Source: Tomitella biformata AHU 1821 (GTDB taxonomy: Bacteria > Actinomycetota > Actinomycetes > Mycobacteriales > Mycobacteriaceae). From it: a stretch of DNA of 64,000 bases. Within the stretch, counting starts at the first letter, position 1. Each line of letters starts with the position of its first letter. The stretch is from positions 1 through 64,000 of the forward strand of contig NZ_BAVQ01000036.1 of assembly GCF_000524475.1 (NCBI RefSeq). The letters run 5' to 3'. Both the position numbers and the translations under genes were made by a program. The notes below the pieces were generated by a model that was given only the letters and a program-made list of their open reading frames with translations, was not told the DNA's origin and did not search any database. This document shows, in pieces, positions 1 through 64,000 of the stretch.

Positions 1-216
1 AGCAAGTTCATTATGCTGCCCTCAAGGCTGAGCCGCAGCCCGTTTAGGAGCGGCACAGAACCTGGGGCAGTTCAATAGAGCACAGTAGATCTATGGCAGA
101 TTCGGAGCCGCGCAGGATTCGGATGGCCGCGGGGCCATCCGAATCGCCGGTCGCTCCGAATTCTCTCTTGTGGCCGCAAACCTTGCGGCCCGGATAATGG
201 ACGAGGTGTGCGAATC

Positions 217-861
217 ATGGGCAAAATGACGAGGTGGTGCGCGGCAGCTGGCACCGTGGCGGGGGCCGTGGGTTTGTTGCTCGGGGCGGCGCCAGCGGTG
301 GCGGGGCCGGCACCCAATCCGGTGGTGGGCTCCCTGGGCGCGGTCTTCCCTGCGCCGCTGGCCCCTGTGGCTAAGCTCGACACGGCCCGCTACCTGGGAT
401 CTTGGTATCAGTTGGCCGCCGTGCCGCAGCCGTTCAACCTCAATTGCGCGCGGGACACCACCGCGACCTACGGGCTGATCGACGAGTCCAATATCAGCGT
501 GGACAACAGGTGCACCACGTACACCGGTGGCGTCAGCGGCATTGCGGGGAACGCGCGGGTCAACGATCCGATCACCGGGGCCGCACTGCACGTGAGCTTT
601 CCGGGGGTGCCCTTCCAGGGCGGGCAGGACGGGCCGTCGAACTATGTGGTGACCCACATCGCCGACGACTACTCGTGGGCGCTGGTGGGCGATCCCGCGC
701 GGCTGTCCGGGTTCGTGCTCTCGCGCAACCCGTCGGTCTCCGATGCGCAGTGGCGGGAGATTCGTTCGGTGGTCGAGGCCCGCGGCTATAACTCGTGCTT
801 GCTGTTGACCTCGCCGACGACGGGCGGCCGCGCGGGCGTGCAGCCGCTGTGCACCGTGTGA
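217..861 (+). CDS. Secreted lipocalin-family protein (Blc-like)
   Basis: This 214-aa protein has a signal peptide: a short basic start (MTRW), a hydrophobic Ala/Gly/Leu stretch, and a cleavage site near AVAGPAP. The mature part carries the lipocalin signature G-S-W-Y at about residues 61-64, followed by the strand pattern typical of bacterial lipocalins (Blc type). It is therefore probably a small lipid- or hydrophobic-ligand-binding beta-barrel exported across the membrane. No lipobox cysteine is present, unlike E. coli Blc. I chose the ATG at 217 because GAGG lies about 10 nt upstream; a GTG at 208 and an ATG at 226 are also in frame. It stands alone, convergent with the next gene. The ligand is unknown. 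Confidence 0.8.
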   Translation: MGKMTRWCAAAGTVAGAVGLLLGAAPAVAGPAPNPVVGSLGAVFPAPLAPVAKLDTARYLGSWYQLAAVPQPFNLNCARDTTATYGLIDESNISVDNRCTTYTGGVSGIAGNARVNDPITGAALHVSFPGVPFQGGQDGPSNYVVTHIADDYSWALVGDPARLSGFVLSRNPSVSDAQWREIRSVVEARGYNSCLLLTSPTTGGRAGVQPLCTV

Positions 862-886
862 TGGCGCCGGCGGTGCGCGTGCGGGC

Positions 887-2365
887 CTAGTTCGCTTCCT
901 GGCGTCGCTCGGCGGTGCCCGCGAGATTGCGGAGCATGCCGCGGAAGATGACGCCGTGAAAGGGCAAGATCGCGTACCAGTAGGCGCGCCCGGCCAAACC
1001 GCGCGGGAAGAAGATGGCGCGCTGGTCTAACCGGGAGCGTGCGCCGGGCAGCGGGCTGATCTCCCATTCGAGCCAGGCTCCGCCCGGTGCCAGCATCTCC
1101 GCCCGCAGGCGCAGCAGCGAGCCGCGGTCGATTTTCTCCACGCGCCAGAAGTCCAGGGGATCGCCGGTGTTCAGCCGATCCTGGTTGCGTCTGCCGCGGT
1201 AGGGGCCCACCCCGCCCGCGATCCGGTCCAGCCAGCCGCGCACCGACCAGGCGAGGGGGAAGGAGTACCAGCCGTTCTCGCCGCCGATGCCCTCGACCAC
1301 CTCCCAGAGCGTCTGCGAGTCAGCCTCGCACTCGGTGCTCCGGCGGTCCACATAGACGACCTCGCCCGCCCAGTCTGGGTCGGAGGGCAGCGGGTCGGAG
1401 GGCGCCCCGACGGCCGAGGCGTTGGCCCAGGTGGTCTCCACCTCGCCGGTCTCGATGCGGCGCAGCGCCAGCTCGACGGAGCGGCGATACGGCGTCAGGC
1501 CTTCGGCGGGCGGCGCGATCACGGCGTCGATGTCATGCTCGCTCGCGACCGCGTCGTGGCTCAGTGACTCGATCAGCGCGCGGCCGAGCCGTAGGGGGAT
1601 TGGCGTGACCAGGCCGATCCAGAGCCCTGCGAGTTTCGGGGTCAGCACCGGTAGCACCAGGATCCGACGCCTGATCAGCCCAGCAACCTCCGCGTAGACC
1701 TTCATCATCTCGCTATAGGTGAGGATGTCCGGGCCGCCGATGTCGAAGGTCCGGCTCGCGGCCAATTCGGCGTCCGCCGCGGCGAGCAGGTAGTGCAGCA
1801 CGTCGCGGATCGCGATCGGCTGGATGTGGTTGTTCACCCACTTGGGCGTGGTCATCACCGGCAGCCGATTGGTCAAGTGGCGGATCATCTCGAAGGAGGC
1901 CGACCCGGAGCCGATGACCACCCCCGCCTGCAGCACCATCGTCGGCACTCCCGAGCCGATGAGGATCTCCCCCACCTGCGTCCGAGACCGCAGGTGGGGG
2001 GAGAGGTCGGCGGTGTCCGGGTGCAGACCGCTGAGGTACACGATCCGGCCGACACCGCACTCCTGCGCCGCGGCGGCGACATTGACGGCGTTCTGCCGCT
2101 CCGCCTCGACGAAGTTCGCGGACCCGCTCATCGAGTGCACGAGGTAGTAGACGATGTCCACGTCGGTGAAGGCGGCCCGCAGCGTGGCCACGTCGTCGAG
2201 ATCCCCGCGGGCGATCTCGACGCTGTCTGCCCACGGCACGTCTTGGAGCTTCTGCGGCGACCTTGCCAGCACCCGCACGCGGAAGCCCGCTGCGGCGAGA
2301 CGCGGGGCCAACCGGCCCCCGATATACCCCGTGGCGCCTGTCACCAGCACTCGCTCGCGGTTCAT
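887..2365 (-). CDS. NAD(P)-binding SDR / DUF2867 fusion protein
   Basis: The 492-aa product starts with an atypical-SDR (NmrA-like) Rossmann domain, with GATGYIGG at about residues 10-17, spanning roughly 300 residues. It continues into a C-terminal domain matching DUF2867, with the aromatic-rich W-x-V-V-E-G-I-G-G-E-N-G-W-Y stretch at about 360-375 and a hydrophobic end. The domain order is that of the long-chain SDR-DUF2867 proteins common in actinobacteria, whose reaction is not established. The ATG at 2365 directly precedes the Rossmann motif. It converges with the lipocalin gene and is not clearly in an operon. A redox or lipid-related role is inference only. Confidence 0.8.
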   Translation of the reverse strand: MNRERVLVTGATGYIGGRLAPRLAAAGFRVRVLARSPQKLQDVPWADSVEIARGDLDDVATLRAAFTDVDIVYYLVHSMSGSANFVEAERQNAVNVAAAAQECGVGRIVYLSGLHPDTADLSPHLRSRTQVGEILIGSGVPTMVLQAGVVIGSGSASFEMIRHLTNRLPVMTTPKWVNNHIQPIAIRDVLHYLLAAADAELAASRTFDIGGPDILTYSEMMKVYAEVAGLIRRRILVLPVLTPKLAGLWIGLVTPIPLRLGRALIESLSHDAVASEHDIDAVIAPPAEGLTPYRRSVELALRRIETGEVETTWANASAVGAPSDPLPSDPDWAGEVVYVDRRSTECEADSQTLWEVVEGIGGENGWYSFPLAWSVRGWLDRIAGGVGPYRGRRNQDRLNTGDPLDFWRVEKIDRGSLLRLRAEMLAPGGAWLEWEISPLPGARSRLDQRAIFFPRGLAGRAYWYAILPFHGVIFRGMLRNLAGTAERRQEAN

Positions 2366-2523
2366 GGTCCGAGGCTACGCGCCGCCTGCCGCGTGCGCGG
2401 CGTGTCCAGGCCAATCCATGCGCAGCTCGCCGACCCCGACGAGGTGCGCCGCCACGAGCCCCGGCGACGGTGCGCGGGACGCGTCTCCCCGGCGGGCACG
2501 GCACGCACGAGATGCAGTCGAGG

Positions 2524-3030
2524 TCACGCTCCGTGTCCAGGCTCGAGGCTCCGGACCTGGAGCGAGGACAATAGCTGGGCTGAGCGCTCTGGCGCTGCCC
2601 CGCGGTCGGGCTCGATGACAAAACCTGTGTGGTCGCCGAACGGGACAACCTGCACGATGGGGCCCGCAAACCAGCACTCGGCGCCGGTGAGCACGGGCAG
2701 GCCGTCTGCGGCCAGGCGCCAGTCACAGCGCGCTAATTTATTGATCACGTCGCCCGTCTGCTCGCCGAATAGCCGCGCCAACTCCACTTGATCGGCGGCG
2801 ATGTAGTGCACCGCGAGGTGGCTGGCGCGGGTGGCGACGGCATGGGTGTAGTTCTTATCGGACAGGCAGACCAGGAAGCGCGCTGGCTGCAGGCTGACCT
2901 GGGTGGCGAAGCCGACCAAGCAGCCGGTGGACTCGCCGTCCGCGCTCGTGGTGGCGATCAGCATCGGATAGTCGAGTTCAGCGGCAACGCCTTCGAAGGC
3001 GTCCCCGCTGGCGCTGGCGGCCATGGCCAT
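2524..3030 (-). CDS. Flavin reductase-like domain protein
   Basis: The 168-aa product has the FMN-binding split-barrel pattern: a YPMLIATT strand near residue 19, S-T-G-C-L-V-G-F-A-T, then P-A-R-F-L-V-C-L-S and N-Y-T-H at about 50-60. It resembles flavin reductase-like proteins that bind FMN/FAD with NAD(P)H. The open frame extends upstream to 3312, but the extension is low in recognisable sequence. The ATG at 3030 has GAGGTGAG just before it, so I chose that start; a second ATG six bases downstream is possible. Partner oxygenases are not visible nearby, so the physiological substrate is unknown. Confidence 0.75.
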   Translation of the reverse strand: MAMAASASGDAFEGVAAELDYPMLIATTSADGESTGCLVGFATQVSLQPARFLVCLSDKNYTHAVATRASHLAVHYIAADQVELARLFGEQTGDVINKLARCDWRLAADGLPVLTGAECWFAGPIVQVVPFGDHTGFVIEPDRGAAPERSAQLLSSLQVRSLEPGHGA

Positions 3031-3359
3031 CTCACCTCGCTCCGCACGTTGGATGCCGTCCGCCGTGCACAGGCAACGGCTCGGGTTTATGACCTCGACG
3101 ATGCCACAGCCGCCGGGACTTCGCAGCGACGATGCGCCTCTCTGACAGATTGGGCGTGGCAGCGATCCTGCGGTGCGAGCTGGCAGCGGCACGGCGGACA
3201 GCAGCCCCGCGACCCGCCGTCCCCGAGGGCGATTTTTGTTCAGGTCATACCAGCGCAGCGCGTATTTCCCCTGGATTCCACCACTCAAAGTTGTTGCAAC
3301 ACACAGATTCATGTCCTACCGTCGAGCATGCATCAAACAACGATCGAAAGGACATCAGC

Positions 3360-3425
3360 ATGGTGCTCGGATCGTTTGCATTCACCTTGGTAACCCCCCT
3401 CGGGGAACCGGGCAGCCTGCTCTGA
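3360..3425 (+). CDS. Possible 21-aa small protein
   Basis: ATG at 3360 opens a 21-codon frame (starts MVLGSFAFTL, ends PGSLL) with GAAAGGA about 9 nt upstream, a better ribosome site than several certain genes here have. The peptide is hydrophobic in its first half. A TTGTTGCAA-containing AT-richer stretch lies upstream near 3290. It has no recognisable family and is too short for coding statistics, so it may be chance or a leader peptide. The tandem 14-bp repeat starts directly after its stop. Confidence 0.3.
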   Translation: MVLGSFAFTLVTPLGEPGSLL

Positions 3426-3453
3426 TCGGCGCTCAGTGGTCGGCGCTCAGTGA
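3426..3453 (+). repeat. Tandem 14-bp direct repeat (two copies)
   Basis: TCGGCGCTCAGTGG at 3426-3439 is followed at once by TCGGCGCTCAGTGA at 3440-3453, differing only in the last base. It lies in the csbD upstream region. It could be a tandem protein-binding site or a slippage duplication; no regulator is identified. Confidence 0.7.
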
Positions 3454-3627
3454 TCGACGACCATCGTGTGGCGGAACCTCGTGCGAAGCGCGACTCTCGC
3501 CGGCCGCGATCTAGTCAAACCGCGTAGTGCCCGCCGTAATCGCAGGCTGCAGGACATCGCCATGGCGCAGCTGTTAATCCCGCGCGCTGTGCGGAAAGTG
3601 AAAGTCCCCAATCACGGAGGTGCTGAC

Positions 3628-3828
3628 ATGGGTATTAAGGACAAGTTCGAGAACAAGGCAGAAGAGTTGAAGGGCCGTGCCAAGGAATCTGCGGGCGCGG
3701 CGACCGGCGACGCGGACCTTGAGAACGAGGGCAAGGCCGATCAGGTGTCGTCGGGAGTGAAGAAGGCCGCAGAGACGGTCAAGGACAAGGCGAACGAGAT
3801 CGCCGCGAAGATCGCCGGCGACAACTAG
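3628..3828 (+). CDS. csbD: CsbD family stress-response protein (copy 1)
   Basis: The 66-aa protein is small, highly charged and Ala/Lys/Glu rich, with the CsbD pattern: MGIKDKFENKAEELKGRAKE at the start, then G-K-A-D-Q and a C-terminal amphipathic V-K-D-K-A-N-E-I. CsbD proteins are general-stress proteins of unknown biochemical role, sigma-B dependent in Bacillus. The longer frame from 3466 is not coding-like; CGGAGG sits 7 nt before the ATG at 3628. A strong hairpin terminator follows. A clear paralogue lies at 54310-54507, about 50 kb away in this window. Confidence 0.9.
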   Translation: MGIKDKFENKAEELKGRAKESAGAATGDADLENEGKADQVSSGVKKAAETVKDKANEIAAKIAGDN

Positions 3829-3839
3829 CCGAGTTTCGA

Positions 3840-3880
3840 CGCGGGCGACTTCAAGGTCCCTGAAGTCGCCCGCGCTTTAT
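3840..3880 (+). terminator. Intrinsic terminator after csbD copy 1
   Basis: A perfect 14-bp stem (CGCGGGCGACTTCA at 3840-3853 pairing with 3861-3874) with a 7-nt loop is followed by CTTTAT. It starts 11 nt after the csbD stop codon. Confidence 0.85.
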
Positions 3881-3944
3881 AGCGGGCGAAGAGCTGAGGC
3901 CGTCGGCGAGGTGAGTAATCAACACGGGTGGAAGTGAGTGCACG

Positions 3945-4247
3945 ATGACAGTGAGCACTGCAGGGTTGGCCGATAAGATTGTTGCGGCCGTTCAATCAAT
4001 TCCGGGGGTGATCGAACTCGATGGCGGTTCGCACGACGAGATCGTGACGCAGCTGTTCGGCCGGCGGATCCGCGGGGTACGTGTCAACGAGTTCGAGCGC
4101 GTCGAGGTGCACATAATCGTTGATTGCGGCAGCTCGGTGGCCGCTGTCGCGGAGGACGTCCGCGTCGCCGTGCGCCGCCTGGTCCGGAGGTCTGTGGATG
4201 TGTGTGTCGAGGACGTGATTGATCTGCGTGAATTGGTCGCCGCATAG
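3945..4247 (+). CDS. Asp23/Gls24-like envelope stress protein
   Basis: The 100-aa product has the Asp23 (DUF322) fold pattern: an N-terminal helix, L-A-D-K-I-V-A-A-V, the G-V-I-E-L strand, then V-E-V-H-I-I-V-D-C-G, an amphipathic helix (V-A-E-D-V-R-V-A-V-R-R-L-V) and the closing D-V-C-V-E-D-V strand. Family members associate with the envelope or with membrane partners and respond to alkaline or cell-wall stress. It is shorter than typical Asp23 proteins and has no membrane anchor. It follows csbD, so this corner looks stress related. Start ATG at 3945; a purine-rich GTGAG lies upstream. Confidence 0.65.
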   Translation: MTVSTAGLADKIVAAVQSIPGVIELDGGSHDEIVTQLFGRRIRGVRVNEFERVEVHIIVDCGSSVAAVAEDVRVAVRRLVRRSVDVCVEDVIDLRELVAA

Positions 4248-4393
4248 AGTTGGCGACTCGATCCGGAGTCCGCGCCCGCACCTCATCGCGGTGTTCTGAA
4301 CTGGGCATCACCGATTTCAGCGCCGTGGACGGCAAACCCGGTGTGGCCCGCTGACATCGCGGTGCGGTCCAGGAGCACCGGTAGTGTCGTGTC

Positions 4394-4849
4394 ATGCATG
4401 AGGAAGCGACGATCACGATGAATGCCGACATCGACAAGGTGTGGGACCTGGTCAGCGATGTGACCCGCATCGGGGAGTTCTCGCCGGAGACCTTCGAGGC
4501 CGAATGGCTCGGGGGCGCGACCGGACCGGCGGCGGGGGCACGGTTTCGCGGCCACGTGCGCCGAAACGAGATCGGCCCCACCTACTGGACCCCGTGCACC
4601 GTGCAGGTGTGCGACCCGCAGCGCGAGTTCACCTTCGGCGTCGGCGCGGCCGACAACCCACTGACCCGCTGGGGTTATCGGCTCGAGCCCCGGGCGGGCG
4701 GCGGCGTCGAGGTGACCGAGACGTTCGACTTCACCGCCGCGCTGTGGGCGCGGCCGTACTGGATCCTGTTCGGCGCTCTCCGTGGACGGCGGGTTCGCAA
4801 CGACATGCGCCGCACCCTGGAACGCATGAAAGCCGTGGTCGAGGCATGA
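4394..4849 (+). CDS. SRPBCC family protein (polyketide cyclase-like)
   Basis: The 151-aa protein matches the START/Bet v1-like SRPBCC fold: an initial strand (E-A-T-I-T-M-N-A-D) and helix (D-K-V-W-D-L-V-S-D), the W-L-G-G segment, T-F-G-V near 80 and a long C-terminal helix (N-D-M-R-R-T-L-E-R-M-K-A-V-V). These proteins bind hydrophobic ligands in a cavity, and specific function varies. It is followed 13 nt later by an epimerase gene, and a fused SRPBCC-epimerase lies three genes downstream, suggesting a linked role of the two domain types. The first ATG is used; GAGG overlaps the start rather than preceding it. Confidence 0.75.
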   Translation: MHEEATITMNADIDKVWDLVSDVTRIGEFSPETFEAEWLGGATGPAAGARFRGHVRRNEIGPTYWTPCTVQVCDPQREFTFGVGAADNPLTRWGYRLEPRAGGGVEVTETFDFTAALWARPYWILFGALRGRRVRNDMRRTLERMKAVVEA

Positions 4850-4862
4850 GCGGACAGCACCG

Positions 4863-5732
4863 GTGACGGTCGTGATCGCCGGCTGCGGTGATCTGGGCAC
4901 CGAGGCCGGTCTGCGTTTCGCCGCCGCCGGCCACCGGGTGCTCGGGTTGCGCCGCCGCCCGGAATTATTGCCGTCGGCCATCGAGGGCCGCCGGATTGAT
5001 CTAGCCCGTGACATCCCCGAGATTCCCGCTGACACCGACATCGTGGTGCTCGCGCTGACGCCGGACACGCGGAGCGTCGACGGCTACCGGCACGCCTACC
5101 TCGATGCCCCCGCGCACCTGCTCGCCGCGCTCGAGCAGGCCGGGGCGCGCCCGAGGAGGATACTGCTGGTCTCCTCGACCTCGGTGTGGGGCGACATCGA
5201 CGATGGCCGCGTGCTGGACGAATCGTCGCCGGTGGCGCCGCGGCCTGGCACCGGCGAGATCGTCTACGCGGGCGAATGTTTGGTGCGTCTCCGGGCTCCC
5301 GACGCCATCGTGCTGCGGTTGTCCGGGCTGTATGGGCCGGGCCGCGGGCGCTTGCTGCGCCAGGTGCGTGACGGCGTCGCGCACTCCGGTCCCGACCGCT
5401 ACACCAATCGGATTCACCGCGATGACGCCGCCGCGATTGTGCATTTGACCAGCGCAGTGGCGGAACCCCGGCGTCTGTACCTCGGCAGCGACTGCGAGCC
5501 GGCGGTGCGCAGCGACGTGGCAGAGTTCTTGGCCGCGCAGCGGGGAGTGCTGCCGGCGGACGCGGGGACACCGTCAGTCGATGAGTCTGCACAGCACGAT
5601 GGGCGAACGCCCCTGGCCGGCAAACAGCTAACCAACGCGCGGCTGCGCGAGAGCGGATTCCGCTTCGCCTACCCGACCTACCGGGAGGGGTACGCACACC
5701 TACTCTCCGCAGAGGGCGCGCGACATCCGTAG
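4863..5732 (+). CDS. NAD-dependent epimerase-like protein (atypical SDR)
   Basis: The 289-aa product begins with a Rossmann nucleotide-binding motif (V-I-A-G-C-G-D-L-G-T-E-A-G, about residues 4-16) and has the S-S-T-S-V-W-G strand and D-E-S-S-P-V-A-P-R-P-G-T-G segment of the extended SDR family around 100-130. A canonical Y-x3-K is not obvious (the Y in IVYAGE is followed by C rather than K), so it may bind NAD(P) without ordinary SDR catalysis. The start is a GTG at 4863, only 13 nt after the SRPBCC stop, consistent with an operon. The substrate is unknown. Confidence 0.7.
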   Translation: MTVVIAGCGDLGTEAGLRFAAAGHRVLGLRRRPELLPSAIEGRRIDLARDIPEIPADTDIVVLALTPDTRSVDGYRHAYLDAPAHLLAALEQAGARPRRILLVSSTSVWGDIDDGRVLDESSPVAPRPGTGEIVYAGECLVRLRAPDAIVLRLSGLYGPGRGRLLRQVRDGVAHSGPDRYTNRIHRDDAAAIVHLTSAVAEPRRLYLGSDCEPAVRSDVAEFLAAQRGVLPADAGTPSVDESAQHDGRTPLAGKQLTNARLRESGFRFAYPTYREGYAHLLSAEGARHP

Positions 5733-5747
5733 GGAAGGAACCCCGCC

Positions 5748-6734
5748 ATGACACGATTCTCGCCACGCGAGGCCGGATCGGCCGTGTCCGCGTTCGCCGA
5801 CGCGGCGCTCGACCGAATGGTGGCGCCCGGCTACTCCCGCCTCGGGTATGCGCTTCGGGCGCGCCGCTGGGGCGACGAGGACCCTGTCGACCAGGCGCTG
5901 ACCGGCGCGGTCGTCGCGGTGACCGGCACCAACTCCGGCATCGGCAAGGCCGCTTCGGCGCAGCTGGCGGGGTTCGGGGCGGAGGTCGTCATGCTCGTGC
6001 GCGACGTGGAGAAGGGCGCTGCCGCGCGCGCGGATATCCTGCGCGCAAACCCGGGCGCGCGCATCCGGATTGAGCGCTGCGATATCTCCGACCTCGACGA
6101 CGTGCGGTCGACAGGCCGGCGGCTAGGGGAGACGTTGCCGAAGTTGGACGCGCTCGTCCACAACGCCGGCGTGCTGCCCGACGTGCGGAGGCAATCGGCG
6201 CAGGGGCACGAGATCACCATGGCCACGCATGTCCTCGGCCCGATCTTGCTCACCGAGGAGTTGCTGCCGGCGCTCGCCCGATCGGCCCGCCCGCGCGTCG
6301 TGTTCGTCTGCTCGGGCGGCATGTACACCCAGTCTCTGCACGTGGAGGACCTCGAGTACCGCAGTGGGACGTACCGTGGCGCGACCGCATATGCCCGGAG
6401 CAAACGTATGCAGGTCGCGCTGCTCCCCGCCTTGGCCGCGCGCTGGGCGGAGGCGAATGTGACGGTTGCGGCCATGCATCCCGGGTGGGTCGAGACTCCG
6501 GGGGTGGCGGCATCGCTCCCGGGATTCCACCGGGTGGCCGGCGCGGTGCTGCGCAGTCCTGATCAGGGCGCCGACACCATCACCTGGCTCGCCGCCACGG
6601 CCCACGATCTGCCGAACGCGCGGTTCTGGCACGACCGCAAGACCCGGCCGGAGCACTACCTGCCGCGCACCAGGAACTCCGCGGCCGAGGTGGACGTGTT
6701 ACGGCAGTTCGTGGAGCGCGCGCTGCAAGGCTGA
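5748..6734 (+). CDS. SDR family oxidoreductase (DHRS12-like)
   Basis: The 328-aa protein has a roughly 55-residue N-terminal extension, then the SDR cofactor motif T-G-T-N-S-G-I-G-K at about 60-68, H-N-A-G-V-L near 140, a catalytic Ser in C-S-G-G-M-Y and Tyr/Lys in A-Y-A-R-S-K at about 212-217. A complete SDR active site is therefore visible. The N-terminal extension and overall layout resemble DHRS12-like dehydrogenases often found beside SRPBCC genes. GGAAGGA 10 nt upstream of ATG 5748 supports the start. It is the third gene of a likely four-gene operon with the SRPBCC and epimerase genes. Confidence 0.8.
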   Translation: MTRFSPREAGSAVSAFADAALDRMVAPGYSRLGYALRARRWGDEDPVDQALTGAVVAVTGTNSGIGKAASAQLAGFGAEVVMLVRDVEKGAAARADILRANPGARIRIERCDISDLDDVRSTGRRLGETLPKLDALVHNAGVLPDVRRQSAQGHEITMATHVLGPILLTEELLPALARSARPRVVFVCSGGMYTQSLHVEDLEYRSGTYRGATAYARSKRMQVALLPALAARWAEANVTVAAMHPGWVETPGVAASLPGFHRVAGAVLRSPDQGADTITWLAATAHDLPNARFWHDRKTRPEHYLPRTRNSAAEVDVLRQFVERALQG

Positions 6735-6759
6735 GCACCGAGACGGCTATTGTCTAGTA

Positions 6760-8097
6760 ATGGGCATCACATATGCAAGCGAAGTCGAGGCCGCACAGAC
6801 CGAGGTCTTCGACTGGCACAGCAGGCCAGGGGCCTTCACCCGGCTCTCCCCGCCCTGGCAGCCGATGCGCTTGCTCCGGGAGGCCGACTCCCTCGCCGAC
6901 GGGAGCGCGCTGCTGCGGCTGCCCGGCGGGGTGCGGTGGGTCGCGCAGCACGACGCGGCCGCCTACGACCCGCCGCGCCGGTTCGTCGACTACTCGGCGG
7001 GCCGTCCGCTCGCCACGGTCCTGCCCTGGCGGCACACCCACACGTTCGCTGCGGTGGCGGAGGGCCGGACGTTGATGACGGACCAGGTCGAGACCGTGGC
7101 GCCGGAGTGGTTCCTGCGCCCGATGTTCGAGTACCGCCACCGTCAGGTCGCGGCGGACCTCGCCGCCCACCGCTGGGCCGACTCGATCGGCGACCGCAAG
7201 TTGACAGTCGCGATCACCGGCAGTTCGGGGCTGGTCGGCACCGCGCTCTCCGCGTTCCTGAGCACCGGCGGGCACCGGGTGATCCGGCTGGTCCGCCGCG
7301 CACCCGCGGGGCCCGACGAGCGGCGCTGGGATGTCGAGACCCCGGCGCCGGACCTGCTCGCCGGCGTGGACGCGGTGATCCACCTGGCGGGGGCGAGCAT
7401 CGGGGGGCGTTTCACCCCGGCGCACAAGCGGGCCATCCGCGCCAGCCGCATCGAGCCCACGCGGAAACTCGCCCAGCTGGCGGCCGACACGGCGGACGGG
7501 CCGGCGACGTTCCTGTGCGCGTCGGCCGTCGGGTTCTACGGCCGCGACCGCGGGGACGAGGTGCTGACCGAGGACTCGACTCGCGGCGACGGATTCCTCG
7601 CGGACACCGTCGCGGACTGGGAGGCGGCCACCGCGCCCGCATCGGCCGCCGGCCTGCGGGTGGTGGCCGTGCGCACCGGCATTGTGCAGTCCCCGCTCGG
7701 CGGGGTGCTGCGCCTGCAACGGCCGATGTTCGAGCTCGGGGTGGGCGGTCGGCTGGGCAGCGGACAGCAGTGGCTCTCGTGGATCGACCTCGACGACCTC
7801 GTCGGCGTCTACCACCGGGCGCTGGTCGATCTCGACGTGCGCGGCCCGGTCAACGCGGTCGCGCCGCACCCGGTGCGCAACGCCGAGTACGCCGCCGTGC
7901 TCGCGAAGGTCCTGCGCCGTCCCGCAGTCCTCCCCGCGCCGGCGTTCGGCCCGCGACTGCTGCTCGGCGCGGAGGGCGCGAGGGAGCTGGCCCTCGCCTG
8001 CCAGCGGGTGGCCGCCGGCAGGCTCGAGGAGCGGGGCCACCGGTTCCGCCACCCCGACCTGGAGACGGCGCTGCGGCACCAGTTGGGGAAGACCTAA
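6760..8097 (+). CDS. SRPBCC-TIGR01777 epimerase fusion protein
   Basis: The 445-aa protein is a two-domain fusion. About residues 1-150 form an SRPBCC domain (E-V-E-A-A-Q-T-E-V-F-D-W-H, then L-L-R-L-P-G-G). Residues 150-445 are a TIGR01777/YfcH-type extended SDR with T-G-S-S-G-L-V-G-T at about 155, H-L-A-G-A-S-I, S-A-V-G-F-Y-G, and a C-terminal DUF1731 end (P-A-P-A-F-G-P-R-L-L-L-G). Such fusions are known in actinobacteria; the reaction is not established. The frame is open back to 6466, but that part overlaps the previous gene in another frame; ATG 6760 starts the family-like sequence. The preceding gene ends 25 nt upstream. Confidence 0.8.
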   Translation: MGITYASEVEAAQTEVFDWHSRPGAFTRLSPPWQPMRLLREADSLADGSALLRLPGGVRWVAQHDAAAYDPPRRFVDYSAGRPLATVLPWRHTHTFAAVAEGRTLMTDQVETVAPEWFLRPMFEYRHRQVAADLAAHRWADSIGDRKLTVAITGSSGLVGTALSAFLSTGGHRVIRLVRRAPAGPDERRWDVETPAPDLLAGVDAVIHLAGASIGGRFTPAHKRAIRASRIEPTRKLAQLAADTADGPATFLCASAVGFYGRDRGDEVLTEDSTRGDGFLADTVADWEAATAPASAAGLRVVAVRTGIVQSPLGGVLRLQRPMFELGVGGRLGSGQQWLSWIDLDDLVGVYHRALVDLDVRGPVNAVAPHPVRNAEYAAVLAKVLRRPAVLPAPAFGPRLLLGAEGARELALACQRVAAGRLEERGHRFRHPDLETALRHQLGKT

Positions 8098-8113
8098 ACC
8101 CGAGCGCCGCCGC

Positions 8114-9562
8114 TCACAACTCCCCGTAGCGGGCAAGCGCGACCCGGCGTTCCTCTCCGTGGTCCACGATCGGGCGTGGGTACCCGCCGGCTGGACTCGT
8201 GCTGTGCCGGGACGCGGACGCGGTGAACAGATCCTCCGCGACCAGGGCCTCCCACGGCCGGTGCACTGCCTTGCCCGGGATCCCGCGCAGCTCCGGCACC
8301 CACCGCCGCACATACTCGCCGGTGGGGTCGAACCGTTCGCCCTGGGCGGTGGGGTTGAACACCCGGAAGTAGGGGGCGGCGTCCGTGCCGCAGCCGGCGG
8401 TCCACTGCCAGCCGTGCTGGTTCGAGGCGAGATCGCCGTCCACCAGGTGGGCCATGAAATGGCGGGCCCCGCGCCACCACGGCAGGTGGAGATCCTTGGT
8501 GAGGAACGAGGCGGTGATCATCCGGACGCGGTTGTGCATCCAGCCCTCGGCGAGCAGTTGCCGCATGCCCGCGTCCACTATCGGGTAGCCGGTGCGGCCG
8601 GTGCGCCACGCCTCGAAGGCCCGGTCGGCGTCGGGGCCGGTGTCGTGGCGGAGGAGGTCGAACTTGGCGTTGTAGTTGCGACGGGCGGTCTCGGGGCGGT
8701 GGTGGAGCACGTCGGCGTAGAAGTCCCGCCAGGCCAGCTCGCTGCGGAAGGTGTTCGCGCCGGGGTCGGTGCGGCCCCGCAGATCGTGCAGCACCGTGCG
8801 GGGGTGGATGCAGCCGAACTTCAGGTGGGGGGACAGCCGGGAGGTGGTGTCGAGGTCTGGGCGGTCGCGGTCGGGGTCGTAGCGGTCCAGATCGCCGTGC
8901 GGCTCGCCGCGGAACTGACGCCACCGGCGCAGGGCGGCCGCCTCGCCGGGCTCGGGGAGCGCCGCGGCATCGCTGGCAGCGGGTGCGCCGGTCATCGCCC
9001 GCGCCGCGTCCTCGACGCTGATCCGGCCGGGCAGGGCCGTGGGGTCGAGCCAGTCGAGGGTGCCGGCGTCGGTGCGCGCAGGGGTGTGCCAGCCGTGCTC
9101 GAGCCACGCGCGCCGAAACGGCGTGAACACCTTGTACGGGCCACCGGACTTGGTGTGGATGCGGCCGGGGGAGACGGCGTACGGAGAGCCTGTGCGGATC
9201 AGCGGCGCCGGGGGTCCGGCGGCGGCGAGCGCGGATTCGACCGCGGCGTCGCGGCGCGCGCCATAGGGGCCAAAATCCGCGCTCACGTGCACCGCGCCCG
9301 CCTGGACCGTCGTCACCAGGTTGGGGAGCACGCGGGCGGGGTCGCCGCGCAGGAGGAGGAGTCGGCCGCCGAGGTCCGAGTCGAGCGCGCGCAGGCAGCC
9401 GGCGAGGAAGGCGATGCGGGGCGTCCCCGCGGGGCCCAGGAGCGCGTCGTCGAGCACGAACACGGCGAGGGCGTTCCGCGTGTGGTCCGCCGCCGCGAGG
9501 AGGGAGGGGAGGTCGGCAACGCGCAGATCGCGGCGGAACCAGATGATGGCGGGGGCGGTCAT
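8114..9562 (-). CDS. phrB: Deoxyribodipyrimidine photolyase (cryptochrome/photolyase family)
   Basis: The 482-aa product begins with the photolyase N-terminal pattern I-I-W-F-R-R-D-L-R-V-A-D. It contains the FAD-binding core: S-R-L-S-P-H-L-K-F-G-C-I-H-P near 235, W-R-D-F-Y near 275, G-Y-P-I-V-D-A-G-M-R-Q-L near 325, N-R-V-R-M-I-T-A-S-F-L-T-K-D-L near 345, and the D-x-A/x-N-x-G-x-W-Q-W element near 385. It should use blue light to split cyclobutane pyrimidine dimers. Length is normal for class I CPD photolyases. The ATG at 9562 is preferred over an in-frame GTG two codons upstream. It converges with the fusion SDR gene, with 16 nt between stops. Confidence 0.93.
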   Translation of the reverse strand: MTAPAIIWFRRDLRVADLPSLLAAADHTRNALAVFVLDDALLGPAGTPRIAFLAGCLRALDSDLGGRLLLLRGDPARVLPNLVTTVQAGAVHVSADFGPYGARRDAAVESALAAAGPPAPLIRTGSPYAVSPGRIHTKSGGPYKVFTPFRRAWLEHGWHTPARTDAGTLDWLDPTALPGRISVEDAARAMTGAPAASDAAALPEPGEAAALRRWRQFRGEPHGDLDRYDPDRDRPDLDTTSRLSPHLKFGCIHPRTVLHDLRGRTDPGANTFRSELAWRDFYADVLHHRPETARRNYNAKFDLLRHDTGPDADRAFEAWRTGRTGYPIVDAGMRQLLAEGWMHNRVRMITASFLTKDLHLPWWRGARHFMAHLVDGDLASNQHGWQWTAGCGTDAAPYFRVFNPTAQGERFDPTGEYVRRWVPELRGIPGKAVHRPWEALVAEDLFTASASRHSTSPAGGYPRPIVDHGEERRVALARYGEL

Positions 9563-9737
9563 CGCCACGACGTGGCGGCCGGCGGGGTGATCGCGATCTG
9601 GTCGGTGCGATACGCGAGTCCTGTATGGGCGTCTGTCATGTCAATCTCCATATTGCACCGGGCCGCGAGAAGACGCAGCGGCGAGGCCGGCCGTTGCCGA
9701 CGATGGCTGCGGGACCTGCGGCTCCTGCAGATACGAG

Positions 9738-9770
9738 GAAACCCCGGCCTGCGTTTCCGCTAGCCGGGGT
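9738..9770 (-). terminator. Intrinsic terminator of tRNA-Pro
   Basis: On the minus strand CCCCGGC and GCCGGGG form a 7-bp stem (9763-9769 with 9742-9748), followed by TTTCCT. It lies about 25 nt past the tRNA 3' end, so it fits a monocistronic tRNA transcript. Confidence 0.7.
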
Positions 9771-9794
9771 CTCGACTGCTTCTCAACCAAAGCG

Positions 9795-9868
<74 letters not shown>

Positions 9869-9941
9869 TTTTGATCAATTAGCTGATCCTTATTGCAGTC
9901 TGATCTCATGGCTATTGCCGGTCGATCGAACCTCGCTGAGT

Positions 9942-10904
9942 CTAACGCACACCAGCCTCAAAACGCGAAACGCCCTTAGTCTCGAGGGTGCGGACGGTAT
10001 CGGATTTGACCGGGACCAGTGTCAATAGTGTTGCCTCGGGCGGGCAGAGGAAGCGCGCCGGCGCGTACGGGGAGGTGCCCAGGCCCGCCGAAACATGCAG
10101 CCGCATGTGCGCGCCCCAGCGTGACGGGCCCTTGACACGGGAGCGGTCGATACCGCAGTTGGTCACCAGCGCCCCATAGAGCGGCAGGCACAGCTGCCCG
10201 CCATGGGTGTGCCCGGCCAGTGCCAAGTCGTAGCCGTCCGCGGCGAACTTGTCGAGGATGCTGGGCTCGGGCGCGTGTGTGAGCGCGATGCGCAGATCTG
10301 CCTCGGGGTTTGCGGGGCCGGCGATGGTGTCGTAGCGGTCGCGTTTGAGGTGCGGATCGTCTACCCCCGCCGCGCTGATGCGCACGCCGCCCACCCGGAG
10401 TTCGCGGCGATTGTGGGTGGTGTCGAGCCAGCCACGCTCATTGAACGCCGCGCGGAGGTCCTTCCACGGCAGCGGCTCGCCGGCGACCCGCTTATGGTTC
10501 TTGTCGAAGTACTTGAGGGGGTTCTTGGGCAGCGGACCGAAGTAGTCGTTGCTGCCGAAGATGAACAGCCCCGGCCGGGCGAGCAGCCCGCCGAGCGCCT
10601 GCACCACCGCGGGCACGGCCTTCGGGTGCGCCAGATTGTCGCCGGTGTTGATCACCAGATCCGGCTCTAGTCGGTCCAGCTCGCGGATCCAGTCCTGCTT
10701 CAGCTTCTGGTTCGGCATCATGTGCAGGTCGCTAATGTGCAGCACGCGCAGCGTGGCGGAGCCGGGGGCCAGCACCTCCATGGTCTGGGTGCGCAAGGTG
10801 AACGCGTTCCGCTCGATGAGGGTGGCGTAGCCGAGGGCAAGCGCTCCAGCGCCGGCTACCGCGGTTGCCGCAGTGGTCCAGGGGTGGCGCAACAGTTTTG
10901 ACAC
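9942..10904 (-). CDS. Membrane-anchored metallophosphoesterase
   Basis: The 320-aa protein has an N-terminal hydrophobic segment (about residues 12-30) and a calcineurin-like phosphoesterase domain: I-S-D-L-H-M at about 56-61, N-T-G-D-N at about 88, G-S-N-D-Y-F (in place of the usual GNHD), and A-G-H-T-H-G-G-Q-L near 232. These supply the dinuclear metal site. It matches the Rv3683-type gene next to ponA2 in mycobacteria. The substrate is unknown. The GNHD His is replaced by Asp in G-S-N-D, a variation seen in YkuE-type members, so activity may be altered but not necessarily lost. Confidence 0.85.
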
Positions 10905-10986
10905 GTAGACCAGGATACGTCAACACGCAGGGAGAAGGGCGTTCCTGGGTCGGTTGCCGGGCCAAGGGGGCGTAGCGTTTACGGCT

Positions 10987-11457
10987 ATGACGGATGCGAA
11001 AGCCAGGCTCAGGAAAGATATGACCACCTCTATGAAGGCCCGCGACGCGCTGACGACCGGCACGCTGCGCATGCTGCTGGCAGCGGTGCAGGCGGAGGAG
11101 GTCGCCGGCAAGGTGGCCCGCGAGCTCAGCGACGAAGAGGTGCTCAAGGTGTTCGCCAAGGAGGCGAAGAAGCGGGCCGAGGCGGCGCAGCTATTCGACG
11201 ACGCCAGCCGCCCGGAACTCGCCGACAAGGAGCGCGCCGAGGGAGTGGTCATCGCCGCCTACCTGCCCGCGCCGCTCGATGACGACGCCGTCGCGGCGCT
11301 GGTGGCCGAGGCGATGGCGGAGGTCCAGGCGCAGACCGGCGAGGCTCCCGGCATGCGGCAGATGGGCCAGGTCATGAAGGCCGCGACCGCCCGCGCTGCC
11401 GGCGGCGCGGATGGCACGCGGATCTCGGCGATCGTGCGGGCGAAGCTCGCCGGCTAG
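10987..11457 (+). CDS. GatB/YqeY domain protein
   Basis: The 156-aa product matches the YqeY family: L-R-K-D-M-T-T-S-M-K-A-R-D near the start, T-L-R-M-L-L-A-A-V-Q, the D-E-E-V-L-K-V-F-A-K-E-A-K-K-R segment and the C-terminal G-Q-V-M-K-A-A-T-A-R. The family shares a domain with the GatB amidotransferase subunit and may bind tRNA; its role is not settled. The start is ATG 10987, because upstream codons to 10954 are not family-like. Its last four bases overlap the convergent ponA2 stop. Confidence 0.88.
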   Translation: MTDAKARLRKDMTTSMKARDALTTGTLRMLLAAVQAEEVAGKVARELSDEEVLKVFAKEAKKRAEAAQLFDDASRPELADKERAEGVVIAAYLPAPLDDDAVAALVAEAMAEVQAQTGEAPGMRQMGQVMKAATARAAGGADGTRISAIVRAKLAG

Positions 11458-13778
11458 TCGCCTGGGGGGGTGCCCGCCGGCGATGTCGGCTGCGCTCCCC
11501 GCGGGGGCTTCGGCTGGGAGCCGTCGCTGATGTTGATGGTTACCGTCGAGCCGGGCACCGCGGACCCCGAGGGCGTGGTGGAGACGACGGTGCCGCGACG
11601 GTCGCTGCCGGGGACGGTGGCCACCTTGACGGCAAAGCCGGCACCCTTGAGGCGGGTCGTCGCGGACTGCTCGGTCCGCCCGATCACGTCGGGGATGGCG
11701 GACTCCACCGCGCCGGCGACGAAGCGGGGATCGGCCGGGGGCAGTCCGTTCGCGGGGAACTGGCCGAGCAGCGCGCCGATGGCCTTGTACCAAGTGCGGG
11801 CTGGCTCCGTGCCGCCGTAGACGTTGCCCTCGGCGCAGGGGCGCAGCGGGCTGGAGCACACCGGGCCGGGCCGGGTGCCGTCGTTGTAGACGTAGGTGGA
11901 ACTGGCCAGCGACTCCGTGTAGCCGAGGAAGGCCGAGGACCGGAAGGTCTCCGTGGTGCCGGTCTTAGCGGACACGGGGGCCGTCCAGCCGGTTGACGCT
12001 GCGGCCGCGGCGGAGGTGCCGCCGCCGACGTGGTCCTGGCCCAGGCCGACAGACAGGGTGCGGGCGAGCCCGGGGTCCAGGACCTGCTCACACGCCTGCT
12101 GGGTGACCGCGACGGGCTTGCCGTTGCGGTCGGTGACCGAGTCGATGGGGCTGGGCGGGCACCACACGCCGTCCGACGCGAGGGTTGCCGCCACATTGGA
12201 CAACTCGAGCGCGTTGACCGGGGTGGGGCCGAGGGTGAACGAGCCGCGGTTCTCGTCCTTGACGATCTGGGCGAGGCTGCGCCCGTCGACGCCGGAGGTG
12301 TTGGGATGGTCCAGGGAACGCAGGCCGAGCTTGACCGCCATGTCGACGGTCGGTGAGACCCCGACGTCCTGGATCATCTTGACGAAAGGGGTGTTCGGGG
12401 ACGTGGCGAGCGCCTGCGTCAGCGTCATGGTGGGCGGATACGCGCCGACATTGCGGACACAGTACGAGTCGGCCGGGCAGCCGACGACGCCGCCGTGGCC
12501 CATGCCCTGCGCGGCGAAGAACGACGGCACGTCGAGCACGGTGTCGAGGCCCAGGCCCTGCTCCATCGCGACGGCCGTGGTGAAGACCTTGAAGATGGAG
12601 CCCGCGCCGTCGCCGACCATCGAGTACGGCTGCGGCTGCACAGTCTCGCCCTGGCTCACGTCAAGCCCGTAGGTGCGGCTGCTGGCCATGGCGAGGACCC
12701 GGTGCTCGGCCTGGCCAGGCTGGATCACGTTCATGACCATGGCGATGCCGTCGAGGCTGGCGGGGGCCTCGCTGGCGATGGCGCCCTTGGTGGCGTCCTG
12801 CACGGCCGGGTCGAGCGTCGTCTTGATGGTGTAGCCGCTGCGGTTGAGCTGCTGCGAGCTGAAGCCGGCGTCGGAGAGGTACTTGACCACGTAGTCGCAG
12901 AAGAAGCCGCGGTCGCCGGCGGCGATGCAGCCGCGGGGCAGCGACTGCGGCTCGGGCAGCACGCCCAGGGGCAGCAGCTTGGTCTCGGCCGCCTCTTGTG
13001 CGGTGATGGAGCTGCTGGTCACCATCGAGTCCAAGACGAGGTTGCGCCGGGCGGTGACCTCCTCCGGGTTGGTGAACGGGTTCAGCCGGGACGGGGACTG
13101 CACCATGCCGGCGAGCATCGCGGCCTGCGGCAGGTTGAGGTCCTTCGCGTCGATGCCGAAGTACGTGTTCGCGGCGTCCTGCACGCCGAAGCTGCTGTTG
13201 CCAAAGGGGACGAGGTTGAGATAGCGGGTGAGGATCTCGGTCTTCGACAGGGACTTGTCGAGGGTCAGAGCCATCCGGATCTCGCGCATCTTGCGTGCGG
13301 CGGTGGTCTCGACGGCGGCCCTGCGCTCCGCGTCCGTCTGCGCGACGACGAGGAGTTGATAGTTCTTGATGTACTGCTGGTCGATGGTCGACGCGCCCTG
13401 CTGGACCTCGCCGCTGCTGGTGTTCGTCAGGAACGCGCGCAGGGTGCCCTGCCAATCCACGCCCTTATGGGCGGTGAATCGGCGGTCCTCGATGGAGACC
13501 TGGGCCATCTTCATGTAGTTCGAGATTTCCTCGGTGGGTACCTCGAAGCGGCGCTGGTCGTAGAGCCAGGCGATGGGTGTCCCGTTGACGTCGGTGACGG
13601 TGGTGACCGCGGGCGCGTCGCCTTCCAGGACCTCGCCTGACGTCGAGTCCACAGCGTCGCTTGCCCGGTTGATGGCGATGCCGAGGCCGCCGAACACGGG
13701 GAACAGCACGCCAGAGAGCACTACGCCCGCGATGAGGCACAGTCCGATGAACTTCCAGATGGTCTTTCCAGGTGGCAC
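11454..13778 (-). CDS. ponA2: Bifunctional class A penicillin-binding protein PonA2
   Basis: The 774-aa peptidoglycan synthase has an N-terminal membrane anchor (about residues 5-30), a GT51 transglycosylase domain (V-S-I-E-D-R-R-F near 105), a transpeptidase domain with S-I-F-K, S-P-N and K-T-G-T, and one C-terminal PASTA domain (V-I-G-R-T-E-Q-S-A-T-T-R-L). The tail is Pro-rich. It should polymerise and cross-link peptidoglycan outside the membrane. The open frame starts at a TTG at 13808; I prefer the GTG at 13778 because it gives a short cytoplasmic start before the anchor like mycobacterial PonA2. It is divergent from whiB4, as in mycobacteria. Confidence 0.92.
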   Translation of the reverse strand: MPPGKTIWKFIGLCLIAGVVLSGVLFPVFGGLGIAINRASDAVDSTSGEVLEGDAPAVTTVTDVNGTPIAWLYDQRRFEVPTEEISNYMKMAQVSIEDRRFTAHKGVDWQGTLRAFLTNTSSGEVQQGASTIDQQYIKNYQLLVVAQTDAERRAAVETTAARKMREIRMALTLDKSLSKTEILTRYLNLVPFGNSSFGVQDAANTYFGIDAKDLNLPQAAMLAGMVQSPSRLNPFTNPEEVTARRNLVLDSMVTSSSITAQEAAETKLLPLGVLPEPQSLPRGCIAAGDRGFFCDYVVKYLSDAGFSSQQLNRSGYTIKTTLDPAVQDATKGAIASEAPASLDGIAMVMNVIQPGQAEHRVLAMASSRTYGLDVSQGETVQPQPYSMVGDGAGSIFKVFTTAVAMEQGLGLDTVLDVPSFFAAQGMGHGGVVGCPADSYCVRNVGAYPPTMTLTQALATSPNTPFVKMIQDVGVSPTVDMAVKLGLRSLDHPNTSGVDGRSLAQIVKDENRGSFTLGPTPVNALELSNVAATLASDGVWCPPSPIDSVTDRNGKPVAVTQQACEQVLDPGLARTLSVGLGQDHVGGGTSAAAAASTGWTAPVSAKTGTTETFRSSAFLGYTESLASSTYVYNDGTRPGPVCSSPLRPCAEGNVYGGTEPARTWYKAIGALLGQFPANGLPPADPRFVAGAVESAIPDVIGRTEQSATTRLKGAGFAVKVATVPGSDRRGTVVSTTPSGSAVPGSTVTINISDGSQPKPPRGAQPTSPAGTPPGD

Positions 13779-13946
13779 GAAGCACAGACTACGCAGGCGC
13801 AGCGGCAAAGGCGCGTTGCGGCAGGGAAGCGCGGGCGGTGTCGACCCGGTTTCGACCCTACTTTTAGTGGCATAGGACGGAAGTTCAGGACGTAATCGAC
13901 CCCCGGTCTTGCGGCGGGGTGTTCAGTCGCCTAAGTTATTAATCAG

Positions 13947-13962
13947 TGTGATCCAGTTAACA
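13947..13962. promoter_or_regulatory. Candidate CRP-like site upstream of whiB4
   Basis: TGTGATCCAGTTAACA resembles the CRP operator TGTGA-N6-TCACA: the left half is exact and the right half differs at one base. It lies in the whiB4/ponA2 divergent region of a genome that encodes a CRP. A single match of this quality can arise by chance. Confidence 0.35.
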
Positions 13963-14087
13963 AGAAGCCGATAATGTGATGTATCTCCGCGAAGTGTGTT
14001 TCCCGGTGTGTAGTGATCGGGACGTTCGTACATCACGGTCGGCTGGTACTCCGCGGATGCGGAGTCCCTCGTGAAAGGGCAGGCTGC

Positions 14088-14516
14088 ATGCGCGTAACGG
14101 TCAAGCAGGCATCGTCCGGACTAGTCGCCAACAGTAATGACGGCAATAATCAGATTGGCGAGACCAACGTGATTCAAGGGGCGGGGCCGACGAAATTGCG
14201 TCGGGTGGGTGTGCCGGCCTTTTCAGTGGACAGCTCGGAGGCGCGACTGGCCTGGGCCTCCCAGGCGACGTGCCGCAGCATCGATCCGGACGAGCTATTC
14301 GTTCGGGGCGCCGCCCAGCGCAAGGCCGCGAACATCTGCCGGCACTGCCCGGTGATGATGGAGTGCGCGGCAGACGCGCTGGACAACAAGGTGGAGTTTG
14401 GGGTGTGGGGCGGCCTGACCGAGCGGCAGCGCCGAGCCCTGCTCAAACAGCATCCCGATGTGACGTCGTGGGGCGAGTTCTTCGAGGCGCATCGACGTCG
14501 TCAAGCGGCGGGCTGA
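14088..14516 (+). CDS. whiB4: WhiB-family iron-sulfur regulator (WhiB4-like)
   Basis: The 142-aa protein has the four WhiB cysteines: C in Q-A-T-C-R, then C-R-H-C (C-x2-C) and C after five residues in M-M-E-C. These bind a [4Fe-4S] cluster. The G-V-W-G-G turn and a basic C-terminus (R-R-R-Q) for DNA or sigma-factor contacts follow. Position between ponA2 and the ArsA-like pair identifies it as the WhiB4 orthologue, a redox/oxygen-sensing regulator in mycobacteria. ATG 14088 has AAAGGG 8 nt upstream. The roughly 55-residue N-terminal arm before the first Cys is poorly conserved in appearance. A CRP-like site lies upstream. Confidence 0.92.
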   Translation: MRVTVKQASSGLVANSNDGNNQIGETNVIQGAGPTKLRRVGVPAFSVDSSEARLAWASQATCRSIDPDELFVRGAAQRKAANICRHCPVMMECAADALDNKVEFGVWGGLTERQRRALLKQHPDVTSWGEFFEAHRRRQAAG

Positions 14517-14547
14517 CGGCTTCACGGACAGCCCTCCGCGAAAGCGG

Positions 14548-15678
14548 CTAGGCCTGGCTGGCCGGCACCAGCTGGTCACCGATGGCACGGAGGGCTTGCA
14601 GGTCGGAGACTTCGAACGGCAGCGACGGCACGCCGAGGATCGGCACGCTGGGGTGTGCGCCGCGGAAGCGGCTGAGCAGCCGGATCTCCCGCTTCGCCGT
14701 CGCCGCTCGCTCCGCGTGGATACGCAGCACTGCTGCGGAGAGCGGCTGGTCTGCGGTCTCCTCGGCCCTCTCTTCGAGGTCCTCCGCCGCAGATAGGGCC
14801 CGTTCGGCGGGCAGCTGCGAGAGCATCGGATGGGTGCGGTTGAGCACCAGGCCGGCCAGCGGCATGTTCTCGGTGGTGAGGCGCTCGACGAAGAACGCGG
14901 CCTCGCGCAGCGCGTCCGGCTCAGCGGCCGAGATCACCAGGAACTCGGTGCCCGGCTGGCGCAGCAGCTCATAGGTGCGGTTCGCGCGCTCGCGGAAACC
15001 GCCGAACATCTCCTCGAAGGACTGCACGAACATCGACGCGTCGGACAGCATGGAGCTGCCCACCACCGTCGAGACGGCCTTCATCCCGAGCCCGACGGCA
15101 CCGGTGACAAGCCTGCGCAGCCCACGGCCGGGGGCCATGAACATGCGGATCATGCGCCCGTCCAGGAACGCGCCCAGGCGCTGCGGGGCATCGAGGAAAT
15201 CCAGCGCGTTGCGCGAGGGCGGGGTGTCCACGACGACAAGGTCCCACTCGGCCTCGCCGACCAACTGGCCGAGCTTTTCCATCGCCATGTACTCCTGCGT
15301 GCCAGCGAAGGAGGACGCGACAGTCTGGTAGAACGGGTTCCCCAGGATCTCCTGCGCGCGGTCGGGGGCCGCATACTCGATGACCATGTCGTCGAACGTC
15401 CCGCGCATGTCCAGCATCATCGCGTGGAGCTGGCCGCCGGACGTGTTGTCCGGCAGCGGCACCGGCTGTGGAGTGTTGTTGAGCTCCTCGACTCCCAGCG
15501 ACTGGGCGAGGCGCCGGGCGGGGTCGATCGTCAGGACCACGACAGAGCGGCCCAGCTCGGCCGCGCGCAGGGCCAGCGCTGCGGCGGTGGTCGTCTTGCC
15601 GACGCCGCCGGCGCCGCAGCACACGACCACGCGGGTCACAGGGTTCGCCAGGATGGCGCCCACATCGATGGTGCTCAT
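14548..15678 (-). CDS. ArsA/GET3-like anion-transporting ATPase (Rv3680-like)
   Basis: The 376-aa SIMIBI ATPase has a deviant Walker A (G-A-G-G-V-G-K-T-T) at about 23-31, switch-type D-P-A-R-R near 53, and V-V-V-D-T-P-P-S near 150. It overlaps the partner ATPase by four bases (ATGA-type). In M. tuberculosis the equivalent Rv3679-Rv3680 pair forms a heterocomplex affecting glycerol and glycolytic intermediate handling, related to Get3 rather than to arsenite export. No arsB or other ars gene is present here, so an arsenic role is unlikely. It lies directly downstream of and convergent with whiB4. Confidence 0.9.
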
Positions 15679-16706
15679 CGCACGCCCTGCCCGGCCAGCT
15701 TGTCGGCCAACTCGTAGATTCCGCCGAGGTCGACGCCATCGGACAGCTGCGGCAATTCCAGTTGTGTCACGTCGAGCGCGCTGAGCTCCTCGGCGCTCAC
15801 GCGCTGCGCCTGGCAGCGGATGGCGTGCTCGATGGTCTCGGTCAGCAGCCCGGCGAAGTCGTCCTCGTCGACCTTGAGCCCCACCGCGGCGAAGTCAGCG
15901 CGCAGCGCGGCGGCGTCGACGCGGCCCTGCGCCGCCTCGGCGAGGGTGTCCTCGGCGAGGTAGGTGGACTCCGTGCGGTTCACGATGACGGTGCCCGGGC
16001 GCAGATCCAGGCCGGTCAGCTCTGCGACGGCGTCCAGGCTCTCCTGCACGGGCAGCGCCTCCAACAGTGTCACGAGGTGCACCATCGTGTCCGGGGAGTG
16101 CAGCAGGTTGATCACGCCCTCGGACTGCGAGCGGATGGGGCCGCCCTTCGCGAGGTCGGCCATCGCCTTGGTCACGTCCAGGAAGCTGCCGATGCGGCCG
16201 GTGGGGGGCGAGTCGACGACGATGGCGTCGTAGACATAACGGCCCGCCTTATCTCTACGTACTGCGGCCTCTTTGATCTTGCCGGTCAGCAGCACGTCCC
16301 GCAGGCCCGGCGCGAGCGTCGTCGCGAACTCCACGGCGCCGACCTTCTTCATCGCCTTGCCCGCGAAGCCGAGGTTGTAGAACATGTCGAGGTACTCCAG
16401 GAACGCTGCCTCGATGTCGATGGCGAGGGCGAAGACGCTGCCACCCTCGTCGGCGACCGCGACTTTCGTCTCCACGTACGGCAGCGGGGGCACGTCGAAG
16501 AGCTGCGCGATGCCCTGACGCTCCTCCACTTCGACGAGCAGGACCTTGCGGCCGCCCTTCGCGAGCGCGAGCGCTAATGCGGCGGCGACGGTGGACTTGC
16601 CGGTGCCGCCCTTGCCGGTGACGAAGTGCAGTCGGGCCTGCTGGGCCTGCGCCGGCCAGGCCGACGTGATGTCGGCGACCAATGAGCGTGGTTCGGTGGT
16701 GGACAC
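15675..16706 (-). CDS. ArsA/GET3-like anion-transporting ATPase (Rv3679-like)
   Basis: This 343-aa first gene of the pair has Walker [10 protein letters not shown] at about 31-39, a V-E-V-E-E-R-Q switch I region, and V-V-D-S-P-P-T-G-R near 165. Both canonical P-loop lysines are present, so it is probably active as an ATPase. Translation is coupled to the following gene through a 4-bp overlap, consistent with stoichiometric assembly of the two subunits. It is divergent from the DUF4177-RidA-MBL operon; the 91-bp gap must contain both promoters. Confidence 0.9.
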
Positions 16707-16797
16707 CGCCTGAGCCTATAAGCCCGCCCGAAGTTCCGTTGGGAATGGTGGCCCGTGCCACTTCTGCGCGTCGCCGCCGGGCGGCTAGGGTGACGGC

Positions 16798-16974
16798 ATG
16801 AGTGAATCAACGCAGGCAGGGCCAGTCCAGTGGGAGTACTTCGTCGCACCGCTCCTCATCCACAACCCCAAGGCGATCCTCGATAACTTCGGGATTGACG
16901 GCTGGGAACTCGTCTCGGTGCTCCCCGGCCCGACCGGGGAGCAGCACGTCGCGTACCTGAAGCGCCGCAAGTGA
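16798..16974 (+). CDS. Small DUF4177-like protein
   Basis: The 58-aa protein shows the W-E-Y-F-V start strand, a helix (A-I-L-D-N-F-G-I-D), G-W-E-L-V-S-V-L and the closing Y-L-K-R-R-K typical of DUF4177 proteins. Function is unknown. It heads an operon with ridA, overlapping it by four bases (GTGA). A similarly placed small ORF precedes the RidA gene in mycobacteria. The sequence G-W-E-L-V-S-V followed by a short Pro/Gly turn is the most diagnostic part. Confidence 0.85.
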   Translation: MSESTQAGPVQWEYFVAPLLIHNPKAILDNFGIDGWELVSVLPGPTGEQHVAYLKRRK

Positions 16975-17435
16975 GCGAGACCGGACCGGCGGCGCGCCTG
17001 GCCGAGCTCGGCCTGAGCCTGCCGCCGGTGGCGACGCCGTTGGCCAGCTACGTGCCCGCGGTGCGCAGCGGGTCGTGGGTGTTCACCTCCGGCCAGTTGC
17101 CGACCGTGGACGGGAAGCTGCTGCGCACGGGCAAGGTGGGCGCCGACGTGTCGCCGGAGGATGCGAAGGAGCTGGCGCAGGTGTGCGCGCTCAACGCCCT
17201 CGCGGCCATCGACGCCCTCGTCGGGCTGGACTCGATCACCCGGATCGTCAAGGTCGTCGGCTTCGTCGCGTCCGCGCCCGGCTTCGGCGGCCAGCCTGGC
17301 GTCGTCAACGGCGCGTCCGAGCTGCTCGGCGCGGTGTTCGGCGAGGCCGGCATCCACGCTCGCAGCGCTGTCGGCGTCTCGGACCTGCCAATCGACTCCC
17401 CGGTGGAGATCGAGCTGCAGGTCGAGGTCGGCTAG
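16971..17435 (+). CDS. RidA/YjgF/YER057c family protein
   Basis: The 154-aa product resembles RidA proteins that hydrolyse reactive enamine/imine intermediates, or relatives with altered sites. Visible motifs are G-S-W-V-F-T-S-G-Q-L-P near 35-45, G-K-V-G-A-D-V-S-P-E, C-A-L-N-A-L-A-A-I-D and the end P-V-E-I-E-L-Q-V-E-V. The catalytic Arg of classical RidA (in R-x-C/V near the C-terminus) is not obvious; the segment reads A-R-S-A-V-G-V, typical of the Rv3678c-like subgroup. GTG start at 16971 overlaps the preceding stop. The MBL gene follows 10 nt later. Confidence 0.88.
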   Translation: MSETGPAARLAELGLSLPPVATPLASYVPAVRSGSWVFTSGQLPTVDGKLLRTGKVGADVSPEDAKELAQVCALNALAAIDALVGLDSITRIVKVVGFVASAPGFGGQPGVVNGASELLGAVFGEAGIHARSAVGVSDLPIDSPVEIELQVEVG

Positions 17436-17445
17436 AGGAGTGGGA

Positions 17446-18267
17446 ATGGCAGAGAGCCCGGGAGCGTTGACGCACCCCTCGTACGGCACGCTACGCGCGG
17501 TCACCCCGACCGCCTCGGTGCTGCTGTGCCACAACCCCGGCCAGATGTCCCTGGACGGCACCAACACGTGGATCCTGCGCGCGCCGGGCAGCGACCGCGT
17601 CGTGGTGCTCGACCCCGGGCCCGAGGACCCTGAGCACCTACGCCGCGTCGCCGATGTCGGGGAGGTGGCGCTGACGATCGCATCCCATCAGCACTTCGAC
17701 CACACAGAGGGCCTGGACACATTCGTCAAGCTCACGGGCAGCCCCGTGCACGCGGTCACCGAGGAATTCCGCTCCGGCGGCGGCGGTGGGCTCGAGCACG
17801 GGGAGGTCTTCGAGGTCGATGGGCTGCGGCTGACCGTCCTGCGTACGCCCGGCCACACGAAGGACTCGGTCTCGCTGGTGCTGGACGGCATCGGTCCCGA
17901 CGATCCGGGCGCGGTGCTCACCGCCGACACGATCCTCGGCCATGGCACGACCGTGCTGGACCCGCAGGACGGGGACCTGGGGGACTACCTGGACTCCCTC
18001 GACGTGCTCATCGAGGCCGGCGTCGGACGGATCTGCCTGCCCGGGCACGGCCCGGAGCTGCCCGACGTGGCGGCCATCGCGCGCGTGTATCGGGACCACC
18101 GGCATGAGCGGCTGACGCAGGTCCGCGACGCTCTGGCGTTGATGGGGCCGACAGCCGACGTGAAGACGATTGTCGAGCACGTCTACCAGGATGTGGACCC
18201 GGCCCTGTGGCCCGTCGCCGCCTGGTCGGTCGAGGTGCAGCTGCGCTACCTGCGTGAGCGCGCCTAA
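17446..18267 (+). CDS. MBL-fold metallo-hydrolase (Rv3677c-like)
   Basis: The 273-aa protein has the MBL metal motif H-Q-H-F-D-H at about residues 82-87, G-H-T-K-D-S for the third ligand near 138, D-T-I-L-G-H near 165, and a late G-H-G-P near 201. The C-terminal winged-helix-like segment (R-D-H-R-H-E-R-L) resembles the LACTB2-type subgroup, some of which are nucleases. The start ATG 17446 has GAGGAG 5 nt upstream; the longer open frame from 17161 lies within ridA in another frame. It is the last gene of its operon, ending at a strong bidirectional terminator shared with crp. Confidence 0.88.
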   Translation: MAESPGALTHPSYGTLRAVTPTASVLLCHNPGQMSLDGTNTWILRAPGSDRVVVLDPGPEDPEHLRRVADVGEVALTIASHQHFDHTEGLDTFVKLTGSPVHAVTEEFRSGGGGGLEHGEVFEVDGLRLTVLRTPGHTKDSVSLVLDGIGPDDPGAVLTADTILGHGTTVLDPQDGDLGDYLDSLDVLIEAGVGRICLPGHGPELPDVAAIARVYRDHRHERLTQVRDALALMGPTADVKTIVEHVYQDVDPALWPVAAWSVEVQLRYLRERA

Positions 18268-18275
18268 CGTCGCCA

Positions 18276-18323
18276 AACGCCGAATGGCGCTGGCCCCCTA
18301 GGGGACCAGCGCCATTCGGCGTT
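18276..18323. terminator. Bidirectional terminator between MBL gene and crp
   Basis: An 18-bp perfect stem (18276-18293 with 18306-18323, beginning AACGCCGAATGGCG) is extended by a further CCCC/GGGG pairing inside. It lies between two convergent genes and serves either direction. Confidence 0.85.
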
Positions 18324-18328
18324 GTGGA

Positions 18329-19003
18329 CTAGCGAGCGCGGCGGGCCAGGCGCTCGGAGTCGATGATCAGCACGCTCTTGCCCTCGAGCCGAAGCCAGCC
18401 GCGATGCGCGAAGTCGGCCAGGGCCTTGTTCACGGTCTCGCGGGAGGCGCCGACGAGCTGGGCGATCTCCTCCTGCGTGAGGTCGTGCGTGACCCGCAGC
18501 GCGCCAGCCTCCTGGGTGCCGAAGCGCTGCGCCAACTGCAGCAGCGCCTTGGCGACGCGGCCGGGGACGTCGGTGAAAATCAGGTCCGCGAGACTGTTGT
18601 TGGTGCGGCGCAGACGACGGGCGAGCACTCGCAGCAGCTGCTCGGCGATCTCCGGGCGCTGGCCGATCCAGTCCTTGAGCGCGTCCCGGTCCATGGACAC
18701 CGCGCGCACCTCGGTGACGGTGGTGGCGCTGGACGTGCGGGGGCCGGGGTCGAAGATCGACAGCTCGCCGAACATGTCGGACGGACCCATGATCGTCAAT
18801 AGGTTCTCGCGGCCGTCCGGGGAACGGCGGCCGATCTTGATCTTGCCACTGCCGATGATGTAGAGCCGGTCGCCAGGCTCGCCCTCATGGAAAATGATGT
18901 GGCCGCGGGGGAACTCGACCGGCTGCAGCTGCTTGATCAGCGCTGACACGGCGGAAGGTTCGACTCCCTGGAAGATTCCTGCTCTGGCCAGGATCTCGTC
19001 CAC
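18329..19003 (-). CDS. crp: Cyclic AMP receptor protein (CRP/FNR family)
   Basis: The 224-aa protein equals the length I recall for M. tuberculosis CRP (Rv3676). The N-terminal cyclic-nucleotide domain has [14 protein letters not shown] near 50-62 and [15 protein letters not shown] near 80-95, the phosphate-binding cassette. The C-terminal winged helix contains [20 protein letters not shown]. The GTG start at 19003 has GAGGAG 6 nt upstream; the longer frame to 19147 is not family-like. Two class III cyclases are encoded about 31 kb away in this window and could supply its ligand. Confidence 0.95.
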
Positions 19004-19372
19004 GTGGGGCTCCTCATCGATCGATATTGCCACCGGGGGTTGGATGCGGTGGGCGGCTGATACTGGGGTGTAAATATTTAACTCGAGCTGTAGGTATTCA
19101 ACGCTACGTGTGGACCCGGTTTCACGCGGACCACACAGGCAAGGCACCCCTGTCGAGCTACCAGACAGTGGTGCCGCACAACAGTGTAGTGAACGCCTGC
19201 GTCGCCGTGTGACCGAGGCTACAACCTCGGCGGCGATGCCGTCTGCTAATGGGGCACTTGCTGTTCGCTGACTGCTGTGGGGCTCTGCCGGGCGACCCGT
19301 GAGATCCCACTCACACTATGCCTTGTGTGGCGGCGATTGTCAGCGCATCGGATTCCGGGACCGGTCGACGCG
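19004..19372. other. crp upstream region
   Basis: This 369-nt gap between crp and a small membrane-protein gene, both on the minus strand, has no convincing gene. It holds a small hairpin (CCGAGG-CTACAA-CCTCGG, 19213-19230). TGTGA at 19208-19212 is followed by a poor second half, so CRP autoregulation is only a weak possibility. Confidence 0.4.
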
Positions 19373-19600
19373 CTAGTGGGCGGCGCTGCCTGCGTTCGCG
19401 GGGCGGGGCAGTGGAGCGCTGACGGACATCAGCCCCACGGCGGGATCGGTGAGGATGTCCACCGGCGCATGCGTCTCGATGAAATCCTGGACATCCTGCC
19501 GCTGGACGGTCAGTCGCCGAAGATGCCCCTCGATCCGCTCCATGGAGAGGGCGAACAGGATCAGGAGCACAGGGGCGATGACAACGAGTAGTCCTTCCAT
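19373..19600 (-). CDS. Small single-pass membrane protein upstream of crp
   Basis: The 75-aa product starts with one hydrophobic segment (L-L-V-V-I-A-P-V-L-L-I-L-F-A-L, residues 3-18), followed by S-M-E-R-I-E-G-H-L-R-R and a soluble, Pro/Ala-rich tail. Small proteins with this layout occur between crp and nth in related genomes (Rv3675 position). No function is known. The start is ATG at 19600; a purine-rich GGAAGGAC lies close upstream. Coding status rests on position and the membrane segment, so moderate confidence. Confidence 0.6.
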   Translation of the reverse strand: MEGLLVVIAPVLLILFALSMERIEGHLRRLTVQRQDVQDFIETHAPVDILTDPAVGLMSVSAPLPRPANAGSAAH

Positions 19601-19698
19601 ACCGCTGAGTAAACACCGTCGATGTCTCGGAACGGCAACGGGGAGGCGACGGGTTGGCGGGGGGCAGCCCTGTCAGAGGTGGTCCGTAGTCTGTGGGA

Positions 19699-20463
19699 GT
19701 GACGACTGAACAGGCGCGGCCCTCCGCCCGGCGGATGGCGGCGCCGGAAACGCGGCTGGCTCTGGTTCGGCGGGCCCGACGGATGAATCGCAGACTGGGT
19801 GAGGCCTTCCCCCACGTGTATTGCGAGCTCGACTTCAATACCCCCCTTGAGCTGGCGGTTGCCACTATTCTCTCGGCTCAGTGCACCGATAAGCGGGTCA
19901 ACATCGTGACCCCTGCGCTCTTCGCCCGCTACCCGTCCGCGCGGGGCTACGCGGAGGCGGATCGTGGCGAATTGGAGGAGCTGATCCACAGCACCGGCTT
20001 CTACCGGAACAAGGCGAACTCGCTGATCGGCCTCGGACAGGCACTGTTGGAAAACCACGGCGGTGAGGTTCCTCACTCGCTCGCTGAACTGGTGAAATTG
20101 CCCGGCATCGGACGCAAGACGGCAAATGTGGTGCTGGGCAACGCGTTCAATATCCCCGGCATCACGGTGGACACGCATTTTCTACGGCTGGTCGCCCGCT
20201 GGCGGTGGACGGAGCTGACAGACCCCGTGAAGGTTGAGCACGCGATCGGCGAGTTGGTCGAGCGCAAGGAGTGGACGTTGCTGTCCCACCGGGTGATCTT
20301 CCACGGCCGCCGCGTCTGCCATGCGCGCAAGCCTGCGTGTGGGGTGTGCGTCCTCGCCCGGGATTGCCCGTCGTACGGACTGGGCCCCACCGATCCCGCC
20401 GCCGCGGCGGCGCTGGTGCGCGGACCTGAGACCGAGCATCTGCTCGCGCTGGCAGGGCTGTGA
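19699..20463 (+). CDS. nth: Endonuclease III (DNA glycosylase/AP lyase)
   Basis: The 254-aa enzyme removes oxidised pyrimidines and cuts AP sites. It has the helix-hairpin-helix [13 protein letters not shown] with the catalytic Lys, the catalytic Asp in I-T-V-D-T-H-F, and the C-terminal iron-sulfur loop C-x6-C-x2-C-x5-C ([11 protein letters not shown]). The start is ambiguous: GTG at 19693, GTG at 19699 or ATG at 19735; I use 19699. It is the first gene of a four-gene operon with thioredoxin, NUDIX and marP genes, the same order as in mycobacteria. Confidence 0.95.
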
Positions 20464-20473
20464 ATTGACCAAG

Positions 20474-21133
20474 ATGAGCGTGTCTGCCAAGACGGGGATT
20501 GGCGTGTTGGTCGTGCTAGTGGCGCTGATGATCGCAATTCTGCCGATCTGGGACAAGGACAGTGGGGGTGGCTTGGCCGCACCCGTCCTGCCCAGCGGCG
20601 CCGAGGCGCCGGTGGACACCAGCGAGCTGGCCGCGCTGCGCGCCGACGCGAGCCTAGAGCTGTGCCCGGCCCCGAGCGGTGCGGCGATGGCGAATCCCTC
20701 GGCTGGCGGCCCGTTTGCTGGGCTGGTGTTGGAATGCCTGGCGGACGGCTCGCCCATGGACCTTGGCGCCGCACTCGCTGGCAGGCCCGCAGTCCTCAAC
20801 CTGTGGGCGTACTGGTGCGCGCCGTGCCGGGCGGAGCTGCCAGCGATGGCGGAGTTCGCCGCGCGTGCGGGCGACGCGGTGACCGTGCTGACGGTCCACA
20901 AGGACAAAAATCAGGATCGCGGGTTGGCGATGCTGGCCGAGCTGGGGGTTCAGCTGCCCGGAGTAGACGACCCCGGCGCGAAGGTCGCGGCCGCGGCCAG
21001 CGCCCCCAATGTGCTGCCGGTGACGGTGCTGCTGCGTGCGGACGGCACGGTGGCCAAGGTGCTCGCGGTGCCGTTCACGAATGCGGACGAGATCGCCGAC
21101 GCCGTGCGGGAGTACCTCGGGGTGGCGGCATGA
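20474..21133 (+). CDS. Membrane-anchored thioredoxin-like protein
   Basis: The 219-aa protein has an uncleaved N-terminal hydrophobic anchor (about residues 8-25) and an extracytoplasmic thioredoxin domain with W-C-A-P-C at about 114-118, inside N-L-W-A-Y-W-C-A-P-C-R. The C-terminal half keeps the L-P-V-T-V-L-L cis-Pro strand. It probably handles disulfides of exported proteins in the ResA/TlpA style. ATG 20474 lies 10 nt after the nth stop; a TTG at 20465 is also in frame. The following NUDIX start overlaps its stop (ATGA), so translation is coupled. Two extra cysteines, in E-L-C-P-A and L-E-C-L-A, may form a structural disulfide. Confidence 0.88.
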   Translation: MSVSAKTGIGVLVVLVALMIAILPIWDKDSGGGLAAPVLPSGAEAPVDTSELAALRADASLELCPAPSGAAMANPSAGGPFAGLVLECLADGSPMDLGAALAGRPAVLNLWAYWCAPCRAELPAMAEFAARAGDAVTVLTVHKDKNQDRGLAMLAELGVQLPGVDDPGAKVAAAASAPNVLPVTVLLRADGTVAKVLAVPFTNADEIADAVREYLGVAA

Positions 21134-21843
21134 GCGAGACTCCCGACTGGCTGTCCGACCTCGCGGAGCGTGTGCGCGACTATCACGGCGGCTCGCTGCC
21201 AGAACGGTTGCAGCAGCGGCTGATTCCCCCCGGCACGAGCTCTCGGCCCGCGTCTGTGCTGATGCTGTTCGGCGAATCGGAGGAGCCGGTGAGCACGCTC
21301 ATGCCGCCGCCGGGAGTGCCGTGCGCGGACGTGCTGCTCCTGCAGCGCGCGTCGACGCTGCGGCACCACAGCGGCCAGGTGGCATTTCCCGGCGGAGTGC
21401 AGGATCCGGGCGACGCCGGCCCGATCGGCACAGCGCTGCGGGAGGCGGAGGAGGAGACCGGGCTGGACCCGGCGGGCGTGCAGCCGCTGGTGGTGATGCC
21501 GACGTTGTATATCCCGCCGTCGGGATTCGTCGTCAGCCCCGTCCTGGCCTACTGGCGCGAGCCGAGCCCGGTGCGCGCGGTGGACCAGGCGGAGACGGCG
21601 CGGGTGTCGCGGATCGCGCTGTCGGATCTGGTGGATCCGGCGAACCGCTTTCAGATCAGCTATCGCAGAATGTTCAAGGGCCCGGCTTTCACGGTGGACG
21701 GGATGCTGGTGTGGGGCTTCACCGCAGGCTTGCTGTCCGCGCTGATCGCCGAGGCCGGCTGGGAGCAGGAGTGGGACACCGGGGATGTACGTGAGCTGGA
21801 TGCCAGCCTGGCGGACCTGGAGGCCACGGTGATCGAGCAGTGA
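21130..21843 (+). CDS. NUDIX hydrolase (NudL/CoA pyrophosphatase-like)
   Basis: The 237-aa protein has a NUDIX box: G-G-V-Q-D-P-G-D followed by A-L-R-E-A-E-E-E-T-G-L, with the R-E-x-x-E-E-x-G core intact. The F-P-G-G-V-Q-D before the box resembles the NudL (UPF0035) signature of coenzyme A pyrophosphatases, so that is the likeliest activity, though other nucleotide pyrophosphates are possible. Its start overlaps the thioredoxin stop by four bases and its end overlaps marP by four bases, indicating tight coupling in the nth-marP operon. Confidence 0.88.
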   Translation: MSETPDWLSDLAERVRDYHGGSLPERLQQRLIPPGTSSRPASVLMLFGESEEPVSTLMPPPGVPCADVLLLQRASTLRHHSGQVAFPGGVQDPGDAGPIGTALREAEEETGLDPAGVQPLVVMPTLYIPPSGFVVSPVLAYWREPSPVRAVDQAETARVSRIALSDLVDPANRFQISYRRMFKGPAFTVDGMLVWGFTAGLLSALIAEAGWEQEWDTGDVRELDASLADLEATVIEQ

Positions 21844-23030
21844 CGGCTTCGCACTGGCTGGACCTGCTGGTCGTCGCCGTGGCGATCGCGGCCGCCATGT
21901 CGGGGTGGCGGCACGGCGCGGTCGCGTCGGCGTTGTCATTCGTGAGCGTGCTGGCCGGCGCCGCCGTGGGCATCACGCTCGCGCCGCACCTGGTCTCCGG
22001 CGTGACCGATCCGCGCGGCCGGGTGCTGCTTGGCGTGCTGGTTGTCGTCGTGCTGGTGGTGGCCGGGCAGATGCTCGGCATGTTCGGCGGCCGATACGCC
22101 CGGCAGTTACTCTCCCGCGGCGCGGTGCGGACCGTCGACTCGACGGTGGGCGCGCTGTTTCAAACGGTGGCGGTGCTAGCGATCGCATGGCTGCTGGCGG
22201 TGCCCCTGGCCTCGAGCACACAGCCGGCGGTCGCGGCAGCGGTGCGCGGCTCGTGGGTGCTCAGCAACGTCGACACGGTGGTCCCCGGCTGGTTACGGGC
22301 GGTGCCGAGCAGGCTGTCCGCGCTCCTAGACGACTCCGGGCTGCCCGACGTCCTGGGCCCCTTCGGCAAGACGCCGATCACCACCGTCGATCCGCCCGAC
22401 CCGGCGATCGCGAACTTGCCCGTCGTCGCCGCCTCCCGCGCGAGCGTGCTGGAGATCCTCGGCTCCGCGCCCAGTTGCCAGCGGGCGCTTGAGGGCTCCG
22501 GATTCGTCGTGTCTCCCGAGCGGGTGATGACGAACGCCCACGTGGTCGCCGGCACCACCGATGTGGTGGTGCAGAGCGCCGACGGCCCGCTCGCGGCGAC
22601 TGTCGTGTTGTTCGACCCCGATGTCGACATCGCGGTGCTCGACGTTCCAGGACTGACGGAGCCCGCCCTCTCGTTCACCGCAGTCCCCGCGCACAGCGGG
22701 GACGAGGCTGTGGTGCTCGGCTACCCCGGCGGTGGACCGTTCACGGCGAGCGCGGCGCGTATCCGCGACACGATCATGCTCTCTGGCCCCGACATTCACC
22801 ACAGCGCCACCGTCACCCGCGAGGTCTACACGATTCGCGGGCAGGTGCGCTCCGGCAACTCCGGCGGGCCGCTGGTAGGCGTCGACGGCAAGGTGCTCGG
22901 CGTGGTGTTCGGCGCCGCGGCGGATGATTCGGACACGGGCTTCGCGCTCACGGCGGCGGAGGTGCGCGCGAACCTCGACGCCTCGGCCGCCATGCACCGC
23001 GAGGTGGGCACGGGCGCCTGCGTGAGCTGA
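21840..23030 (+). CDS. marP: Membrane serine protease MarP (CvpA-trypsin fusion)
   Basis: The 396-aa protein has an N-terminal CvpA/colicin-V-production-like domain with about four membrane segments (residues 1-125), a linker, and a periplasmic trypsin-like protease. The catalytic triad is visible: His234 in T-N-A-H-V-V-A-G, Asp263 in D-P-D-V-D-I-A-V-L, Ser341 in G-N-S-G-G-P-L. Cysteines near 207 and at the C-terminus could form the disulfide known from mycobacterial MarP. The mycobacterial orthologue is needed for acid resistance and acts on cell-wall hydrolases. GTG start overlaps the NUDIX stop. Confidence 0.94.
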   Translation: MTASHWLDLLVVAVAIAAAMSGWRHGAVASALSFVSVLAGAAVGITLAPHLVSGVTDPRGRVLLGVLVVVVLVVAGQMLGMFGGRYARQLLSRGAVRTVDSTVGALFQTVAVLAIAWLLAVPLASSTQPAVAAAVRGSWVLSNVDTVVPGWLRAVPSRLSALLDDSGLPDVLGPFGKTPITTVDPPDPAIANLPVVAASRASVLEILGSAPSCQRALEGSGFVVSPERVMTNAHVVAGTTDVVVQSADGPLAATVVLFDPDVDIAVLDVPGLTEPALSFTAVPAHSGDEAVVLGYPGGGPFTASAARIRDTIMLSGPDIHHSATVTREVYTIRGQVRSGNSGGPLVGVDGKVLGVVFGAAADDSDTGFALTAAEVRANLDASAAMHREVGTGACVS

Positions 23031-23055
23031 TATATATCGAGTAGGCCTTCACAAA

Positions 23056-23069
23056 CACCTCCGGAGGTG
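23056..23069. repeat. Perfect 14-bp palindrome near the IS110 left end
   Basis: CACCTCCGGAGGTG reads the same on both strands. It lies 26 nt after the marP stop and about 90 nt before the transposase start. The second half (CCGGAGGTG) recurs at 23142-23150 as the transposase ribosome-binding region. It may belong to the IS end or to its target site. Confidence 0.6.
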
Positions 23070-23156
23070 CAAGGAAGGGAATGTCAGTAGTTCCCACTTC
23101 GCCGAGGCCCAAGACGTTGACGCGTCCAGCCCCGTGCACCACCGGAGGTGTTTTCC

Positions 23157-24370
23157 GTGTCTGTCACCATCGCTCCAGTCACACCGTCCACCATCGTCGT
23201 CGCCGTCGATGTCGGCAAGTCCGTCGCCGCGATCTCCGCCACCGACGCCGACCGCCACCGACTCTTCGGACCGGCCGAGATCACCATGACCGAGTCCGCG
23301 GTCGCCGAACTGGCCACCCAGATCAGCTCCTGCATCCCCACGGACGCCCAGGTCAAGGTTGGTATCGAGGCCGCCGGCCACTACCACCACCCCCTGCTCG
23401 ACCACACCTGGCCCGCCGGCTGGGAGGTCCTCGAGATCAACCCCGCCCGCGTCGGCGAACAACGCCGGATCAATGGCAAACGCCGGATCAAGACCGATGC
23501 CATCGACCTCGTGGCGATCACCGACCTCGTCCTCGCCGGACAGGGTCATCCTGCCGCCGCGCATGCCCTGGTCATCGAGCAGATCACCGCGCTCACCGCC
23601 CACCGCAGCCGCCGCGTCCTGGCCCGCACGGCGGTCAAGAACCAACTGATCGGCCAACTCGACCGGACCTTCCCCGGCCTGGCCCTGGCGCTGCCCAACG
23701 TACTCGGCACCAAAATCGGGCGCCTGATAGTCGCCGAGTTCGCCAACCCCGCCCGCCTCCGCGCCCTCGGCCCCGCCAAGCTGGTGACCTTCGCCGCAAG
23801 CGGAAACTGCAACTACGACTGCCCGTTGCGGAGCGGATCGTCGCTGCAGCCCGTGAGGCGATGCCCACCGACGCCGCGGAATCGGCCCGGCAGATCCTCG
23901 CCGAGGACGTGGCGATGCTCGCCGTCCTCGACGGCCAGATCGCCGACGCCGAGGCCCGGCTCGCGGAACTGCTGCCCGCCAGCCCGTTCGCCACGCTGCC
24001 CACCGTCCCCGGCTGGGGCGTCGTCCGCGCCGCGAATTATGGTGGGGCGCTGGGTGATCCAGGCCGATGGCCCGGACCACGGCAGGTCTACCGGGCCTCC
24101 GGGCTCTCGCCGATGCAGTACGAGTCCGCCGGGCGGCGCCGGGACGGGAAGATCAGCCGCGAGGGTTCCGTGCGGCTGCGCCGCGCCCTGATCGACCTCG
24201 GCATGGGGTTGTGGTTGGTCGAGCCCGCCGCGAAGGCCCGCGCAGGCGAGCTGAAGGCCCGCGGCAAGAAGGGCAAGGTGATCGCCTGCGTGATGGCGAA
24301 CCGGGCGAACCGGATCGCCTACGCGATGGTCCGCGATCACACGGTCTACGAACCCGGCCGCTGGGCCTGA
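23157..24370 (+). pseudogene. IS110 family transposase, frameshifted
   Basis: The N-terminal DEDD domain starts at GTG 23157 (GGAGG upstream), with V-A-V-D-V-G-K-S-V, I-E-A-A-G-H-Y and K-T-D-A-I-D-L supplying acidic residues. The frame then loses homology near 23,820, after F-A-A-S-G-N-C-N-Y. The C-terminal Transposase_20 domain (P-V-A-E-R-I-V-A-A-A-R-E-A to the end at 24370) continues in the frame one base back, as after a 1-nt deletion. Its helix-hairpin-helix T-V-P-G-W-G-V and R-A-S-G-L-S-P motifs are intact. No clear slippery heptamer is visible at the junction, so programmed frameshifting is unlikely; a true mutation or a sequencing error fits better. Confidence 0.8.
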
Positions 24371-24484
24371 CCAGAGCTCCGGAGCTGCCCCCGCCCCCGG
24401 TCCTCGCCGTCGGCGTTGGCGCGCAGGAGCGGTCCACCACCGGAAATATGTTGCCTGTCAACAGTTTTCATTGAGGTGGTGGAC

Positions 24485-24989
24485 GGCGACGAGCACCGGC
24501 GCACACTCGCGCGATCGGCCGCGGAGGCCCGGCCCAGGGCGACACAGTCATGACACCGGACGTCAGGAGGAATCTATTTGCGTTTGCCCTTCACAACGCC
24601 AGCCGAGGATGCCACGCTAGAGGGGGGACGAGGGGCTGGATCAGATGCCGCGTGAGCTATGGCGGACCGGTCACCCGGTTACGCCGCGCCTAGCTTGGCA
24701 CCCGGCCCCTCGCCCTCATAGCAGCCCGAACGTCGCCAGATGACCCACCACCGCATGGGGTGAGGTCGCATATGTCAGCGTGGGCGCTGGGTGCCCACCC
24801 CCGCCACGACTTCTCGGCTCAACAGCACCGGCCCTGACACCGCCGCCGTCTGCGACGGCGATGCCACCTGGCGGAGCCCACACTTGACACGACCTATAGC
24901 CAGCTAGGCGGCCGACGGGTGACAGCGGTCGGTTCGGCGACGAAGATGGAGGCGACTGCACTTTCCACCGACTGACCGGAGGGAACTCC
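24485..24989. other. Non-coding stretch with promoter upstream of methyltransferase
   Basis: These 505 nt contain no convincing gene. A good -35 box TTGACA lies at 24884-24889, with weak -10 candidates at 24895 and 24905. A small hairpin (GCCGTC-TGC-GACGGC) lies near 24845-24860. The rest may be remnant DNA brought in with the IS. Confidence 0.4.
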
Positions 24990-26081
24990 ATGTCCAGCAC
25001 CGCAGAAGCCCTATCCCCTGAGCGCTCCCCGGCCGATGCGCTGGCCCAGCGGGTCGTGGACGCAGCCTTGGGGACCGTTGACATCCTCTCGATCTACCTC
25101 GGGGACAGGCTCGGCTGGTACCGCAGCCTCGACGTCGATGGGCCAGCCACGGCCGATGAGTTGGCTGCCCGCACCGGGACCAACTCGCGGTACACGCGGG
25201 AATGGCTGGAACAGCAGGCGGTGACCGGACTTCTCGACGTCGCCGATGGAGAGCACCCTTCGTTCGCCCTGTCCCGGGCGGGAGCCGAGGTTTTCGCGGA
25301 CGAGCACAGCCTGGCGTATCTCGCCCCGCTCGCGAGGCTGTTGTGCGGCGCTGCGAAGCGATTGCCGGAGCTGTTGGAGGCGTACCGGTCCGGCGGCGGG
25401 GTGGGCTGGGCGCGGTACGGGCGTGACGCTCGGGACGGGCAGGCGGACATGAACCGGCCCTGGTACGAACACTCGCTGGCCGACGCGCTTGGCTCGATCC
25501 CGGAGGTGGATAGGCTGCTCCGAGCCCCCGGCTCGATGCTCGCCGATCTTGGCTGCGGGGGTGGCTGGTCCACGATCGCGCTGGCCCGGGCCTATCCGGA
25601 GGCGACGGTGCGGGGCGTGGACATCGACCGCGCCACCGTCGAGCTCGCCCGGGCCAACGTGGCCGCGGCCCCCGAGGTGGCCGTGCGGGTGACCGTCACA
25701 GAGGCCGACGCCGCGGCGCTGCCGCGGGGAGGTTACCAGGCGGTTTTCGCCTTCGAATGCGTGCACGACATGCCACGGCCAGTGGAGGTGTTGGCCGCCG
25801 CCCGCCGCGCGCTTGCCCCGGGCGGGGTGATGATCGTGATGGATGAGGCGGTCGCGGACACGTTCGCCGCACCCGGCGATGAGACGGAGAGGCTGATGTA
25901 CGGGTTCAGCCTGACTGTCTGTTTACCTGACGGGATGGCGCATCCGGCGAGCGTGGCGACCGGCACCGTGATGCGCGCCGACACCTTGCGGCGGTATGCG
26001 GAGGCTGCGGGGTTCGCCGAGTTCGAGGTGCTGCCGATCGAGGACTTTGGATTCTGGCGGTTCTACCTGCTGCGAGAGTGA
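24990..26081 (+). CDS. Class I SAM methyltransferase with N-terminal winged helix
   Basis: The 363-aa protein has an N-terminal winged-helix domain (A-T-A-D-E-L-A-A-R-T-G-T-N-S-R-Y-T-R-E-W-L near residues 50-70) and a Rossmann methyltransferase domain: L-A-D-L-G-C-G-G-G-W-S near 188, V-D-I-D-R near 212, and F-E-C-V-H-D near 253. The layout resembles Rv2258c-type proteins, which were once annotated as regulators. The acceptor substrate is unknown. GGAGGG sits 7-8 nt before ATG 24990. It lies in the accessory insert between marP and ephE and is separated from ephE by only nine bases, convergent. Confidence 0.8.
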   Translation: MSSTAEALSPERSPADALAQRVVDAALGTVDILSIYLGDRLGWYRSLDVDGPATADELAARTGTNSRYTREWLEQQAVTGLLDVADGEHPSFALSRAGAEVFADEHSLAYLAPLARLLCGAAKRLPELLEAYRSGGGVGWARYGRDARDGQADMNRPWYEHSLADALGSIPEVDRLLRAPGSMLADLGCGGGWSTIALARAYPEATVRGVDIDRATVELARANVAAAPEVAVRVTVTEADAAALPRGGYQAVFAFECVHDMPRPVEVLAAARRALAPGGVMIVMDEAVADTFAAPGDETERLMYGFSLTVCLPDGMAHPASVATGTVMRADTLRRYAEAAGFAEFEVLPIEDFGFWRFYLLRE

Positions 26082-26090
26082 ACGCGGTTC

Positions 26091-27026
26091 TTAGGCCCTA
26101 TTGGCGTCGAGGAACCCCAGCAGCGCCGCGGTGGTCTCGGCGGGGGCCTCTTGGTGGGCGAAATGCCCCACCGGCAGCGTCGTCAGAGTGCGGTGCGGGG
26201 CCCATCGGGTGCACCGCCGATACGTGGCGGCGAGCACATATGGGTCCTGCTGGCCCGTGATCTGCAGGACGGGCACCCGCACCCGGCCACCCATCGCGGC
26301 GCGGAAGCGGCGGCCGTCGGGGCGGAACTGGCTGCGGAAGGCCCAGCGGTGGTACTCCAGGCCGCAGTGCGCGACGCCGAGGACCTGGATGGCGGATCGG
26401 GCGTGGGCGGCGGATTCCGCGAAGTCGGGCCCGCCGAGCCAGGCCGGGCCGGAGCGGGCGCGCAGCAGCAGCTCCGCGCCGAAACCGTCGTCGTCGGTGA
26501 GCCTGCGCTCCGCGACACGTGGCTGCTGATCCCGCAGCAGTGGTCCCGCGAAGGCCGCGCGCTGGGCGCGATTGCGCAGGACGGCCTGGCGCAGGCCGAG
26601 AGGGTGTGGCGCGGAGACCGTGGCGATGGCCGCGACCCGGTTCGGGTGCAATTGCGCGGTGGCCCAACAGACGAGACCGCCATCGGCGTGCCCGATCAGC
26701 GTCGCGGTGTCGTGGCCCAGCGCGCGCACCAGCGCGGCGATATCGCCGGCGAGGGTCCAGCCGTCGTAGCCGCGCGGCGGCTTGTCGCTATCGCCGTAGC
26801 CGCGCAGGTCGACCGCCACCGTGCGGTAGCCGGCGGCGCCCAGGGCGACAAGTTGGCGTCGCCAGGAGTACCAGTAGTCGGCGAACCCGTGCAGGAGCAC
26901 CACCAGGGGCGCGTCGGGCGAATCCGGGCCGGCCTCCACCGCGTGCAGCCGGATGCCGTTCGCGTGGACGTCGAGATGCCGCCACGGCCCGGGGTGCCGG
27001 ACGCTCGAGGGATCAGGTGTGGGCAT
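26091..27026 (-). CDS. ephE: Alpha/beta hydrolase, epoxide hydrolase-like (EphE)
   Basis: The 311-aa protein has the H-G-F-A-D-Y-W-Y-S-W oxyanion region (about 45-54), an Asp nucleophile in G-H-A-D-G-G-L near 113, and the late G-H-F-A-H histidine near 290. An Asp nucleophile with the H-G-x-P/A-x-x-W-x-x-W-R signature is typical of epoxide hydrolases or haloalkane dehalogenases, not lipases. Its position beside the holin-like gene and, ignoring the insert, marP matches the mycobacterial ephE. The physiological epoxide is unknown. It lies 20 nt downstream of the holin-like gene on the same strand. Confidence 0.85.
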   Translation of the reverse strand: MPTPDPSSVRHPGPWRHLDVHANGIRLHAVEAGPDSPDAPLVVLLHGFADYWYSWRRQLVALGAAGYRTVAVDLRGYGDSDKPPRGYDGWTLAGDIAALVRALGHDTATLIGHADGGLVCWATAQLHPNRVAAIATVSAPHPLGLRQAVLRNRAQRAAFAGPLLRDQQPRVAERRLTDDDGFGAELLLRARSGPAWLGGPDFAESAAHARSAIQVLGVAHCGLEYHRWAFRSQFRPDGRRFRAAMGGRVRVPVLQITGQQDPYVLAATYRRCTRWAPHRTLTTLPVGHFAHQEAPAETTAALLGFLDANRA

Positions 27027-27046
27027 TGACAGAGCTTAGTGCCTGG

Positions 27047-27550
27047 TCAGCGCAGGGCGTGGCGGCCGGTGTCGGACCCAGCCGCGTCGGAGCCGGGCAG
27101 CAGCGTCGACATCTCCTTGACCGAGTCGATCGTCTTCTTCGGCGCACGGATCTTGCGGACCCGCAGATAGCCGAGGAAACCGAACAGCGCGGCCGCCAGG
27201 ACCTGGACGGCGAACACGATCAGGAAGGCCGCCCAGCGCGGCAGCCACTCGCTGAGGAGCTCGCCGAGGAAGAAGAACGCGAAGAAGGTGCTGAACAGCA
27301 GGATCGTGCCAGCCAGGATGAAGAAGATGCTGCCCTGCAGGCCCTTCTTGACCTCGCCGGTGACCTCGGCCTTCGCCAGCTCAACCTCGGCGCGCACCAG
27401 CGTCGACATCTGGCTGGTCGCGTTCTTGACGAGATCGCCGATGGACGCCTGCGCCACGTCGGGATCTAAGTTGGTCAGCGGGATCGACGTGATGGAGCCC
27501 GGGGCCCCATTGCCGGCTCCTCGGCCTGTGGTGCGGTCGGTCAAGCTCAC
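27047..27550 (-). CDS. Phage-holin-family membrane protein (Rv3669-like)
   Basis: The 167-aa protein has a cytoplasmic N-terminus and amphipathic helix (R-A-E-V-E-L-A-K-A-E-V near 55-65), then two membrane segments (about 75-98 and 107-130), and a basic R-V-R-K-I-R tail. This is the actinobacterial 'phage holin superfamily IV' pattern, a misnomer for housekeeping membrane proteins. Function is unknown. GTG 27550 has GGAGGG 6 nt upstream. It lies upstream of ephE on the same strand, probably one transcript. Confidence 0.8.
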   Translation of the reverse strand: MSLTDRTTGRGAGNGAPGSITSIPLTNLDPDVAQASIGDLVKNATSQMSTLVRAEVELAKAEVTGEVKKGLQGSIFFILAGTILLFSTFFAFFFLGELLSEWLPRWAAFLIVFAVQVLAAALFGFLGYLRVRKIRAPKKTIDSVKEMSTLLPGSDAAGSDTGRHALR

Positions 27551-27644
27551 GTCAACCCTCCGAAATGTGTCTGTCCTGCGCGGTATCGGTCCTCATCGTG
27601 CCATGCCCGCCGAGCGCGCACCGGATGGCGTCGACGGCGTGGCG

Positions 27645-28859
27645 TCAGGAGTTAGGCGGCTGTGCGGCGACCCGCTGGTAATGCTTGCCCCGACGCGAGA
27701 TCAGGAACGAGCCGGCCAAGGCCGCGATGACCGACGCGATGAGCACCGCGGCCTTCGCGGTCTCGACCGCCTCGCCACCGTCGATGCCGGTGAGCGAGAG
27801 CTCCACGACCAGCAGGCTGACAGTGAATCCGATGCCGCCGAGCACTGCCAAGGCGAACATGTCCGCGTTCTGCAGGCCGGCGGGGCGGGTGGCGAGGCCG
27901 AATTTGATTGCCAGCCATGCCGAGCCGAAGATACCGATTGTCTTGCCGACCACCAGGCCCACGATGATGCCGATCGCGATCCGGTCGGTCGTGATGTTCT
28001 GCAGTAGCGCGCCGTTGACGTGGACGCCCGCGGCGAAGAACGCGAACAGCGGAACGCACAGGCCGGCGGACCACGGTTGGATGCGGTGCGCGAGGCGGCT
28101 GGCGGGGGACTCCGCCTCACCCGGGTCGTGGACGACCCTGGTGAGCAGGCCGAGCGCGACGCCGGCGACGGTGGCGTGGATCCCAGATTGGTACATGCAG
28201 ACCCAGGCGAGGATGGCGAGCGGCACATACAGCAGCGGGGTCGTGATGCGGCGGCGCTGCGCGAGGGCGTAGACCACGAGGAGGGCGATGGCCCCGGCCA
28301 GCCAGGCCATCGCGATGGTCGCGGTGAAGACGAGGGCGATGATGGCGATCGCGACGAGGTCGTCGACCACGGCGAGGCTGAGCAGGAACACCCGCGCGCT
28401 CGCCGGGATCCGCTTCGCCGTCAACGACAGCACACCGAGGGCGAACGCGATGTCGGTGGCGACGGGGATCGCCCACGCCTGGTCGATGCCGGGGGTGCCC
28501 CAGCCGATGGACAGCGCGATCACCGCGGGGATCATGACGCCGCCGAACGCGGCGATGATCGGCAGCGCGGCCTTGCGCCGGTCCGCCAACTCGCCCAGCA
28601 CCAGTTCCCGCTTGAGCTCGATGCCGGCAACGAAGAAGAACACGGCGAGCAGGGCGTCCTGCGCCCACGTGCCGAGGGTCAGGTCCAGATTGAGCGACGC
28701 CGGGCCGAGGTTGAAGTCCCGCAGATTGAGGTAGGCGTCGTACAGGGGGGTGTTTGCGCAGAGCAGCGCCAGGGCGGCCGCTGCCAGCAAGAACAGTCCG
28801 CCGGCGGTCTCGGTCCGCAGATAGCGGCCGAAAGCCGTGGGCTTGGGAAGGTCGGTCAT
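27645..28859 (-). CDS. nhaA: Na+/H+ antiporter NhaA
   Basis: The 404-aa antiporter exchanges sodium for protons at the cytoplasmic membrane. It has about 11-12 hydrophobic segments and the NhaA landmarks F-F-F-V-A-G-I-E-L-K-R-E-L near 75, A-T-D-I-A-F-A-L-G near 130 and the paired aspartates in A-V-V-D-D-L-V-A-I near 163. ATG 28859 has GAGAGGG 5 nt upstream; the frame open to 28934 is not family-like. It is transcribed away from the Fic-like gene. I do not recall an nhaA at this place in M. tuberculosis, so it is probably lineage specific. Confidence 0.92.
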   Translation of the reverse strand: MTDLPKPTAFGRYLRTETAGGLFLLAAAALALLCANTPLYDAYLNLRDFNLGPASLNLDLTLGTWAQDALLAVFFFVAGIELKRELVLGELADRRKAALPIIAAFGGVMIPAVIALSIGWGTPGIDQAWAIPVATDIAFALGVLSLTAKRIPASARVFLLSLAVVDDLVAIAIIALVFTATIAMAWLAGAIALLVVYALAQRRRITTPLLYVPLAILAWVCMYQSGIHATVAGVALGLLTRVVHDPGEAESPASRLAHRIQPWSAGLCVPLFAFFAAGVHVNGALLQNITTDRIAIGIIVGLVVGKTIGIFGSAWLAIKFGLATRPAGLQNADMFALAVLGGIGFTVSLLVVELSLTGIDGGEAVETAKAAVLIASVIAALAGSFLISRRGKHYQRVAAQPPNS

Positions 28860-28988
28860 GGTGTCCCTCTCCGGGCATAACAAGGCGCGAAGACCGACGT
28901 TTTCGTCGGCCGCCGACCAGACTTCCCGGCACACCAGTGATAGAGCCTAGCTGCCCAAGCCCCGTCGGGCCGGGTAGCGTCGGAAACT

Positions 28989-29762
28989 GTGACCGCCAGC
29001 CAATTCAGTGACACGGACCCACTCGGCCCCATCCTTGCGCTGCCCGGCGTCGCGGAGGCGGCGGACCGGGCGCGCAAGGGCCTCGAAGAGGTGCACCGGC
29101 ATAAGACGAACAGACGGGGCTGGCCGGCGACGGCCACCGAGGCGTCGGTGCGTGGCGCGCGGGCCTCCGCCTCGATCGCCGGTGGCTCCCTGGAACTGCC
29201 TCTCGACGGCGATATCCAGGACCCGATTCTGGCCGGCGCGCTGCGGGTGTCCGCGGCGCTCGACGGGGACGCGCTGCCCGCGACGATCGCGAATTGGCAG
29301 CGCGCGCCGCTGCAGGTGCTGGCGCGGCTGCACGTGCTGGCCGCGGCCGGGCTGGTCGAGAGCGCGGACGAGTTGGGCCGGCCCCGCACCGATCAGGGCG
29401 TGGGCGAGCGGCTCGACGCGCTGTCGCAGTTGGTGACGGGCGGTACGAATGTGCCGGCTCCGGTGCTGGCGGCCGTCGTGCACGGTGAACTGGCCGCGCT
29501 CGAGCCCTTTGGCCAGGCGGACGGTGTGATCGCCCGCGCCGTGTCCCGGCTGATCTCGACATCCACGGGCCTGGACCCGCATAACCTGGGCGTGCCCGAG
29601 GTGTACTGGCTCAAGCGTCGCAAGGCGTACTTCGCCGCGCTGGACGGCTTCGCGACCGGCACTCCAGAGGGTGTCGCGAACTGGGTGATCACGTGTTGCG
29701 GCGCGCTGGAGACTGGAGCCCAGGAGGCATTGGGCATCGCGAACGCGCACGCGGCGCAGTAG
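28989..29762 (+). CDS. Fic-fold-like protein lacking catalytic motif (Rv3662c-like)
   Basis: The 257-aa product is annotated in relatives as conserved hypothetical. The stretch V-H-G-E-L-A-A-L-E-P-F-G-Q-A-D-G-V-I-A-R near 162-181 aligns with the Fic motif region F-E-x-I-H-P-F-x-D-G-N-G-R-x-x-R: PF and the last G and R are kept, but the catalytic His is Glu and Asn is Asp. The earlier R-G-A-R-A-S-A-S-I-A-G-G near 55-66 aligns with the Fic inhibitory motif S-x-x-I-E-G with Glu lost. It is thus a probable Fic-fold protein without AMP transferase activity. It overlaps the next SDR gene by one base. The Fic assignment is my inference. Confidence 0.65.
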   Translation: MTASQFSDTDPLGPILALPGVAEAADRARKGLEEVHRHKTNRRGWPATATEASVRGARASASIAGGSLELPLDGDIQDPILAGALRVSAALDGDALPATIANWQRAPLQVLARLHVLAAAGLVESADELGRPRTDQGVGERLDALSQLVTGGTNVPAPVLAAVVHGELAALEPFGQADGVIARAVSRLISTSTGLDPHNLGVPEVYWLKRRKAYFAALDGFATGTPEGVANWVITCCGALETGAQEALGIANAHAAQ

Positions 29763-30619
29763 TGGCCCGCCTGGTGAGGTCGGCCGCCGCGCTGCTGCTC
29801 GGACCGTCCCCGAGCCTGCGGGCGGCGGTGTCCACCGCGCGGCGGCGACATCCGGACGAGCTGGCCGGCACCCGGGTGCTGATCACGGGCGCGTCCGCCG
29901 GTATCGGGGCGGCGACGGCGAAGCTGCTGGCGAAGCGGGGCGCGGACGTCACCGTGGTCGCCCGCCGAGAGGACGAGCTGCAGCAGGTGTGTGCGGAGAT
30001 CGCCGCCGCGGGCGGAACCGCTAGGGGCAGGGTCTGCGATGTCACCGATGGCGCGCAGGTCGACGCGCTCGTGGCGCAGGTGCTGGCGGATGGCGGCGTC
30101 GACGTGCTCGTCAATAACGCGGGGCGCTCCATCCGGCGCTCGGTGCTGGAGTCCGTCGACCGTTTCCACGACTATGAGCGCACGATGGCGATCAACTATT
30201 TTGCCGCGGTGCGCCTGACCCTCGGGCTGGTGCCGGCCATGGTTGAGGCGGGCCGCGGCCATGTCGTCAACGTCGCAACGTGGGGCGTGCCGGCGGGGGT
30301 GATGCCGAGATTCTCGGCGTACCACGGGTCCAAAGCCGCGATCAGCGCGTTCACGCGGAGTCTGGGAGCCGAGTTGCGCGGCAGCGGGGTCGATGCCTCC
30401 GCCGTGTCCTTCCCGCTGATCCGTACCGAGATGATCGCGCCGACCGCCGCGTACAAGGACCAACCGGCGCTGACCGCAGAGCAGGCCGCGGGGTGGGTGC
30501 TGCGGGCGCTGCGCACCCGGGAGTTGGAGATCCATCCGCGCAATGTCGATCTGCTGCGAATCGTGAATCGGGTGTCGCCGCGATTGATGGATGCCGCGGT
30601 GCGGCGCGCGGGGATCTAA
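29762..30619 (+). CDS. SDR family oxidoreductase
   Basis: The 285-aa protein has a short basic/hydrophobic N-terminus, cofactor motif T-G-A-S-A-G-I-G-A at about 42-50, V-N-N-A-G near 118, and the Tyr/Lys pair in Y-H-G-S-K near 188-192. The usual active-site Ser is in N-V-A-T-W-G, where Thr stands in its place. It resembles the reductase domains that act on long-chain aldehydes or ketones in mycolate-producing bacteria, but the substrate is not determined. GTG 29762 shares one base with the preceding stop (TAGTG), giving translational coupling to the Fic-like gene. Confidence 0.82.
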   Translation: MARLVRSAAALLLGPSPSLRAAVSTARRRHPDELAGTRVLITGASAGIGAATAKLLAKRGADVTVVARREDELQQVCAEIAAAGGTARGRVCDVTDGAQVDALVAQVLADGGVDVLVNNAGRSIRRSVLESVDRFHDYERTMAINYFAAVRLTLGLVPAMVEAGRGHVVNVATWGVPAGVMPRFSAYHGSKAAISAFTRSLGAELRGSGVDASAVSFPLIRTEMIAPTAAYKDQPALTAEQAAGWVLRALRTRELEIHPRNVDLLRIVNRVSPRLMDAAVRRAGI

Positions 30620-30637
30620 TCCTTCTAGAGAATATGA

Positions 30638-30935
30638 CGCGGGCGGCGTGTCCGACCTTCTCGAACCCCGCCGCCCGCGAACACAGACTGCCAGTTTCCA
30701 AGCGTGCAATGGTGGGTTGTGTGGGTGGCCTCGGCGGGTGCTCGTCGTCCATGTGGGGACCCCTACCCAAAGGGTTCATGTCCCACTGATTCGGCGAGCA
30801 CAACGCAGGCCCACAACGCTTTATGCCTGATGCGGCGTGCTCCGCGTGGAGAGTCTGGATGTCCATGTCGGGAGTTCACGGCCGGGAGAGCGGACCTTCT
30901 CTTCTGATCCGGCCTTGGCCTGCCGTGCTTTCCGT
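30638..30935 (-). ncRNA. Probable Ms1/MTS2823-type RNA
   Basis: The 466-nt gene-free space between the convergent SDR and HAD genes matches the place where mycobacteria encode the abundant RNAP-core-binding RNA Ms1 (MTS2823, beside Rv3661). On the minus strand there is a good promoter: -35 TTGCAC (30965-30970), 17-nt spacer, -10 TAGAAC (30942-30947), predicting a start near 30935. Inside are nested stems: 30738-30744 with 30795-30801 (GTGCTCG/CGAGCAC), 30753-30760 with 30780-30786, and an ACCC-AAA-GGGT cap. A strong GC hairpin (30639-30649 with 30669-30679) marks the 3' end. The implied length of about 298 nt agrees with the roughly 300 nt of Ms1. Identity by sequence was not tested. Confidence 0.6.
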
Positions 30936-30941
30936 AACACA

Positions 30942-30970
30942 GTTCTACCCCGTCTCTCGCAGTGGTGCAA
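30942..30970 (-). promoter_or_regulatory. Promoter of the Ms1-like RNA
   Basis: Minus strand: TTGCAC, 17 nt, TAGAAC. This is close to the vegetative sigma-A pattern of actinobacteria and lies at the start of the gene-free region, pointing away from the HAD gene end. Confidence 0.55.
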
Positions 30971-31085
30971 GGGGTAATTCGAAGGCCGCCAATTGGCGAC
31001 GAGGCGGGCGAATCTCAGGCAGAATGCAGGGGTTGCCCGCTGGTGAGAGCAGTCGCCGCAGTCCGCAGCCGGGTCTCGGCAGGGC

Positions 31086-31904
31086 TCAGGGCCGGCGGCG
31101 CAGCAAACGGTAGGCCAGCGCGCCCGCCGCGACCGCGCCCACGCCCGCCGCCGCGCCCGCGGCGAGAGTGGAGGGGCCGGGGGTCAGATGGCGGGAGTTG
31201 ATCGCGACAGCGTCGGTGAAGGTCAGCACCGGCCAGCCATGCGCGGCGGCGGACTTGCGCAACAGCCGATCGGGGTTGACGGCAGTGGGGTGGCCCACCG
31301 CCTCTAGCATCGGCAGATCCGTACTGGAGTCCGAATATGCGTGACAGTGCTCGAGGTCGTAGCCATGCTCGGCGGCCAGCCTGTTGATGGCCTCGACCTT
31401 GCCCTCGCCGAAGCAGTAGAACTCGAGCTCCCCGGTGTATTTACCGTCCTCGATGCACATCCTGGTGGCTGCGCTATGGGTGGCTCCGAGGGCTTTCGCG
31501 ATGGGCTGGACCACCTCCTCCCCGGAGGCCGACACCACGACGATGTCATGGCCCAGCGCGGTGTGCTCCGCGATGAGGTCGGCGGCCTCGGCGAACACGA
31601 GTGGGGTGACGATGTCATGCAGGGTCTCGCCGACAATCGATTTGATCTGCTCGACGTCCCAGCCCGCGCACATGGCTGTCAAGTAAGTCCGCATCCTGTC
31701 CATCTGGTCGCGGTCGGCGCCCGAGATCAGGAACAGAAACTGCGCATAGCTGCTCTTGAGCACCGCTCTGCGGTTGAGCAGGCCTTCGTCGAAGAAGGGG
31801 CGGCTGAATGCCAGCGTGCTCGACTTCGCGATGAGGGTCTTATCGAGGTCGAAGAACGCCGCCACGCGCCCGGTGGAGGTGGTGGTGCTGTTGTCTTCGC
31901 TCAC
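31086..31904 (-). CDS. HAD-IB family hydrolase (Rv3661-like)
   Basis: The 272-aa protein has the HAD nucleophile motif F-F-D-L-D-K-T-L (about 17-24), motif II V-V-S-A-S-G near 125, a Lys in G-E-G-K-V and motif IV Y-S-D-S-S-T-D-L-P near 190. This is the SerB-like HAD-IB class, probably a phosphomonoesterase. A C-terminal hydrophobic segment (about 240-262, followed by R-L-L-R-R-R-P) suggests a tail anchor. In mycobacteria the equivalent gene sits between the 6C and Ms1 small RNA genes, which matches this locus. Divergent from ssd. Confidence 0.88.
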   Translation of the reverse strand: MSEDNSTTTSTGRVAAFFDLDKTLIAKSSTLAFSRPFFDEGLLNRRAVLKSSYAQFLFLISGADRDQMDRMRTYLTAMCAGWDVEQIKSIVGETLHDIVTPLVFAEAADLIAEHTALGHDIVVVSASGEEVVQPIAKALGATHSAATRMCIEDGKYTGELEFYCFGEGKVEAINRLAAEHGYDLEHCHAYSDSSTDLPMLEAVGHPTAVNPDRLLRKSAAAHGWPVLTFTDAVAINSRHLTPGPSTLAAGAAAGVGAVAAGALAYRLLRRRP

Positions 31905-32014
31905 CAGTCAAGGATAGGCGGACGCCGGCACGGGGGGTGTGGCATCGGACAAACCGCTGGTGAGACGGTTCGGGGACTCGGACACAACGCGTCGATCCGG
32001 GAGTAGCATCGACA

Positions 32015-32105
32015 GCGCTCGGGCCAGGCCCGAGCGCCTTCAGCCCCCCGGGGCTGGACGCGACGACCCCCGCCCACCCCCCTTGGCGGGGGTTGTCCCA
32101 TGTTC
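32015..32105 (+). ncRNA. Probable 6C (B11)-type small RNA upstream of ssd
   Basis: In mycobacteria the 6C RNA B11 is encoded between ssd (Rv3660c) and Rv3661, on the ssd strand. The same place here has a -10-like TAGCAT (32004-32009) followed by three hairpins: GCGCTCGGGC/GCCCGAGCGC (32016-32038), CAGCC/GGCTG with a CCCCGG loop (32041-32056), and a 13-bp stem (32062-32074 with 32085-32097) whose loop contains six Cs. The C-rich loops and about 90-nt length fit 6C, which represses targets by pairing loops with G-rich ribosome sites. The first C hairpin is less ideal than the consensus. Confidence 0.55.
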
Positions 32106-32155
32106 TCGGGCGTCTTCCTTCGCAGATAACTGAACCTCCGTTCTAGACATTGGAG

Positions 32156-32184
32156 TTATCCACAGCTGCTCGCCTATCCACAGG
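32156..32184 (+). promoter_or_regulatory. 29-bp TTATCCACA element, copy A (ssd-tad promoter)
   Basis: TTATCCACA, ten bases, then TATCCACAGG: a direct repeat of TATCCACAG with an 18-bp period. The same arrangement recurs at 39952-39980 and, on the minus strand, at 62447-62475. Here it ends 50 nt before the ssd start codon. The first nonamer equals a DnaA-box consensus, but no replication genes are near; a transcription-factor site is more likely. Confidence 0.65.
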
Positions 32185-32234
32185 CGGCCTGATTCGCGGG
32201 GTGCGAGGGCTAAGCGCTGGGGCACGGTGGGGTC

Positions 32235-33305
32235 ATGGGAATCGACGAACCCCGGCCGGAGCCGGTACTGAGCTGGCTCAGCGGGCCCGTGCTGCGCGGC
32301 GAGGTGTCTCGGGCCACCGCGGCGGCGGCGGTGGCGGTGGAGGAGCTGGACTCGGCGCCGGGCCGTGGGCAGTGGGACCGCGCGCGCACGCTCCTCCTCG
32401 ATGTCGAGGCGGCAGGGGCATGCATCGAGGCCGGGCTGCCCCGCCGAGGCGGGGTGCTGGTGTTGAGCGATGGATCCGAGGGTGCGGACCCCTGGCAGCT
32501 GGCCGTCCGGCTGGGCGCGGAGCACGTGCTCGCGCTGCCGGCCGACGCCGCGCAGCTCGTGCGGCTGCTGGGCAGCGCGCCGCGGGCGACGGGGGCGGGC
32601 ACTGGTGGGGTGGTCGCGGTGGTCGGCGGCAAGGGCGGGGTCGGAGCCTCGGTCTTCGCCGCGGCCGTCGCCGCCTGCGCGCAGCCGGCGGCGTTGCTCG
32701 TGGACCTGGACCCGATGGGGGCGGGCCTGGATCTGATGTTCGGGTTGGAGCGCGCGTCCGGGCTGCGCTGGCCGGATCTGCGCCTGCAGGGCGGCCGCGT
32801 GCATGCGGCGGCGCTGCGGCGGGCGTTGCCGAGCAAGGGCGGGGTCTCGGTCCTGTCCTCTGGCCGGGATCTGGCGCCGCCCGCCGAGCCCGCGGTGCGC
32901 GCGGTTCTGGAGGCGGGACGCGACGGCGGGCTCGTTGTGGTGTGCGACGTGTCCCGGTCGCGGAGCCCCGTCGCTGAGTTGGCCCTCGAGCTTGCGGACC
33001 TGGTGGTGCTCCTCGCGACGGCGGATGTGTCGGCGTGCGCCGCGGCCGCCCGCGCCGCGGCGTGGATCCTGCCGCACAACCCCAACCGGTGCCTGGTGGT
33101 GCGCGGGCCGTCCCCGGGCGGGCTGCGTGCGACCGACATCTCTGCCGCGGTGGGGCTGCCGCTGCTCACCTCGATGCGGCCGGAGCCGGGCCTGGCCCGC
33201 CGGCTCGAGCACTCGGGCCTGGTGTTGGGCCGGCGGTCACCGTTGGCGGCCGCGGCGGGAGCTGTGCTGCGGGTGCACAATCTGCGGCCGGACGGTGCGG
33301 CGTGA
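32235..33305 (+). CDS. ssd: Septum-site/CpaE-like P-loop protein Ssd
   Basis: The 356-aa protein has an N-terminal receiver-like region without phosphorylation Asp, then a MinD/CpaE-like ATPase domain with V-V-G-G-K-G-G-V-G-A-S at about 133-143 (deviant Walker A; final Ser/Thr region altered), V-D-L-D-P-M-G-A-G near 160 and V-V-V-C-D-V-S near 238. In mycobacteria Ssd affects septum formation, and in other bacteria CpaE/TadZ localises the Tad machinery. It heads the ssd-tadABC operon; the next start (GTGA) overlaps its stop. ATG 32235 lies downstream of the TTATCCACA element. Confidence 0.88.
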   Translation: MGIDEPRPEPVLSWLSGPVLRGEVSRATAAAAVAVEELDSAPGRGQWDRARTLLLDVEAAGACIEAGLPRRGGVLVLSDGSEGADPWQLAVRLGAEHVLALPADAAQLVRLLGSAPRATGAGTGGVVAVVGGKGGVGASVFAAAVAACAQPAALLVDLDPMGAGLDLMFGLERASGLRWPDLRLQGGRVHAAALRRALPSKGGVSVLSSGRDLAPPAEPAVRAVLEAGRDGGLVVVCDVSRSRSPVAELALELADLVVLLATADVSACAAAARAAAWILPHNPNRCLVVRGPSPGGLRATDISAAVGLPLLTSMRPEPGLARRLEHSGLVLGRRSPLAAAAGAVLRVHNLRPDGAA

Positions 33306-34486
33306 GCGCTGTCGACCCCGGGCTGGTCCAGCGGGTGCGCGAGCGGCTCGCGGGTGTCGGGGGAGCCGCCGGGGCGGCAGCGGTGGCCGCGGCCGTGCGC
33401 GCGGAGTCCTCGGGGGTGGTCGGCGACACCGACATGTTGCTGATCCTGCGGGAACTCGAGATGGAGTTGACCGGCGCTGGGATCCTCGCGCCGCTGCTCG
33501 CGGACCCGCGGGTGTCCGACGTGGTTGTCAACGGACCCGCGGAGGTGTGGGTCGACCACGGCGCGGGGCTGCGACGCGCGGCGGTCCGATTCCCGGACGA
33601 GGCCGCCGTGCGCCGGCTCGCCCAGCGGCTGGCCCTCGCGGCCGGCCGACGGCTGGACGACGCGCAACCCTGGGTCGACGGTCGCCTCGCAGGGGCAGAT
33701 GCCGGCGTCTCGGCCGTGCGGATGCACGCGGTGCTCGCGCCCATCGCGATCGACGGCACCTGCATCTCGCTGCGCGTCCTGCGCCCGGCGACCCAGGGTC
33801 TCGACGCGCTCGCGGCCAGCGGGGCCATCGCGCCGCGGGCCCACCTGCTGCTGCGGGCGATCATCGCGGCGCGGCTGTCCTTCCTCGTCGTGGGCGGCAC
33901 CGGGGCCGGCAAGACCACGCTGCTCTCAGCCATGCTCGGCCAGGTCGACCCCGCGCAGCGGATCATCTGCGTCGAGGACGCCCCCGAGCTCGCCCCGCAG
34001 CACCCGCAGGTGGTGCGGCTGGTCGCGCGCCCGCCCAACGTCGAGGGGGCTGGGGCCGTGACACTGCGCGACCTCGTCCGCCAGGCCCTGCGCATGCGCC
34101 CGGACCGGATCGTCGTCGGCGAGGTTCGCGGCGCGGAGGTCGTGGACATGCTCGCCGCGCTGAACACTGGCCACGACGGCGGGGCGGGGACGGTGCACGC
34201 GAACTCGCCCTTCGAGGTGCCCGCACGGATGGAGGCGCTCGCGGCATCCGGCGGGATGGACCGCGCCGCGTTGCACAGCCAGCTCACGGCGGCGGTGCAG
34301 GCCGTGCTGCATGTGCGACGGACAGCGGGCGGACGACGAGAGCTCGCCTCGATCGCGATGCTCGTCCGCGGTGGGGACAGCGCGCGGGTGGTGGAGGCGT
34401 GGACGGCTGGCGCGGGGCCCGCGGCGGGGTTTCCGGAGTTGGTGCGTCTACTCGCGGACCGGGGCCACGGCGGGGGTCTCGCATGA
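33302..34486 (+). CDS. tadA: Tad pilus assembly ATPase TadA/CpaF
   Basis: The 394-aa secretion ATPase has an N-terminal helical domain (V-Q-R-V-R-E-R-L), D-V-V-V-N-G-P near 70, Walker A G-G-T-G-A-G-K-T-T at about 198-206, Asp box E-D-A-P-E-L near 222, and Walker B/His-box region R-M-R-P-D-R-I-V-V-G-E-V-R near 265. It should power pilin export or assembly at the inner membrane. GTG 33302 overlaps the ssd stop and the tadB start overlaps its own stop, so the four genes are translationally coupled. Confidence 0.93.
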   Translation: MSAVDPGLVQRVRERLAGVGGAAGAAAVAAAVRAESSGVVGDTDMLLILRELEMELTGAGILAPLLADPRVSDVVVNGPAEVWVDHGAGLRRAAVRFPDEAAVRRLAQRLALAAGRRLDDAQPWVDGRLAGADAGVSAVRMHAVLAPIAIDGTCISLRVLRPATQGLDALAASGAIAPRAHLLLRAIIAARLSFLVVGGTGAGKTTLLSAMLGQVDPAQRIICVEDAPELAPQHPQVVRLVARPPNVEGAGAVTLRDLVRQALRMRPDRIVVGEVRGAEVVDMLAALNTGHDGGAGTVHANSPFEVPARMEALAASGGMDRAALHSQLTAAVQAVLHVRRTAGGRRELASIAMLVRGGDSARVVEAWTAGAGPAAGFPELVRLLADRGHGGGLA

Positions 34487-35286
34487 CCGCGGGGCTGGGG
34501 TTCGCGGCGCTCGCCCTGGCCGGTGCGCTGCTGGCCTGGCCGGGTGGCGCGGCCCGGCAGCGGCTGCGCGCGGACCCAGCGCGCGGGATCCGCACGGTGC
34601 GCAGGCGGGGGCAGGCGGGTGGGGTGCTCGCTGTGCTGGCTGTGCTGGCCGGCGCATTCTGGGTGGGTCTCGCGGGGATCGTGGCGGCGGCGATGGTGGT
34701 GGGCACGTTGGCTTTTCGGCGGCACGCGCGGATCCTGGACGCGCGCGGGGAGGAGGGGTCCGCAGCGCTGGTGGAGGCCCTCGACGTGCTGGTCTCGCAG
34801 CTTCGAGTGGGCGTGCATCCCGGCATGGCGTGCGCCTTCGCGGCCGTGGAATGCGGCGGGAGTCCCGTCGGCCCGGTGCTGGAGCGGGCGGCGGCCCAGG
34901 CGGCGCTCGGCGGATCGATCGCCGAGGCGCTGGACTCGGACGTCGCGGACTTCCCGGACTTGCCGCGCGTGGCGGGAGTCTGGGCGCTGGCGGAGCGGCA
35001 CGGCATCGCGATGGGGGAGATGCTCGACGTGGTGCGCCGGGACCTGTTGGAGCGTCAGGGATTTCGCCGGCGAGTGTCGGCTGGCCTGGCCGGTCCACGG
35101 GCGACCGCCACGGTGCTCGCCCTCCTGCCAGTCGTGGGGGTGGGGCTGGGGCAACTCATGGGGGCGGCCCCGCTGGGGGTCCTCCTCGGCGGCGGTCTCG
35201 GCGGGGTCCTGCTGGTCGTCGGTGTCCTCCTCGATTGCGGCGGGCTGCTGTGGGCGGAGCGGATCGCCCGGGTCGGTGTCCGATGA
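34483..35286 (+). CDS. tadB: Tad pilus inner-membrane protein TadB
   Basis: The 267-aa protein shows hydrophobic segments at the start (residues 5-20), about 48-75, and two near the C-terminus (about 205-260), enclosing a type II secretion F (T2SSF)-like helical domain with A-L-V-E-A-L-D-V-L-V-S-Q-L-R-V-G near 90-105. It is shorter than TadB of Gram-negative systems but normal for Mycobacteriales (Rv3658c type). The long open frame upstream of 34483 overlaps ssd and tadA in another frame and is not coding. Start and stop both overlap neighbours by four bases. Confidence 0.85.
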   Translation: MTAGLGFAALALAGALLAWPGGAARQRLRADPARGIRTVRRRGQAGGVLAVLAVLAGAFWVGLAGIVAAAMVVGTLAFRRHARILDARGEEGSAALVEALDVLVSQLRVGVHPGMACAFAAVECGGSPVGPVLERAAAQAALGGSIAEALDSDVADFPDLPRVAGVWALAERHGIAMGEMLDVVRRDLLERQGFRRRVSAGLAGPRATATVLALLPVVGVGLGQLMGAAPLGVLLGGGLGGVLLVVGVLLDCGGLLWAERIARVGVR

Positions 35287-35993
35287 CGGCGCTGGTGGCG
35301 GTGCTCCTCGCCGCGGCGGTGCTGACGGCCCCGCGCCGGCAGGTCCGCGAGCGGCTCCCGCTGTCGACCCTGGAGCGATCCGGCGGCGCGGAGTGGCTGC
35401 GGCACAGCGTCTTCGCGGTGCTCGGCGGGCTGGCGGCCGCGGCGGTGGTCGGCGGCCTCGCCGGAGTGTTGGCAGGCGCGGTGATTGCCGCGGCGCTGGC
35501 CTTCGTCCTGCGACGATGGTCGGTGCGGGAGCCGGCGGATGATCCGCTGGCGGTCGCCGCGGGGCTCGACTTGCTCTCCGCCTGCCTACTGGCGGGGCTG
35601 CCGTTGGCGACGGCCGTCGGCGCGGTGGCGGGGACGCTGCATGGCGCGCCGCGGATGCGGTCGGGGCTGCGCCGGGCGGCGGATCTGCTCGCGCTCGGCG
35701 GGGATGCCGGCGCCGTGTGGGAGACCCTCGGGCAGGCTAAGGGGCTGGGGCCGGTGGCGCGGATGGCCCGGCGCTCTGCGGACTCGGGATCCTCGCTGGC
35801 GGCGGGCGCGGCGGAGTTGGCGACGGCGACCCGGGAACAGGCCGGAGACCGCGCGCTGATCGCCACCGAGCGGGCCGGCGTCGCCGTGTCCGGGCCCCTG
35901 GGCCTGTGCTTTCTGCCCGCCTTCCTCTGCCTGGGGATCGCGCCGGTGGTGCTGGGCCTGGCCGGGAAAGTGCTCGGCGGGGGCGTGCTGTGA
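35283..35993 (+). CDS. tadC: Tad pilus inner-membrane protein TadC
   Basis: The 236-aa protein has hydrophobic segments at residues 3-15, about 42-80 and 200-235, and a T2SSF-like domain (A-A-G-L-D-L-L-S-A-C-L-L-A-G-L-P near 95-110). It pairs with TadB to form the inner-membrane platform. The gene ends with GGGGGCGTGCTGTGAGCGC (35979-35997), nearly identical to 40124-40142 just before the pilin genes. In mycobacteria the pilin genes follow directly; here about 4.2 kb of other genes intervene. Confidence 0.83.
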   Translation: MTALVAVLLAAAVLTAPRRQVRERLPLSTLERSGGAEWLRHSVFAVLGGLAAAAVVGGLAGVLAGAVIAAALAFVLRRWSVREPADDPLAVAAGLDLLSACLLAGLPLATAVGAVAGTLHGAPRMRSGLRRAADLLALGGDAGAVWETLGQAKGLGPVARMARRSADSGSSLAAGAAELATATREQAGDRALIATERAGVAVSGPLGLCFLPAFLCLGIAPVVLGLAGKVLGGGVL

Positions 35994-36097
35994 GCGCGCC
36001 GCGATTTGATTGGGCGGCTGGAAGCCGCTAGCCTATGCCCGATCGGCATGTCAACCCCCGACACGCCCGTTCTAGATCATGTCCGGGAAGGACCTCG

Positions 36098-36172
36098 ATG
36101 CGCGGCACCGCAGCCACCGCCACCGCGACGCGAATGCGCCACGTGTGTTGTCGCTGCATGCGCGTGAACTGA
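36098..36172 (+). CDS. Polycysteine leader peptide (uORF)
   Basis: A 24-codon frame starts at ATG 36098 with GGGAAGGA about 6-8 nt upstream and ends at TGA 36170-36172. Its last part reads M-R-H-V-C-C-R-C-M-R-V-N: three Cys codons within four, near the stop. An internal ATG at 36134 gives a 12-aa version. Cys-rich short ORFs of this kind act as cysteine-responsive attenuators in mycobacteria. Downstream genes (oxygenase and metQNI) are consistent with sulfur control. A strong hairpin follows 12 nt after the stop. Expression was not shown. Confidence 0.65.
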   Translation: MRGTAATATATRMRHVCCRCMRVN

Positions 36173-36183
36173 GACGAGATCCC

Positions 36184-36211
36184 GCGTGATGGCCCCTCCT
36201 GGCCATCCCGC
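36184..36211 (+). promoter_or_regulatory. Hairpin downstream of polycysteine uORF (candidate attenuator)
   Basis: GATGGCC (36188-36194) and GGCCATC (36201-36207) form a perfect stem, extended by GCG/CGC (36184-36186 with 36209-36211) across one mismatch. The loop CCTCCT is complementary to a Shine-Dalgarno core. There is no U tract, so control could be Rho- or translation-linked rather than intrinsic termination. Confidence 0.55.
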
Positions 36212-36297
36212 ATCCCTGTGCTGATTCTTCCCACCGGGCACCACACCGTCGCAGCATGAGTGGTCCGCCGGTGCCCGTGGGAAAAGGAATCATTGCC

Positions 36298-37311
36298 ATG
36301 CCTGCTCAAACCCTCCCGATAATCGATCTGGAGAGCCTCGACTTGGATCTGCTGCGTGCGGTCACGCACGAGATCGGCTTTTTCTACCTCACCGGCCACG
36401 GCATCGAGCAGCAGCTCACCAACGACCTCGTCGCTGCGGCCCGTGAGTTCTTCGCGCTGCCCGAGGCCGACAAGCTGGAGATCGAGAACGGCAAATCACC
36501 GCATTTCCGGGGCTACACCCGGGTCGGCGGCGAGCGCACCCAGGGGTATATCGACTGGCGCGAGCAGCTCGATATCGGGCCCGAGCGCGCCGCGGTGAAG
36601 CCGTTCGACCCGGACCGCCCGTGGGACGTGCTGCACGGGCCGAACCTGTGGCCGGCCGGGGTGCCGCGGCTGCGCGAGCTGGCGCTCGAGTGGTCTTCCC
36701 AGGCGCAAACCGCCGGGCTGCGGCTGATCAGCGCGTGGGCGTCCTCGCTCGGCGTCTCGGAAGAATTCTTCGACGCGGCGTTCGCCGATCCCGACCCGCT
36801 GCTGAAGATCGCCCGCTACCCGGGCCACGACGGCTCGGTCACCGGCCAGGGGGTGGGCAGCCACAAGGACGTCGGGGCACTGACCCTGCTCTACCCCGAG
36901 CCGGGCAGCACCGGGTTCCAGGTGGAGACGGGGGGTGCGGGAGGCGAGATCGCGTGGCTCGACGTCGCGCCGCTGCCCGGCCACCTGGTGGTCAACATCG
37001 GCGAGCTCCTTGAAGTCGCCACCGGAGGCTATCTCAAGGCCACCGTGCACCGGGTGCTGCCGCCGCCCGCCGGCTCCGACCGCGTCTCGCTGCCGTTCTT
37101 CCTCAACCCCGGCTACGACCACGCCTTGCCCACTGTGTCGCTGTCGCCCGAGCTCGCGGCCGAGGCCGCTGGCGTCGGACCCGACGAGCACGGCGGCGCC
37201 TTGCACGCCCAGTACGGGCTCAACGCGCTCAAGTCGCGTCTGCGCGCGCACCCCAACGTGACCGAGCGGTACCACCGCGACCTCCTCGACCTGCCCGCAC
37301 TCCGCGGCTGA
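36298..37311 (+). CDS. Isopenicillin N synthase-like 2OG-Fe(II) oxygenase
   Basis: The 337-aa protein belongs to the IPNS/2-oxoglutarate dioxygenase family: an N-terminal DIOX_N domain (I-I-D-L-E-S then E-I-G-F-F-Y-L-T-G-H-G near 30-42) and a jelly-roll core with iron ligands H-K-D (G-S-H-K-D-V-G near 190), a second His in V-H-R-V-L near 247 and R-V-S near 258 for 2OG binding. The substrate is unknown. It is first in a cluster with metQNI and has a Cys-codon leader upstream, suggesting a sulfur-compound substrate. ATG 36298 follows AAAAGGA; an in-frame ATG at 36256 is less likely. Confidence 0.85.
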   Translation: MPAQTLPIIDLESLDLDLLRAVTHEIGFFYLTGHGIEQQLTNDLVAAAREFFALPEADKLEIENGKSPHFRGYTRVGGERTQGYIDWREQLDIGPERAAVKPFDPDRPWDVLHGPNLWPAGVPRLRELALEWSSQAQTAGLRLISAWASSLGVSEEFFDAAFADPDPLLKIARYPGHDGSVTGQGVGSHKDVGALTLLYPEPGSTGFQVETGGAGGEIAWLDVAPLPGHLVVNIGELLEVATGGYLKATVHRVLPPPAGSDRVSLPFFLNPGYDHALPTVSLSPELAAEAAGVGPDEHGGALHAQYGLNALKSRLRAHPNVTERYHRDLLDLPALRG

Positions 37312-37364
37312 CCATTCCCACGCTCTTGTCGGCCACGGCCGACGCCACCGAAAGGACATCTCGA

Positions 37365-38198
37365 ATGTTTTTGCGCCGCACCGCAGTTCTCTCCGCCGCC
37401 GCCTTGCTCACGCTGGGCCTGGCCGCCTGCTCCTCGGGCGGTGACGAGAACACGCTGGTGGTCTCCGCGTCCAGCACCCCGCACGTGGAGATCCTCGAGC
37501 ACATCGCCGCGTCTGGCGCCCTGGGCGACGTGAAGTTGGACATCAAGCCCGTCACCGGCGAGATCGACCCCAATGAGCTGCTCGTCGCCGGCGACGTGGA
37601 GGCCAACTACTTCCAGCACGCCCCCTACCTGGCGGACTGGCAGAAGCAGAAGGGCGTCGACGACCTGGTCGCCGTCGCCGACGTGCACCTCGAGCCGATG
37701 GGCCTGTATTCCGAGAAGGTCTCCGCGGTCGACGAGATCGCCGACGGCTCGACCATCGCGCTGCCCAAGGACACCACCAACTTCTCCCGCGGGCTGTACC
37801 TGCTCGAGTCGGCCGGCCTGATTCAGATGGACGTGCCGTTCGCCGAGGCGGACCTGTCGATCGTGACGCAGAAGAACATCAAGGAGAACCCGAAGAACCT
37901 CAACTTCATCGAGGTCGAGCGCTCGCAGATCGCGCGCAACCTCGGCGACCCGCAGATCACCGCCGCCGTCATCAACTCCAACTATGCGATCGAGGCCGGC
38001 CTGATCCCGGCGGACGACGCGCTGCTGTCGGAGACCGTCGTCGGCAACCCGTTCGCGAACCTGCTCGTCGTCCGCGCCGCCGACGAGAACTCCCCGGCAG
38101 TCGAGGCGCTCGCCGACGCTCTCGTCTCCCCGGAGACCGCCGCCTGGATCCAAGAGAACTACTCCGGCTCCGTCGTCCCGGTGCACGCGGCTAGCTGA
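37365..38198 (+). CDS. metQ: MetQ/NlpA-type substrate-binding lipoprotein
   Basis: The 277-aa protein has a lipoprotein signal peptide with lipobox L-A-A-C (Cys at about 21), then the NlpA fold: L-V-V-S-A-S-S-T-P-H-V-E-I-L near 30-43, N-Y-F-Q-H-A-P-Y-L near 80 and G-S-T-I-A-L-P-K-D-T-T-N near 125. It should bind methionine or a related sulfur compound for the MetNI transporter. GAAAGGA precedes ATG 37365. The stop shares its last base with the metN ATG. The F-Q-H motif and the N-S-N-Y-A pocket region are typical of methionine-binding members. Confidence 0.9.
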   Translation: MFLRRTAVLSAAALLTLGLAACSSGGDENTLVVSASSTPHVEILEHIAASGALGDVKLDIKPVTGEIDPNELLVAGDVEANYFQHAPYLADWQKQKGVDDLVAVADVHLEPMGLYSEKVSAVDEIADGSTIALPKDTTNFSRGLYLLESAGLIQMDVPFAEADLSIVTQKNIKENPKNLNFIEVERSQIARNLGDPQITAAVINSNYAIEAGLIPADDALLSETVVGNPFANLLVVRAADENSPAVEALADALVSPETAAWIQENYSGSVVPVHAAS

Positions 38199-39217
38199 TG
38201 ATTTTCGTCGAGAACCTGGTAAAGACCTTCCCCGCCGCAGGCGGGGCAGGGGAAGTCTCAGCCCTGCGCGGGATCGACCTCCAGATCGCCGAGGGCGAGA
38301 TATTCGGCATCGTCGGCCCGTCCGGCTCGGGCAAGTCGACGCTGCTGCGGTGCCTGAACCTGCTCGAGCAGCCCACCTCCGGCCGGATCGCGCTGCGCGG
38401 CGATGACCTCTCGCAGCTCGCCGGCGCCAGCCTGCGTGGCGCACGCAGGCGTATTGGCACGGTGTTCCAGCAGTTCAACCTGCTGCACGCGCGGACGGTG
38501 CGGGCCAACGTCGAGTTCCCGCTCGAGCTCGCGGGCCTGGACCGGGTGCAGCGACGGGCCCGGGCTGATGAGCTCATCGCGTTGGTGGGCCTGACTGGCA
38601 AGGAGAAGGCGTTCCCGTCGCAACTCTCCGGCGGTCAGCAACAGCGCGTCGGTATCGCCCGAGCGCTGGCGTCGGAGCCGGACGTGCTGCTGTGCGATGA
38701 GGCGACCAGCGCGCTCGATCCCGACACCACCGATCAGGTCCTCGACCTGCTCGTCGAGCTCAACCGCACGCTCGGCGTCACGGTCGTGCTCATTACCCAT
38801 GAGCTGGGCGTGCTGCGGCGCATCTGCACCGCTGCCGCCCGGCTTGAGGACGGCCGGGTCGCCGAGACGGGGCGGATCCTGGACCTGGTGGCCGACCCCG
38901 GCTCGGCGCTGGGCGCGGCGATCGTCCCGGTCGGGGACGACCCGTCCGGCGGCGACCGCGCGGATACCGCGCTGGTCACGACGATCGGGGCCGAGGCACA
39001 CGGGCCGTGGCTCGCGCAGCTTGTGCGCACGCTGGACGCCGATGTCGCCGTCGTCGGCGGCCGGGTCGAGCAGGTGGCGGGCGTGACCGTCGGCCGCCTG
39101 CGGCTGCGCTTCGGTCCGGATGTGGACCGCGCTGCCGTCGACGCGTTCGTCGCCGCGCAACCGAACGTCACCCTCGCCTGGGGCGCTGACATCGAGATTG
39201 AGGGACTGCTCGAATGA
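38198..39217 (+). CDS. metN: Methionine ABC transporter ATPase MetN
   Basis: The 339-aa ATPase has Walker A G-P-S-G-S-G-K-S-T near 44-52, Q-loop Q-Q-F-N, signature L-S-G-G-Q-Q-Q-R near 143-150, Walker B V-L-L-C-D-E-A-T near 162-169 and H-loop T-H-E-L. After residue 245 a C-terminal NIL-like domain follows, which in MetN senses methionine and shuts transport (trans-inhibition). It is coupled to metQ by a TGATG junction and to metI by ATGA, so the three genes form one unit. Confidence 0.93.
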   Translation: MIFVENLVKTFPAAGGAGEVSALRGIDLQIAEGEIFGIVGPSGSGKSTLLRCLNLLEQPTSGRIALRGDDLSQLAGASLRGARRRIGTVFQQFNLLHARTVRANVEFPLELAGLDRVQRRARADELIALVGLTGKEKAFPSQLSGGQQQRVGIARALASEPDVLLCDEATSALDPDTTDQVLDLLVELNRTLGVTVVLITHELGVLRRICTAAARLEDGRVAETGRILDLVADPGSALGAAIVPVGDDPSGGDRADTALVTTIGAEAHGPWLAQLVRTLDADVAVVGGRVEQVAGVTVGRLRLRFGPDVDRAAVDAFVAAQPNVTLAWGADIEIEGLLE

Positions 39218-39882
39218 AGAAACTGTCCTGGTACGACTCGCTGCCCGAGGTATGGGACGCGACGCTCGAAACCCTGTACATGGTGGCGATCGCATTTTTG
39301 CTCACCGTGCTTGGCGGGATCCTGCTCGGGGTGGTGCTGCATGTCACCTCGGCGAAGGGCCTGTGGCCGCAGCGGGCCATCAACATGGTGCTTGGCACTA
39401 TCGTCAACGTCTTCCGGTCGCTGCCGTTCCTGATCCTCATGATCGCGCTGATCGGGGTGACCAGGTGGATCGTCGGCACGGCGATCGGCCCGACCGCGGC
39501 CATCGTGCCGCTGACAATCGGCGCGATCCCGTTCTACGCGCGGGTGGTCGAGGCCGCGCTGCGCGAGGTTCCGGTCGGCCGCGTCGAGGCCGGTCAAGCC
39601 ATGGGCGCCACCAACGGTCAGCTCGTCCGCAAGGTGCTGCTGCCGGAGTCGGCATCGGCGTTGGTGGCGGGCGCGACGTTGACCGTGGTGCTGCTGGTCG
39701 GGTACTCCGCGATGGCCGGGGTCATCGGGGGTGGCGGCCTGGGCGACTTCGCGATCGTCTATGGCTACCAGCGGTTCAACACGCCGGTGCTGTTGGTCTC
39801 GGTCGTCGTGCTGATCGTCATGGTGCAGATCTTCCAGTCGATCGGCGATGGCATCGTTCGAGCTCTGGCCCACCGCCGCTAG
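39214..39882 (+). CDS. metI: Methionine ABC transporter permease MetI
   Basis: The 222-aa permease has five predicted membrane segments and the binding-protein-dependent transport loop E-A-G-Q-A-M-G-A-T near 127-135. It begins with W-Y-D-S-L-P-E-V-W-D-A-T-L-E-T-L-Y-M, the usual MetI N-terminus. Length is normal. It ends about 20 nt before a long GC hairpin that would stop transcription before the pilin promoter. Confidence 0.93.
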   Translation: MKKLSWYDSLPEVWDATLETLYMVAIAFLLTVLGGILLGVVLHVTSAKGLWPQRAINMVLGTIVNVFRSLPFLILMIALIGVTRWIVGTAIGPTAAIVPLTIGAIPFYARVVEAALREVPVGRVEAGQAMGATNGQLVRKVLLPESASALVAGATLTVVLLVGYSAMAGVIGGGGLGDFAIVYGYQRFNTPVLLVSVVVLIVMVQIFQSIGDGIVRALAHRR

Positions 39883-39901
39883 GCGCGCGGATTTGGCTCC
39901 A

Positions 39902-39938
39902 CACCGCCGCCCCATGCTCTGAGAGTGGGGCGGCGGTG
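39902..39938 (+). terminator. GC-rich terminator hairpin after metI
   Basis: CACCGCCGCCCCA (39902-39914) pairs perfectly with TGGGGCGGCGGTG (39926-39938), loop 11 nt. It is followed by CAGGTTCTG rather than a T run, so termination may be incomplete or factor assisted. It separates the metQNI unit from the pilin promoter. Confidence 0.65.
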
Positions 39939-39951
39939 CAGGTTCTGAGGG

Positions 39952-39980
39952 TTATCCACAAGCACTCGCGAATTCACAGG
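39952..39980 (+). promoter_or_regulatory. 29-bp TTATCCACA element, copy B (pilin promoter)
   Basis: TTATCCACA, ten bases, AATTCACAGG, with the same spacing as copy A. Similarity to the ssd upstream region continues for about 100 bp, through CGGGGTGC and TGGGGCAC-GTGG to an ATG at 40031, exactly 50 nt after the element, as in copy A. The pilin genes therefore appear to be driven by a duplicate of the ssd promoter. Confidence 0.65.
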
Positions 39981-40030
39981 CGACCGGTTTCTCGGGGTGC
40001 CCGGTTGCGGTGATGGGGCACTGTGGAGCC

Positions 40031-40138
40031 ATGGCGATCGAGGGGAACCGGCAAGGCGCAGAGCCGAGTCGCGTCGCCGTCCGGCCGCGGGGGTGGGGCC
40101 GGTCAAGGGCCCAGCTACCCGACGGGGACGTGCTGTGA
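40031..40138 (+). pseudogene. Deletion scar: ssd-like start fused to tadC-like end
   Basis: A 35-codon frame begins MAIEGNR, resembling the ssd start MGIDEPR, directly behind the duplicated ssd promoter. It ends D-G-D-V-L-stop, and the DNA at its end (GGGGACGTGCTGTGAGCGC, 40124-40142) matches the tadC end at 35979-35997 in 18 of 19 bases. This looks like the residue of a duplicated ssd-tadABC unit that lost its interior. It could also be expressed as a leader peptide for the pilin genes. Confidence 0.6.
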
Positions 40139-40195
40139 GCGCCGGCGATGTCCGCCGCGGATTGGCCGCGGTGGGAGAAGAGAAGGGGGCGGGCC

Positions 40196-40420
40196 ATGGG
40201 GACGATTGGCATGGGCGCGATTGGCACGGGGATCAGGAGGACGCAGGCGCGGATCACGTTGGCCGCGCTGGAGGACGACGGCATGTCCACCGCAGAATAT
40301 GCGATCGGGACTATTGCGGCCGCGGCTTTCGGCGCCATCCTGTACACCGTTGTGACCGGCGACAACATCGTCAGCGCATTGACGGGCATTATCGATCGGG
40401 CGCTGAGCACCAGCGTCTGA
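40196..40420 (+). CDS. Flp-like pilin (DUF4244)
   Basis: The 74-aa protein has the DUF4244 pattern: a charged N-terminus, D-D-G-M-S-T-A-E-Y-A-I-G-T-I-A-A-A-A-F, with the G/MSTAEYA motif resembling a prepilin cleavage site ahead of a single hydrophobic helix (Glu at +5), and a short D-R-A-L-S tail. It is probably the major pilin subunit, processed by a prepilin peptidase not encoded in this window. ATG 40196 follows GAAGGGGG; an in-frame ATG at 40148 would add 16 residues. Corresponds to the Rv3656c position. Confidence 0.82.
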   Translation: MGTIGMGAIGTGIRRTQARITLAALEDDGMSTAEYAIGTIAAAAFGAILYTVVTGDNIVSALTGIIDRALSTSV

Positions 40421-40455
40421 GCAGTCGGTCCGGTGGCCTTGCGGGGGACGCCGGC

Positions 40456-40770
40456 ATGGCGACGGTGGAGGCCGCGCTCGCGTTGGCGGCGCTGATCGTC
40501 GTGGTGGTGAGCTGCGTGGGGGCGATCCTCGCGGTGGGGCAGCAGGTGCAGTGCGTCGACGCTGCCCGCGAGGCCGCGAGGCTCGCCGCCCGCGGGGATA
40601 CTGCGTGGGCCGAGGAGGTCGCCGGCCGCGTCGCCCCCGCGGGGGCGAGCATCACTGTGCGGGTCGACGGCGATACCGCGACCGCGACCGTGCGGGCCCA
40701 GAGCGCGCTGCTGCCGCTGGTGTCCTTCGGTGCGACGGCGGTCGCCGCGATGGAACCGGAGGTCGGCTGA
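40456..40770 (+). CDS. TadE-like minor pilin
   Basis: The 104-aa protein starts M-A-T-V-E-A-A-L-A-L-A-A-L-I-V-V-V-V, a TadE-type N-terminal helix with the conserved Glu at position 5 after the processing region. It continues with D-A-A-R-E-A-A-R-L-A-A-R-G near 40 and an alternating Val/Arg/Thr beta region. It likely forms a pseudopilin of the Tad system (Rv3655c position). The start is uncertain: the frame stays open upstream without a clear ATG or GTG, so a rare start may add about ten residues (D-A-G before Met). Confidence 0.78.
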   Translation: MATVEAALALAALIVVVVSCVGAILAVGQQVQCVDAAREAARLAARGDTAWAEEVAGRVAPAGASITVRVDGDTATATVRAQSALLPLVSFGATAVAAMEPEVG

Positions 40771-40771
40771 G

Positions 40772-41128
40772 ATGGGTGACGACCGGGGCGCGGGGACGGT
40801 CTTCGCCGCGTTCGCGCTGCTGGCGCTGCTGCTGCTCGCGGCCGCGGGAATTGAGATCGGTGGGGCGGTGACGGCGCGGCACCGGGCGCAATCGGCGGCG
40901 GACTTCGCGGCGCTGGCGGCCGCGGGCGAGGTGGCGCTGGGCGGGGAGGGCTGCGCAGCGGCGCTGCGGCTCGCCGACCGCAATGGGGGCGAGCTCTCGA
41001 GCTGCGTCGTCGAGGGGGCGGATGTCGTGGTGCGGGTGACGGTGGCGCTGCCGCTCGGCCTGCCACTGGGCTCGGTGGGGCTGGGGCCGGCGGTCGCGGC
41101 AGCGCGGGCGGGGCCGGTCTACGAGTGA
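40772..41128 (+). CDS. TadG/Rv3654c-like pilus-associated protein
   Basis: The 118-aa protein begins M-G-D-D-R-G-A-G-T-V-F-A-A-F-A-L-L-A-L-L-L-L, an N-terminal membrane segment of the Tad/TadG-like (PF13400) type, followed by R-H-R-A-Q-S-A-A-D-F-A-A-L-A-A-A and a small extracytoplasmic domain with two Cys (about 56 and 73) that could form a disulfide. It begins one base after the TadE stop and is last in the pilin operon. Confidence 0.8.
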   Translation: MGDDRGAGTVFAAFALLALLLLAAAGIEIGGAVTARHRAQSAADFAALAAAGEVALGGEGCAAALRLADRNGGELSSCVVEGADVVVRVTVALPLGLPLGSVGLGPAVAAARAGPVYE

Positions 41129-41147
41129 GCCGCCACCAGTGCCCGGG

Positions 41148-41519
41148 TCACCAGATGGACTCGGCCAGGAAGGGCTCGCCGTACATACCGGAGTCCTGCA
41201 GCCACACGCCGATTTGACCGTTGGGGTGCGAGGCCGCCTCGGCGACGAACTGCTCGCCGGTCACGGGAGTCCAGCCGCCGGTGTGCCAGATCGAGTCGTG
41301 GGGCAGGCGGACTCGCCAGTTGTCCCCGAACGCGACGTTGATGAGCGCGCCAGCGCGGAGCTGGTCGGCGAGCACCGTCTCGTCGTGGGTGAGGGTGGCG
41401 CCGACATAGCCGGTGCCGCTCCAGGGCGTGATCGCGGCGGCACTGCCGGCGCCGATCGCCAGGCTGGCCCCCAGTGCCGCGGTCCCCGCCGCAATGGCTG
41501 TGATGCGATTGACTCTCAT
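41148..41519 (-). CDS. Small secreted protein of unknown function
   Basis: The 123-aa product has a clear signal peptide (M-R-V-N-R-I-T-A-I-A-A-G-T-A-A-L-G, cleavage after G-S-A-A-A near residue 30). The mature part of about 93 residues is rich in Gly, Trp and His, with Trp near I-T-P-W, N-W-R-V, S-I-W-H and ending E-S-I-W; no cysteines. I do not recognise a family. AGGGGAA precedes ATG 41519. It converges with the pilin operon, with about 20 nt between stops, and is divergent from the GNAT gene. Confidence 0.7.
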   Translation of the reverse strand: MRVNRITAIAAGTAALGASLAIGAGSAAAITPWSGTGYVGATLTHDETVLADQLRAGALINVAFGDNWRVRLPHDSIWHTGGWTPVTGEQFVAEAASHPNGQIGVWLQDSGMYGEPFLAESIW

Positions 41520-41706
41520 GTGTTCCCCTGTCCGCGCTGAGTGTTGTCGACGCCGTGGCAGGGCGCCCGGCAACCCAGATGGACGTCAGTGTAGAACCAC
41601 AGATGTTTCAGTATGGACCGGGGTTGTCGTTAACTTGTCGCACTCCTGGGCGGCTGTCTATCAGTGGAGGCGGGTGAAGGGTGGGGTCTCGGACTATCCT
41701 GTAGAG

Positions 41707-42237
41707 GTGATTCGCACGGCTCGTCTATGGGAGATCCTTCGGCTGCAGGAGATTGAGGTGGCGGCGGGGGAGCCATTTCGTGAATTGGGGATGCTCAGCG
41801 TCGCCGACGACGACCCGCCATCATCGGAGTGCCTCATGGAGGCCATCGAGCGAGAGATGTGCTGGGTGTATGAGACGCGGACGGCAGGCGTCGTCGCGTA
41901 CTTGGCGGCGATCGGCCTGGACGCGAGCCTGCACATCGAGCAGGTTTCGGTGGATCCGGCGTTCGCGCGTCTGCGCTATGGCGCCCGGCTCATTGAGCAC
42001 GCCGAGCAGGACGCCGCGGCCCGGGGCTATCCGCTGCTGACGCTCACCACCTTCACCGAGGTGCCCTGGAACGCACCCTACTATTCGAGCCTGGGCTTTC
42101 GAGAGCACCTCAACCAGGAGCTCGAGGAGGTCCTCAGCCACGAGGACAGTTTTGACGCGGAGGACTGGCCGCGGATTGGGATGGCACGTGAGGTCTCGGC
42201 GGCGCATAGGGTGCTGGCGGCATCGGGCACGGCCTAG
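41707..42237 (+). CDS. GNAT family N-acetyltransferase
   Basis: The 176-aa protein matches the GNAT fold: I-R-T-A-R start, E-M-C-W-V-Y-E (strand 2-3), H-I-E-Q-V-S-V-D-P-A-F-A-R-L-R-Y-G-A-R-L-I near 80-100 as the acetyl-CoA-binding motif A (R-x-x-Y-G-x-R/L in place of Q-x-x-G-x-G), and the L-T-T-F-T-E-V-P-W-N-A-P-Y-Y-S-S-L-G-F end typical of small-molecule acetyltransferases. The substrate is unknown. The start is uncertain: GTG 41707 gives the family-like N-terminus, while GTG 41674 has GGAGG but at a short distance. Confidence 0.8.
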   Translation: MIRTARLWEILRLQEIEVAAGEPFRELGMLSVADDDPPSSECLMEAIEREMCWVYETRTAGVVAYLAAIGLDASLHIEQVSVDPAFARLRYGARLIEHAEQDAAARGYPLLTLTTFTEVPWNAPYYSSLGFREHLNQELEEVLSHEDSFDAEDWPRIGMAREVSAAHRVLAASGTA

Positions 42238-42313
42238 CGAGCTGGCTTTGCTCCTGCGTAGCTGCACAATCAACACCTGTCGAGAGGTCCAGCACCGGTC
42301 TAGAGGCTGCGAC

Positions 42314-44635
42314 CTAGCGGGTGATCTCGCCGAGCACCGCGCCCAGCAGTGCGATGGCTCCGGACTTGCTCAGCGGGTCGTTGCCATTGCCGCACTTGGG
42401 CGATTGCACGCAGGACGGGCAGCCGTGTCTACAACCGCAGGAGCGCACGGCCTCGCGGGTGGCGGTGAGCCAGTGCTTGAGGTCGCGGTGTCCTTGCTCG
42501 GCGAAGCCTGCCCCGCCGCGGTGGCCGTCATAGACGAACACGGTGGGCAACCCGGTGTCCTGGTGCAGGGCGGTGGAGACGCCGCCGATGTCGCTGCGGT
42601 CGCACGTGGCGATCAGCGGCAGCAGGCCGATGGCGGCGTGCTCGGCGGCGTGCAGGGCCCCGGGCCAGTCGGCCTCCTCGAGCCCGGCGCGGGCGAGAAG
42701 CTCGGGTGTGACGGTGTACATCACGGCACGGGTGTCGAGCGTGTCCGGCGGCATGTCCAGCTCGATCTGGTCGAGGATCTCGCCGGTGAGCAGCTTGCGC
42801 AGGTAGCCGACGACCTGGTGGGTGACCTCCACGGACACGGACGCGATGGTGACCTCGCCAAGCGTGACGGACTCGTGGGTGTCGGTGATGACGATGTCGG
42901 TGATCTCGCGGGCGCTGGTGGTCCAGTCGGGGTTCTCGGCGTGCACGAGGGCGACGCCGTGGTTTAGGTCCAGCTCGTCGACGACGAACGTGTCGCCGCG
43001 GTGGATGTGCACGGCCCCGGGGTGGATGGTGGCCGGCGCGCGAAGCGAGTCGACGGTGCCGAGCATCCGCCCGGTGTCCGCCTCGACGATCGCGATCTGC
43101 ATGCCGCCGGAGCCGCGGATGTCCACCTCGGAGTGCGGGTGGGTGCCGGCGGTGATGAACCAGCCATTGGGCCGGCGGCGGATTTTTCCCTGTACGGCCA
43201 GCACGGCCAGCACCTCCGCACCGCCGAACTCCTGGACCTCGGCGTCGGTGAGCGATAGTTCCATTGCCGCGCACAGCAGTTGGGGGCCGAGGATGTAGGG
43301 GTTCGACGGGTCGGTGATGGTGGCCTCGACGGGCTTGCCGAGGATCGCCTCTGGGTGGTGCACCAGGTAGGTGTCGAGGGGGTCGTCGTGGGCGATGAGC
43401 ACCACGAGGGAGCCCTCGCCGCGGCGGCCCGCGCGACCAGCTTGCTGCCAGAACGACGCGACCGTGCCCGGGTAGCCGGCGACGACGACGGCGTCGAGGC
43501 CCGCGATGTCCACGCCGAGCTCGAGCGCGTTGGTGGTCGCTGCGCCAAGGAGGGTGCCGTCGGCCAGGTCGGCCTCGAGGGCGCGGCGGTCCTCCGCCAA
43601 ATACCCTGCGCGGTAGGCGGTCACGCGTCGGGCAAGGTCCGGGTCCACCTCCTCGAGCAGACGGGCGGCGCCCATGGCGGTGAGCTCCGCGCCGCGCCGA
43701 GACCGGACGAAGGTCAGGGTGCGGGCGCCCTCGATGACGAGGTCGGCCATGATCCGCGCGGCCTCGGAGCCGGCGGCGCGCCGCACTGGGGCCCCGTTCT
43801 CGCCGGTGAGCTCGGGCAGCAGCGGCGGCTCCCACAGGGCGACGGTGCGGGGCCCGTGCGGCGAGGAGTCCTCGGTGACGGCCACAACGTCCGCGCCGAT
43901 CAGCCGGCTCGCCGCGGCCGCGGGATCGGAGGTGGTGGCGCTGGCCAGGATGAACACGGGATTGGCGCCGTAGCGGGCGCAGATGCGGCGCAGACGACGG
44001 ATGACGAGGGCCACGTTGGAGCCGAAAACGCCGCGGTAGGAATGGCATTCGTCGATCACCACATAGCGGAGCCGGCGCAGGAAGGGCCCCCAGCGCCGGT
44101 GGCCGGCGAGGATGCCCAGGTGCAGCATATCGGGGTTGGTGAACACCCAGCGCGAGTTGGCCCGCACCCAGTCCCGGATGTCGGTGGGGGTGTCGCCGTC
44201 AAACGAGGCGGCGCCAACGCTGGCGAGCTCGGGGGTGTCGCGGCACAGCTCGGCGACGGAGCGGAGCTGGTCCGCGCCCAGGGCCTTCGTCGGCGCGATA
44301 TATAGCGCGCTGGCGAGGGGGTCGGCGGCCATCTCGGTGAGGATCGGCAGGTGGTAGCCGAGGGACTTGCCGGAGGCGGTGCCGGTGGAGACCACTACGT
44401 GCCGGCCGCCAAAAGCGTGCTCGGCGACCTGCGTCTGGTGCAGCCACGGCCGCTCGATGCCGCGCTCGACCATGGCGGCGATGACGGCGGGGTTGGACCA
44501 GGCCGGCCAGTCGGCGAAGACGGCGTCGCGCCGGGGCAGCTCGGCGGTGTGCGTGAGAACGTGTTTGGCCTCGGCGGCCGGAGTGCCCGCGAGGATATGC
44601 GCCAGCAGCGACTGCCCGAACGAGGCCTGAGTCAC
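42314..44635 (-). CDS. DEAD/DEAH helicase with DUF1998 domain (Rv3649-like)
   Basis: The 773-aa protein has superfamily 2 motifs: Q/Walker A V-S-T-G-T-A-S-G-K-S near 80-90, motif II V-I-D-E-C-H near 195, S-A-T near 237, motif VI Q-Q-A-G-R-A-G-R near 400, and a C-terminal DUF1998 Zn site with C-G-C-R-H-G-C-P-S-C near 735-745. This is the MrfA/Rv3649 type, a 3'-5' DNA helicase implicated in DNA repair (MrfA in mitomycin C repair in Bacillus). GTG 44635 has GAGG about 11 nt upstream and gives close to the mycobacterial length. Divergent from the Rv3647c-like gene. Confidence 0.9.
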   Translation of the reverse strand: MTQASFGQSLLAHILAGTPAAEAKHVLTHTAELPRRDAVFADWPAWSNPAVIAAMVERGIERPWLHQTQVAEHAFGGRHVVVSTGTASGKSLGYHLPILTEMAADPLASALYIAPTKALGADQLRSVAELCRDTPELASVGAASFDGDTPTDIRDWVRANSRWVFTNPDMLHLGILAGHRRWGPFLRRLRYVVIDECHSYRGVFGSNVALVIRRLRRICARYGANPVFILASATTSDPAAAASRLIGADVVAVTEDSSPHGPRTVALWEPPLLPELTGENGAPVRRAAGSEAARIMADLVIEGARTLTFVRSRRGAELTAMGAARLLEEVDPDLARRVTAYRAGYLAEDRRALEADLADGTLLGAATTNALELGVDIAGLDAVVVAGYPGTVASFWQQAGRAGRRGEGSLVVLIAHDDPLDTYLVHHPEAILGKPVEATITDPSNPYILGPQLLCAAMELSLTDAEVQEFGGAEVLAVLAVQGKIRRRPNGWFITAGTHPHSEVDIRGSGGMQIAIVEADTGRMLGTVDSLRAPATIHPGAVHIHRGDTFVVDELDLNHGVALVHAENPDWTTSAREITDIVITDTHESVTLGEVTIASVSVEVTHQVVGYLRKLLTGEILDQIELDMPPDTLDTRAVMYTVTPELLARAGLEEADWPGALHAAEHAAIGLLPLIATCDRSDIGGVSTALHQDTGLPTVFVYDGHRGGAGFAEQGHRDLKHWLTATREAVRSCGCRHGCPSCVQSPKCGNGNDPLSKSGAIALLGAVLGEITR

Positions 44636-44767
44636 GCCCGTGGCCTCCTGTGGTCTGTGGCGGATCGATTCCAATGTGCCAGCCTATGGGAGGCGTCCCG
44701 GCTGTGGGCCGGGCCGGTCGCCGCGCGGCGAGTCCGGGGCGACCCTGCGTGCCTTAGTCTTTCCCTT

Positions 44768-45376
44768 GTGCACCAGCTCTCCTTTTTCGCGGCCGAGTCC
44801 GAGCCGCCGGAGCCCGCGGACCTCTCGGGACTACTCGCGGGGCCCGGCCAATGCGTGCTGTCCGGGGAGCGGGCGCGCATTTCGGTCGTTGTCGAGGACT
44901 TGTGGCGCGCGGAGGCGATCGCCGAGCTAATGGCGGAGTGTGCGCTTCCCGGCCGCCGCCTCGACACCGAGATCGGCCGCTCCGAGGAGGGCCGGCCCCT
45001 CGTGCGCACCGAACTCGCGCCGGAGCTGTCGGCACTGAGCCGGTCCTGGGTCAAAGGGGCCGCGAAAACCGTGCCCGACGGCTGGACCCCCAGCTCTCGC
45101 GCGCAGCGTGCGTGGGCGTTGGCGGCGGGACGCGGCAGCATCGACAACAGCGAGGACGGGCACTACCTGCTGGGTTTGGACCCGCACGCGCCCGACACGC
45201 ACCAGCCGCTGGCCGGCGCGCTGGCCCGGGTGGGCATCGCCGCCGTGCTGATCGGACCGCGGGGAGGCGGGCCGGCGCTGCGGATCACGGGGCATCGGCG
45301 CCTGGCCCGGTTGGCCGAGAATATCGGCGAGCCGCCGTCGGGTGCGACGGCCGTCGGGGCCTGGCCGGTGGGCTGA
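44768..45376 (+). CDS. Conserved protein upstream of topA (Rv3647c-like)
   Basis: The 202-aa protein starts M(GTG)-H-Q-L-S-F-F and contains V-V-E-D-L-W-R-A-E-A-I near 40, W-V-K-G-A-A-K-T-V-P-D-G-W-T near 95, and H-Y-L-L-G-L-D-P-H near 135. I know of no function. Its place just before topA matches the conserved hypothetical Rv3647c. There are no membrane segments or signal peptide, so it is cytoplasmic. Possible links to the adjacent helicase and topoisomerase in DNA metabolism are only positional. Confidence 0.78.
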   Translation: MHQLSFFAAESEPPEPADLSGLLAGPGQCVLSGERARISVVVEDLWRAEAIAELMAECALPGRRLDTEIGRSEEGRPLVRTELAPELSALSRSWVKGAAKTVPDGWTPSSRAQRAWALAAGRGSIDNSEDGHYLLGLDPHAPDTHQPLAGALARVGIAAVLIGPRGGGPALRITGHRRLARLAENIGEPPSGATAVGAWPVG

Positions 45377-45514
45377 AGTGTCGCTGCGCAGGGGACCTCA
45401 TGATGGAATATGCGAGGCTGGTGTAACCATGATCTGGCAACCTATGGCTAACTTGGTTGTGTCGCGCGGCTGTTGAAGCCGGCAAAAACGTTGAAAGAAA
45501 GGTGCGGTCCACAG

Positions 45515-48484
<2,970 letters not shown>

Positions 48485-48504
48485 CCCCCTACTCGATGTG
48501 AATC

Positions 48505-48570
48505 CGCCGTCGCTTCCTGTGGTCGCCCCCGTTGCAACGGGAGCGAACGCCGGAAGCGACGGCGAATCGT
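48505..48570 (+). terminator. Branched terminator after topA
   Basis: CGCCGTCGCTTCC (48505-48517) pairs with GGAAGCGACGGCG (48552-48564). Within the loop CCCGTTGCAACGGG (48528-48541) is itself a palindrome. It begins 20 nt after the topA stop and ends 34 nt before the next gene. AATCGTT follows. Confidence 0.7.
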
Positions 48571-48604
48571 TATTGACTGTCAGGTACGTGGAGGGAACGT
48601 TCAG

Positions 48605-49486
48605 ATGTCGGCTTCGGGTCGAATGTCCTGGATCGCAGCGGCGATGGTCGCGCTTGTGGCGAGCGCGCTCCTGTCGTGCAGCGCCAGCGAGTCGTCTGCG
48701 GATGATGCGGCGCTGGTCTCGAAGGTCACCTATGGCGATGATCCCGCCAACTATGGGATGTTGCACGTGCCCGCCGGCCTTGGCCCCTTTCCCGTCGTGG
48801 TCATGGTGCACGGCGGCGGTTGGATCCAGGAGCATGACCTGAGCTACTTCGAGCCGCTCTCGCAGGCGCTCGCGGCGGAGGGGGTGGCGGTGTGGAATAT
48901 CGAGTATCGCCGGGTGGGAGGCGCGGGCGGTTGGCCCGTGACCCTTGCCGACGCGGACGATGCGACCGACGCGCTCACCGGAGTGGTGCAGGTCGCTGCG
49001 AATGGGCGGCTGGACCTGGGCCGGGTGGTGGTCGCCGGACATTCGGCGGGTGGGCACCTGGCGGCGTGGATCGTGGGGCGGCACACGCTGCCGGCAGACG
49101 CTCCGGGCGGACAGCCCACGGTATTGGCGAAATCGGCGGTGGTGATGGCGGGGGTGTTCGATCCGGCGCTCGCAGTGCTCAACGGGCATGACAAGTTTGT
49201 GCGTGATCTGATCGGCGGCCCGCCGTCGGAGTATCCCGCGCGCTATGCGGTGGCGGCTCCCATCGCGCATTTACCGATCGGCACGAAGGTGATCGCGATG
49301 CATGGCACCGCCGACACCACGGTGGATCCGGTGCAGTCGTCCTCGTATGTTCAGGCGGCGCAGGAGTTTGGCGATCCCGCGGAGCTAGTGCTGATCGACG
49401 GTGCGGGGCACGGGGATTTCGGCAACGTCGACTCCGACGCGTGGCGAGAGGCCAAACGGGTGATCCTCAATGAGGCGTGGGGGTGA
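48605..49486 (+). CDS. Alpha/beta hydrolase lipoprotein (BD-FAE/esterase-like)
   Basis: The 293-aa protein has a lipoprotein signal with lipobox L-L-S-C (Cys near 25). The hydrolase domain shows the oxyanion H-G-G-G-W near 62, nucleophile elbow G-H-S-A-G-G near 145, an Asp in G-T-A-D-T-T near 240 and His in G-A-G-H-G-D near 270. It resembles BD-FAE-type feruloyl or acetyl esterases and kynurenine formamidase-like proteins, here surface exposed. The substrate is unknown. The last 20 bases overlap the convergent cyclase gene. The unusual K-V-T-Y-G-D start of the domain fits this subgroup. Confidence 0.82.
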   Translation: MSASGRMSWIAAAMVALVASALLSCSASESSADDAALVSKVTYGDDPANYGMLHVPAGLGPFPVVVMVHGGGWIQEHDLSYFEPLSQALAAEGVAVWNIEYRRVGGAGGWPVTLADADDATDALTGVVQVAANGRLDLGRVVVAGHSAGGHLAAWIVGRHTLPADAPGGQPTVLAKSAVVMAGVFDPALAVLNGHDKFVRDLIGGPPSEYPARYAVAAPIAHLPIGTKVIAMHGTADTTVDPVQSSSYVQAAQEFGDPAELVLIDGAGHGDFGNVDSDAWREAKRVILNEAWG

Positions 49487-50987
49487 GACCCGCCGGGCGG
49501 GCCAGCCGGGTGGGGGCGGTGCGGCCGCGCAGGGTCACGGATTCGCCGAGGACCCAATGCGCCTGCTCGGCGGGATCGGCCAGCGCGAGGACGGTCTCGG
49601 AGGCGAGGGTGACGCCGGGCTCGTCCTTCGCGAGTTCGGTGAGGCGGGCGGCCTCGTTCACCGGCGTGCCGATCACGGTGTATTCGAAGCGGTCCGCCGA
49701 GCCCACGTGTCCGGCGATGGCCGGGCCGGCCGAGATGCCGATACCGGCACCGGCTGGACCGACAATCTGGACCAGTAGCGGATGCAATTCCCGCGCCGCG
49801 GCTAGGGCGGCAGTGCAGGAATTTCCTCGGGGGACGGGCACGCCGAACACTGCGAGGGTGGCGTCGCCCTGGAATTTGTTGACGAAGCCGCCGTGTTTGT
49901 CGACGACGGTGATGACTGCCTCGAAGAACCGGTTGAGCAGGCGCACCACGTCCTGGGGGCTCGAGGAGTCCGTGATGGTGGTGGAGCCGACGAGATCCAC
50001 GAACAGCACCGCGACCTGCCGCTCCTCCCCGCCGAGGTTGGTGCCGTGCTGGAGCGCCTGGCGGGCGACGTCCTCGCCAACGTAGCGGCCGAAGAGGTCC
50101 TGCATCCGCTGCTGCTCGGCGAGGCTGCGGGTCATCGCGTTGAAGCCGACCTGGAGCTGGCCGAGCTCGGAGGTGTCGTACACCGTCACCTGCGCGCCTA
50201 GATCGCCGCGCTGGACCCGCTGGACGGCCTGCTGCAGCGAGTCGACGGGATCGCCGATGGCGCCGGAGGCCAGCCAGGTTGCGATCGCGCCGAAGGCCAG
50301 GGCCGCGACGGAAAGGGAGATGATCGCGGGCCGGATATCGGCCGGCTGGCCCACATTGCCGGCGATGCCGATGTCCGCCGCGACCAGGAGGATGCCGAGG
50401 ATCGGCAGGGCCGTGCCCAGTACCCACGCGGTGATGATGCGCGTGCGGACGGTGGGGGTGTAGACACGGGCGAGCACGGCGCCGTCGAGCACCTGGATGG
50501 TGATGGGACGCAGGATCCGTTCGGCTTCGAAATAGGTGAGGGTGGAGCTGGCGACGCCGCCGAGCAGCACGCAGAGCAAGGTCACCGCGCCTAGACCGGG
50601 GGACTCGTTCGCGGCGCGGACGACCACGACCGCCGCCGCAATCGTCCACACGCTGGCGGTCAGCAGCGTTTGGCGGATTGGCAGGCTGACGATGCGGCTA
50701 CGAACATGCTCGGGATGTCGCGCCGACTGTTGGCCGGGGTTCTCACGCTGCCAACGCGCGACCGGCTCGACCAGCCACAAGGTGCCCGCCATCAGCGCCA
50801 CCGCCGCGATGACAACGACGGCCACGAATACCTCTGCGGAGCGAGTGGCCAGCTCGTTGACGGCCGAGGAGAGCGCGAAGCGCATCAGCAGGTAGATGAA
50901 GATCGCGCCTGCCACGTTGGACAGCGCGGTGCCGGAGATTAGCGCGGCCCACACAGCCCTGTTCCGGAAGGGCACAGTCAGACGCAT
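49467..50987 (-). CDS. Membrane adenylate cyclase, class III (HAMP), copy 1
   Basis: The 506-aa protein has about six N-terminal membrane segments (residues 12-265), a HAMP linker (G-D-P-V-D-S-L-Q-Q-A-V near 270-285) and a class III cyclase domain. Metal Asp residues lie in F-V-D-L-V-G-S near 335 and G-D-A near 383; the purine-specifying Lys is in N-K-F-Q-G-D, and the transition-state Asn/Arg are in V-N-E-A-A-R-L. All key residues are present, so it should make cAMP. It resembles Rv3645. A close paralogue lies upstream on the same strand, 55 nt away. Confidence 0.9.
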   Translation of the reverse strand: MRLTVPFRNRAVWAALISGTALSNVAGAIFIYLLMRFALSSAVNELATRSAEVFVAVVVIAAVALMAGTLWLVEPVARWQRENPGQQSARHPEHVRSRIVSLPIRQTLLTASVWTIAAAVVVVRAANESPGLGAVTLLCVLLGGVASSTLTYFEAERILRPITIQVLDGAVLARVYTPTVRTRIITAWVLGTALPILGILLVAADIGIAGNVGQPADIRPAIISLSVAALAFGAIATWLASGAIGDPVDSLQQAVQRVQRGDLGAQVTVYDTSELGQLQVGFNAMTRSLAEQQRMQDLFGRYVGEDVARQALQHGTNLGGEERQVAVLFVDLVGSTTITDSSSPQDVVRLLNRFFEAVITVVDKHGGFVNKFQGDATLAVFGVPVPRGNSCTAALAAARELHPLLVQIVGPAGAGIGISAGPAIAGHVGSADRFEYTVIGTPVNEAARLTELAKDEPGVTLASETVLALADPAEQAHWVLGESVTLRGRTAPTRLARPAGLTPTPH

Positions 50988-51042
50988 GGGCTAAAACTAT
51001 CGTGCCGGGCGGGCGAGCCGGCCGGTACGCCACATATCTGTC

Positions 51043-52542
51043 CTAACAGGTGGGGCGGCCGAGCCGGGTCTCCGCGCGTCGGCCCCTGAGCAAGACCGTC
51101 TCGCCGAGGACCCAGTGGCTGGGCTCCGGGGCCCGGGCGTCCTCGACGGCACGGGCCGAGGCGAGGACGGCGCCGGGCTCATTCTTCGCCAGCTCGGTCA
51201 GGCGGGCGGCCTCGTTCACGGGGTCGCCGATGACGGTGAACTCGAATCGCGCGGCAGCCCCGACGTGCCCGGCGATGGCGATGCCGGCGGAGACCCCGAT
51301 GCCGAACTCGCCCTCGCCCACCACGATGTCGAGGCGGTGGCGTAGCTCGCGGGCCGCGGCCAGAGCGGCCCCGGGGGCGTCCGGATGTTCCAGGGGCGCG
51401 CCGAAGATGGCGAGGGCAGCGTCGCCCTGGAACTTGTTGACGAAGCCCCCGTGGTGGTTGACGGTCTCGACGATCTCGCGGAAGAACTCGTTGAGCAGTA
51501 TCACCACGACCTCGGGCCCGACGGTGGCGGCGAGCCGGGTCGATCCGATGAGGTCGACGAACAGCACCGCCACATAGCGCTCGGCGCCGCCCAGTTCGGT
51601 CCCGTGGGCGAGGGCCCGGCGTGCGACGTCCTCGCCGACGTAGCGGCCGAAGAGGTCGCGCAGACGCTGGCGCTCCTCAAGCCCGGTGAGCAGACTGTTG
51701 AAGCCGGCCTGGAGGAGGCCGATCTCGCCGCCGTCGTAGATGGTCACCTGGGTGTTGAGATCGCCGCCCTGGACCTTGCGCTGGGCCTCGCGAAGCTGGC
51801 GGATGGGGTCGCCGATAGTGCTGCCGATCAGAGTGAACGAGATGGCGCCGACGACGAGGGTGATGACACAGACGGCGAGGACGACGTCGAGCACCCTCTC
51901 GGAGTCGCTCGGCAGGATGCCCAGGGACAGCCCGGCGACCATCAAGGCGGTGCCGAAGATGGGGATGCCGGTGCAGGTGACCCAGGTCAGCAGAATGCGG
52001 CCCGAGACGCCGGGCGCGTTGGTCTGCTCCATGACGCCGTAGCTGAGGGCCTCGGCCGCGACGGGGCGCAGGATCCGCTCGGCCTGCAGATAGCCGAACG
52101 CGCTGGTGGTGATCGCGCCGAGCGCGCCGGCCACGGCGATGGTCAGGGCCCCGCCACCGAGGGTGTTGACGTTGATCAGTGTGATGAGCGCGACGCCGAC
52201 CGACCACAGCGCCAGGTGCAGGATTGCGTGGTATATCGGGATGCGCAGTGCCCGGCGCCGCACCTTGTGGGCATTCCCAACCTTGTCCCGCTGCCAGCGG
52301 AGCACCGGGAAGACAAGGTAGATGCCGCCGATCCCGCCGATCACGAGGGCGAACGCCAGGTAGCCGAAGAACAGGCCAGCGGTGGCGGGGGTGAAGCTGC
52401 TGGGGATGGTGATGGGGCTGTCGGGGATGAGCATCTTCATGCACACGAATAGGGCGAGCGCGCCGACGATGTTCGCGAGCAACATGGTGAAGGCATAGAT
52501 CGGCCAGCGCGTTCCGAGCAGCCAGCGAGCCAATTTCCACAT
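51043..52542 (-). CDS. Membrane adenylate cyclase, class III (HAMP), copy 2
   Basis: The 499-aa paralogue of the downstream cyclase has six membrane segments, HAMP (G-D-P-I-R-Q-L-R-E-A-Q near 255) and a cyclase domain with F-V-D-L-I-G-S, N-K-F-Q-G-D and V-N-E-A-A-R-L; all metal, substrate and transition-state residues are kept. The two proteins differ mostly in the membrane part, suggesting different inputs (lipid or ion sensing). ATG 52542 is preferred to a GTG three codons upstream. The two genes probably form one transcript. It is divergent from holB. Confidence 0.9.
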   Translation of the reverse strand: MWKLARWLLGTRWPIYAFTMLLANIVGALALFVCMKMLIPDSPITIPSSFTPATAGLFFGYLAFALVIGGIGGIYLVFPVLRWQRDKVGNAHKVRRRALRIPIYHAILHLALWSVGVALITLINVNTLGGGALTIAVAGALGAITTSAFGYLQAERILRPVAAEALSYGVMEQTNAPGVSGRILLTWVTCTGIPIFGTALMVAGLSLGILPSDSERVLDVVLAVCVITLVVGAISFTLIGSTIGDPIRQLREAQRKVQGGDLNTQVTIYDGGEIGLLQAGFNSLLTGLEERQRLRDLFGRYVGEDVARRALAHGTELGGAERYVAVLFVDLIGSTRLAATVGPEVVVILLNEFFREIVETVNHHGGFVNKFQGDAALAIFGAPLEHPDAPGAALAAARELRHRLDIVVGEGEFGIGVSAGIAIAGHVGAAARFEFTVIGDPVNEAARLTELAKNEPGAVLASARAVEDARAPEPSHWVLGETVLLRGRRAETRLGRPTC

Positions 52543-52634
52543 GCGACGCACGGATGTAACCGTAGTCGGCCCGAGCCTGCGGCGGCACTGTCCGCGCAGA
52601 CTGCTGTCGGGGGTTACGACTACGCTCGCTGGTT

Positions 52635-53816
52635 ATGACGGGTGTATTCGATCGGCTCGTGGGCCAGGCGGCGGTGGAAGCGGAGTTGACTGCCGCTGCG
52701 GAATCGGCGCGCTCGGGCGCGCCGGGGATGACGCACTCGTGGCTGTTCACGGGTCCGCCGGGCTCCGGCCGGTCCGTGGCGGCCTTGTGCTTCGCGGCCG
52801 CGCTGCAGTGCGAGTCGCCAGGCGTGCCGGGCTGCGGGCAGTGCCAGGCGTGCACGACGACGATGGCGGGGACCCACGGGGACGTGCGGCGCGTGGTGCC
52901 CGAGGGCCTGAGCATCAGTGTGAAGGAGATGCGCGAGATTGTCGGGATCGCGAGCAGGCGCCCCAGCACGGGCAATTGGCTCGTGGTCGTGGTCGAGGAT
53001 GCGGACCGGCTCACCGAGGGCGCGTCGAACGCCCTGCTCAAGGTCGTGGAGGAGCCGCCAGCGCGGACCGTGTTCTTGCTGTGTGCCCCGTCCACCGACC
53101 CGGAGGATGTGTCGGTGACCATCCGCTCCCGCTGCCGGCACGTGGGCCTGACCACGCCCACCGCGGAGGCTATCGCGCAGGTGCTCCGGGAGACGGACGG
53201 GCTCGACGAGGAGTCGGCACACTGGGCCGCATCCGTCGGCGGCGGGCACGTGGGCCGGGCTCGGTGGCTGGCGAAGGACGCGGATGCCCGTGCCCGGCGG
53301 CTCAAGGCGCTGCAGATCCCCCTGGCCGTGCTGCGCCCCGCGGGCGGCTATGGGGCTGCTGCTGACCTCATCACGGCCGCCGCGGAGGAGGCCAAGCTGG
53401 CCAATGCCGACCGCAACGAGCAGGAGACCGAGGAGATGCGCACCGCGCTGGGGGCTGGCGGCACCGGCAAGGGCTCGGGGGGCGCGCTGCGCGGCTCGGC
53501 GGGGGTGCTGAAGGATCTTGAGCGGCGGCAGAAGTCACGGCTGACCCGCTCGCAGCGCGACGCCCTGGACCGGGCGCTGATCGACGTGGCGGGGCTCTAT
53601 CGGGACGCGTTGGCGATCCGGCTGGGGGCCTCCGTGCCGGCGTTGCACCCCGACGTGGAGGACCGCGCCCGCCAGTTGGCGGAGCATGCGCGGCCGGAGG
53701 GGTTGCTCCGGGCGGTCGAGTCGGTGATGGAATGCCGCGAGGCGTTGGCAGGCAACGTGAAACCGCAGGTCGCGGTCGATGCGATGGTCGCGGGACTCGA
53801 GGCGGCGACCCGATAG
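52635..53816 (+). CDS. holB: DNA polymerase III subunit delta-prime
   Basis: The 393-aa clamp-loader subunit has a modified P-loop (G-P-P-G-S-G-R-S near 38, Arg in place of the Walker Lys, as usual for delta-prime), a zinc module of four cysteines (C-E-S, then C-G-Q-C-Q-A-C near 58-75), V-V-V-V-E-D-A-D-R-L-T near 120, and E-E-P-P near 141. S-x-C (R-S-R-C) near 165 is the sensor region. A long C-terminal domain follows. The neighbour tRNA-Thr lies 68 nt downstream. Confidence 0.93.
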   Translation: MTGVFDRLVGQAAVEAELTAAAESARSGAPGMTHSWLFTGPPGSGRSVAALCFAAALQCESPGVPGCGQCQACTTTMAGTHGDVRRVVPEGLSISVKEMREIVGIASRRPSTGNWLVVVVEDADRLTEGASNALLKVVEEPPARTVFLLCAPSTDPEDVSVTIRSRCRHVGLTTPTAEAIAQVLRETDGLDEESAHWAASVGGGHVGRARWLAKDADARARRLKALQIPLAVLRPAGGYGAAADLITAAAEEAKLANADRNEQETEEMRTALGAGGTGKGSGGALRGSAGVLKDLERRQKSRLTRSQRDALDRALIDVAGLYRDALAIRLGASVPALHPDVEDRARQLAEHARPEGLLRAVESVMECREALAGNVKPQVAVDAMVAGLEAATR

Positions 53817-53884
53817 TTGGCGCCGATTTTCCTTCTGGCAGGCAAGTCGCTAAACTTCCATTCGCTCGGCCACAAGCCGAGTTC

Positions 53885-53960
53885 GCCGCCTTAGCTCAGT
53901 CGGTAGAGCGTCTCACTCGTAATGAGAAGGTCGACGGTTCGATTCCGTCAGGCGGCTCCA
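53885..53960 (+). tRNA. tRNA-Thr (anticodon CGT)
   Basis: Full cloverleaf: acceptor GCCGCCT/AGGCGGC, D-arm with GCTCAGTCGGTAGAGC, anticodon stem TCTCA/TGAGA with loop CTCGTAA (anticodon CGT at 53918-53920), and T-arm with GTTCGATTC. Discriminator U (53957); CCA is encoded at 53958-53960. Confidence 0.97.
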
Positions 53961-53964
53961 TAAG

Positions 53965-54000
53965 GTCCGGCCCCTCCAGTAAGAGGGGCCGGACTTTTTT
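53965..54000 (+). terminator. Intrinsic terminator of tRNA-Thr
   Basis: GTCCGGCCCCTC (53965-53976) pairs perfectly with GAGGGGCCGGAC (53983-53994), loop CAGTAA, followed by TTTTTT. A textbook Rho-independent terminator. Confidence 0.95.
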
Positions 54001-54071
54001 GCGAAAATATTGGCGTTAAGTCGTTCAATATTAAATTCGCACTATCGTCCGATACCTGTTAGCGTTGTGTC

Positions 54072-54200
54072 CAGCGGCGGTCGGTGCCTACCCCCCCTGG
54101 TGCGCGCCGCTTTTGGCTCTGTCGGCCACCCCCCCGGCCGCAGAGTTACTTCCCGCCCCGCACTCCACCCCCCCCCGGAGAGCGGGGCGGGCCCCTTTTT
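54072..54200 (+). ncRNA. Candidate small RNA with three poly-C-loop hairpins (6C-like)
   Basis: Three successive hairpins have loops that are runs of C. In the first, the stem AGCGGCG/CGCCGCT (54073-54079 with 54105-54111) leads to a loop with seven Cs (54091-54097). In the second, CTCTG-CGGCC pairs with GGCCG-CAGAG (54117-54127 with 54136-54145), loop A plus seven Cs. In the third, CCCGCCCCGC/GCGGGGCGGG (54152-54161 with 54182-54191) encloses CTCC/GGAG, loop A plus nine Cs, then CCCCTTTTT. A -10-like TAGCGT (54060-54065) with TTCGCA 18 nt before it predicts a start near 54072. No protein gene lies here. It follows the 6C RNA logic, with three rather than two C loops. Confidence 0.6.
54152..54200 (+). 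terminator. Terminator of the poly-C-loop RNA
   Basis: The 10-bp GC stem of the third hairpin is followed by CCCCTTTTTG. Upstream the only preceding gene, tRNA-Thr, already has its own terminator at 53965-54000. This second terminator therefore implies a separate transcript starting between them. Confidence 0.75.
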
Positions 54201-54309
54201 GTCGAGCGCCGGTTGCGCCGGATCGTCTACCTTCTCGCGCTGCAAGGTTTCAAGAGTGGTGGCACCATGGTGGGCGGCAACCGCCAATGGATAACTAGGA
54301 GGTCGAACG

Positions 54310-54507
54310 ATGGGTATCGCAGACAAGTTCTCCAACAAGGCCGAAGACCTCGGCGGACGCGCGAAAGAGGCGGCCGGCGCCGCCGCTGGCGACGACGACC
54401 TGAAGGCCGAAGGCAAGGCTGACCAGGCTTCCTCCGCAGTCAAGGACGGCGTTGAGAAGGTCAAGGACAAGGCCAACGAGATCGCAGACAAGCTGACCGG
54501 CAAGTAG
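54310..54507 (+). CDS. csbD: CsbD family stress-response protein (copy 2)
   Basis: The 65-aa paralogue of the protein at 3628-3828 starts M-G-I-A-D-K-F-S-N-K-A-E-D and ends K-A-N-E-I-A-D-K-L-T-G-K; most residues of the two copies align without gaps. TAGGAGG lies 7-8 nt before ATG 54310, a near-perfect ribosome site. A 13-bp terminator hairpin follows. Directly upstream lies the poly-C-loop RNA candidate, whose loops could in principle pair with G-rich ribosome sites such as this one; that is speculation. Confidence 0.92.
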   Translation: MGIADKFSNKAEDLGGRAKEAAGAAAGDDDLKAEGKADQASSAVKDGVEKVKDKANEIADKLTGK

Positions 54508-54545
54508 CGCAAAGACGTTCAGCCGCAGCGTAGAAGCTGCAATCG

Positions 54546-54578
54546 GGCCCGCTCGCAGAGTGCTGCGAGCGGGCCTTT
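54546..54578 (+). terminator. Intrinsic terminator after csbD copy 2
   Basis: GGCCCGCTCGCAG (54546-54558) pairs perfectly with CTGCGAGCGGGCC (54563-54575), loop AGTG, followed by TTT. It starts 39 nt after the csbD stop. Confidence 0.9.
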
Positions 54579-54773
54579 GGCGACTGTCGTCCTGAATGCA
54601 GGTAGAGGACGCACGTCTACCTAGCCGGGTGTCGGTAACACGAGCCGGTAACACGGGCACTGCGCGTGGCGATGGCGAGTGTCGCCACGGTGGCCTGTTT
54701 AATGGGGCAGGACCATCAGGTGACGTGTCCGCTAGAGCGCGGCAGTCCTAGGCATCGGGAGGATTTGGCCGCA

Positions 54774-56900
54774 GTGCACACAATAATCTTGGCGGGGACG
54801 GTGGTTCTCCTCGCTGTGGTGCCGGGTCTGATCGTCGGCTATCTGGCCCGCATGCCGTGGCATCTGGCGCTCGGCTTCGCGGTGCCGGTGACCTACGGGA
54901 TGGTTGCCGTCGGCACTTACCTCACGGGTGTGGTCACTGTGCCGTGGAATCTGGCGACGGCGGCGGGCACGCTGCTTGTCTTTATGGCCTTGGCGGTGCT
55001 GTACCGCGTAGTGCTGGCCCGCTATGGCAAGCGGGACGATGCGGCGGTGGCCGAGCAGTCGAGCAGCCCGTCGCAGTTGCCTGATTGGCCGTGGCTGGCC
55101 GTCCCCGGCGTGGGCGTTGTCGTCGGCTTCGGCACGATCTTGTACATCCTGGCGGACAGTCTCCTCAAGGCCGTGGACGGTGTGAACAACGTCCCCAGCG
55201 GCTGGGACTCGCACTGGCACGGCAGCGTGATGACGTTCATCGACGAGACCGGCATCGCCAGCGCGGTGCAACTGGGCCGGCTGATGAACGTCGAGACCCA
55301 CGGCGCGCTCTACTACCCCGACGCGTGGCATGCCTTGAACGCGCTGCTCATCCCGCTGACAGGCTCGACGACCGTGCAGGTGTTCAACATCTCCTCGATC
55401 GTCACGGTGGCGCTGGTGATCCCGCTCTCGGTGGGCGCGCTGGCCTGGCGCATCGTCCGCGACCGGATGGCGCCGGCCCCGGCGGCCTTGTCCGCGGGTA
55501 TCGCGGCGGGGATCAGCGGCATGTTCCCCGCGCTGCCGTATGTGGAGATCGGCGTCGGCGCGGTGCCGTTCGCGATCGGCGTCGGGCTTGCGGGTCTGGT
55601 CGCGGTGCTCGTGATGGCGGTGCCCGGCGCGCCGTCGCGAATCCCGTTGGCCGCGCTGGGCCTGATCGGCCTGGCCGCGATCCACCCCTCGGGAGCGCTG
55701 GTCGCGGGCATGATGGTGGGCGCCTGGTGGCTCCTCGACGTGCTGATCCGGCCCCGGCGGGGCCGGCTGCTGGACCTGGGCAGCCTGGCCGCGGTGGGGA
55801 TCCTGACGGCGATCGTGTTGGCGCCGCAGATCCTGGGAGTGCTCGGTGAGGTCGAGGAGATCGAGAGCTTCGACTTCGTCCAGCCGATCCCGCGGATGGA
55901 GGCGTTCGGCCACGTGATCTCGCAGCAGGGGTGGGACCTGGGCACGCATTCGACGCCCTGGGTGCTGCTTGCCCTGGGGCTGCTGGGTGCTGTCATCCTG
56001 CTGGCGCTGCGCAGTTGGTGGTGGCTGGCGATGTGGGGCGGCCTGGTGCTGCTTGCGACGAACTCGATGGTCCCGTTCGGCGAGCCGTGGGCCGACCTGC
56101 TGTTCAAGTTCAGCAACTCCTTCTACAACGATGCCCGACGGCTCGGCTACCCCCAGGCCGTCCTGATGATCACGGTCGCCGGCTGCGCGCTGGGCATGGT
56201 GCTCTGGTTCGCGTTCCAGGGCTTCAAGAAGCTGGACTCCGTGCCGCAGAAGGTGCGGGCCGGGGGACTGGCCGCAGTGGTCTTGTTCATCTTCGGCGCG
56301 GCGATCTGGCAGGTCCCCGAGCTGTCGACCAAAATGCAGCCGATGCTCCACATGGACCGCACGGACCGGATGGTCTCGGCGGGCGATCGGGAGGCGTTCG
56401 CGTTCCTGGCGGAGCAGCCGGACGCGATGACTACGACGATCTTCAACGATCCCGCGACGGGCACCGGCTGGGCGTACTCGCTCAACGGCCTGCACATGGC
56501 GTTCAATCACTACTTCTGGCCGGCCCACGTGGGGACGCGGCAATGGGACGTGTGGGTGAATCTGCGCGATCTCGGCAATCCGGCCGAACCGGAGCGGAGC
56601 GACCTGGCGGAGAAAGCGCTGCGGGATCTCGACGTGAAGTACGTGATCATGAGCTCACCGGTGTTCTGGCACTTCCAGGAGGTGGCACCAGGTCTGCGGG
56701 AGCTGGATCAGACGCCCGGCCTGACCGAGATCTACAACAACGGCGAGACGCAGATCTACCGCGTCGAGACGTGGCGGCCCGCAGCCCCGGGCGAGGTGCG
56801 TGTGGGCTGGGCGCCGTTCGATGATCGGGAGGGCATCACCTCCGACTATGAACGCCCAGAGCTGCAGCCCGGATGGGTTCCGCCCGAGGGCACCGGATAG
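54774..56900 (+). CDS. Large polytopic membrane protein (DUF6541-like)
   Basis: The 708-aa protein has about 12-14 membrane segments over the first 530 residues and a C-terminal extracytoplasmic domain of about 180 residues. Motifs include W-D-S-H-W-H-G near 145-151 in the first large loop and H-P-S-G-A near 305, a layout resembling GT-C-type integral-membrane glycosyltransferases. It lies next to galE and sugar-nucleotide genes, so a role in envelope glycan assembly is plausible (Rv3635 position). The start GTG 54774 has GGGAGGA about 11 nt upstream; the frame is open back to 54666. Confidence 0.75.
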   Translation: MHTIILAGTVVLLAVVPGLIVGYLARMPWHLALGFAVPVTYGMVAVGTYLTGVVTVPWNLATAAGTLLVFMALAVLYRVVLARYGKRDDAAVAEQSSSPSQLPDWPWLAVPGVGVVVGFGTILYILADSLLKAVDGVNNVPSGWDSHWHGSVMTFIDETGIASAVQLGRLMNVETHGALYYPDAWHALNALLIPLTGSTTVQVFNISSIVTVALVIPLSVGALAWRIVRDRMAPAPAALSAGIAAGISGMFPALPYVEIGVGAVPFAIGVGLAGLVAVLVMAVPGAPSRIPLAALGLIGLAAIHPSGALVAGMMVGAWWLLDVLIRPRRGRLLDLGSLAAVGILTAIVLAPQILGVLGEVEEIESFDFVQPIPRMEAFGHVISQQGWDLGTHSTPWVLLALGLLGAVILLALRSWWWLAMWGGLVLLATNSMVPFGEPWADLLFKFSNSFYNDARRLGYPQAVLMITVAGCALGMVLWFAFQGFKKLDSVPQKVRAGGLAAVVLFIFGAAIWQVPELSTKMQPMLHMDRTDRMVSAGDREAFAFLAEQPDAMTTTIFNDPATGTGWAYSLNGLHMAFNHYFWPAHVGTRQWDVWVNLRDLGNPAEPERSDLAEKALRDLDVKYVIMSSPVFWHFQEVAPGLRELDQTPGLTEIYNNGETQIYRVETWRPAAPGEVRVGWAPFDDREGITSDYERPELQPGWVPPEGTG

Positions 56901-56969
56901 CACCTTCTCTGTTTGACGCGGCTGGCACGCACGTGTGACGGTATTCCAGGACTATTGGGCTCAAGCTAG

Positions 56970-59519
<2,550 letters not shown>

Positions 59520-59523
<4 letters not shown>

Positions 59524-60389
59524 AGGGGATCATCCTGGCGGGGGGCTCCGGCACGCGGCTGCACCCCATCACGCAGGGGATCAGCAAGCAGCTGGTGCCC
59601 GTCTATGACAAGCCGATGGTCTACTACCCGCTGAGCACGCTGATGCTCGCGGGGATCAGAGACATCCTCGTCATCACGACCCCCGTGGACGCGCCGCAAT
59701 TCCAGCGGCTGCTGGGCGACGGCTCCCAATTCGGCATCTCGATCACCTATAAGGAGCAGCCGGAGCCGAACGGGCTGGCGCAGGCGTTCGTGCTCGGCGC
59801 GGACCACATCGGGGACGACTCCGTCGCACTTGTGTTGGGCGACAACATCTTCTACGGCCCCGGACTGGGGGCGACGCTGCGCCGCTTCGACGAGGTCGAC
59901 GGCGGCGCGGTGTTCGCCTACTGGGTGGCCGACCCGTCCGCCTACGGCGTCATCGAGTTCGACGCCGACGGCCGTGCGATCTCCCTCGAGGAGAAGCCCG
60001 CCGCGCCGCGCTCGAACTACGCGGTGCCCGGGCTGTACTTCTACGACAACGACGTGGTCGAGATTGCGCGCGGTTTGGCGCCCTCCGCGCGGGGCGAGTA
60101 CGAGATCACCGACATCAACCGCCACTACCTCGAGGCGGGCAAGCTCTCGGTCGAGGTGCTGCCGCGGGGCACCGCCTGGCTGGACACCGGCACCTTCGAC
60201 TCCATGCTGGAGGCCGGGAACTACGTGCGCACCATCGAGAAGCGGCAGGGCCTGAAGATCGGCGCCCCCGAGGAGGTGGCGTGGCGGCAGGGCTTCCTCG
60301 ACGACGCGCAGCTCGCGGAGCGCGGCCAGTCGCTGCTCAAGTCCGGCTACGGGGCCTACCTGCTGGAGGTGCTCGAGCGTGGCCGCTGA
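59520..60389 (+). CDS. rmlA: Glucose-1-phosphate thymidylyltransferase
   Basis: The 289-aa enzyme makes dTDP-glucose, the first step of the rhamnose pathway. It has [11 protein letters not shown] near 6-16, [11 protein letters not shown] near 22-32, G-D-N-I-F-Y near 109-114, and E-I-T-D-I-N near 196. The length is typical of RmlA. rmlD, the last enzyme of the pathway, is not in this window. Its end overlaps the following glycosyltransferase start by 11 bases. Confidence 0.96.
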
Positions 60390-61281
60390 TCCTGTGCGCG
60401 CGGAATTTGACGTGATGCTGCCCTATTACGGGGACGTCGAGCTGATGAAGCAGGCCGTGCGCAGCGTCCTCGCCCAGCGCAACCCCGACTGGCGGCTGGT
60501 GGTGGTCGACGACTGCTACCCCGACCCCGAGGCCGGCCGCTGGCTCGCCGAGCTCGCCGACCCGCGCGTGGAGTACCTGCGCAACGAGTCCCAGCTGGGG
60601 GTCAACGGGAACTTCCGCCGCTGCGTCGAGCTGGTGCGCGCGCCCTACTTCCAGATGCTCGGCGGCGACGATGTGCTCGAGCCGAACTACGTCGACGTGG
60701 TCCTGGCCGTATTTGCCCAGCACCCCGACGCGGCCGTCGTCTCGCCGGGTGTGCACGTGATCGACGACAGTGGCGCGGTGGTGCGCCCGCTCGGCGACCG
60801 CATCAAGTCCATGCTCGCGCCGTCCGCCGAGAAGTCGACAGTGCTGGTGGGGGAGACCCTCGCCGTGGGCCTGCTGCACGGCAACTGGACCTACTTCCCG
60901 TCGCTGGCGTGGCGCACCGAGGTGGTGGCCCCCATCAGCTTCCGGCCGGGACTCGAGGTGGCCCTGGACCTGGCGCTGCTGCTGGACCTCGCCCGCGCCG
61001 GCGGCGTCCTCGTGCTCGCCCCGGAGGTGGCGTTCCGCTACCGCCGCCACACCGAGTCCGTGTCATCTGTGCGAGCGGTGGACGGGCGGCGCTTCGACGA
61101 GGAGCGCGACTTCTTCGCAGAGGAGGCCGCGGCGTTCTCGGCGCACGGTTGGCCCCGCGCGGCACGTGCGGCGCGCGGTCACCTCACATCCCGTTTGAAC
61201 GCGATCGTCACCATTCCCGCGGCGCTCGCCGGACGGCAGTGGCCGGCGGCTCGCCGGCTCGTGCGGCACGCGCTGGGGTGA
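60379..61281 (+). CDS. Family 2 glycosyltransferase (GT-A)
   Basis: The 300-aa protein has V-M-L-P-Y-Y-G-D near 13-20, V-V-V-D-D-C-Y near 48-54 and L-G-G-D-D-V-L near 93-99, the nucleotide-sugar and metal motifs of GT2 enzymes. There are no membrane segments. Translationally coupled to rmlA, it may use dTDP-rhamnose, like WbbL-type rhamnosyltransferases, but the acceptor is not evident and the length differs little from other GT2 proteins. GTG start at 60379. Confidence 0.85.
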
Positions 61282-61343
61282 TCCCCGTCTCCAGCTGAGC
61301 GGGACCGGCGCCGCTGGACGATTTAGGCATATGCCGCTTGTGG

Positions 61344-61423
61344 CCGCGGCACTTTGCGTCCGTTCCTTGGCCATGCGCACCCTGCAGCCTGCGCACGGCC
61401 ATAGACGGGACGCAAGGCTGCGG
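61344..61423. repeat. Imperfect palindrome L flanking the DUF559 gene
   Basis: The left arm GCACTTTGCGTC...TTGGCCATGCGCA (61349-61379) is followed after ten bases by a partly complementary arm (61390-61423). The left arm is 28 of 31 identical to the left arm of palindrome R at 62510-62540. It lies between the convergent glycosyltransferase and DUF559 genes and may act as a terminator. Confidence 0.75.
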
Positions 61424-61447
61424 TGCCGGTCAATGGCCGCGTGCGGA

Positions 61448-62401
61448 TCAGGTTGTGCGCGGGCCGCCCCGCCATTTGTGCGCACGCCGGAAGGCCTCGG
61501 CGATTCGGCTGCGGAGCACCAGTGGACGGCTAAGGTCTGCCCACACCCAGCGGACCACAACCAATCCGGTGTCGCGAATGCGGTCTTCACGGATCTTTTC
61601 CCGGTAGAGAACGTCGCTCGCGTCTTGGCCCGGCTTAGGGTACTTGCCGTACTTGACTTTGCCGTCGAACTCGCCGACCACGGCCGTGCCGGGGAAATCG
61701 AAGTCGACACGGCCCAGGCTCTCGCCGCCGGAGCCGAAGACCCGACGTTGCAACGACGGGGTGGGCAGTCCCACCTCCCGGATCAGCAGGCGGCTGAGGG
61801 ACTCCCCAACGCTCTCGCTGCGGCCGTCCATCAGTGTGAGCGCATGCCGGGCCTTCGCGGCTCCATGGCGGCCGGTGGCCGTGGCGACAGATGCGGCCAG
61901 GTCGCCGACGGCAAGCCCGAGGCGCAATGCGTGATCGCCCGTGGACACCGCAGAGTGCAGGCTGAGGGTTCTGGCTAGATCGGTGATGGTCCTCGCCGGC
62001 GAGGTGACGCGTAAGCCATCGATCTCGACTATCTCCGCGGGTTCCAGGGCCGTCGGGTGGTGGTGCACATTTGGCCCGCGTCTTCCGGGCCGGGCCCCTG
62101 TACGCGTCACGTGGACGGCCTGCAGCGGCGCGTTCCAGACGTCAAATCCGTGCAGCACCGCGGCCGAGATATGGCTGAACACAGCCGTCTCACCGTGCCG
62201 GTGAGCTGCGGCGACGACCCGCGCCCGGTGTTTGTCGACGACGTCGAGCTCTCGGTACTCAGGCTCTGGCAGATAACTGCCGCGGGCGATATGGACGAGA
62301 TTGTTCTGGTGGCAGTCGCGGCGCAGATCTGTGTCCGTGATGCCCGCCAGTATGGCGTCGCGCCGGTGCAGCAATGGTGGTTTCCGTGATCCCATGGACA
62401 T
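61448..62401 (-). CDS. AbiEi-antitoxin-like / DUF559 nuclease-fold protein
   Basis: The 317-aa protein has an N-terminal winged-helix part (R-R-D-A-I-L-A-G-I-T-D near 11-21, then N-L-V-H-I-A-R-G-S-Y-L near 30-42) like AbiEi-type antitoxin domains, a central region (F-S-H-I-S-A-A-V-L-H-G near 70), and a C-terminal VSR/DUF559-like nuclease fold with R-V-D-F-D-F-P-G near 230, V-V-G-E-F-D-G-K-V near 243 and R-E-K-I-R-E-D-R near 268. E-F-D-G-K resembles a PD-(D/E)xK core. No partner toxin gene is adjacent. The start ATG 62401 lacks an SD, so the mRNA may be leaderless; element C lies 46 nt upstream. Confidence 0.75.
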   Translation of the reverse strand: MSMGSRKPPLLHRRDAILAGITDTDLRRDCHQNNLVHIARGSYLPEPEYRELDVVDKHRARVVAAAHRHGETAVFSHISAAVLHGFDVWNAPLQAVHVTRTGARPGRRGPNVHHHPTALEPAEIVEIDGLRVTSPARTITDLARTLSLHSAVSTGDHALRLGLAVGDLAASVATATGRHGAAKARHALTLMDGRSESVGESLSRLLIREVGLPTPSLQRRVFGSGGESLGRVDFDFPGTAVVGEFDGKVKYGKYPKPGQDASDVLYREKIREDRIRDTGLVVVRWVWADLSRPLVLRSRIAEAFRRAHKWRGGPRTT

Positions 62402-62446
62402 AAGTGTGCATAGGCAGACGCTCGCTGACGGCCCGAAATGTGATGA

Positions 62447-62475
62447 CCTGTGGATGGGGGAGTGCCTGTGGATAA
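62447..62475 (-). promoter_or_regulatory. 29-bp TTATCCACA element, copy C (DUF559 gene promoter)
   Basis: On the minus strand: TTATCCACA, ten bases, CATCCACAGG, with spacing identical to copies A and B at the Tad locus. It ends 45 nt before the DUF559 gene start. The shared internal CTC after position 13 also agrees with A and B. Confidence 0.65.
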
Positions 62476-62507
62476 CTGTCCGGAGAGGCCTCGCCGCAGG
62501 CGCTGTT

Positions 62508-62583
62508 CCGCACTTTGCGTCTGGTCTTTGGCCATGCGCATGGCACAGGGTGCGCATGGCCAAACAGCGGGCGCAAAGTGCGG
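62508..62583. repeat. Long near-perfect palindrome R flanking the DUF559 gene
   Basis: The 33-nt left arm (62508-62540) and right arm (62551-62583) are complementary at 29 of 33 positions, with uninterrupted blocks CCGCACTTTGCG and TTTGGCCATGCGCA; the centre is ten bases. It ends 8 nt from the DUF2304 stop codon, so it could terminate that operon. The shared sequence with palindrome L shows it belongs to a repeat family. Confidence 0.8.
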
Positions 62584-62590
62584 TCGGGGC

Positions 62591-62929
62591 CTACTCGCCT
62601 GGTTTGCGGGCGTCCTGAAGGGCGATGGCGCGGGCCAGGCGGGTGTAGCGCAGTTCGGCCTCGCGGAAGCGGATATAGGTGCCCAGCGTGGTGAACGCGA
62701 ACGTCACGACCAGCGCGTAGAGCATCAGGTCGGTGCCGCGATCGACGCCGACCTGGTGCGCCATCCACGTGAGGTCCTCGGGCCGCAGCACGGCGTAGAT
62801 GCCGAAGATGCCGAACGCCACGAAGAACAGCTTGAACAGCGCGGAGGACTTGGCGGTGCCACGCGAGCGCAGGAAGTACACCAGCACCAGCAGCACCGCG
62901 AGGACTAGCAGAATTTGGATGATGTTCAT
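62591..62929 (-). CDS. DUF2304 membrane protein (Rv3632-like)
   Basis: The 112-aa protein has three hydrophobic segments (about 4-18, 32-48 and 67-85) and a charged tail (F-R-E-A-E-L-R-Y-T-R-L-A). This is the DUF2304 pattern. In mycobacteria the equivalent Rv3632 is required for activity of the adjacent polyprenyl-phosphate glycosyltransferase Rv3631. Here it lies directly downstream of that gene, start to stop distance two bases, consistent with a fixed complex. Confidence 0.85.
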   Translation of the reverse strand: MNIIQILLVLAVLLVLVYFLRSRGTAKSSALFKLFFVAFGIFGIYAVLRPEDLTWMAHQVGVDRGTDLMLYALVVTFAFTTLGTYIRFREAELRYTRLARAIALQDARKPGE

Positions 62930-62931
62930 CG

Positions 62932-63624
62932 CTATCGCCTCATCCGTCCGCTGAGCAGACCGTCGAACAAGATGTTGACCCCGTTGAGCAGGGACTGCCC
63001 CTTGGCCATGGAGTACTCGGTGTAGAGGATGGTCACGGGCTGCTCGCCGACGCGCCAGGAGTGCTCGTCGATTAGCCGGACGAATTCGGACGCGTGGCTC
63101 ATGCCGTTCATCGTGAGGTCGAGCCCGTCGGCGACCTTCTTGTTGAACACGCGCAAGCCGTTGTGCGCGTCGGATAGGCCGAGGCGTCGGGTGCGGGGGC
63201 TGAGCATCACGACGGTCCGCAGCACGATGCGCTTGATCAGCGGCACGTTGGTGTTGTCCTGGCCGGCGAAGCGGGTGCCGACGATGATGTCCAGGGGCTC
63301 GACGCGCAGGCGGGCGAGCATCGCCTCGACATCGGAGACCTGGTGTTGGCCGTCCGCGTCGAAGGTGACGAAGTATTCGGCGCCAGGCTGGCTGCGGGCG
63401 TACTCGACGCCGGTTTGGATCGCCGCGCCCTGGCCGAGGTTCACGGGGTGGCGCACCAGGTGAGCGCCGGCGGCGCTGATCTCGGTGGCCGAGTCGTCCC
63501 TGCTGCCATCGTCGACGCACACGATGTTGGGGAACGTTTTCTTGGCCGCCTCGACGACTCCTCGGATGACGGGGCCCTCGTTGTATACGGGCACCACCAG
63601 CCAGACATCCGATGTGCCGTGCAC
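62932..63624 (-). CDS. ppgS: Polyprenyl-phosphate glycosyltransferase, GT2 (Rv3631/PpgS-like)
   Basis: The 230-aa DPM1-type GT2 enzyme has V-V-P-V-Y-N-E-G near 10-17, V-D-D-G-S-R-D near 37-43, D-A-D-G-Q-H near 89-94 (metal), and R-x-x-x-N-x-x near the middle; no membrane tail. In mycobacteria this protein with its DUF2304 partner makes polyprenyl-phospho-N-acetylgalactosamine for decoration of arabinogalactan. GTG 63624 has AGGAGG 6 nt upstream. The specificity for GalNAc here rests on synteny, not on residues I can verify. Confidence 0.85.
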   Translation of the reverse strand: MHGTSDVWLVVPVYNEGPVIRGVVEAAKKTFPNIVCVDDGSRDDSATEISAAGAHLVRHPVNLGQGAAIQTGVEYARSQPGAEYFVTFDADGQHQVSDVEAMLARLRVEPLDIIVGTRFAGQDNTNVPLIKRIVLRTVVMLSPRTRRLGLSDAHNGLRVFNKKVADGLDLTMNGMSHASEFVRLIDEHSWRVGEQPVTILYTEYSMAKGQSLLNGVNILFDGLLSGRMRR

Positions 63625-63675
63625 GGGGCGCCTCCTGAGGGTGGGAGATCCGCGGTCGCGTGATCCGCGTAGAGC

Positions 63676-64000
63676 TTAGCTGGCCGTGACTGCCGTCTCT
63701 CGGCGACCATCGCGCGCGACGATCAGCACCACCGCCAAGTGCACGCCCACACCCACCAGGGGGCCGACGATCAGCGCCGCCGCGGTGCGCTCGGTGAGGC
63801 CGATGGGCAGCAGGAGCATGACGACGGCGATGACGGTGGCGATCAGCCAGCCCAGCGAGTACGCGCGGTGCGCCTCGTTGGCCAGGGCGGCGCAGCCGGT
63901 GAGCATCAGCATCGCGGTGGCGACCGCGCCGAAGGTGAGCGCCGCGGCGGCGCCCCCGCTGATGTCGAAGCCGTCGCCGACGAGCCGGATCAGCGGGGGG
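63676..64000 (-). CDS. Integral membrane protein, partial (Rv3630-like)
   Basis: The reading frame is open to the window edge: codons beyond the first internal ATG (63912) continue without a stop to 63999 as L-V-G-D-G-F-D-I-S-G-G-A-A-A-A. The visible 108 residues include three hydrophobic segments and end with D-G-R-R-E-T-A-V-T-A-S. Only the C-terminus is present. Position upstream of the GT2/DUF2304 pair matches Rv3630, a polytopic protein suspected of flippase-like function. Confidence 0.7.
   Translation of the reverse strand, partial: PPLIRLVGDGFDISGGAAAALTFGAVATAMLMLTGCAALANEAHRAYSLGWLIATVIAVVMLLLPIGLTERTAAALIVGPLVGVGVHLAVVLIVARDGRRETAVTAS

Follow-up and report, generated by a model that had tools for sequence, protein, structure and literature searches.

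Competence regulons such as those of ComK and ComX/SigX in Firmicutes are marked by a common promoter motif. In the actinobacterium Micrococcus luteus, transformation needs Flp pilus biogenesis (PMC4322843) and expression of the com genes has been linked to a SAF gene (PMC8467076). A 2026 paper describes the competence regulon of this species as "currently unknown" (PMC12849477), and term searches of two of these papers returned no promoter motif. The locus analyzed here lies in a window of 64,000 nt, the whole stretch of DNA that was studied. It resembles the M. luteus case (PMC4322843, PMC8467076), where the transformation of an actinobacterium is connected with comEA/comEC, a SAF (RcpC/CpaB) gene and the genes of the Tad/Flp pilus. 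Transformation has been shown in M. luteus, whereas here competence is read from genes and a motif. As in the ComK and ComX/SigX regulons, one motif is found before pilus, DNA-uptake, DprA, SSB and RecA-type genes, but the motif is a different one, its activator is a candidate only, and a Tad pilus takes the place of the Com pilus. The sequence of its boxes is that of DnaA boxes (TTRTCCACA) but, unlike the DnaA cluster of an origin, they are arranged as strictly spaced direct pairs at the promoters of DNA-uptake and pilus genes.

In the window, ssd-tadABC and the pilin genes are separated by a sulfur cassette whose module occupies about 36081-39882, and a second copy of the ssd promoter, P', stands between the cassette and the pilin gene (Table 1). 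The stretch 39951-40052 aligned without gaps to the reference 32155-32256 (P), with 71% identity over 102 nt. The local alignment scored 11.9 sd over dinucleotide shuffles and remained 8.4 sd over them without the 30-nt motif, with 0/1000 shuffles as high in both cases. Identity starts at the G of GTTATCCACA, perhaps ~15 nt further to the left when gaps are allowed, and extends to ~22 nt past the ATG. Two boxes are present at fixed spacing, TTATCCACA-N12-TTCACAG, with the ATG 76 nt past the first TCCACA. The first 30 nt of the repeat correspond to a motif of two direct boxes, GTTATCCACA-...-TYCACAGG, and since this motif is common to about a dozen other promoters, these 30 nt by themselves are insufficient as evidence of duplication. 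When the motif is left out, the promoters of ssd and pilin are identical at 49/72 positions (0.68, z 5.7), whereas the 65 other pairs of promoters in this genome average 22.2 identical positions (sd 4.7) and reach 33 at most. Because this likeness exceeds that of all other pairs and continues past the ATG for ~22 nt into the coding sequence, P' is, by this comparison, copied from the ssd promoter rather than an independent member of the regulon. These data bear out the first-pass annotation, which had noticed a likeness to the ssd promoter and start before the ATG at 40031, had proposed the pairwise alignment, and had concluded that the pilin genes gained their own copy of that promoter. It had overlooked that, as judged from the motif, the "ssd promoter" belongs to a family with members across the genome, and that several other lineages have pilin promoters of this family.

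Table 1 Features of the tad locus and of its promoters in the window
Feature	Position	Strand	Evidence
Promoter P, two-box motif GTTATCCACA-...-TATCCACAGG, upstream of ssd	32155..32184	+	Motif scan
ssd (septum site-determining protein / CpaE homologue)	32235..33305	+	TIGR03815 E=1.1e-89, over cut-off
tadA ATPase	33302..34486	+	TIGR03819 E=7.6e-150; T2SSE
tadB, T2SSF domain	34483..35286	+	PF00482
tadC, T2SSF domain	35283..35993	+	PF00482
tadC tail, reference copy of 19-nt direct repeat	35979..35997	+	Repeat search
Sulfur cassette: 2OG-Fe(II) oxygenase, NlpA/MetQ lipoprotein, MetN-like ATPase with NIL domain, MetI-like permease	about 36081..39876	+	Pfam and nucleotide comparison
Short Cys-rich leader frame MRGTAATATATRMRHVCCRCMRVN before cassette	36098..36172	+	Translation
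Strong hairpin 3' of metI, candidate terminator between cassette and P', without T run	39902..39938	+	Folding
Promoter P' and start, copy of 32155-32256; boxes GTTATCCACA, TTCACAGG and N12 spacer kept	39951..40052	+	Alignment
35-codon frame, ssd-like beginning, tadC-like end	40031..40138	+	Translation and repeat
71-nt filler between the two remnants	40053..40123	.	No score above shuffles versus whole ssd-tadABC
tadC tail, second copy, 18/19	40124..40142	+	Repeat search
Flp-type pilin (DUF4244)	40196..40420	+	PF14029 E=4.6e-24
tadE-like	40429..40770	+	PF07811
tadF/tadG-like	40772..41128	+	PF13400
Third two-box promoter in window, before AbiEi-like gene	62448..62476 (site 62472)	-	Motif scan

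The cassette, from about 36081 to 39876 and including its Cys leader region, is 82-85% identical at the nucleotide level to sequences of other genera. Its MetQ is absent from the sister species, as is the cassette as a unit, and the genus's own oxygenase copies share only about 70% protein identity with the cassette oxygenase. Absence from the sisters together with 82-85% identity in other genera suggests that the cassette was most likely imported horizontally from another genus, in line with the sulfur module that the first-pass annotation had seen as captured between the two gene groups. No transposase or integrase family was matched among the cassette proteins. Another copy of the 2OG oxygenase, 59% identical, was found ~94 kb from the cassette copy (G000:C78:130841-131824, minus strand). 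At fourfold sites the identity between the cassette and its nearest relatives is 0.58-0.75, a range similar to the identity of P and P' outside the motif (0.68), and for this reason the arrival of the cassette and the copying of P' may possibly share a common age, as one old event; the true donor of the cassette may be closer than those sampled.

Mycobacterial sulfur operons carry Cys-rich leader peptides. The term occurs in two papers (PMC9031893, PMC7790235). Like these leaders, the short frame in front of the cassette places a Cys tract before sulfur genes, and a counterpart with a Cys tract can be read from the sequence at the same place in the cassette of another genome (G013). The frame is probably a cysteine-responsive attenuator of the cassette, differing from the mycobacterial leaders in that it forms part of an imported cassette and in that attenuation is putative. 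G013 was considered as the donor of P' and rejected, its ssd promoter being different. At the other end of the cassette, the hairpin has a 14-bp stem, the whole 68-nt stretch folding at -35.6 kcal/mol (z -2.3). Since this strong hairpin follows metI, the pilin gene probably cannot depend on transcription of the cassette.

Downstream of P', the frame starting at 40031 reads MAIEGNRQGAEPSRVAVRPRGWGRSRAQLPDGDVL* and terminates with a stop codon at 40136-40138. It runs into the 19-bp block, noted earlier, that matches the tadC end (40124-40142 versus 35979-35997) at 18/19 positions and that proved to be the sole other site of this 19-mer in the window at ≤3 mismatches, with 0.15 chance matches expected. 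The second tadC tail lies 57 nt before the pilin ATG, and in relatives the tadC stop lies 46-72 nt before it (n = 9); judged by position, the tail with its pilin spacing is the ancestral junction. Remnants of both ends of ssd-tadABC are present and keep the ancestral order (P', ssd start, tadC tail, pilin). The filler between them displayed no homology above shuffles to ssd-tadABC or to the cassette and, when compared with the first 400 nt of ssd alone, gave a score reached by 5/200 shuffles, too weak for use. Searches with the scar DNA in 60 relatives returned short, chance-like matches only, none of them at a tad locus.

The first-pass annotation had explained the scar by a tandem duplication of ssd-tadABC followed by loss of the interior of one copy. 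Such a collapsed tandem duplication is plausible, and we give it close to an even chance: the whole unit would have been duplicated, or a cassette-bearing circle integrated by a single crossover, with the cassette ending up between the two copies, the second of which would then have lost its interior by deletion. The remnants of both ends, collinear with the ancestral operon, and the ancestral spacing of the tadC tail argue for it, whereas the 71-nt filler, which contains no tadA or tadB and nothing more of ssd or tadC, and the three events required argue against it. The inspection of sister species that accompanied this proposal recovered a contiguous ssd-tadABC-pilin operon in 4/4 of them, but no intact ssd-tadABC duplicate among the relatives examined. 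Because the filler is without homology and the relatives are without an intact duplicate, a small copying event fits about as well, and we hold it, tentatively, as a tenable possibility. The cassette and a short ssd promoter fragment would then have been inserted at the tadC stop, with 19 nt duplicated by template switching or target duplication, and a 4-kb duplication would never have existed. The 19-nt repeats (35979-35997 and 40124-40142) exactly flank all new sequence, as such an event would leave them, and the filler without tadABC homology is consistent with it; against this, the cassette proteins matched no transposase or integrase family, and a promoter fragment from 8 kb off would have to be joined to a foreign cassette with both order and orientation correct.

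The promoter family, which is of greater importance than the repeat itself, has the consensus TTATCCACA-N12-TYCACAG (GTTATCCACA-N12-TYCACAG), located ~70-110 nt upstream of the start codon. The pattern TCCACA-N(8-14)-TYCACAG occurs at 13 sites in the genome, with a spacer of exactly N12 in 11 of them, compared with 0 for the reversed pattern used as control. Twelve of the 13 sites are upstream of genes: ssd-tadABC, the pilin gene, comEA-comEC (the comEA target combines SLBB and HHH domains, with comEC alongside), yraN-comM-dprA, an A24 prepilin peptidase gene, a SAF/CpaB-like gene, ssb, a DUF4192 gene, and four genes that we take to be AbiEi-like, among which the one behind the 62448-62476 site had no Pfam or NCBIfam match. 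The remaining site, on contig C106, is followed by no gene and probably reflects chance.

A scan of 61 genomes from the order counted 414 occurrences of the two-box pattern and 97 of the control, with the pattern commoner than the control in 51 genomes and rarer in 6. A site is also present at recA in G022 and G040 (recA identified by Pfam in G022). Nine of ten named loci, from Mycobacterium, Lentzea, Umezawaea and Amycolatopsis, carry a single site each, situated about 90-200 nt before the ssd match, and none elsewhere there; no two-box site was found at the Mycobacterium sp. IS-1590 locus (L118). The pilin gene has its own two-box promoter in seven relatives, mostly from other families (G031, G037, G039, G043, G052, G055, G056); two of these, G056 and G043, have divergent pilin and ssd operons, with one site per operon. 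The motif was not detected at the pilin gene of two split genomes, G012 and G054, indicating that a two-box promoter of its own is not strictly required. The distance from ssd to pilin is 12.6 kb in G028 (locus L065) and 20 kb in G012. In G022, an inverted repeat, CTGTGGATAACTT-...-AAGTTATCCACAG, lies upstream of ssd, between ssd and a divergent HAD gene (L006, around 2600-2627). The open-licence literature yielded no description of the motif in a competence context, the papers listed being on DnaA or on unrelated subjects.

The motif is common to genes of DNA uptake, DNA processing and the pilus (comEA-comEC, comM-dprA, ssb, the A24 peptidase, tad and pilin genes), and we infer that the two-box family constitutes the promoters of a competence (DNA-uptake) regulon. 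Since this regulon takes in comEA-comEC, dprA, comM, ssb and the prepilin peptidase, its most likely output is natural competence, with DNA taken up via the Flp/Tad pilus. Because the boxes equal DnaA boxes and TTGTCCACA is also found in front of dnaA and within the presumed origin, it is the gene content that carries the link to competence, and DnaA is a candidate regulator; the activator may be DnaA or another factor. A crude residue-pattern search detected no helix-turn-helix gene beside the SAF gene, where an M. luteus-style regulator would be placed. Near dnaB, GTTATCCACAGAGTTATCCACAG, with two boxes 12 bp apart, is located upstream of a DnaB-like helicase gene (L099, G000:C101:24142-24163). 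The boxes might instead be DnaA sites tying these genes to replication or DNA damage and not to DNA uptake, as would befit the identity with TTRTCCACA, the occurrence of TTGTCCACA at dnaA and the origin, and targets such as ssb here and recA in relatives. We consider this unlikely, since the majority of targets are DNA-uptake or pilus genes, and the fixed N12/N13 spacing and the promoter position are unlike those of origin boxes. DnaA could even so be the regulator of competence.

Very improbable is an independent origin of P' as a regulon promoter, or its derivation from a different gene of the regulon, with shared regulation as the only source of its resemblance to P: about a dozen promoters carry the motif and other lineages have two-box pilin promoters, but the likeness outside the motif is far over that of every other promoter pair (z 5.7), continues across the ATG into 22 nt of coding sequence, and is accompanied by the tadC tail.

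Taken together, these results lead us to favor, with reasonable confidence, an account in which P' is a copied regulon promoter, the cassette split an old operon, the boxes were kept for co-expression of pilin and Tad machine, and the output is competence. In the order of events that we infer, a single two-box promoter would originally have served the whole of ssd-tadA-tadB-tadC-pilin-tadE-tadF. An uptake cassette of the methionine/cysteine type, bringing its own Cys leader, would have come from another genus to lie between tadC and pilin, and a duplicate piece of the old operon, comprising the promoter, the ATG, ~7 ssd codons and then the tadC tail, would have been left before the pilin gene. 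P' is probably a working promoter copy, from which the pilin genes would be transcribed. Its boxes would have been kept by selection because pilin and Tad machine have to be produced together, and P' would thereby keep the pilin and the pilus machine co-expressed after the split.

The split operon represents a natural experiment, in which a foreign cassette would have parted the pilin from its machine and the pilin received a copy of the same promoter. More broadly, and with a confidence that stays just short of even, the data may point to an undescribed competence regulon shared by members of this order, including mycobacteria, their relatives and Pseudonocardiaceae, with paired DnaA-like boxes (TTRTCCACA-N12/13-TCCACAG) covering the Tad pilus, ComEA/EC, DprA, ComM, SSB and RecA. 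DnaA itself may act as its switch, and selection would tend to restore its promoter after the pilin has split off. For the control of competence in high-GC Gram-positive bacteria, the motif, which picks out comEA-comEC, dprA, comM, ssb, prepilin peptidase and Tad pilus genes together, directly supplies genes and promoters that can be tested, and the group concerned includes the mycobacteria, where natural transformation is not generally recognized.

Follow-up and report, generated by a model that had tools for sequence, protein, structure and literature searches.

Small RNAs (sRNAs) with C loops belong to the best understood regulators of this kind in actinobacteria. In the known members of the 6C/B11 group, the loops bind to G-rich ribosome sites, and mycobacterial secretion and virulence traits are influenced by 6C/B11. 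In Mycobacterium abscessus, B11/6C represses an eccB homologue that carries six G residues in its 5′ untranslated region (UTR); this repression persists as long as one of the two C loops remains and is abolished when both are lost (PMC10470900). In Xanthomonas, sX13 uses three C-rich loops to repress mRNAs that carry G-rich motifs close to the start (PMC3771888). Here, we describe a three-loop RNA from Tomitella biformata AHU 1821, for which a draft genome has been available since 2014 (PMC3924374). It is located in a stretch of 64,000 nucleotides (positions 1 to 64,000 of contig NZ_BAVQ01000036.1, termed the window herein) and is a real, conserved variant of the 6C-type sRNAs: its structure, its C loops, its genomic position, and a promoter-like element are conserved, and its sequence-structure scores suggest kinship with 6C. 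Our main reading, to which we assign a probability of roughly three in four, is that it is an independent trans-acting sRNA of the 6C type, about 128 nucleotides (nt) long, in which each of the three hairpins ends in a C-tipped loop; its transcription, its targets, and its mode of action are predictions drawn from closely related precedents. Within the literature searched, the three-loop variant has apparently not been described previously.

Three C runs are located on the plus strand at positions 54091 to 54097 (7 C), 54129 to 54135 (7 C), and 54168 to 54176 (9 C), each in the loop of a hairpin. Hairpin 1 (54073 to 54111, plus strand) carries the loop UACCCCCCCU (54089 to 54098), hairpin 2 (54114 to 54148, plus strand) the loop ACCCCCCC (54128 to 54135), and hairpin 3 (54152 to 54191, plus strand) the loop ACCCCCCCCC (54167 to 54176), in agreement with a preliminary description of this DNA, which had proposed hairpins with loops of 7, 7, and 9 C residues between 54072 and 54200. 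These are the only runs of at least seven C on the plus strand of the window (the minus strand has one), and three such runs within 100 bases were obtained in 0 of 400 simulated strands from a Markov model matching the dinucleotide make-up of the window. The predicted structure of the RNA (−70.8 kcal/mol; z = −4.4) contains all three hairpins, each with its C run as the loop.

The three-hairpin RNA lies directly behind a tRNA-Thr(CGT) gene in all five Tomitella genomes of our set, namely, the genome of the window (G000) and four relatives (G001 to G004), which include T. cavernea JCM 18542 and a metagenome assembly that is 81% complete (G001). A DNA search of 61 genomes matched the stretch only in the four other Tomitella genomes, the searched plasmid and phage collections did not match it, and the holB/tRNA-Thr locus of 25 other genera contained no such hairpins and no orthologue. 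When a covariance model was built from the four relatives, leaving out the window copy, it found this copy with 56.7 bits (E value of 9.8e-9 in the window) and exactly one locus per genome in the five Tomitella genomes. Each of the relatives' RNAs folds into three C-loop hairpins (z-scores of −6.1 to −10.2), and a C run is kept in every loop of all five species, with run lengths of 7/7/9 in the window and of 7/7/6, 8/7/6, 7/7/6, and 6/6/5 (the last in G001) in the relatives. Two-sided changes were found at 10 stem pairs (2 in hairpin 1, 6 in hairpin 2, and 2 in hairpin 3), and 95.3% of the alignment cells were paired (100% in hairpin 1); either value was reached by 0 of 500 shuffles, with the reservations that the alignment was fitted to the structure, so that the pair counts lean towards it, and that only about three independent lineages underlie the covariation, three of the five RNAs being nearly identical. 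Controls in which the structure was slid along the alignment were only 40 to 48% paired. This alignment was model-based; MAFFT misplaced hairpin 3 of the window owing to its longer loop. Compensatory stem changes with retained C loops, which the preliminary description had expected of a genuine RNA and which generally mark an independent RNA gene, are therefore present in the genus.

A genuine 6C RNA (Rfam RF01066; 50.9 bits, with a gathering score of 47) is encoded as a separate gene at positions 32033 to 32101 of the plus strand, 22 kb upstream from the three-loop RNA, and canonical 6C RNAs were also found in G002 to G004 (64.7 to 66.9 bits). Against the same Rfam model, the three-loop copies of G002 to G004 (loci L035 to L037) reached 42.4 to 45.5 bits, the G001 copy 24.7 bits, and the window copy 22.9 bits, all below the gathering score. 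Because of this score, we do not file the three-loop RNA under RF01066, and the 6C scan suggested in the preliminary description places the window RNA outside the family. The loops themselves are 6C-like, in that hairpins 2 and 3 of the window, and also hairpin 1, form the 6C pattern of adjacent hairpins with at least six C per loop, as do hairpins 1 to 3 in G002 to G004 (the G001 loops hold 6, 6, and 5 C); the described 6C pattern has exactly two C-loop hairpins, whereas there are three in all five Tomitella species, as there are at some other 6C-like loci. In the reverse direction, the three-loop model ranked true 6C loci right after its own members (E values of 1e-6 to 1e-2 in a 75-kb set), which suggests kinship with 6C, although these matches may be due in part to C-rich composition. 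Of the two options left by the preliminary description, an unusual variant or a new family, only the former holds: the RNA is an unusual 6C-type variant, and a new family is too strong a claim, because its relatives come as close to 6C as 45.5 bits and because three-C-loop 6C-like RNAs exist in other actinobacteria.

This closeness allows a second reading, which we consider possible, if on balance improbable: the RNA could be an extra 6C copy, a duplication paralogue that acquired one more hairpin by chance and has the same function, without being a functional variant. Additional 6C copies have been reported from mycobacteria (PMC9569102), two of the three hairpins account for the scores of 42 to 45.5 bits against 6C in the relatives, and the canonical 6C gene lies 19 to 22 kb away on the same strand. 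Many canonical 6C loci, moreover, have a hairpin just upstream, which usually has no C loop. Against this reading, three C loops are kept in five of five Tomitella species. The low score of the window copy (22.9 bits against 47) and a locus of its own, with its own conserved promoter-like element, likewise argue for a variant in its own right. At the 6C gene of the window, a strong hairpin without a C loop (GCGCTCGGGCCAGGCCCGAGCGC; positions 32021 to 32060) is located directly 5′ of the 6C RNA and overlaps its first stem, and equivalents are present at the other Tomitella 6C loci. In the 81% complete G001 assembly, no canonical 6C was found above the cutoff, and the stretch in which it was expected (L130, G001:C72:1-12000) contained no C run longer than five; this assembly carries the three-loop RNA, and the missing canonical 6C may reflect either a real loss or an assembly gap.

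The three-loop RNA is probably a transcription unit of its own, as judged from the sequence surrounding it and because the gene downstream differs between the Tomitella genomes. The preceding tRNA-Thr(CGT) gene (positions 53885 to 53960, plus strand; detected by ARAGORN and Rfam) is followed by an intrinsic terminator at 53964 to 54000 on the same strand, a perfect G/C stem of about 12 bp with T6, so that the separate terminator assumed in the preliminary description can be recognized, and an equivalent stem is likewise found 3′ of tRNA-Thr in G002 to G004. Between this terminator and hairpin 1 lies a putative promoter element (54036 to 54065, plus strand; TTCGCA, an 18-base spacer, and TAGCGT), suggested by conservation: the −10-like TAGCGT (54060 to 54065) is conserved and ends 7 bases 5′ of the first stem, and a −35-like TTSGCR or CTCGCG is located 18 bases 5′ of TAGCNT, with the spacing kept among the five Tomitella species. 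Counted back from hairpin 1, eight of the nine positions of TGTTAGCNT are invariant across the five species, compared to 0 of 30 at positions −60 to −31 relative to the −10 element. From the −10-like element, the RNA is predicted to start at about 54071 to 54073, which is consistent with the 5′ end near 54072 given in the preliminary description. At the other end, the tail CCCCUUUUU (54192 to 54200, plus strand), which aligns to the tail of the 6C consensus, is the probable 3′ end. The U tract noted in the preliminary description is present (54196 to 54200); it is, however, parted from the third stem by CCCC and therefore does not make a classical intrinsic terminator. Instead, the 3′ end looks like that of 6C, its CCCCUUUU tail resembling the CCCUU that closes the 6C consensus. 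A terminator pattern scan listed none in the region, a silence that says little because the same scan also missed the obvious tRNA-Thr terminator.

The same features bear on the notion that the hairpins are a terminator-like series that insulates the tRNA gene from the downstream genes, with no role for an RNA product. Strong intergenic G/C hairpins followed by a U run are what such an insulator would look like; yet the tRNA-Thr gene already has its own terminator, a conserved −10-like element separates this terminator from hairpin 1, and the C runs kept in all three loops are not needed for termination, making this explanation distinctly unlikely. Elsewhere in the window, the minus strand encodes two adjacent related membrane proteins at 49467 to 52551, with C-terminal halves that look cyclase-like from their sequence.

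Still less probable is a cis role of the hairpins as a 5′ leader or attenuator for csbD, the gene to which the preliminary description had drawn attention. csbD starts 110 bases 3′ of the RNA on the same strand and has an AGGAGG site, but this neighbor is not conserved, an rmlA-like gene being found at this place in G001 and a gene on the opposite strand in G002 to G004. The predicted pairing of the loops with the csbD site is ordinary as well (−6.0 to −7.5 kcal/mol, compared to a background mean near −6.5 kcal/mol), with 20 to 24 of the 49 starts in the window pairing as well as the csbD start does. We therefore rejected a cis role for csbD, and a special link to this gene did not hold up. 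The idea that the region encodes a small protein, or that its C runs arose by chance in a GC-rich genome, can be dismissed almost entirely: several short open frames run across the three-hairpin region, but loop lengths vary by a single C with the stems kept (C8 in loop 1 of G003, C7 in the near-identical G002), which would break any frame, the stems covary, and the triple C7 was absent from the 400 simulated strands.

Candidate targets of the three-loop RNA were sought as G runs in front of start codons. The pattern G6-N3-9-ATG occurs 67 to 83 times per near-complete Tomitella genome, compared to 21 to 41 times for a reversed control; 41 of 80 such sites (67 of the 68 from the T. biformata genome and 13 from T. 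cavernea) open frames of at least 60 codons, and some are clearly no real starts. G7-N-ATG was found at seven sites in the T. biformata genome, two of which resemble real gene starts. Two genes have G tracts at their starts that are kept between species. The first is eccB (Pfam T7SS_ESX1_EccB; loci L274, L280, and L281), which carries an identical GGGGGGTGCCATG in T. biformata, G002, and G003; a search for eccB in G001 and G004 gave no match. The second is a GmrSD_C/HNH gene (L244 to L246 and L248), the probable start of which is preceded by tracts of 7, 6, 5, and 7 G in G000, G002, G003, and G004, respectively; in four further genera that we examined, the GmrSD_C gene had no such G tract. The window RNA contains CACCCCCC in its loops 2 and 3, which matches GGGGGGUG of eccB over 8 bp, and the predicted pairing of the loops with eccB (−16.6 to −19.0 kcal/mol) is strong in a circular way, as the site was picked for its G run. 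The same circularity applies to all sites found by G-run search, for which only conservation between species is independent evidence, and a conserved G run at a start can simply be a ribosome site. The loops of canonical 6C are predicted to pair with eccB equally well, and the canonical 6C of the same cell could bind to the same sites. From these data, eccB and the GmrSD_C/HNH gene appear to be the best candidate targets of the three-loop RNA.

According to our main reading of an independent trans-acting sRNA, transcription would begin near 54072 and end near 54200, and rigid GC stems would hold out the C runs as open loops. These loops would form 6 to 9 G-C pairs with G tracts at or beside the ribosome site of target mRNAs, among them eccB (type VII secretion) and the GmrSD_C/HNH-domain gene, and the pairing would block translation, as with mycobacterial B11/6C and the three-loop sX13 of Xanthomonas. 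The presence of three loops could provide redundancy or allow several contacts at once. A more specific proposal, that a genus-specific three-loop sRNA arose within the 6C lineage and, alongside canonical 6C, regulates G-tract genes, including eccB, in a multivalent manner, is speculative, and we regard it as rather doubtful. If it were true, the C-loop sRNAs of some actinobacteria would have increased in number and acquired extra loops, creating a small paralogous regulon. A natural three-loop relative beside canonical 6C makes the effect of the number and length of C loops testable, and candidate G-tract targets kept between species add to its usefulness for such tests. The Rfam 6C model also under-calls three-loop variants.

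Searches at the family, order, and phylum levels with the new models returned only weak matches, of which L041, L089, and L090 are 6C-like RNAs; L040, L042, L087, and L091 were rejected, as they look like protein-coding DNA or other hairpins. The T. biformata genome contains a further locus with two C-loop hairpins (C6 and C7; L097, G000:C90:151465-151533, minus strand) that scores 37.5 bits against 6C and has a promoter-like TTGACA-16-TAACGT just 5′. Paired hairpins with C-rich loops that are weakly 6C-like (26 to 29 bits) were also observed in G002 (L098, G002:C1:3547769) and G004 (L099, G004:C71:10563), and the genus may thus hold several C-loop RNAs.

Among the described systems, the three-loop RNA resembles sX13 of Xanthomonas (RF02232) in having three stable stems with apical C-rich loops. 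sX13 has loops of only 4 to 5 C, an unstructured 5′ region, and a polA locus in Xanthomonas, and because the window RNA scores just 14 and 13.5 bits against its model (gathering score of 50), the likeness is one of design and not of family. Scr3202 of Streptomyces (RF02833), the top family in a permissive scan (23.7 bits; gathering score of 52), likewise has hairpins with C-rich loops, two in number and with different stems. With 6C/B11, the RNA shares its occurrence in actinobacteria, consecutive GC-rich hairpins, loops of C6 to C8, and a CCCUU-like tail; it differs from 6C/B11 in having three C-tipped hairpins instead of two, a score below gathering, and its own locus behind tRNA-Thr. A third C-loop hairpin upstream was also found at three other actinobacterial 6C-like loci, with runs of C6/C7/C6 (L131, genome G050), C8/C6/C8 (L132, G289), and C5/C7/C6 (L133, G633). 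L131 seems to be the main 6C gene of its genome, because it scores as a full 6C (66.9 bits) and holB lies 31 kb distant on the same strand. These loci share three successive C-tipped hairpins with the Tomitella RNA and differ from it in their genomic places; a third C loop is thus a variation on the 6C design that recurs, with the Tomitella RNA as a separate and conserved instance.

Follow-up and report, generated by a model that had tools for sequence, protein, structure and literature searches.

Palindrome-boxed genes for a predicted AbiEi–Vsr-type nuclease in Tomitella biformata and other Actinomycetota: a probable REP/RAYT-like repeat-spreading module

In Tomitella biformata AHU 1821, a gene for a predicted nuclease is enclosed by two copies of a palindromic repeat, and the same boxed arrangement is confirmed here as real and general across many actinobacterial genera. 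The explanation we favour, with a probability of roughly 0.7, is that gene and palindromes together form a selfish repeat-spreading module akin to REP/RAYT, with a homing-endonuclease-like nuclease as its enzyme rather than an HUH transposase. A more specific proposal, held with confidence only slightly better than even, is that these modules constitute a new class of mobile elements, multi-copy across Actinomycetota, in which an AbiEi–Vsr (EDxHD-like) nuclease binds and cuts its own 55–75-bp palindrome, spreading both the gene and swarms of gene-free palindromes; such a class would be an independent counterpart of REP/RAYT in which a restriction-like nuclease replaces the HUH enzyme.

The module, about 1.2 kb long, lies in the window, the whole stretch of 64,000 nucleotides that was analysed. 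Palindrome L (61349..61424, no strand assigned), on the 3′ side of the gene and between convergent genes, is an imperfect hairpin and a cognate repeat of the boxed nuclease; palindrome R (62508..62583, no strand assigned), on the 5′ side, is a near-perfect hairpin with 33-bp arms. Both hairpins are far stronger than shuffled sequence (single-stranded DNA fold z −4.1 for L and −8.1 for R). The gene between them (61448..62401, minus strand) has an ATG start and encodes 317 amino acids; it is the only one of 115 window ORFs of at least 200 aa with matching flanks, and the genes around it encode a family-2 glycosyltransferase, a DUF2304 protein and a second glycosyltransferase. The original prediction, made from the sequence alone, had placed the two palindromes directly outside the gene, where they indeed lie, and had counted 28 identical bases among the first 31 of L and R; a recount returned the same figure. 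As to the claim that both copies share one orientation, alignment of the 67-nt copies gives 76% identity for direct repeats and 82% complementarity for inverted repeats, and the inverted fit is slightly the better for this pair (39 versus 30). No T-run terminator was found at L or R, and no known RNA families were found in the region of the locus.

An AlphaFold2 model of the window protein, built from a 64-member alignment (mean pLDDT 92.9), is covered over the entire modelled chain by an AbiEi-like and a Vsr-like fold. Residues 6–192 (61826..62386, minus strand) contain an N-terminal winged helix and are presumed, in the absence of binding data, to be the palindrome-binding part; in the predicted model they match the AbiEi antitoxin 6y8q_A (Z 11.5; Foldseek E 1.3e-5). 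Residues 196–309 (61475..61816, minus strand) match the catalytic domain of I-Bth0305I (3r3p_A; Z 11.5, 97/97 residues, rmsd 2.5) and also Vsr (1cw0; Z 9.5), and XisH/TnsA and other restriction-fold matches score below these two. The assignment of this nuclease domain rests on the predicted-model fold match together with conserved residues: E200 and D233 are invariant among 64 relatives, and E244, D246, G247, E272 and D273 are nearly so. The shared Vsr-type fold of the model suggests that the protein is an active nuclease; activity itself has not been shown. PADLOC assigns the window protein to AbiEi (3.9e-17), and Pfam PF13338 AbiEi_4 matches 34 of the 64 family members. The gene had been described as DUF559 nuclease-like, a label that needs qualification: the Pfam DUF559 model does not match the window protein itself, but a second subfamily (B; paralogs L023–L025) is matched by DUF559 (PF04480) and REase_MTES_1575 (PF18741), and the C-terminal fold is predicted to be Vsr-like. 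A Y1 transposase domain is absent from the Pfam and PADLOC results, which comprise AbiEi/DUF559-type domains only. A profile search of PDB sequences gave no match, and PHROGs contains no family for this protein.

Boxing extends well beyond this locus. Eleven relatives were detected in the genome of the window, and eight of them (L019, L020, L021, L024–L028) are boxed by a matching pair of palindromes, the sequence of which differs between paralogs and is matched on both sides of each; L022 and L023 have one hairpin each, and the more distant relative L029 has none. In a set of 80 named relatives from Rhodococcus, Prescottella, Williamsia, Nocardia, Pseudonocardia, Nakamurella, Microlunatus, Geodermatophilus and other genera, 47 have a matching pair no more than 500 bp from the gene, as against 0/70 for displaced flanks and about 0.8% for swapped pairs. 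A second set, comprising 60 loci from genera in the same family and order, contains 38 boxed genes (0/55 displaced flanks, 0/500 swapped pairs). The two sets overlap in a few loci (L035/L312 and L086/L329, for instance, with identical palindromes), and their combination gives 85/140 boxed genes versus 0/125 displaced flanks and less than 1% of swapped pairs. Hairpins are present near the ends of boxed genes at frequencies of 52% and 61%, and at 0–2% at a distance of 1.2–1.5 kb; the 5′ palindrome mostly lies 60–300 bp ahead of the start codon. Boxing on both sides is missing in about 40% of the family, and 42% of the unboxed named loci retain a hairpin 3′ of the gene. The suggested REP/RAYT-like layout with a Vsr-like nuclease is thus seen in 8/11 paralogs and 85/140 relatives, while movement and mechanism are inferred.

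Many boxed loci are old and have been inherited vertically between sister species. Three of the boxed copies in the genome of the window (L026–L028) are frameshifted, which is consistent with the turnover and decay of a selfish element. Carriage as prophage or plasmid cargo was considered and rejected, as no phage record matches the family and only six plasmid records do, three of them from Tsukamurella. Some loci have a more elaborate structure. At L181 and L178 (G002 and G004) the palindrome–gene–palindrome unit is followed by a further ~700 bp and, in G002, by its palindrome once more, as copy number three, and the extra piece is missing from the same locus in G003 (L168); at L171:2760-2860, tandem partial copies of a palindrome arm and its flank sit beside the palindrome, as if derived from faulty repair.

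The palindromes are 55–75 bp long, and their similarity, compared over 46 loci, rises with the identity of the N-terminal domain: they are mostly unrelated below about 55% identity and always shared above 80%. The Mantel test gave 0/2000 permutations, and the partial rank correlation with palindrome similarity is higher for the N-terminal domain (0.25) than for the nuclease domain (0.11), part of the relationship being owed to shared ancestry. At the level of sequence, and without binding data, these comparisons show each palindrome to be cognate to its protein, with a sequence that tracks the predicted DNA-binding domain. Palindrome arms of the window-like subfamily often contain a direct pair of half-sites with a spacing of exactly 19 bp (the best 9-mer match averages 5.9 at this offset and is near 4 at others); the second subfamily, with its simple long hairpins, does not have this pair. 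Compensatory double changes between L and R number 22, compared with 4.7 expected if changes were independent, and palindrome symmetry is therefore maintained, whether through selection or because one arm converts the other. That L and R evolve in concert could not be upheld as a general rule: a comparison that covered all but the last two groups gave one clear case only, L183, in which L equals R over 58 bp while L and R of the ortholog L176 differ.

Palindromes also occur without a gene, as solos. The genome of the window harbours about 24 solos of its own families, about nine for L021 and four for the window family; one solo, for example, lies between acetyl-CoA-synthetase-like and FKBP-like genes (gene names by reading). 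Adjacent solos of two families, L021-type and window-type, are found at L007:1405-1563 (G000:C44). The three same-genus genomes G002–G004 carry palindrome families of their own. Except for short weak matches, none of the own-genome families was found when sought in G001–G004, and none of the G002–G004 families when sought in G000 and G001. One family has, besides the boxed gene, about 10 solos in G003 and three in G002; G004, without the gene at that family's site, has one solo, at a site common to G002 and G003. In Williamsia and Lolliginicoccus genomes the palindromes reach dozens, with at least 38 solos in Lolliginicoccus (41 scored places including boxed copies), where only 40 of 140 candidates were scored. 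Solo dispersal is limited to genomes that have the cognate gene or a sister species with it. The search for palindrome copies that had been proposed along with the original prediction thus did uncover solos, only in such families, and the outcome that would have refuted it, palindromes widespread without relation to nuclease genes, did not materialise.

Presence and absence of the module were compared at syntenic sites. At the window site, all three same-genus genomes that span it (G002–G004) lack both the nuclease and the palindromes, and the flanks enclose other genes instead; these genes make the junction of the window module itself unreadable, and other loci were used. Three loci could be compared within G002, G003 and G004, which are ~78–94% identical there (L176/L183 versus L216; L171/L184 versus L217; L174 versus L218 and L219), and at each of them the empty site joins the flanks without gene and without palindromes. 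The solos L268, L265 and L252/L299 are likewise missing at syntenic sites of sister species. Because the gene and both palindromes are missing together, and solos likewise, the variable unit is the whole block, or a palindrome together with as many as ~70 nt next to it. The edges of the block are not fixed to the base, the palindromes being accompanied by 10–70 nt of additional sequence, and there is one possible target duplication (7 bp, CGCGGCC at L174), the other junctions being unresolved. The element with this possible duplication (L174:2630-4240, G004) has unusually complex ends derived from several different palindromic arms. The expectation of empty sites in relatives was met, in that the gene is absent from the window site in 3/3 spanning same-genus genomes and three other loci are empty; its presence at this site in all relatives would have spoken against a module. 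It is important to point out that presence and absence are unpolarised, for lack of an outgroup, and that loss by deletion is formally still possible. Gain accounts more readily than loss for independent, scattered sites, and insertion rather than deletion is an inference.

Binding, cutting and the route of repair are likewise inferred. In the scheme we propose, the AbiEi-like domain would recognise the palindrome; the 55–75-bp length of the site and the two half-sites per arm, 19 bp apart, that are often found in the window-like subfamily make a dimer or higher assembly probable. The Vsr/EDxHD-like domain would then nick or cut at or near the palindrome, in the form of either a duplex or an extruded hairpin, and repair of the break would carry copies of the palindrome, with or without the gene, to other sites. 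Solos would be non-autonomous REP/MITE-like units served by the nuclease, although recombination between L and R may have left part of them behind as scars. There are precedents for both halves of the protein: I-Bth0305I, an EDxHD enzyme, dimerises on nearly 60 bp of target DNA (PMC3943268), and the AbiEi proteins recognise inverted repeats of 23 bp (PMC7319586). Against the module stand the lack of any cleavage or binding data, the unpolarised empty sites, the imprecise block edges, the unboxed members of the family and the vertical inheritance of many boxed loci.

The closest parallel in layout is REP/RAYT (TnpA-REP) with its REPINs, where one gene is likewise flanked by palindromic repeats, many gene-free copies are dispersed in the genome, each repeat class is tied to its own gene and the end repeats are mostly direct. 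The boxed enzyme, however, is an AbiEi–Vsr/EDxHD fusion whereas RAYT is an HUH/Y1 tyrosine transposase, its palindromes measure 55–75 bp compared with 20–40 bp for REP, and those of one subfamily have the two spaced half-sites in each arm. The layout is thus a known one; the enzyme is new for a REP-like module, the test for the RAYT enzyme family having failed. IS200/IS605 and RAYT elements follow a single-strand style, and direct-type ends are contrasted with those of DDE elements. The end repeats of the boxed loci fit better as direct repeats in 49 cases and as inverted repeats in 15, with 21 ties, and by analogy look more like the former; DDE insertion sequences have mirror-image terminal inverted repeats, the type of fit that is slightly the better one for the window pair, and a short target-site duplication, for which the boxed elements offer the one possible 7-bp case.

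The nuclease domain shares its predicted fold with I-Bth0305I and Vsr (Z 11.5 and 9.5), and I-Bth0305I also offers a likeness in its very long target, on which it sits as a dimer (~60 bp; PMC3943268). Unlike EDxHD homing endonucleases, the boxed nuclease has an AbiEi-like DNA-binding part, its gene does not reside in an intron or intein and carries two palindromes along, and it does not interrupt its own site, as empty sites lack the palindrome (assuming that the palindrome is the recognition site). AbiEi antitoxins and Rv2827c share the N-terminal fold, and the AbiEi family binds inverted repeats beside its own gene (PMC7319586), but the boxed nuclease has no NTase toxin partner, bears an added C-terminal nuclease and has palindromes on both sides of the gene as well as dispersed ones. 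DUF559 and REase_MTES_1575 proteins are related insofar as the subfamily B paralogs match both models; no function or repeat association was found for them in open PubMed Central papers.

Other explanations need to be weighed against the module. The palindromes might be operators through which the AbiEi-like domain represses its own gene, solos being other regulated promoters or boundaries, with no mobility involved. AbiEi and Rv2827c do control their own expression through 23-bp inverted repeats that they bind in their promoters (PMC7319586), and both the usual position of the 5′ palindrome, 60–300 bp before the start codon, and the tracking of the DNA-binding domain by the palindrome fit this idea. 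It is nevertheless unlikely, though it should be kept in mind, as it leaves a second copy directly 3′ of the gene, the varying presence of blocks and solos between sister species and the dozens of solos per genome without a reason, and repression does not need a conserved nuclease domain. Autoregulation and mobility are compatible and may both hold. The simpler view offered at the outset, that L and R are hairpin terminators of a single repeat family, draws on the strength of the hairpins and on the position of L between convergent genes. It has to be given up as very improbable: there is no T-run at L or R, R sits 5′ of the gene, every paralog is flanked by a matching pair peculiar to it, and the distribution follows the cognate gene, just as palindrome sequence tracks the protein. 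Neither terminators nor simple operators explain the data.

A host or defence nuclease could also have become lodged, as a remnant or passenger, inside pre-existing REP-like repeats moved by an unrelated transposase, taking no part in their spread. Nuclease activity is untested and RAYT-type enzymes elsewhere in the genome were outside the search, which leaves some room for this account, but it is quite unlikely, since it can hardly explain why each gene has its own cognate palindrome, why palindromes correlate with the N-terminal domain or why family palindromes co-occur with the cognate gene. That the protein is the antitoxin of a type IV toxin–antitoxin or abortive-infection system of the AbiE type is scarcely credible: the AbiEi fold and the PADLOC AbiEi matches point that way, but there is no AbiEii/DUF1814 partner, the neighbours being glycosyltransferases and a DUF2304 protein, and the window protein carries its own nuclease domain.

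No literature linking DUF559, MTES_1575 or AbiEi proteins to dispersed palindromes was found among open PubMed Central papers. A large multi-copy family, annotated as 'DUF559' or 'AbiEi family antitoxin' without a role, thereby gains a hypothesis, namely that its substrate is the palindrome beside the gene. The predicted substrate can be read from any genome, and dozens of enzyme–site pairs are ready for binding and cleavage tests. If cleavage were shown, the module would merit a class of its own; confirmation would mean that REP-like swarms arose at least twice with unrelated enzymes, and would provide a natural collection of nucleases whose long target sites can be read off.

Two further hairpins were noted in the window. 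A long one of similar style (48502-48567; z −8.0) has a topA-like gene on one side and a lipase-like ORF on the other; no boxed family of its own genome matches this hairpin, which may be an orphan whose gene has been lost. The other (18276-18323) is near-perfect, with arms of ~21 bp, and is perhaps a terminator or another orphan palindrome.
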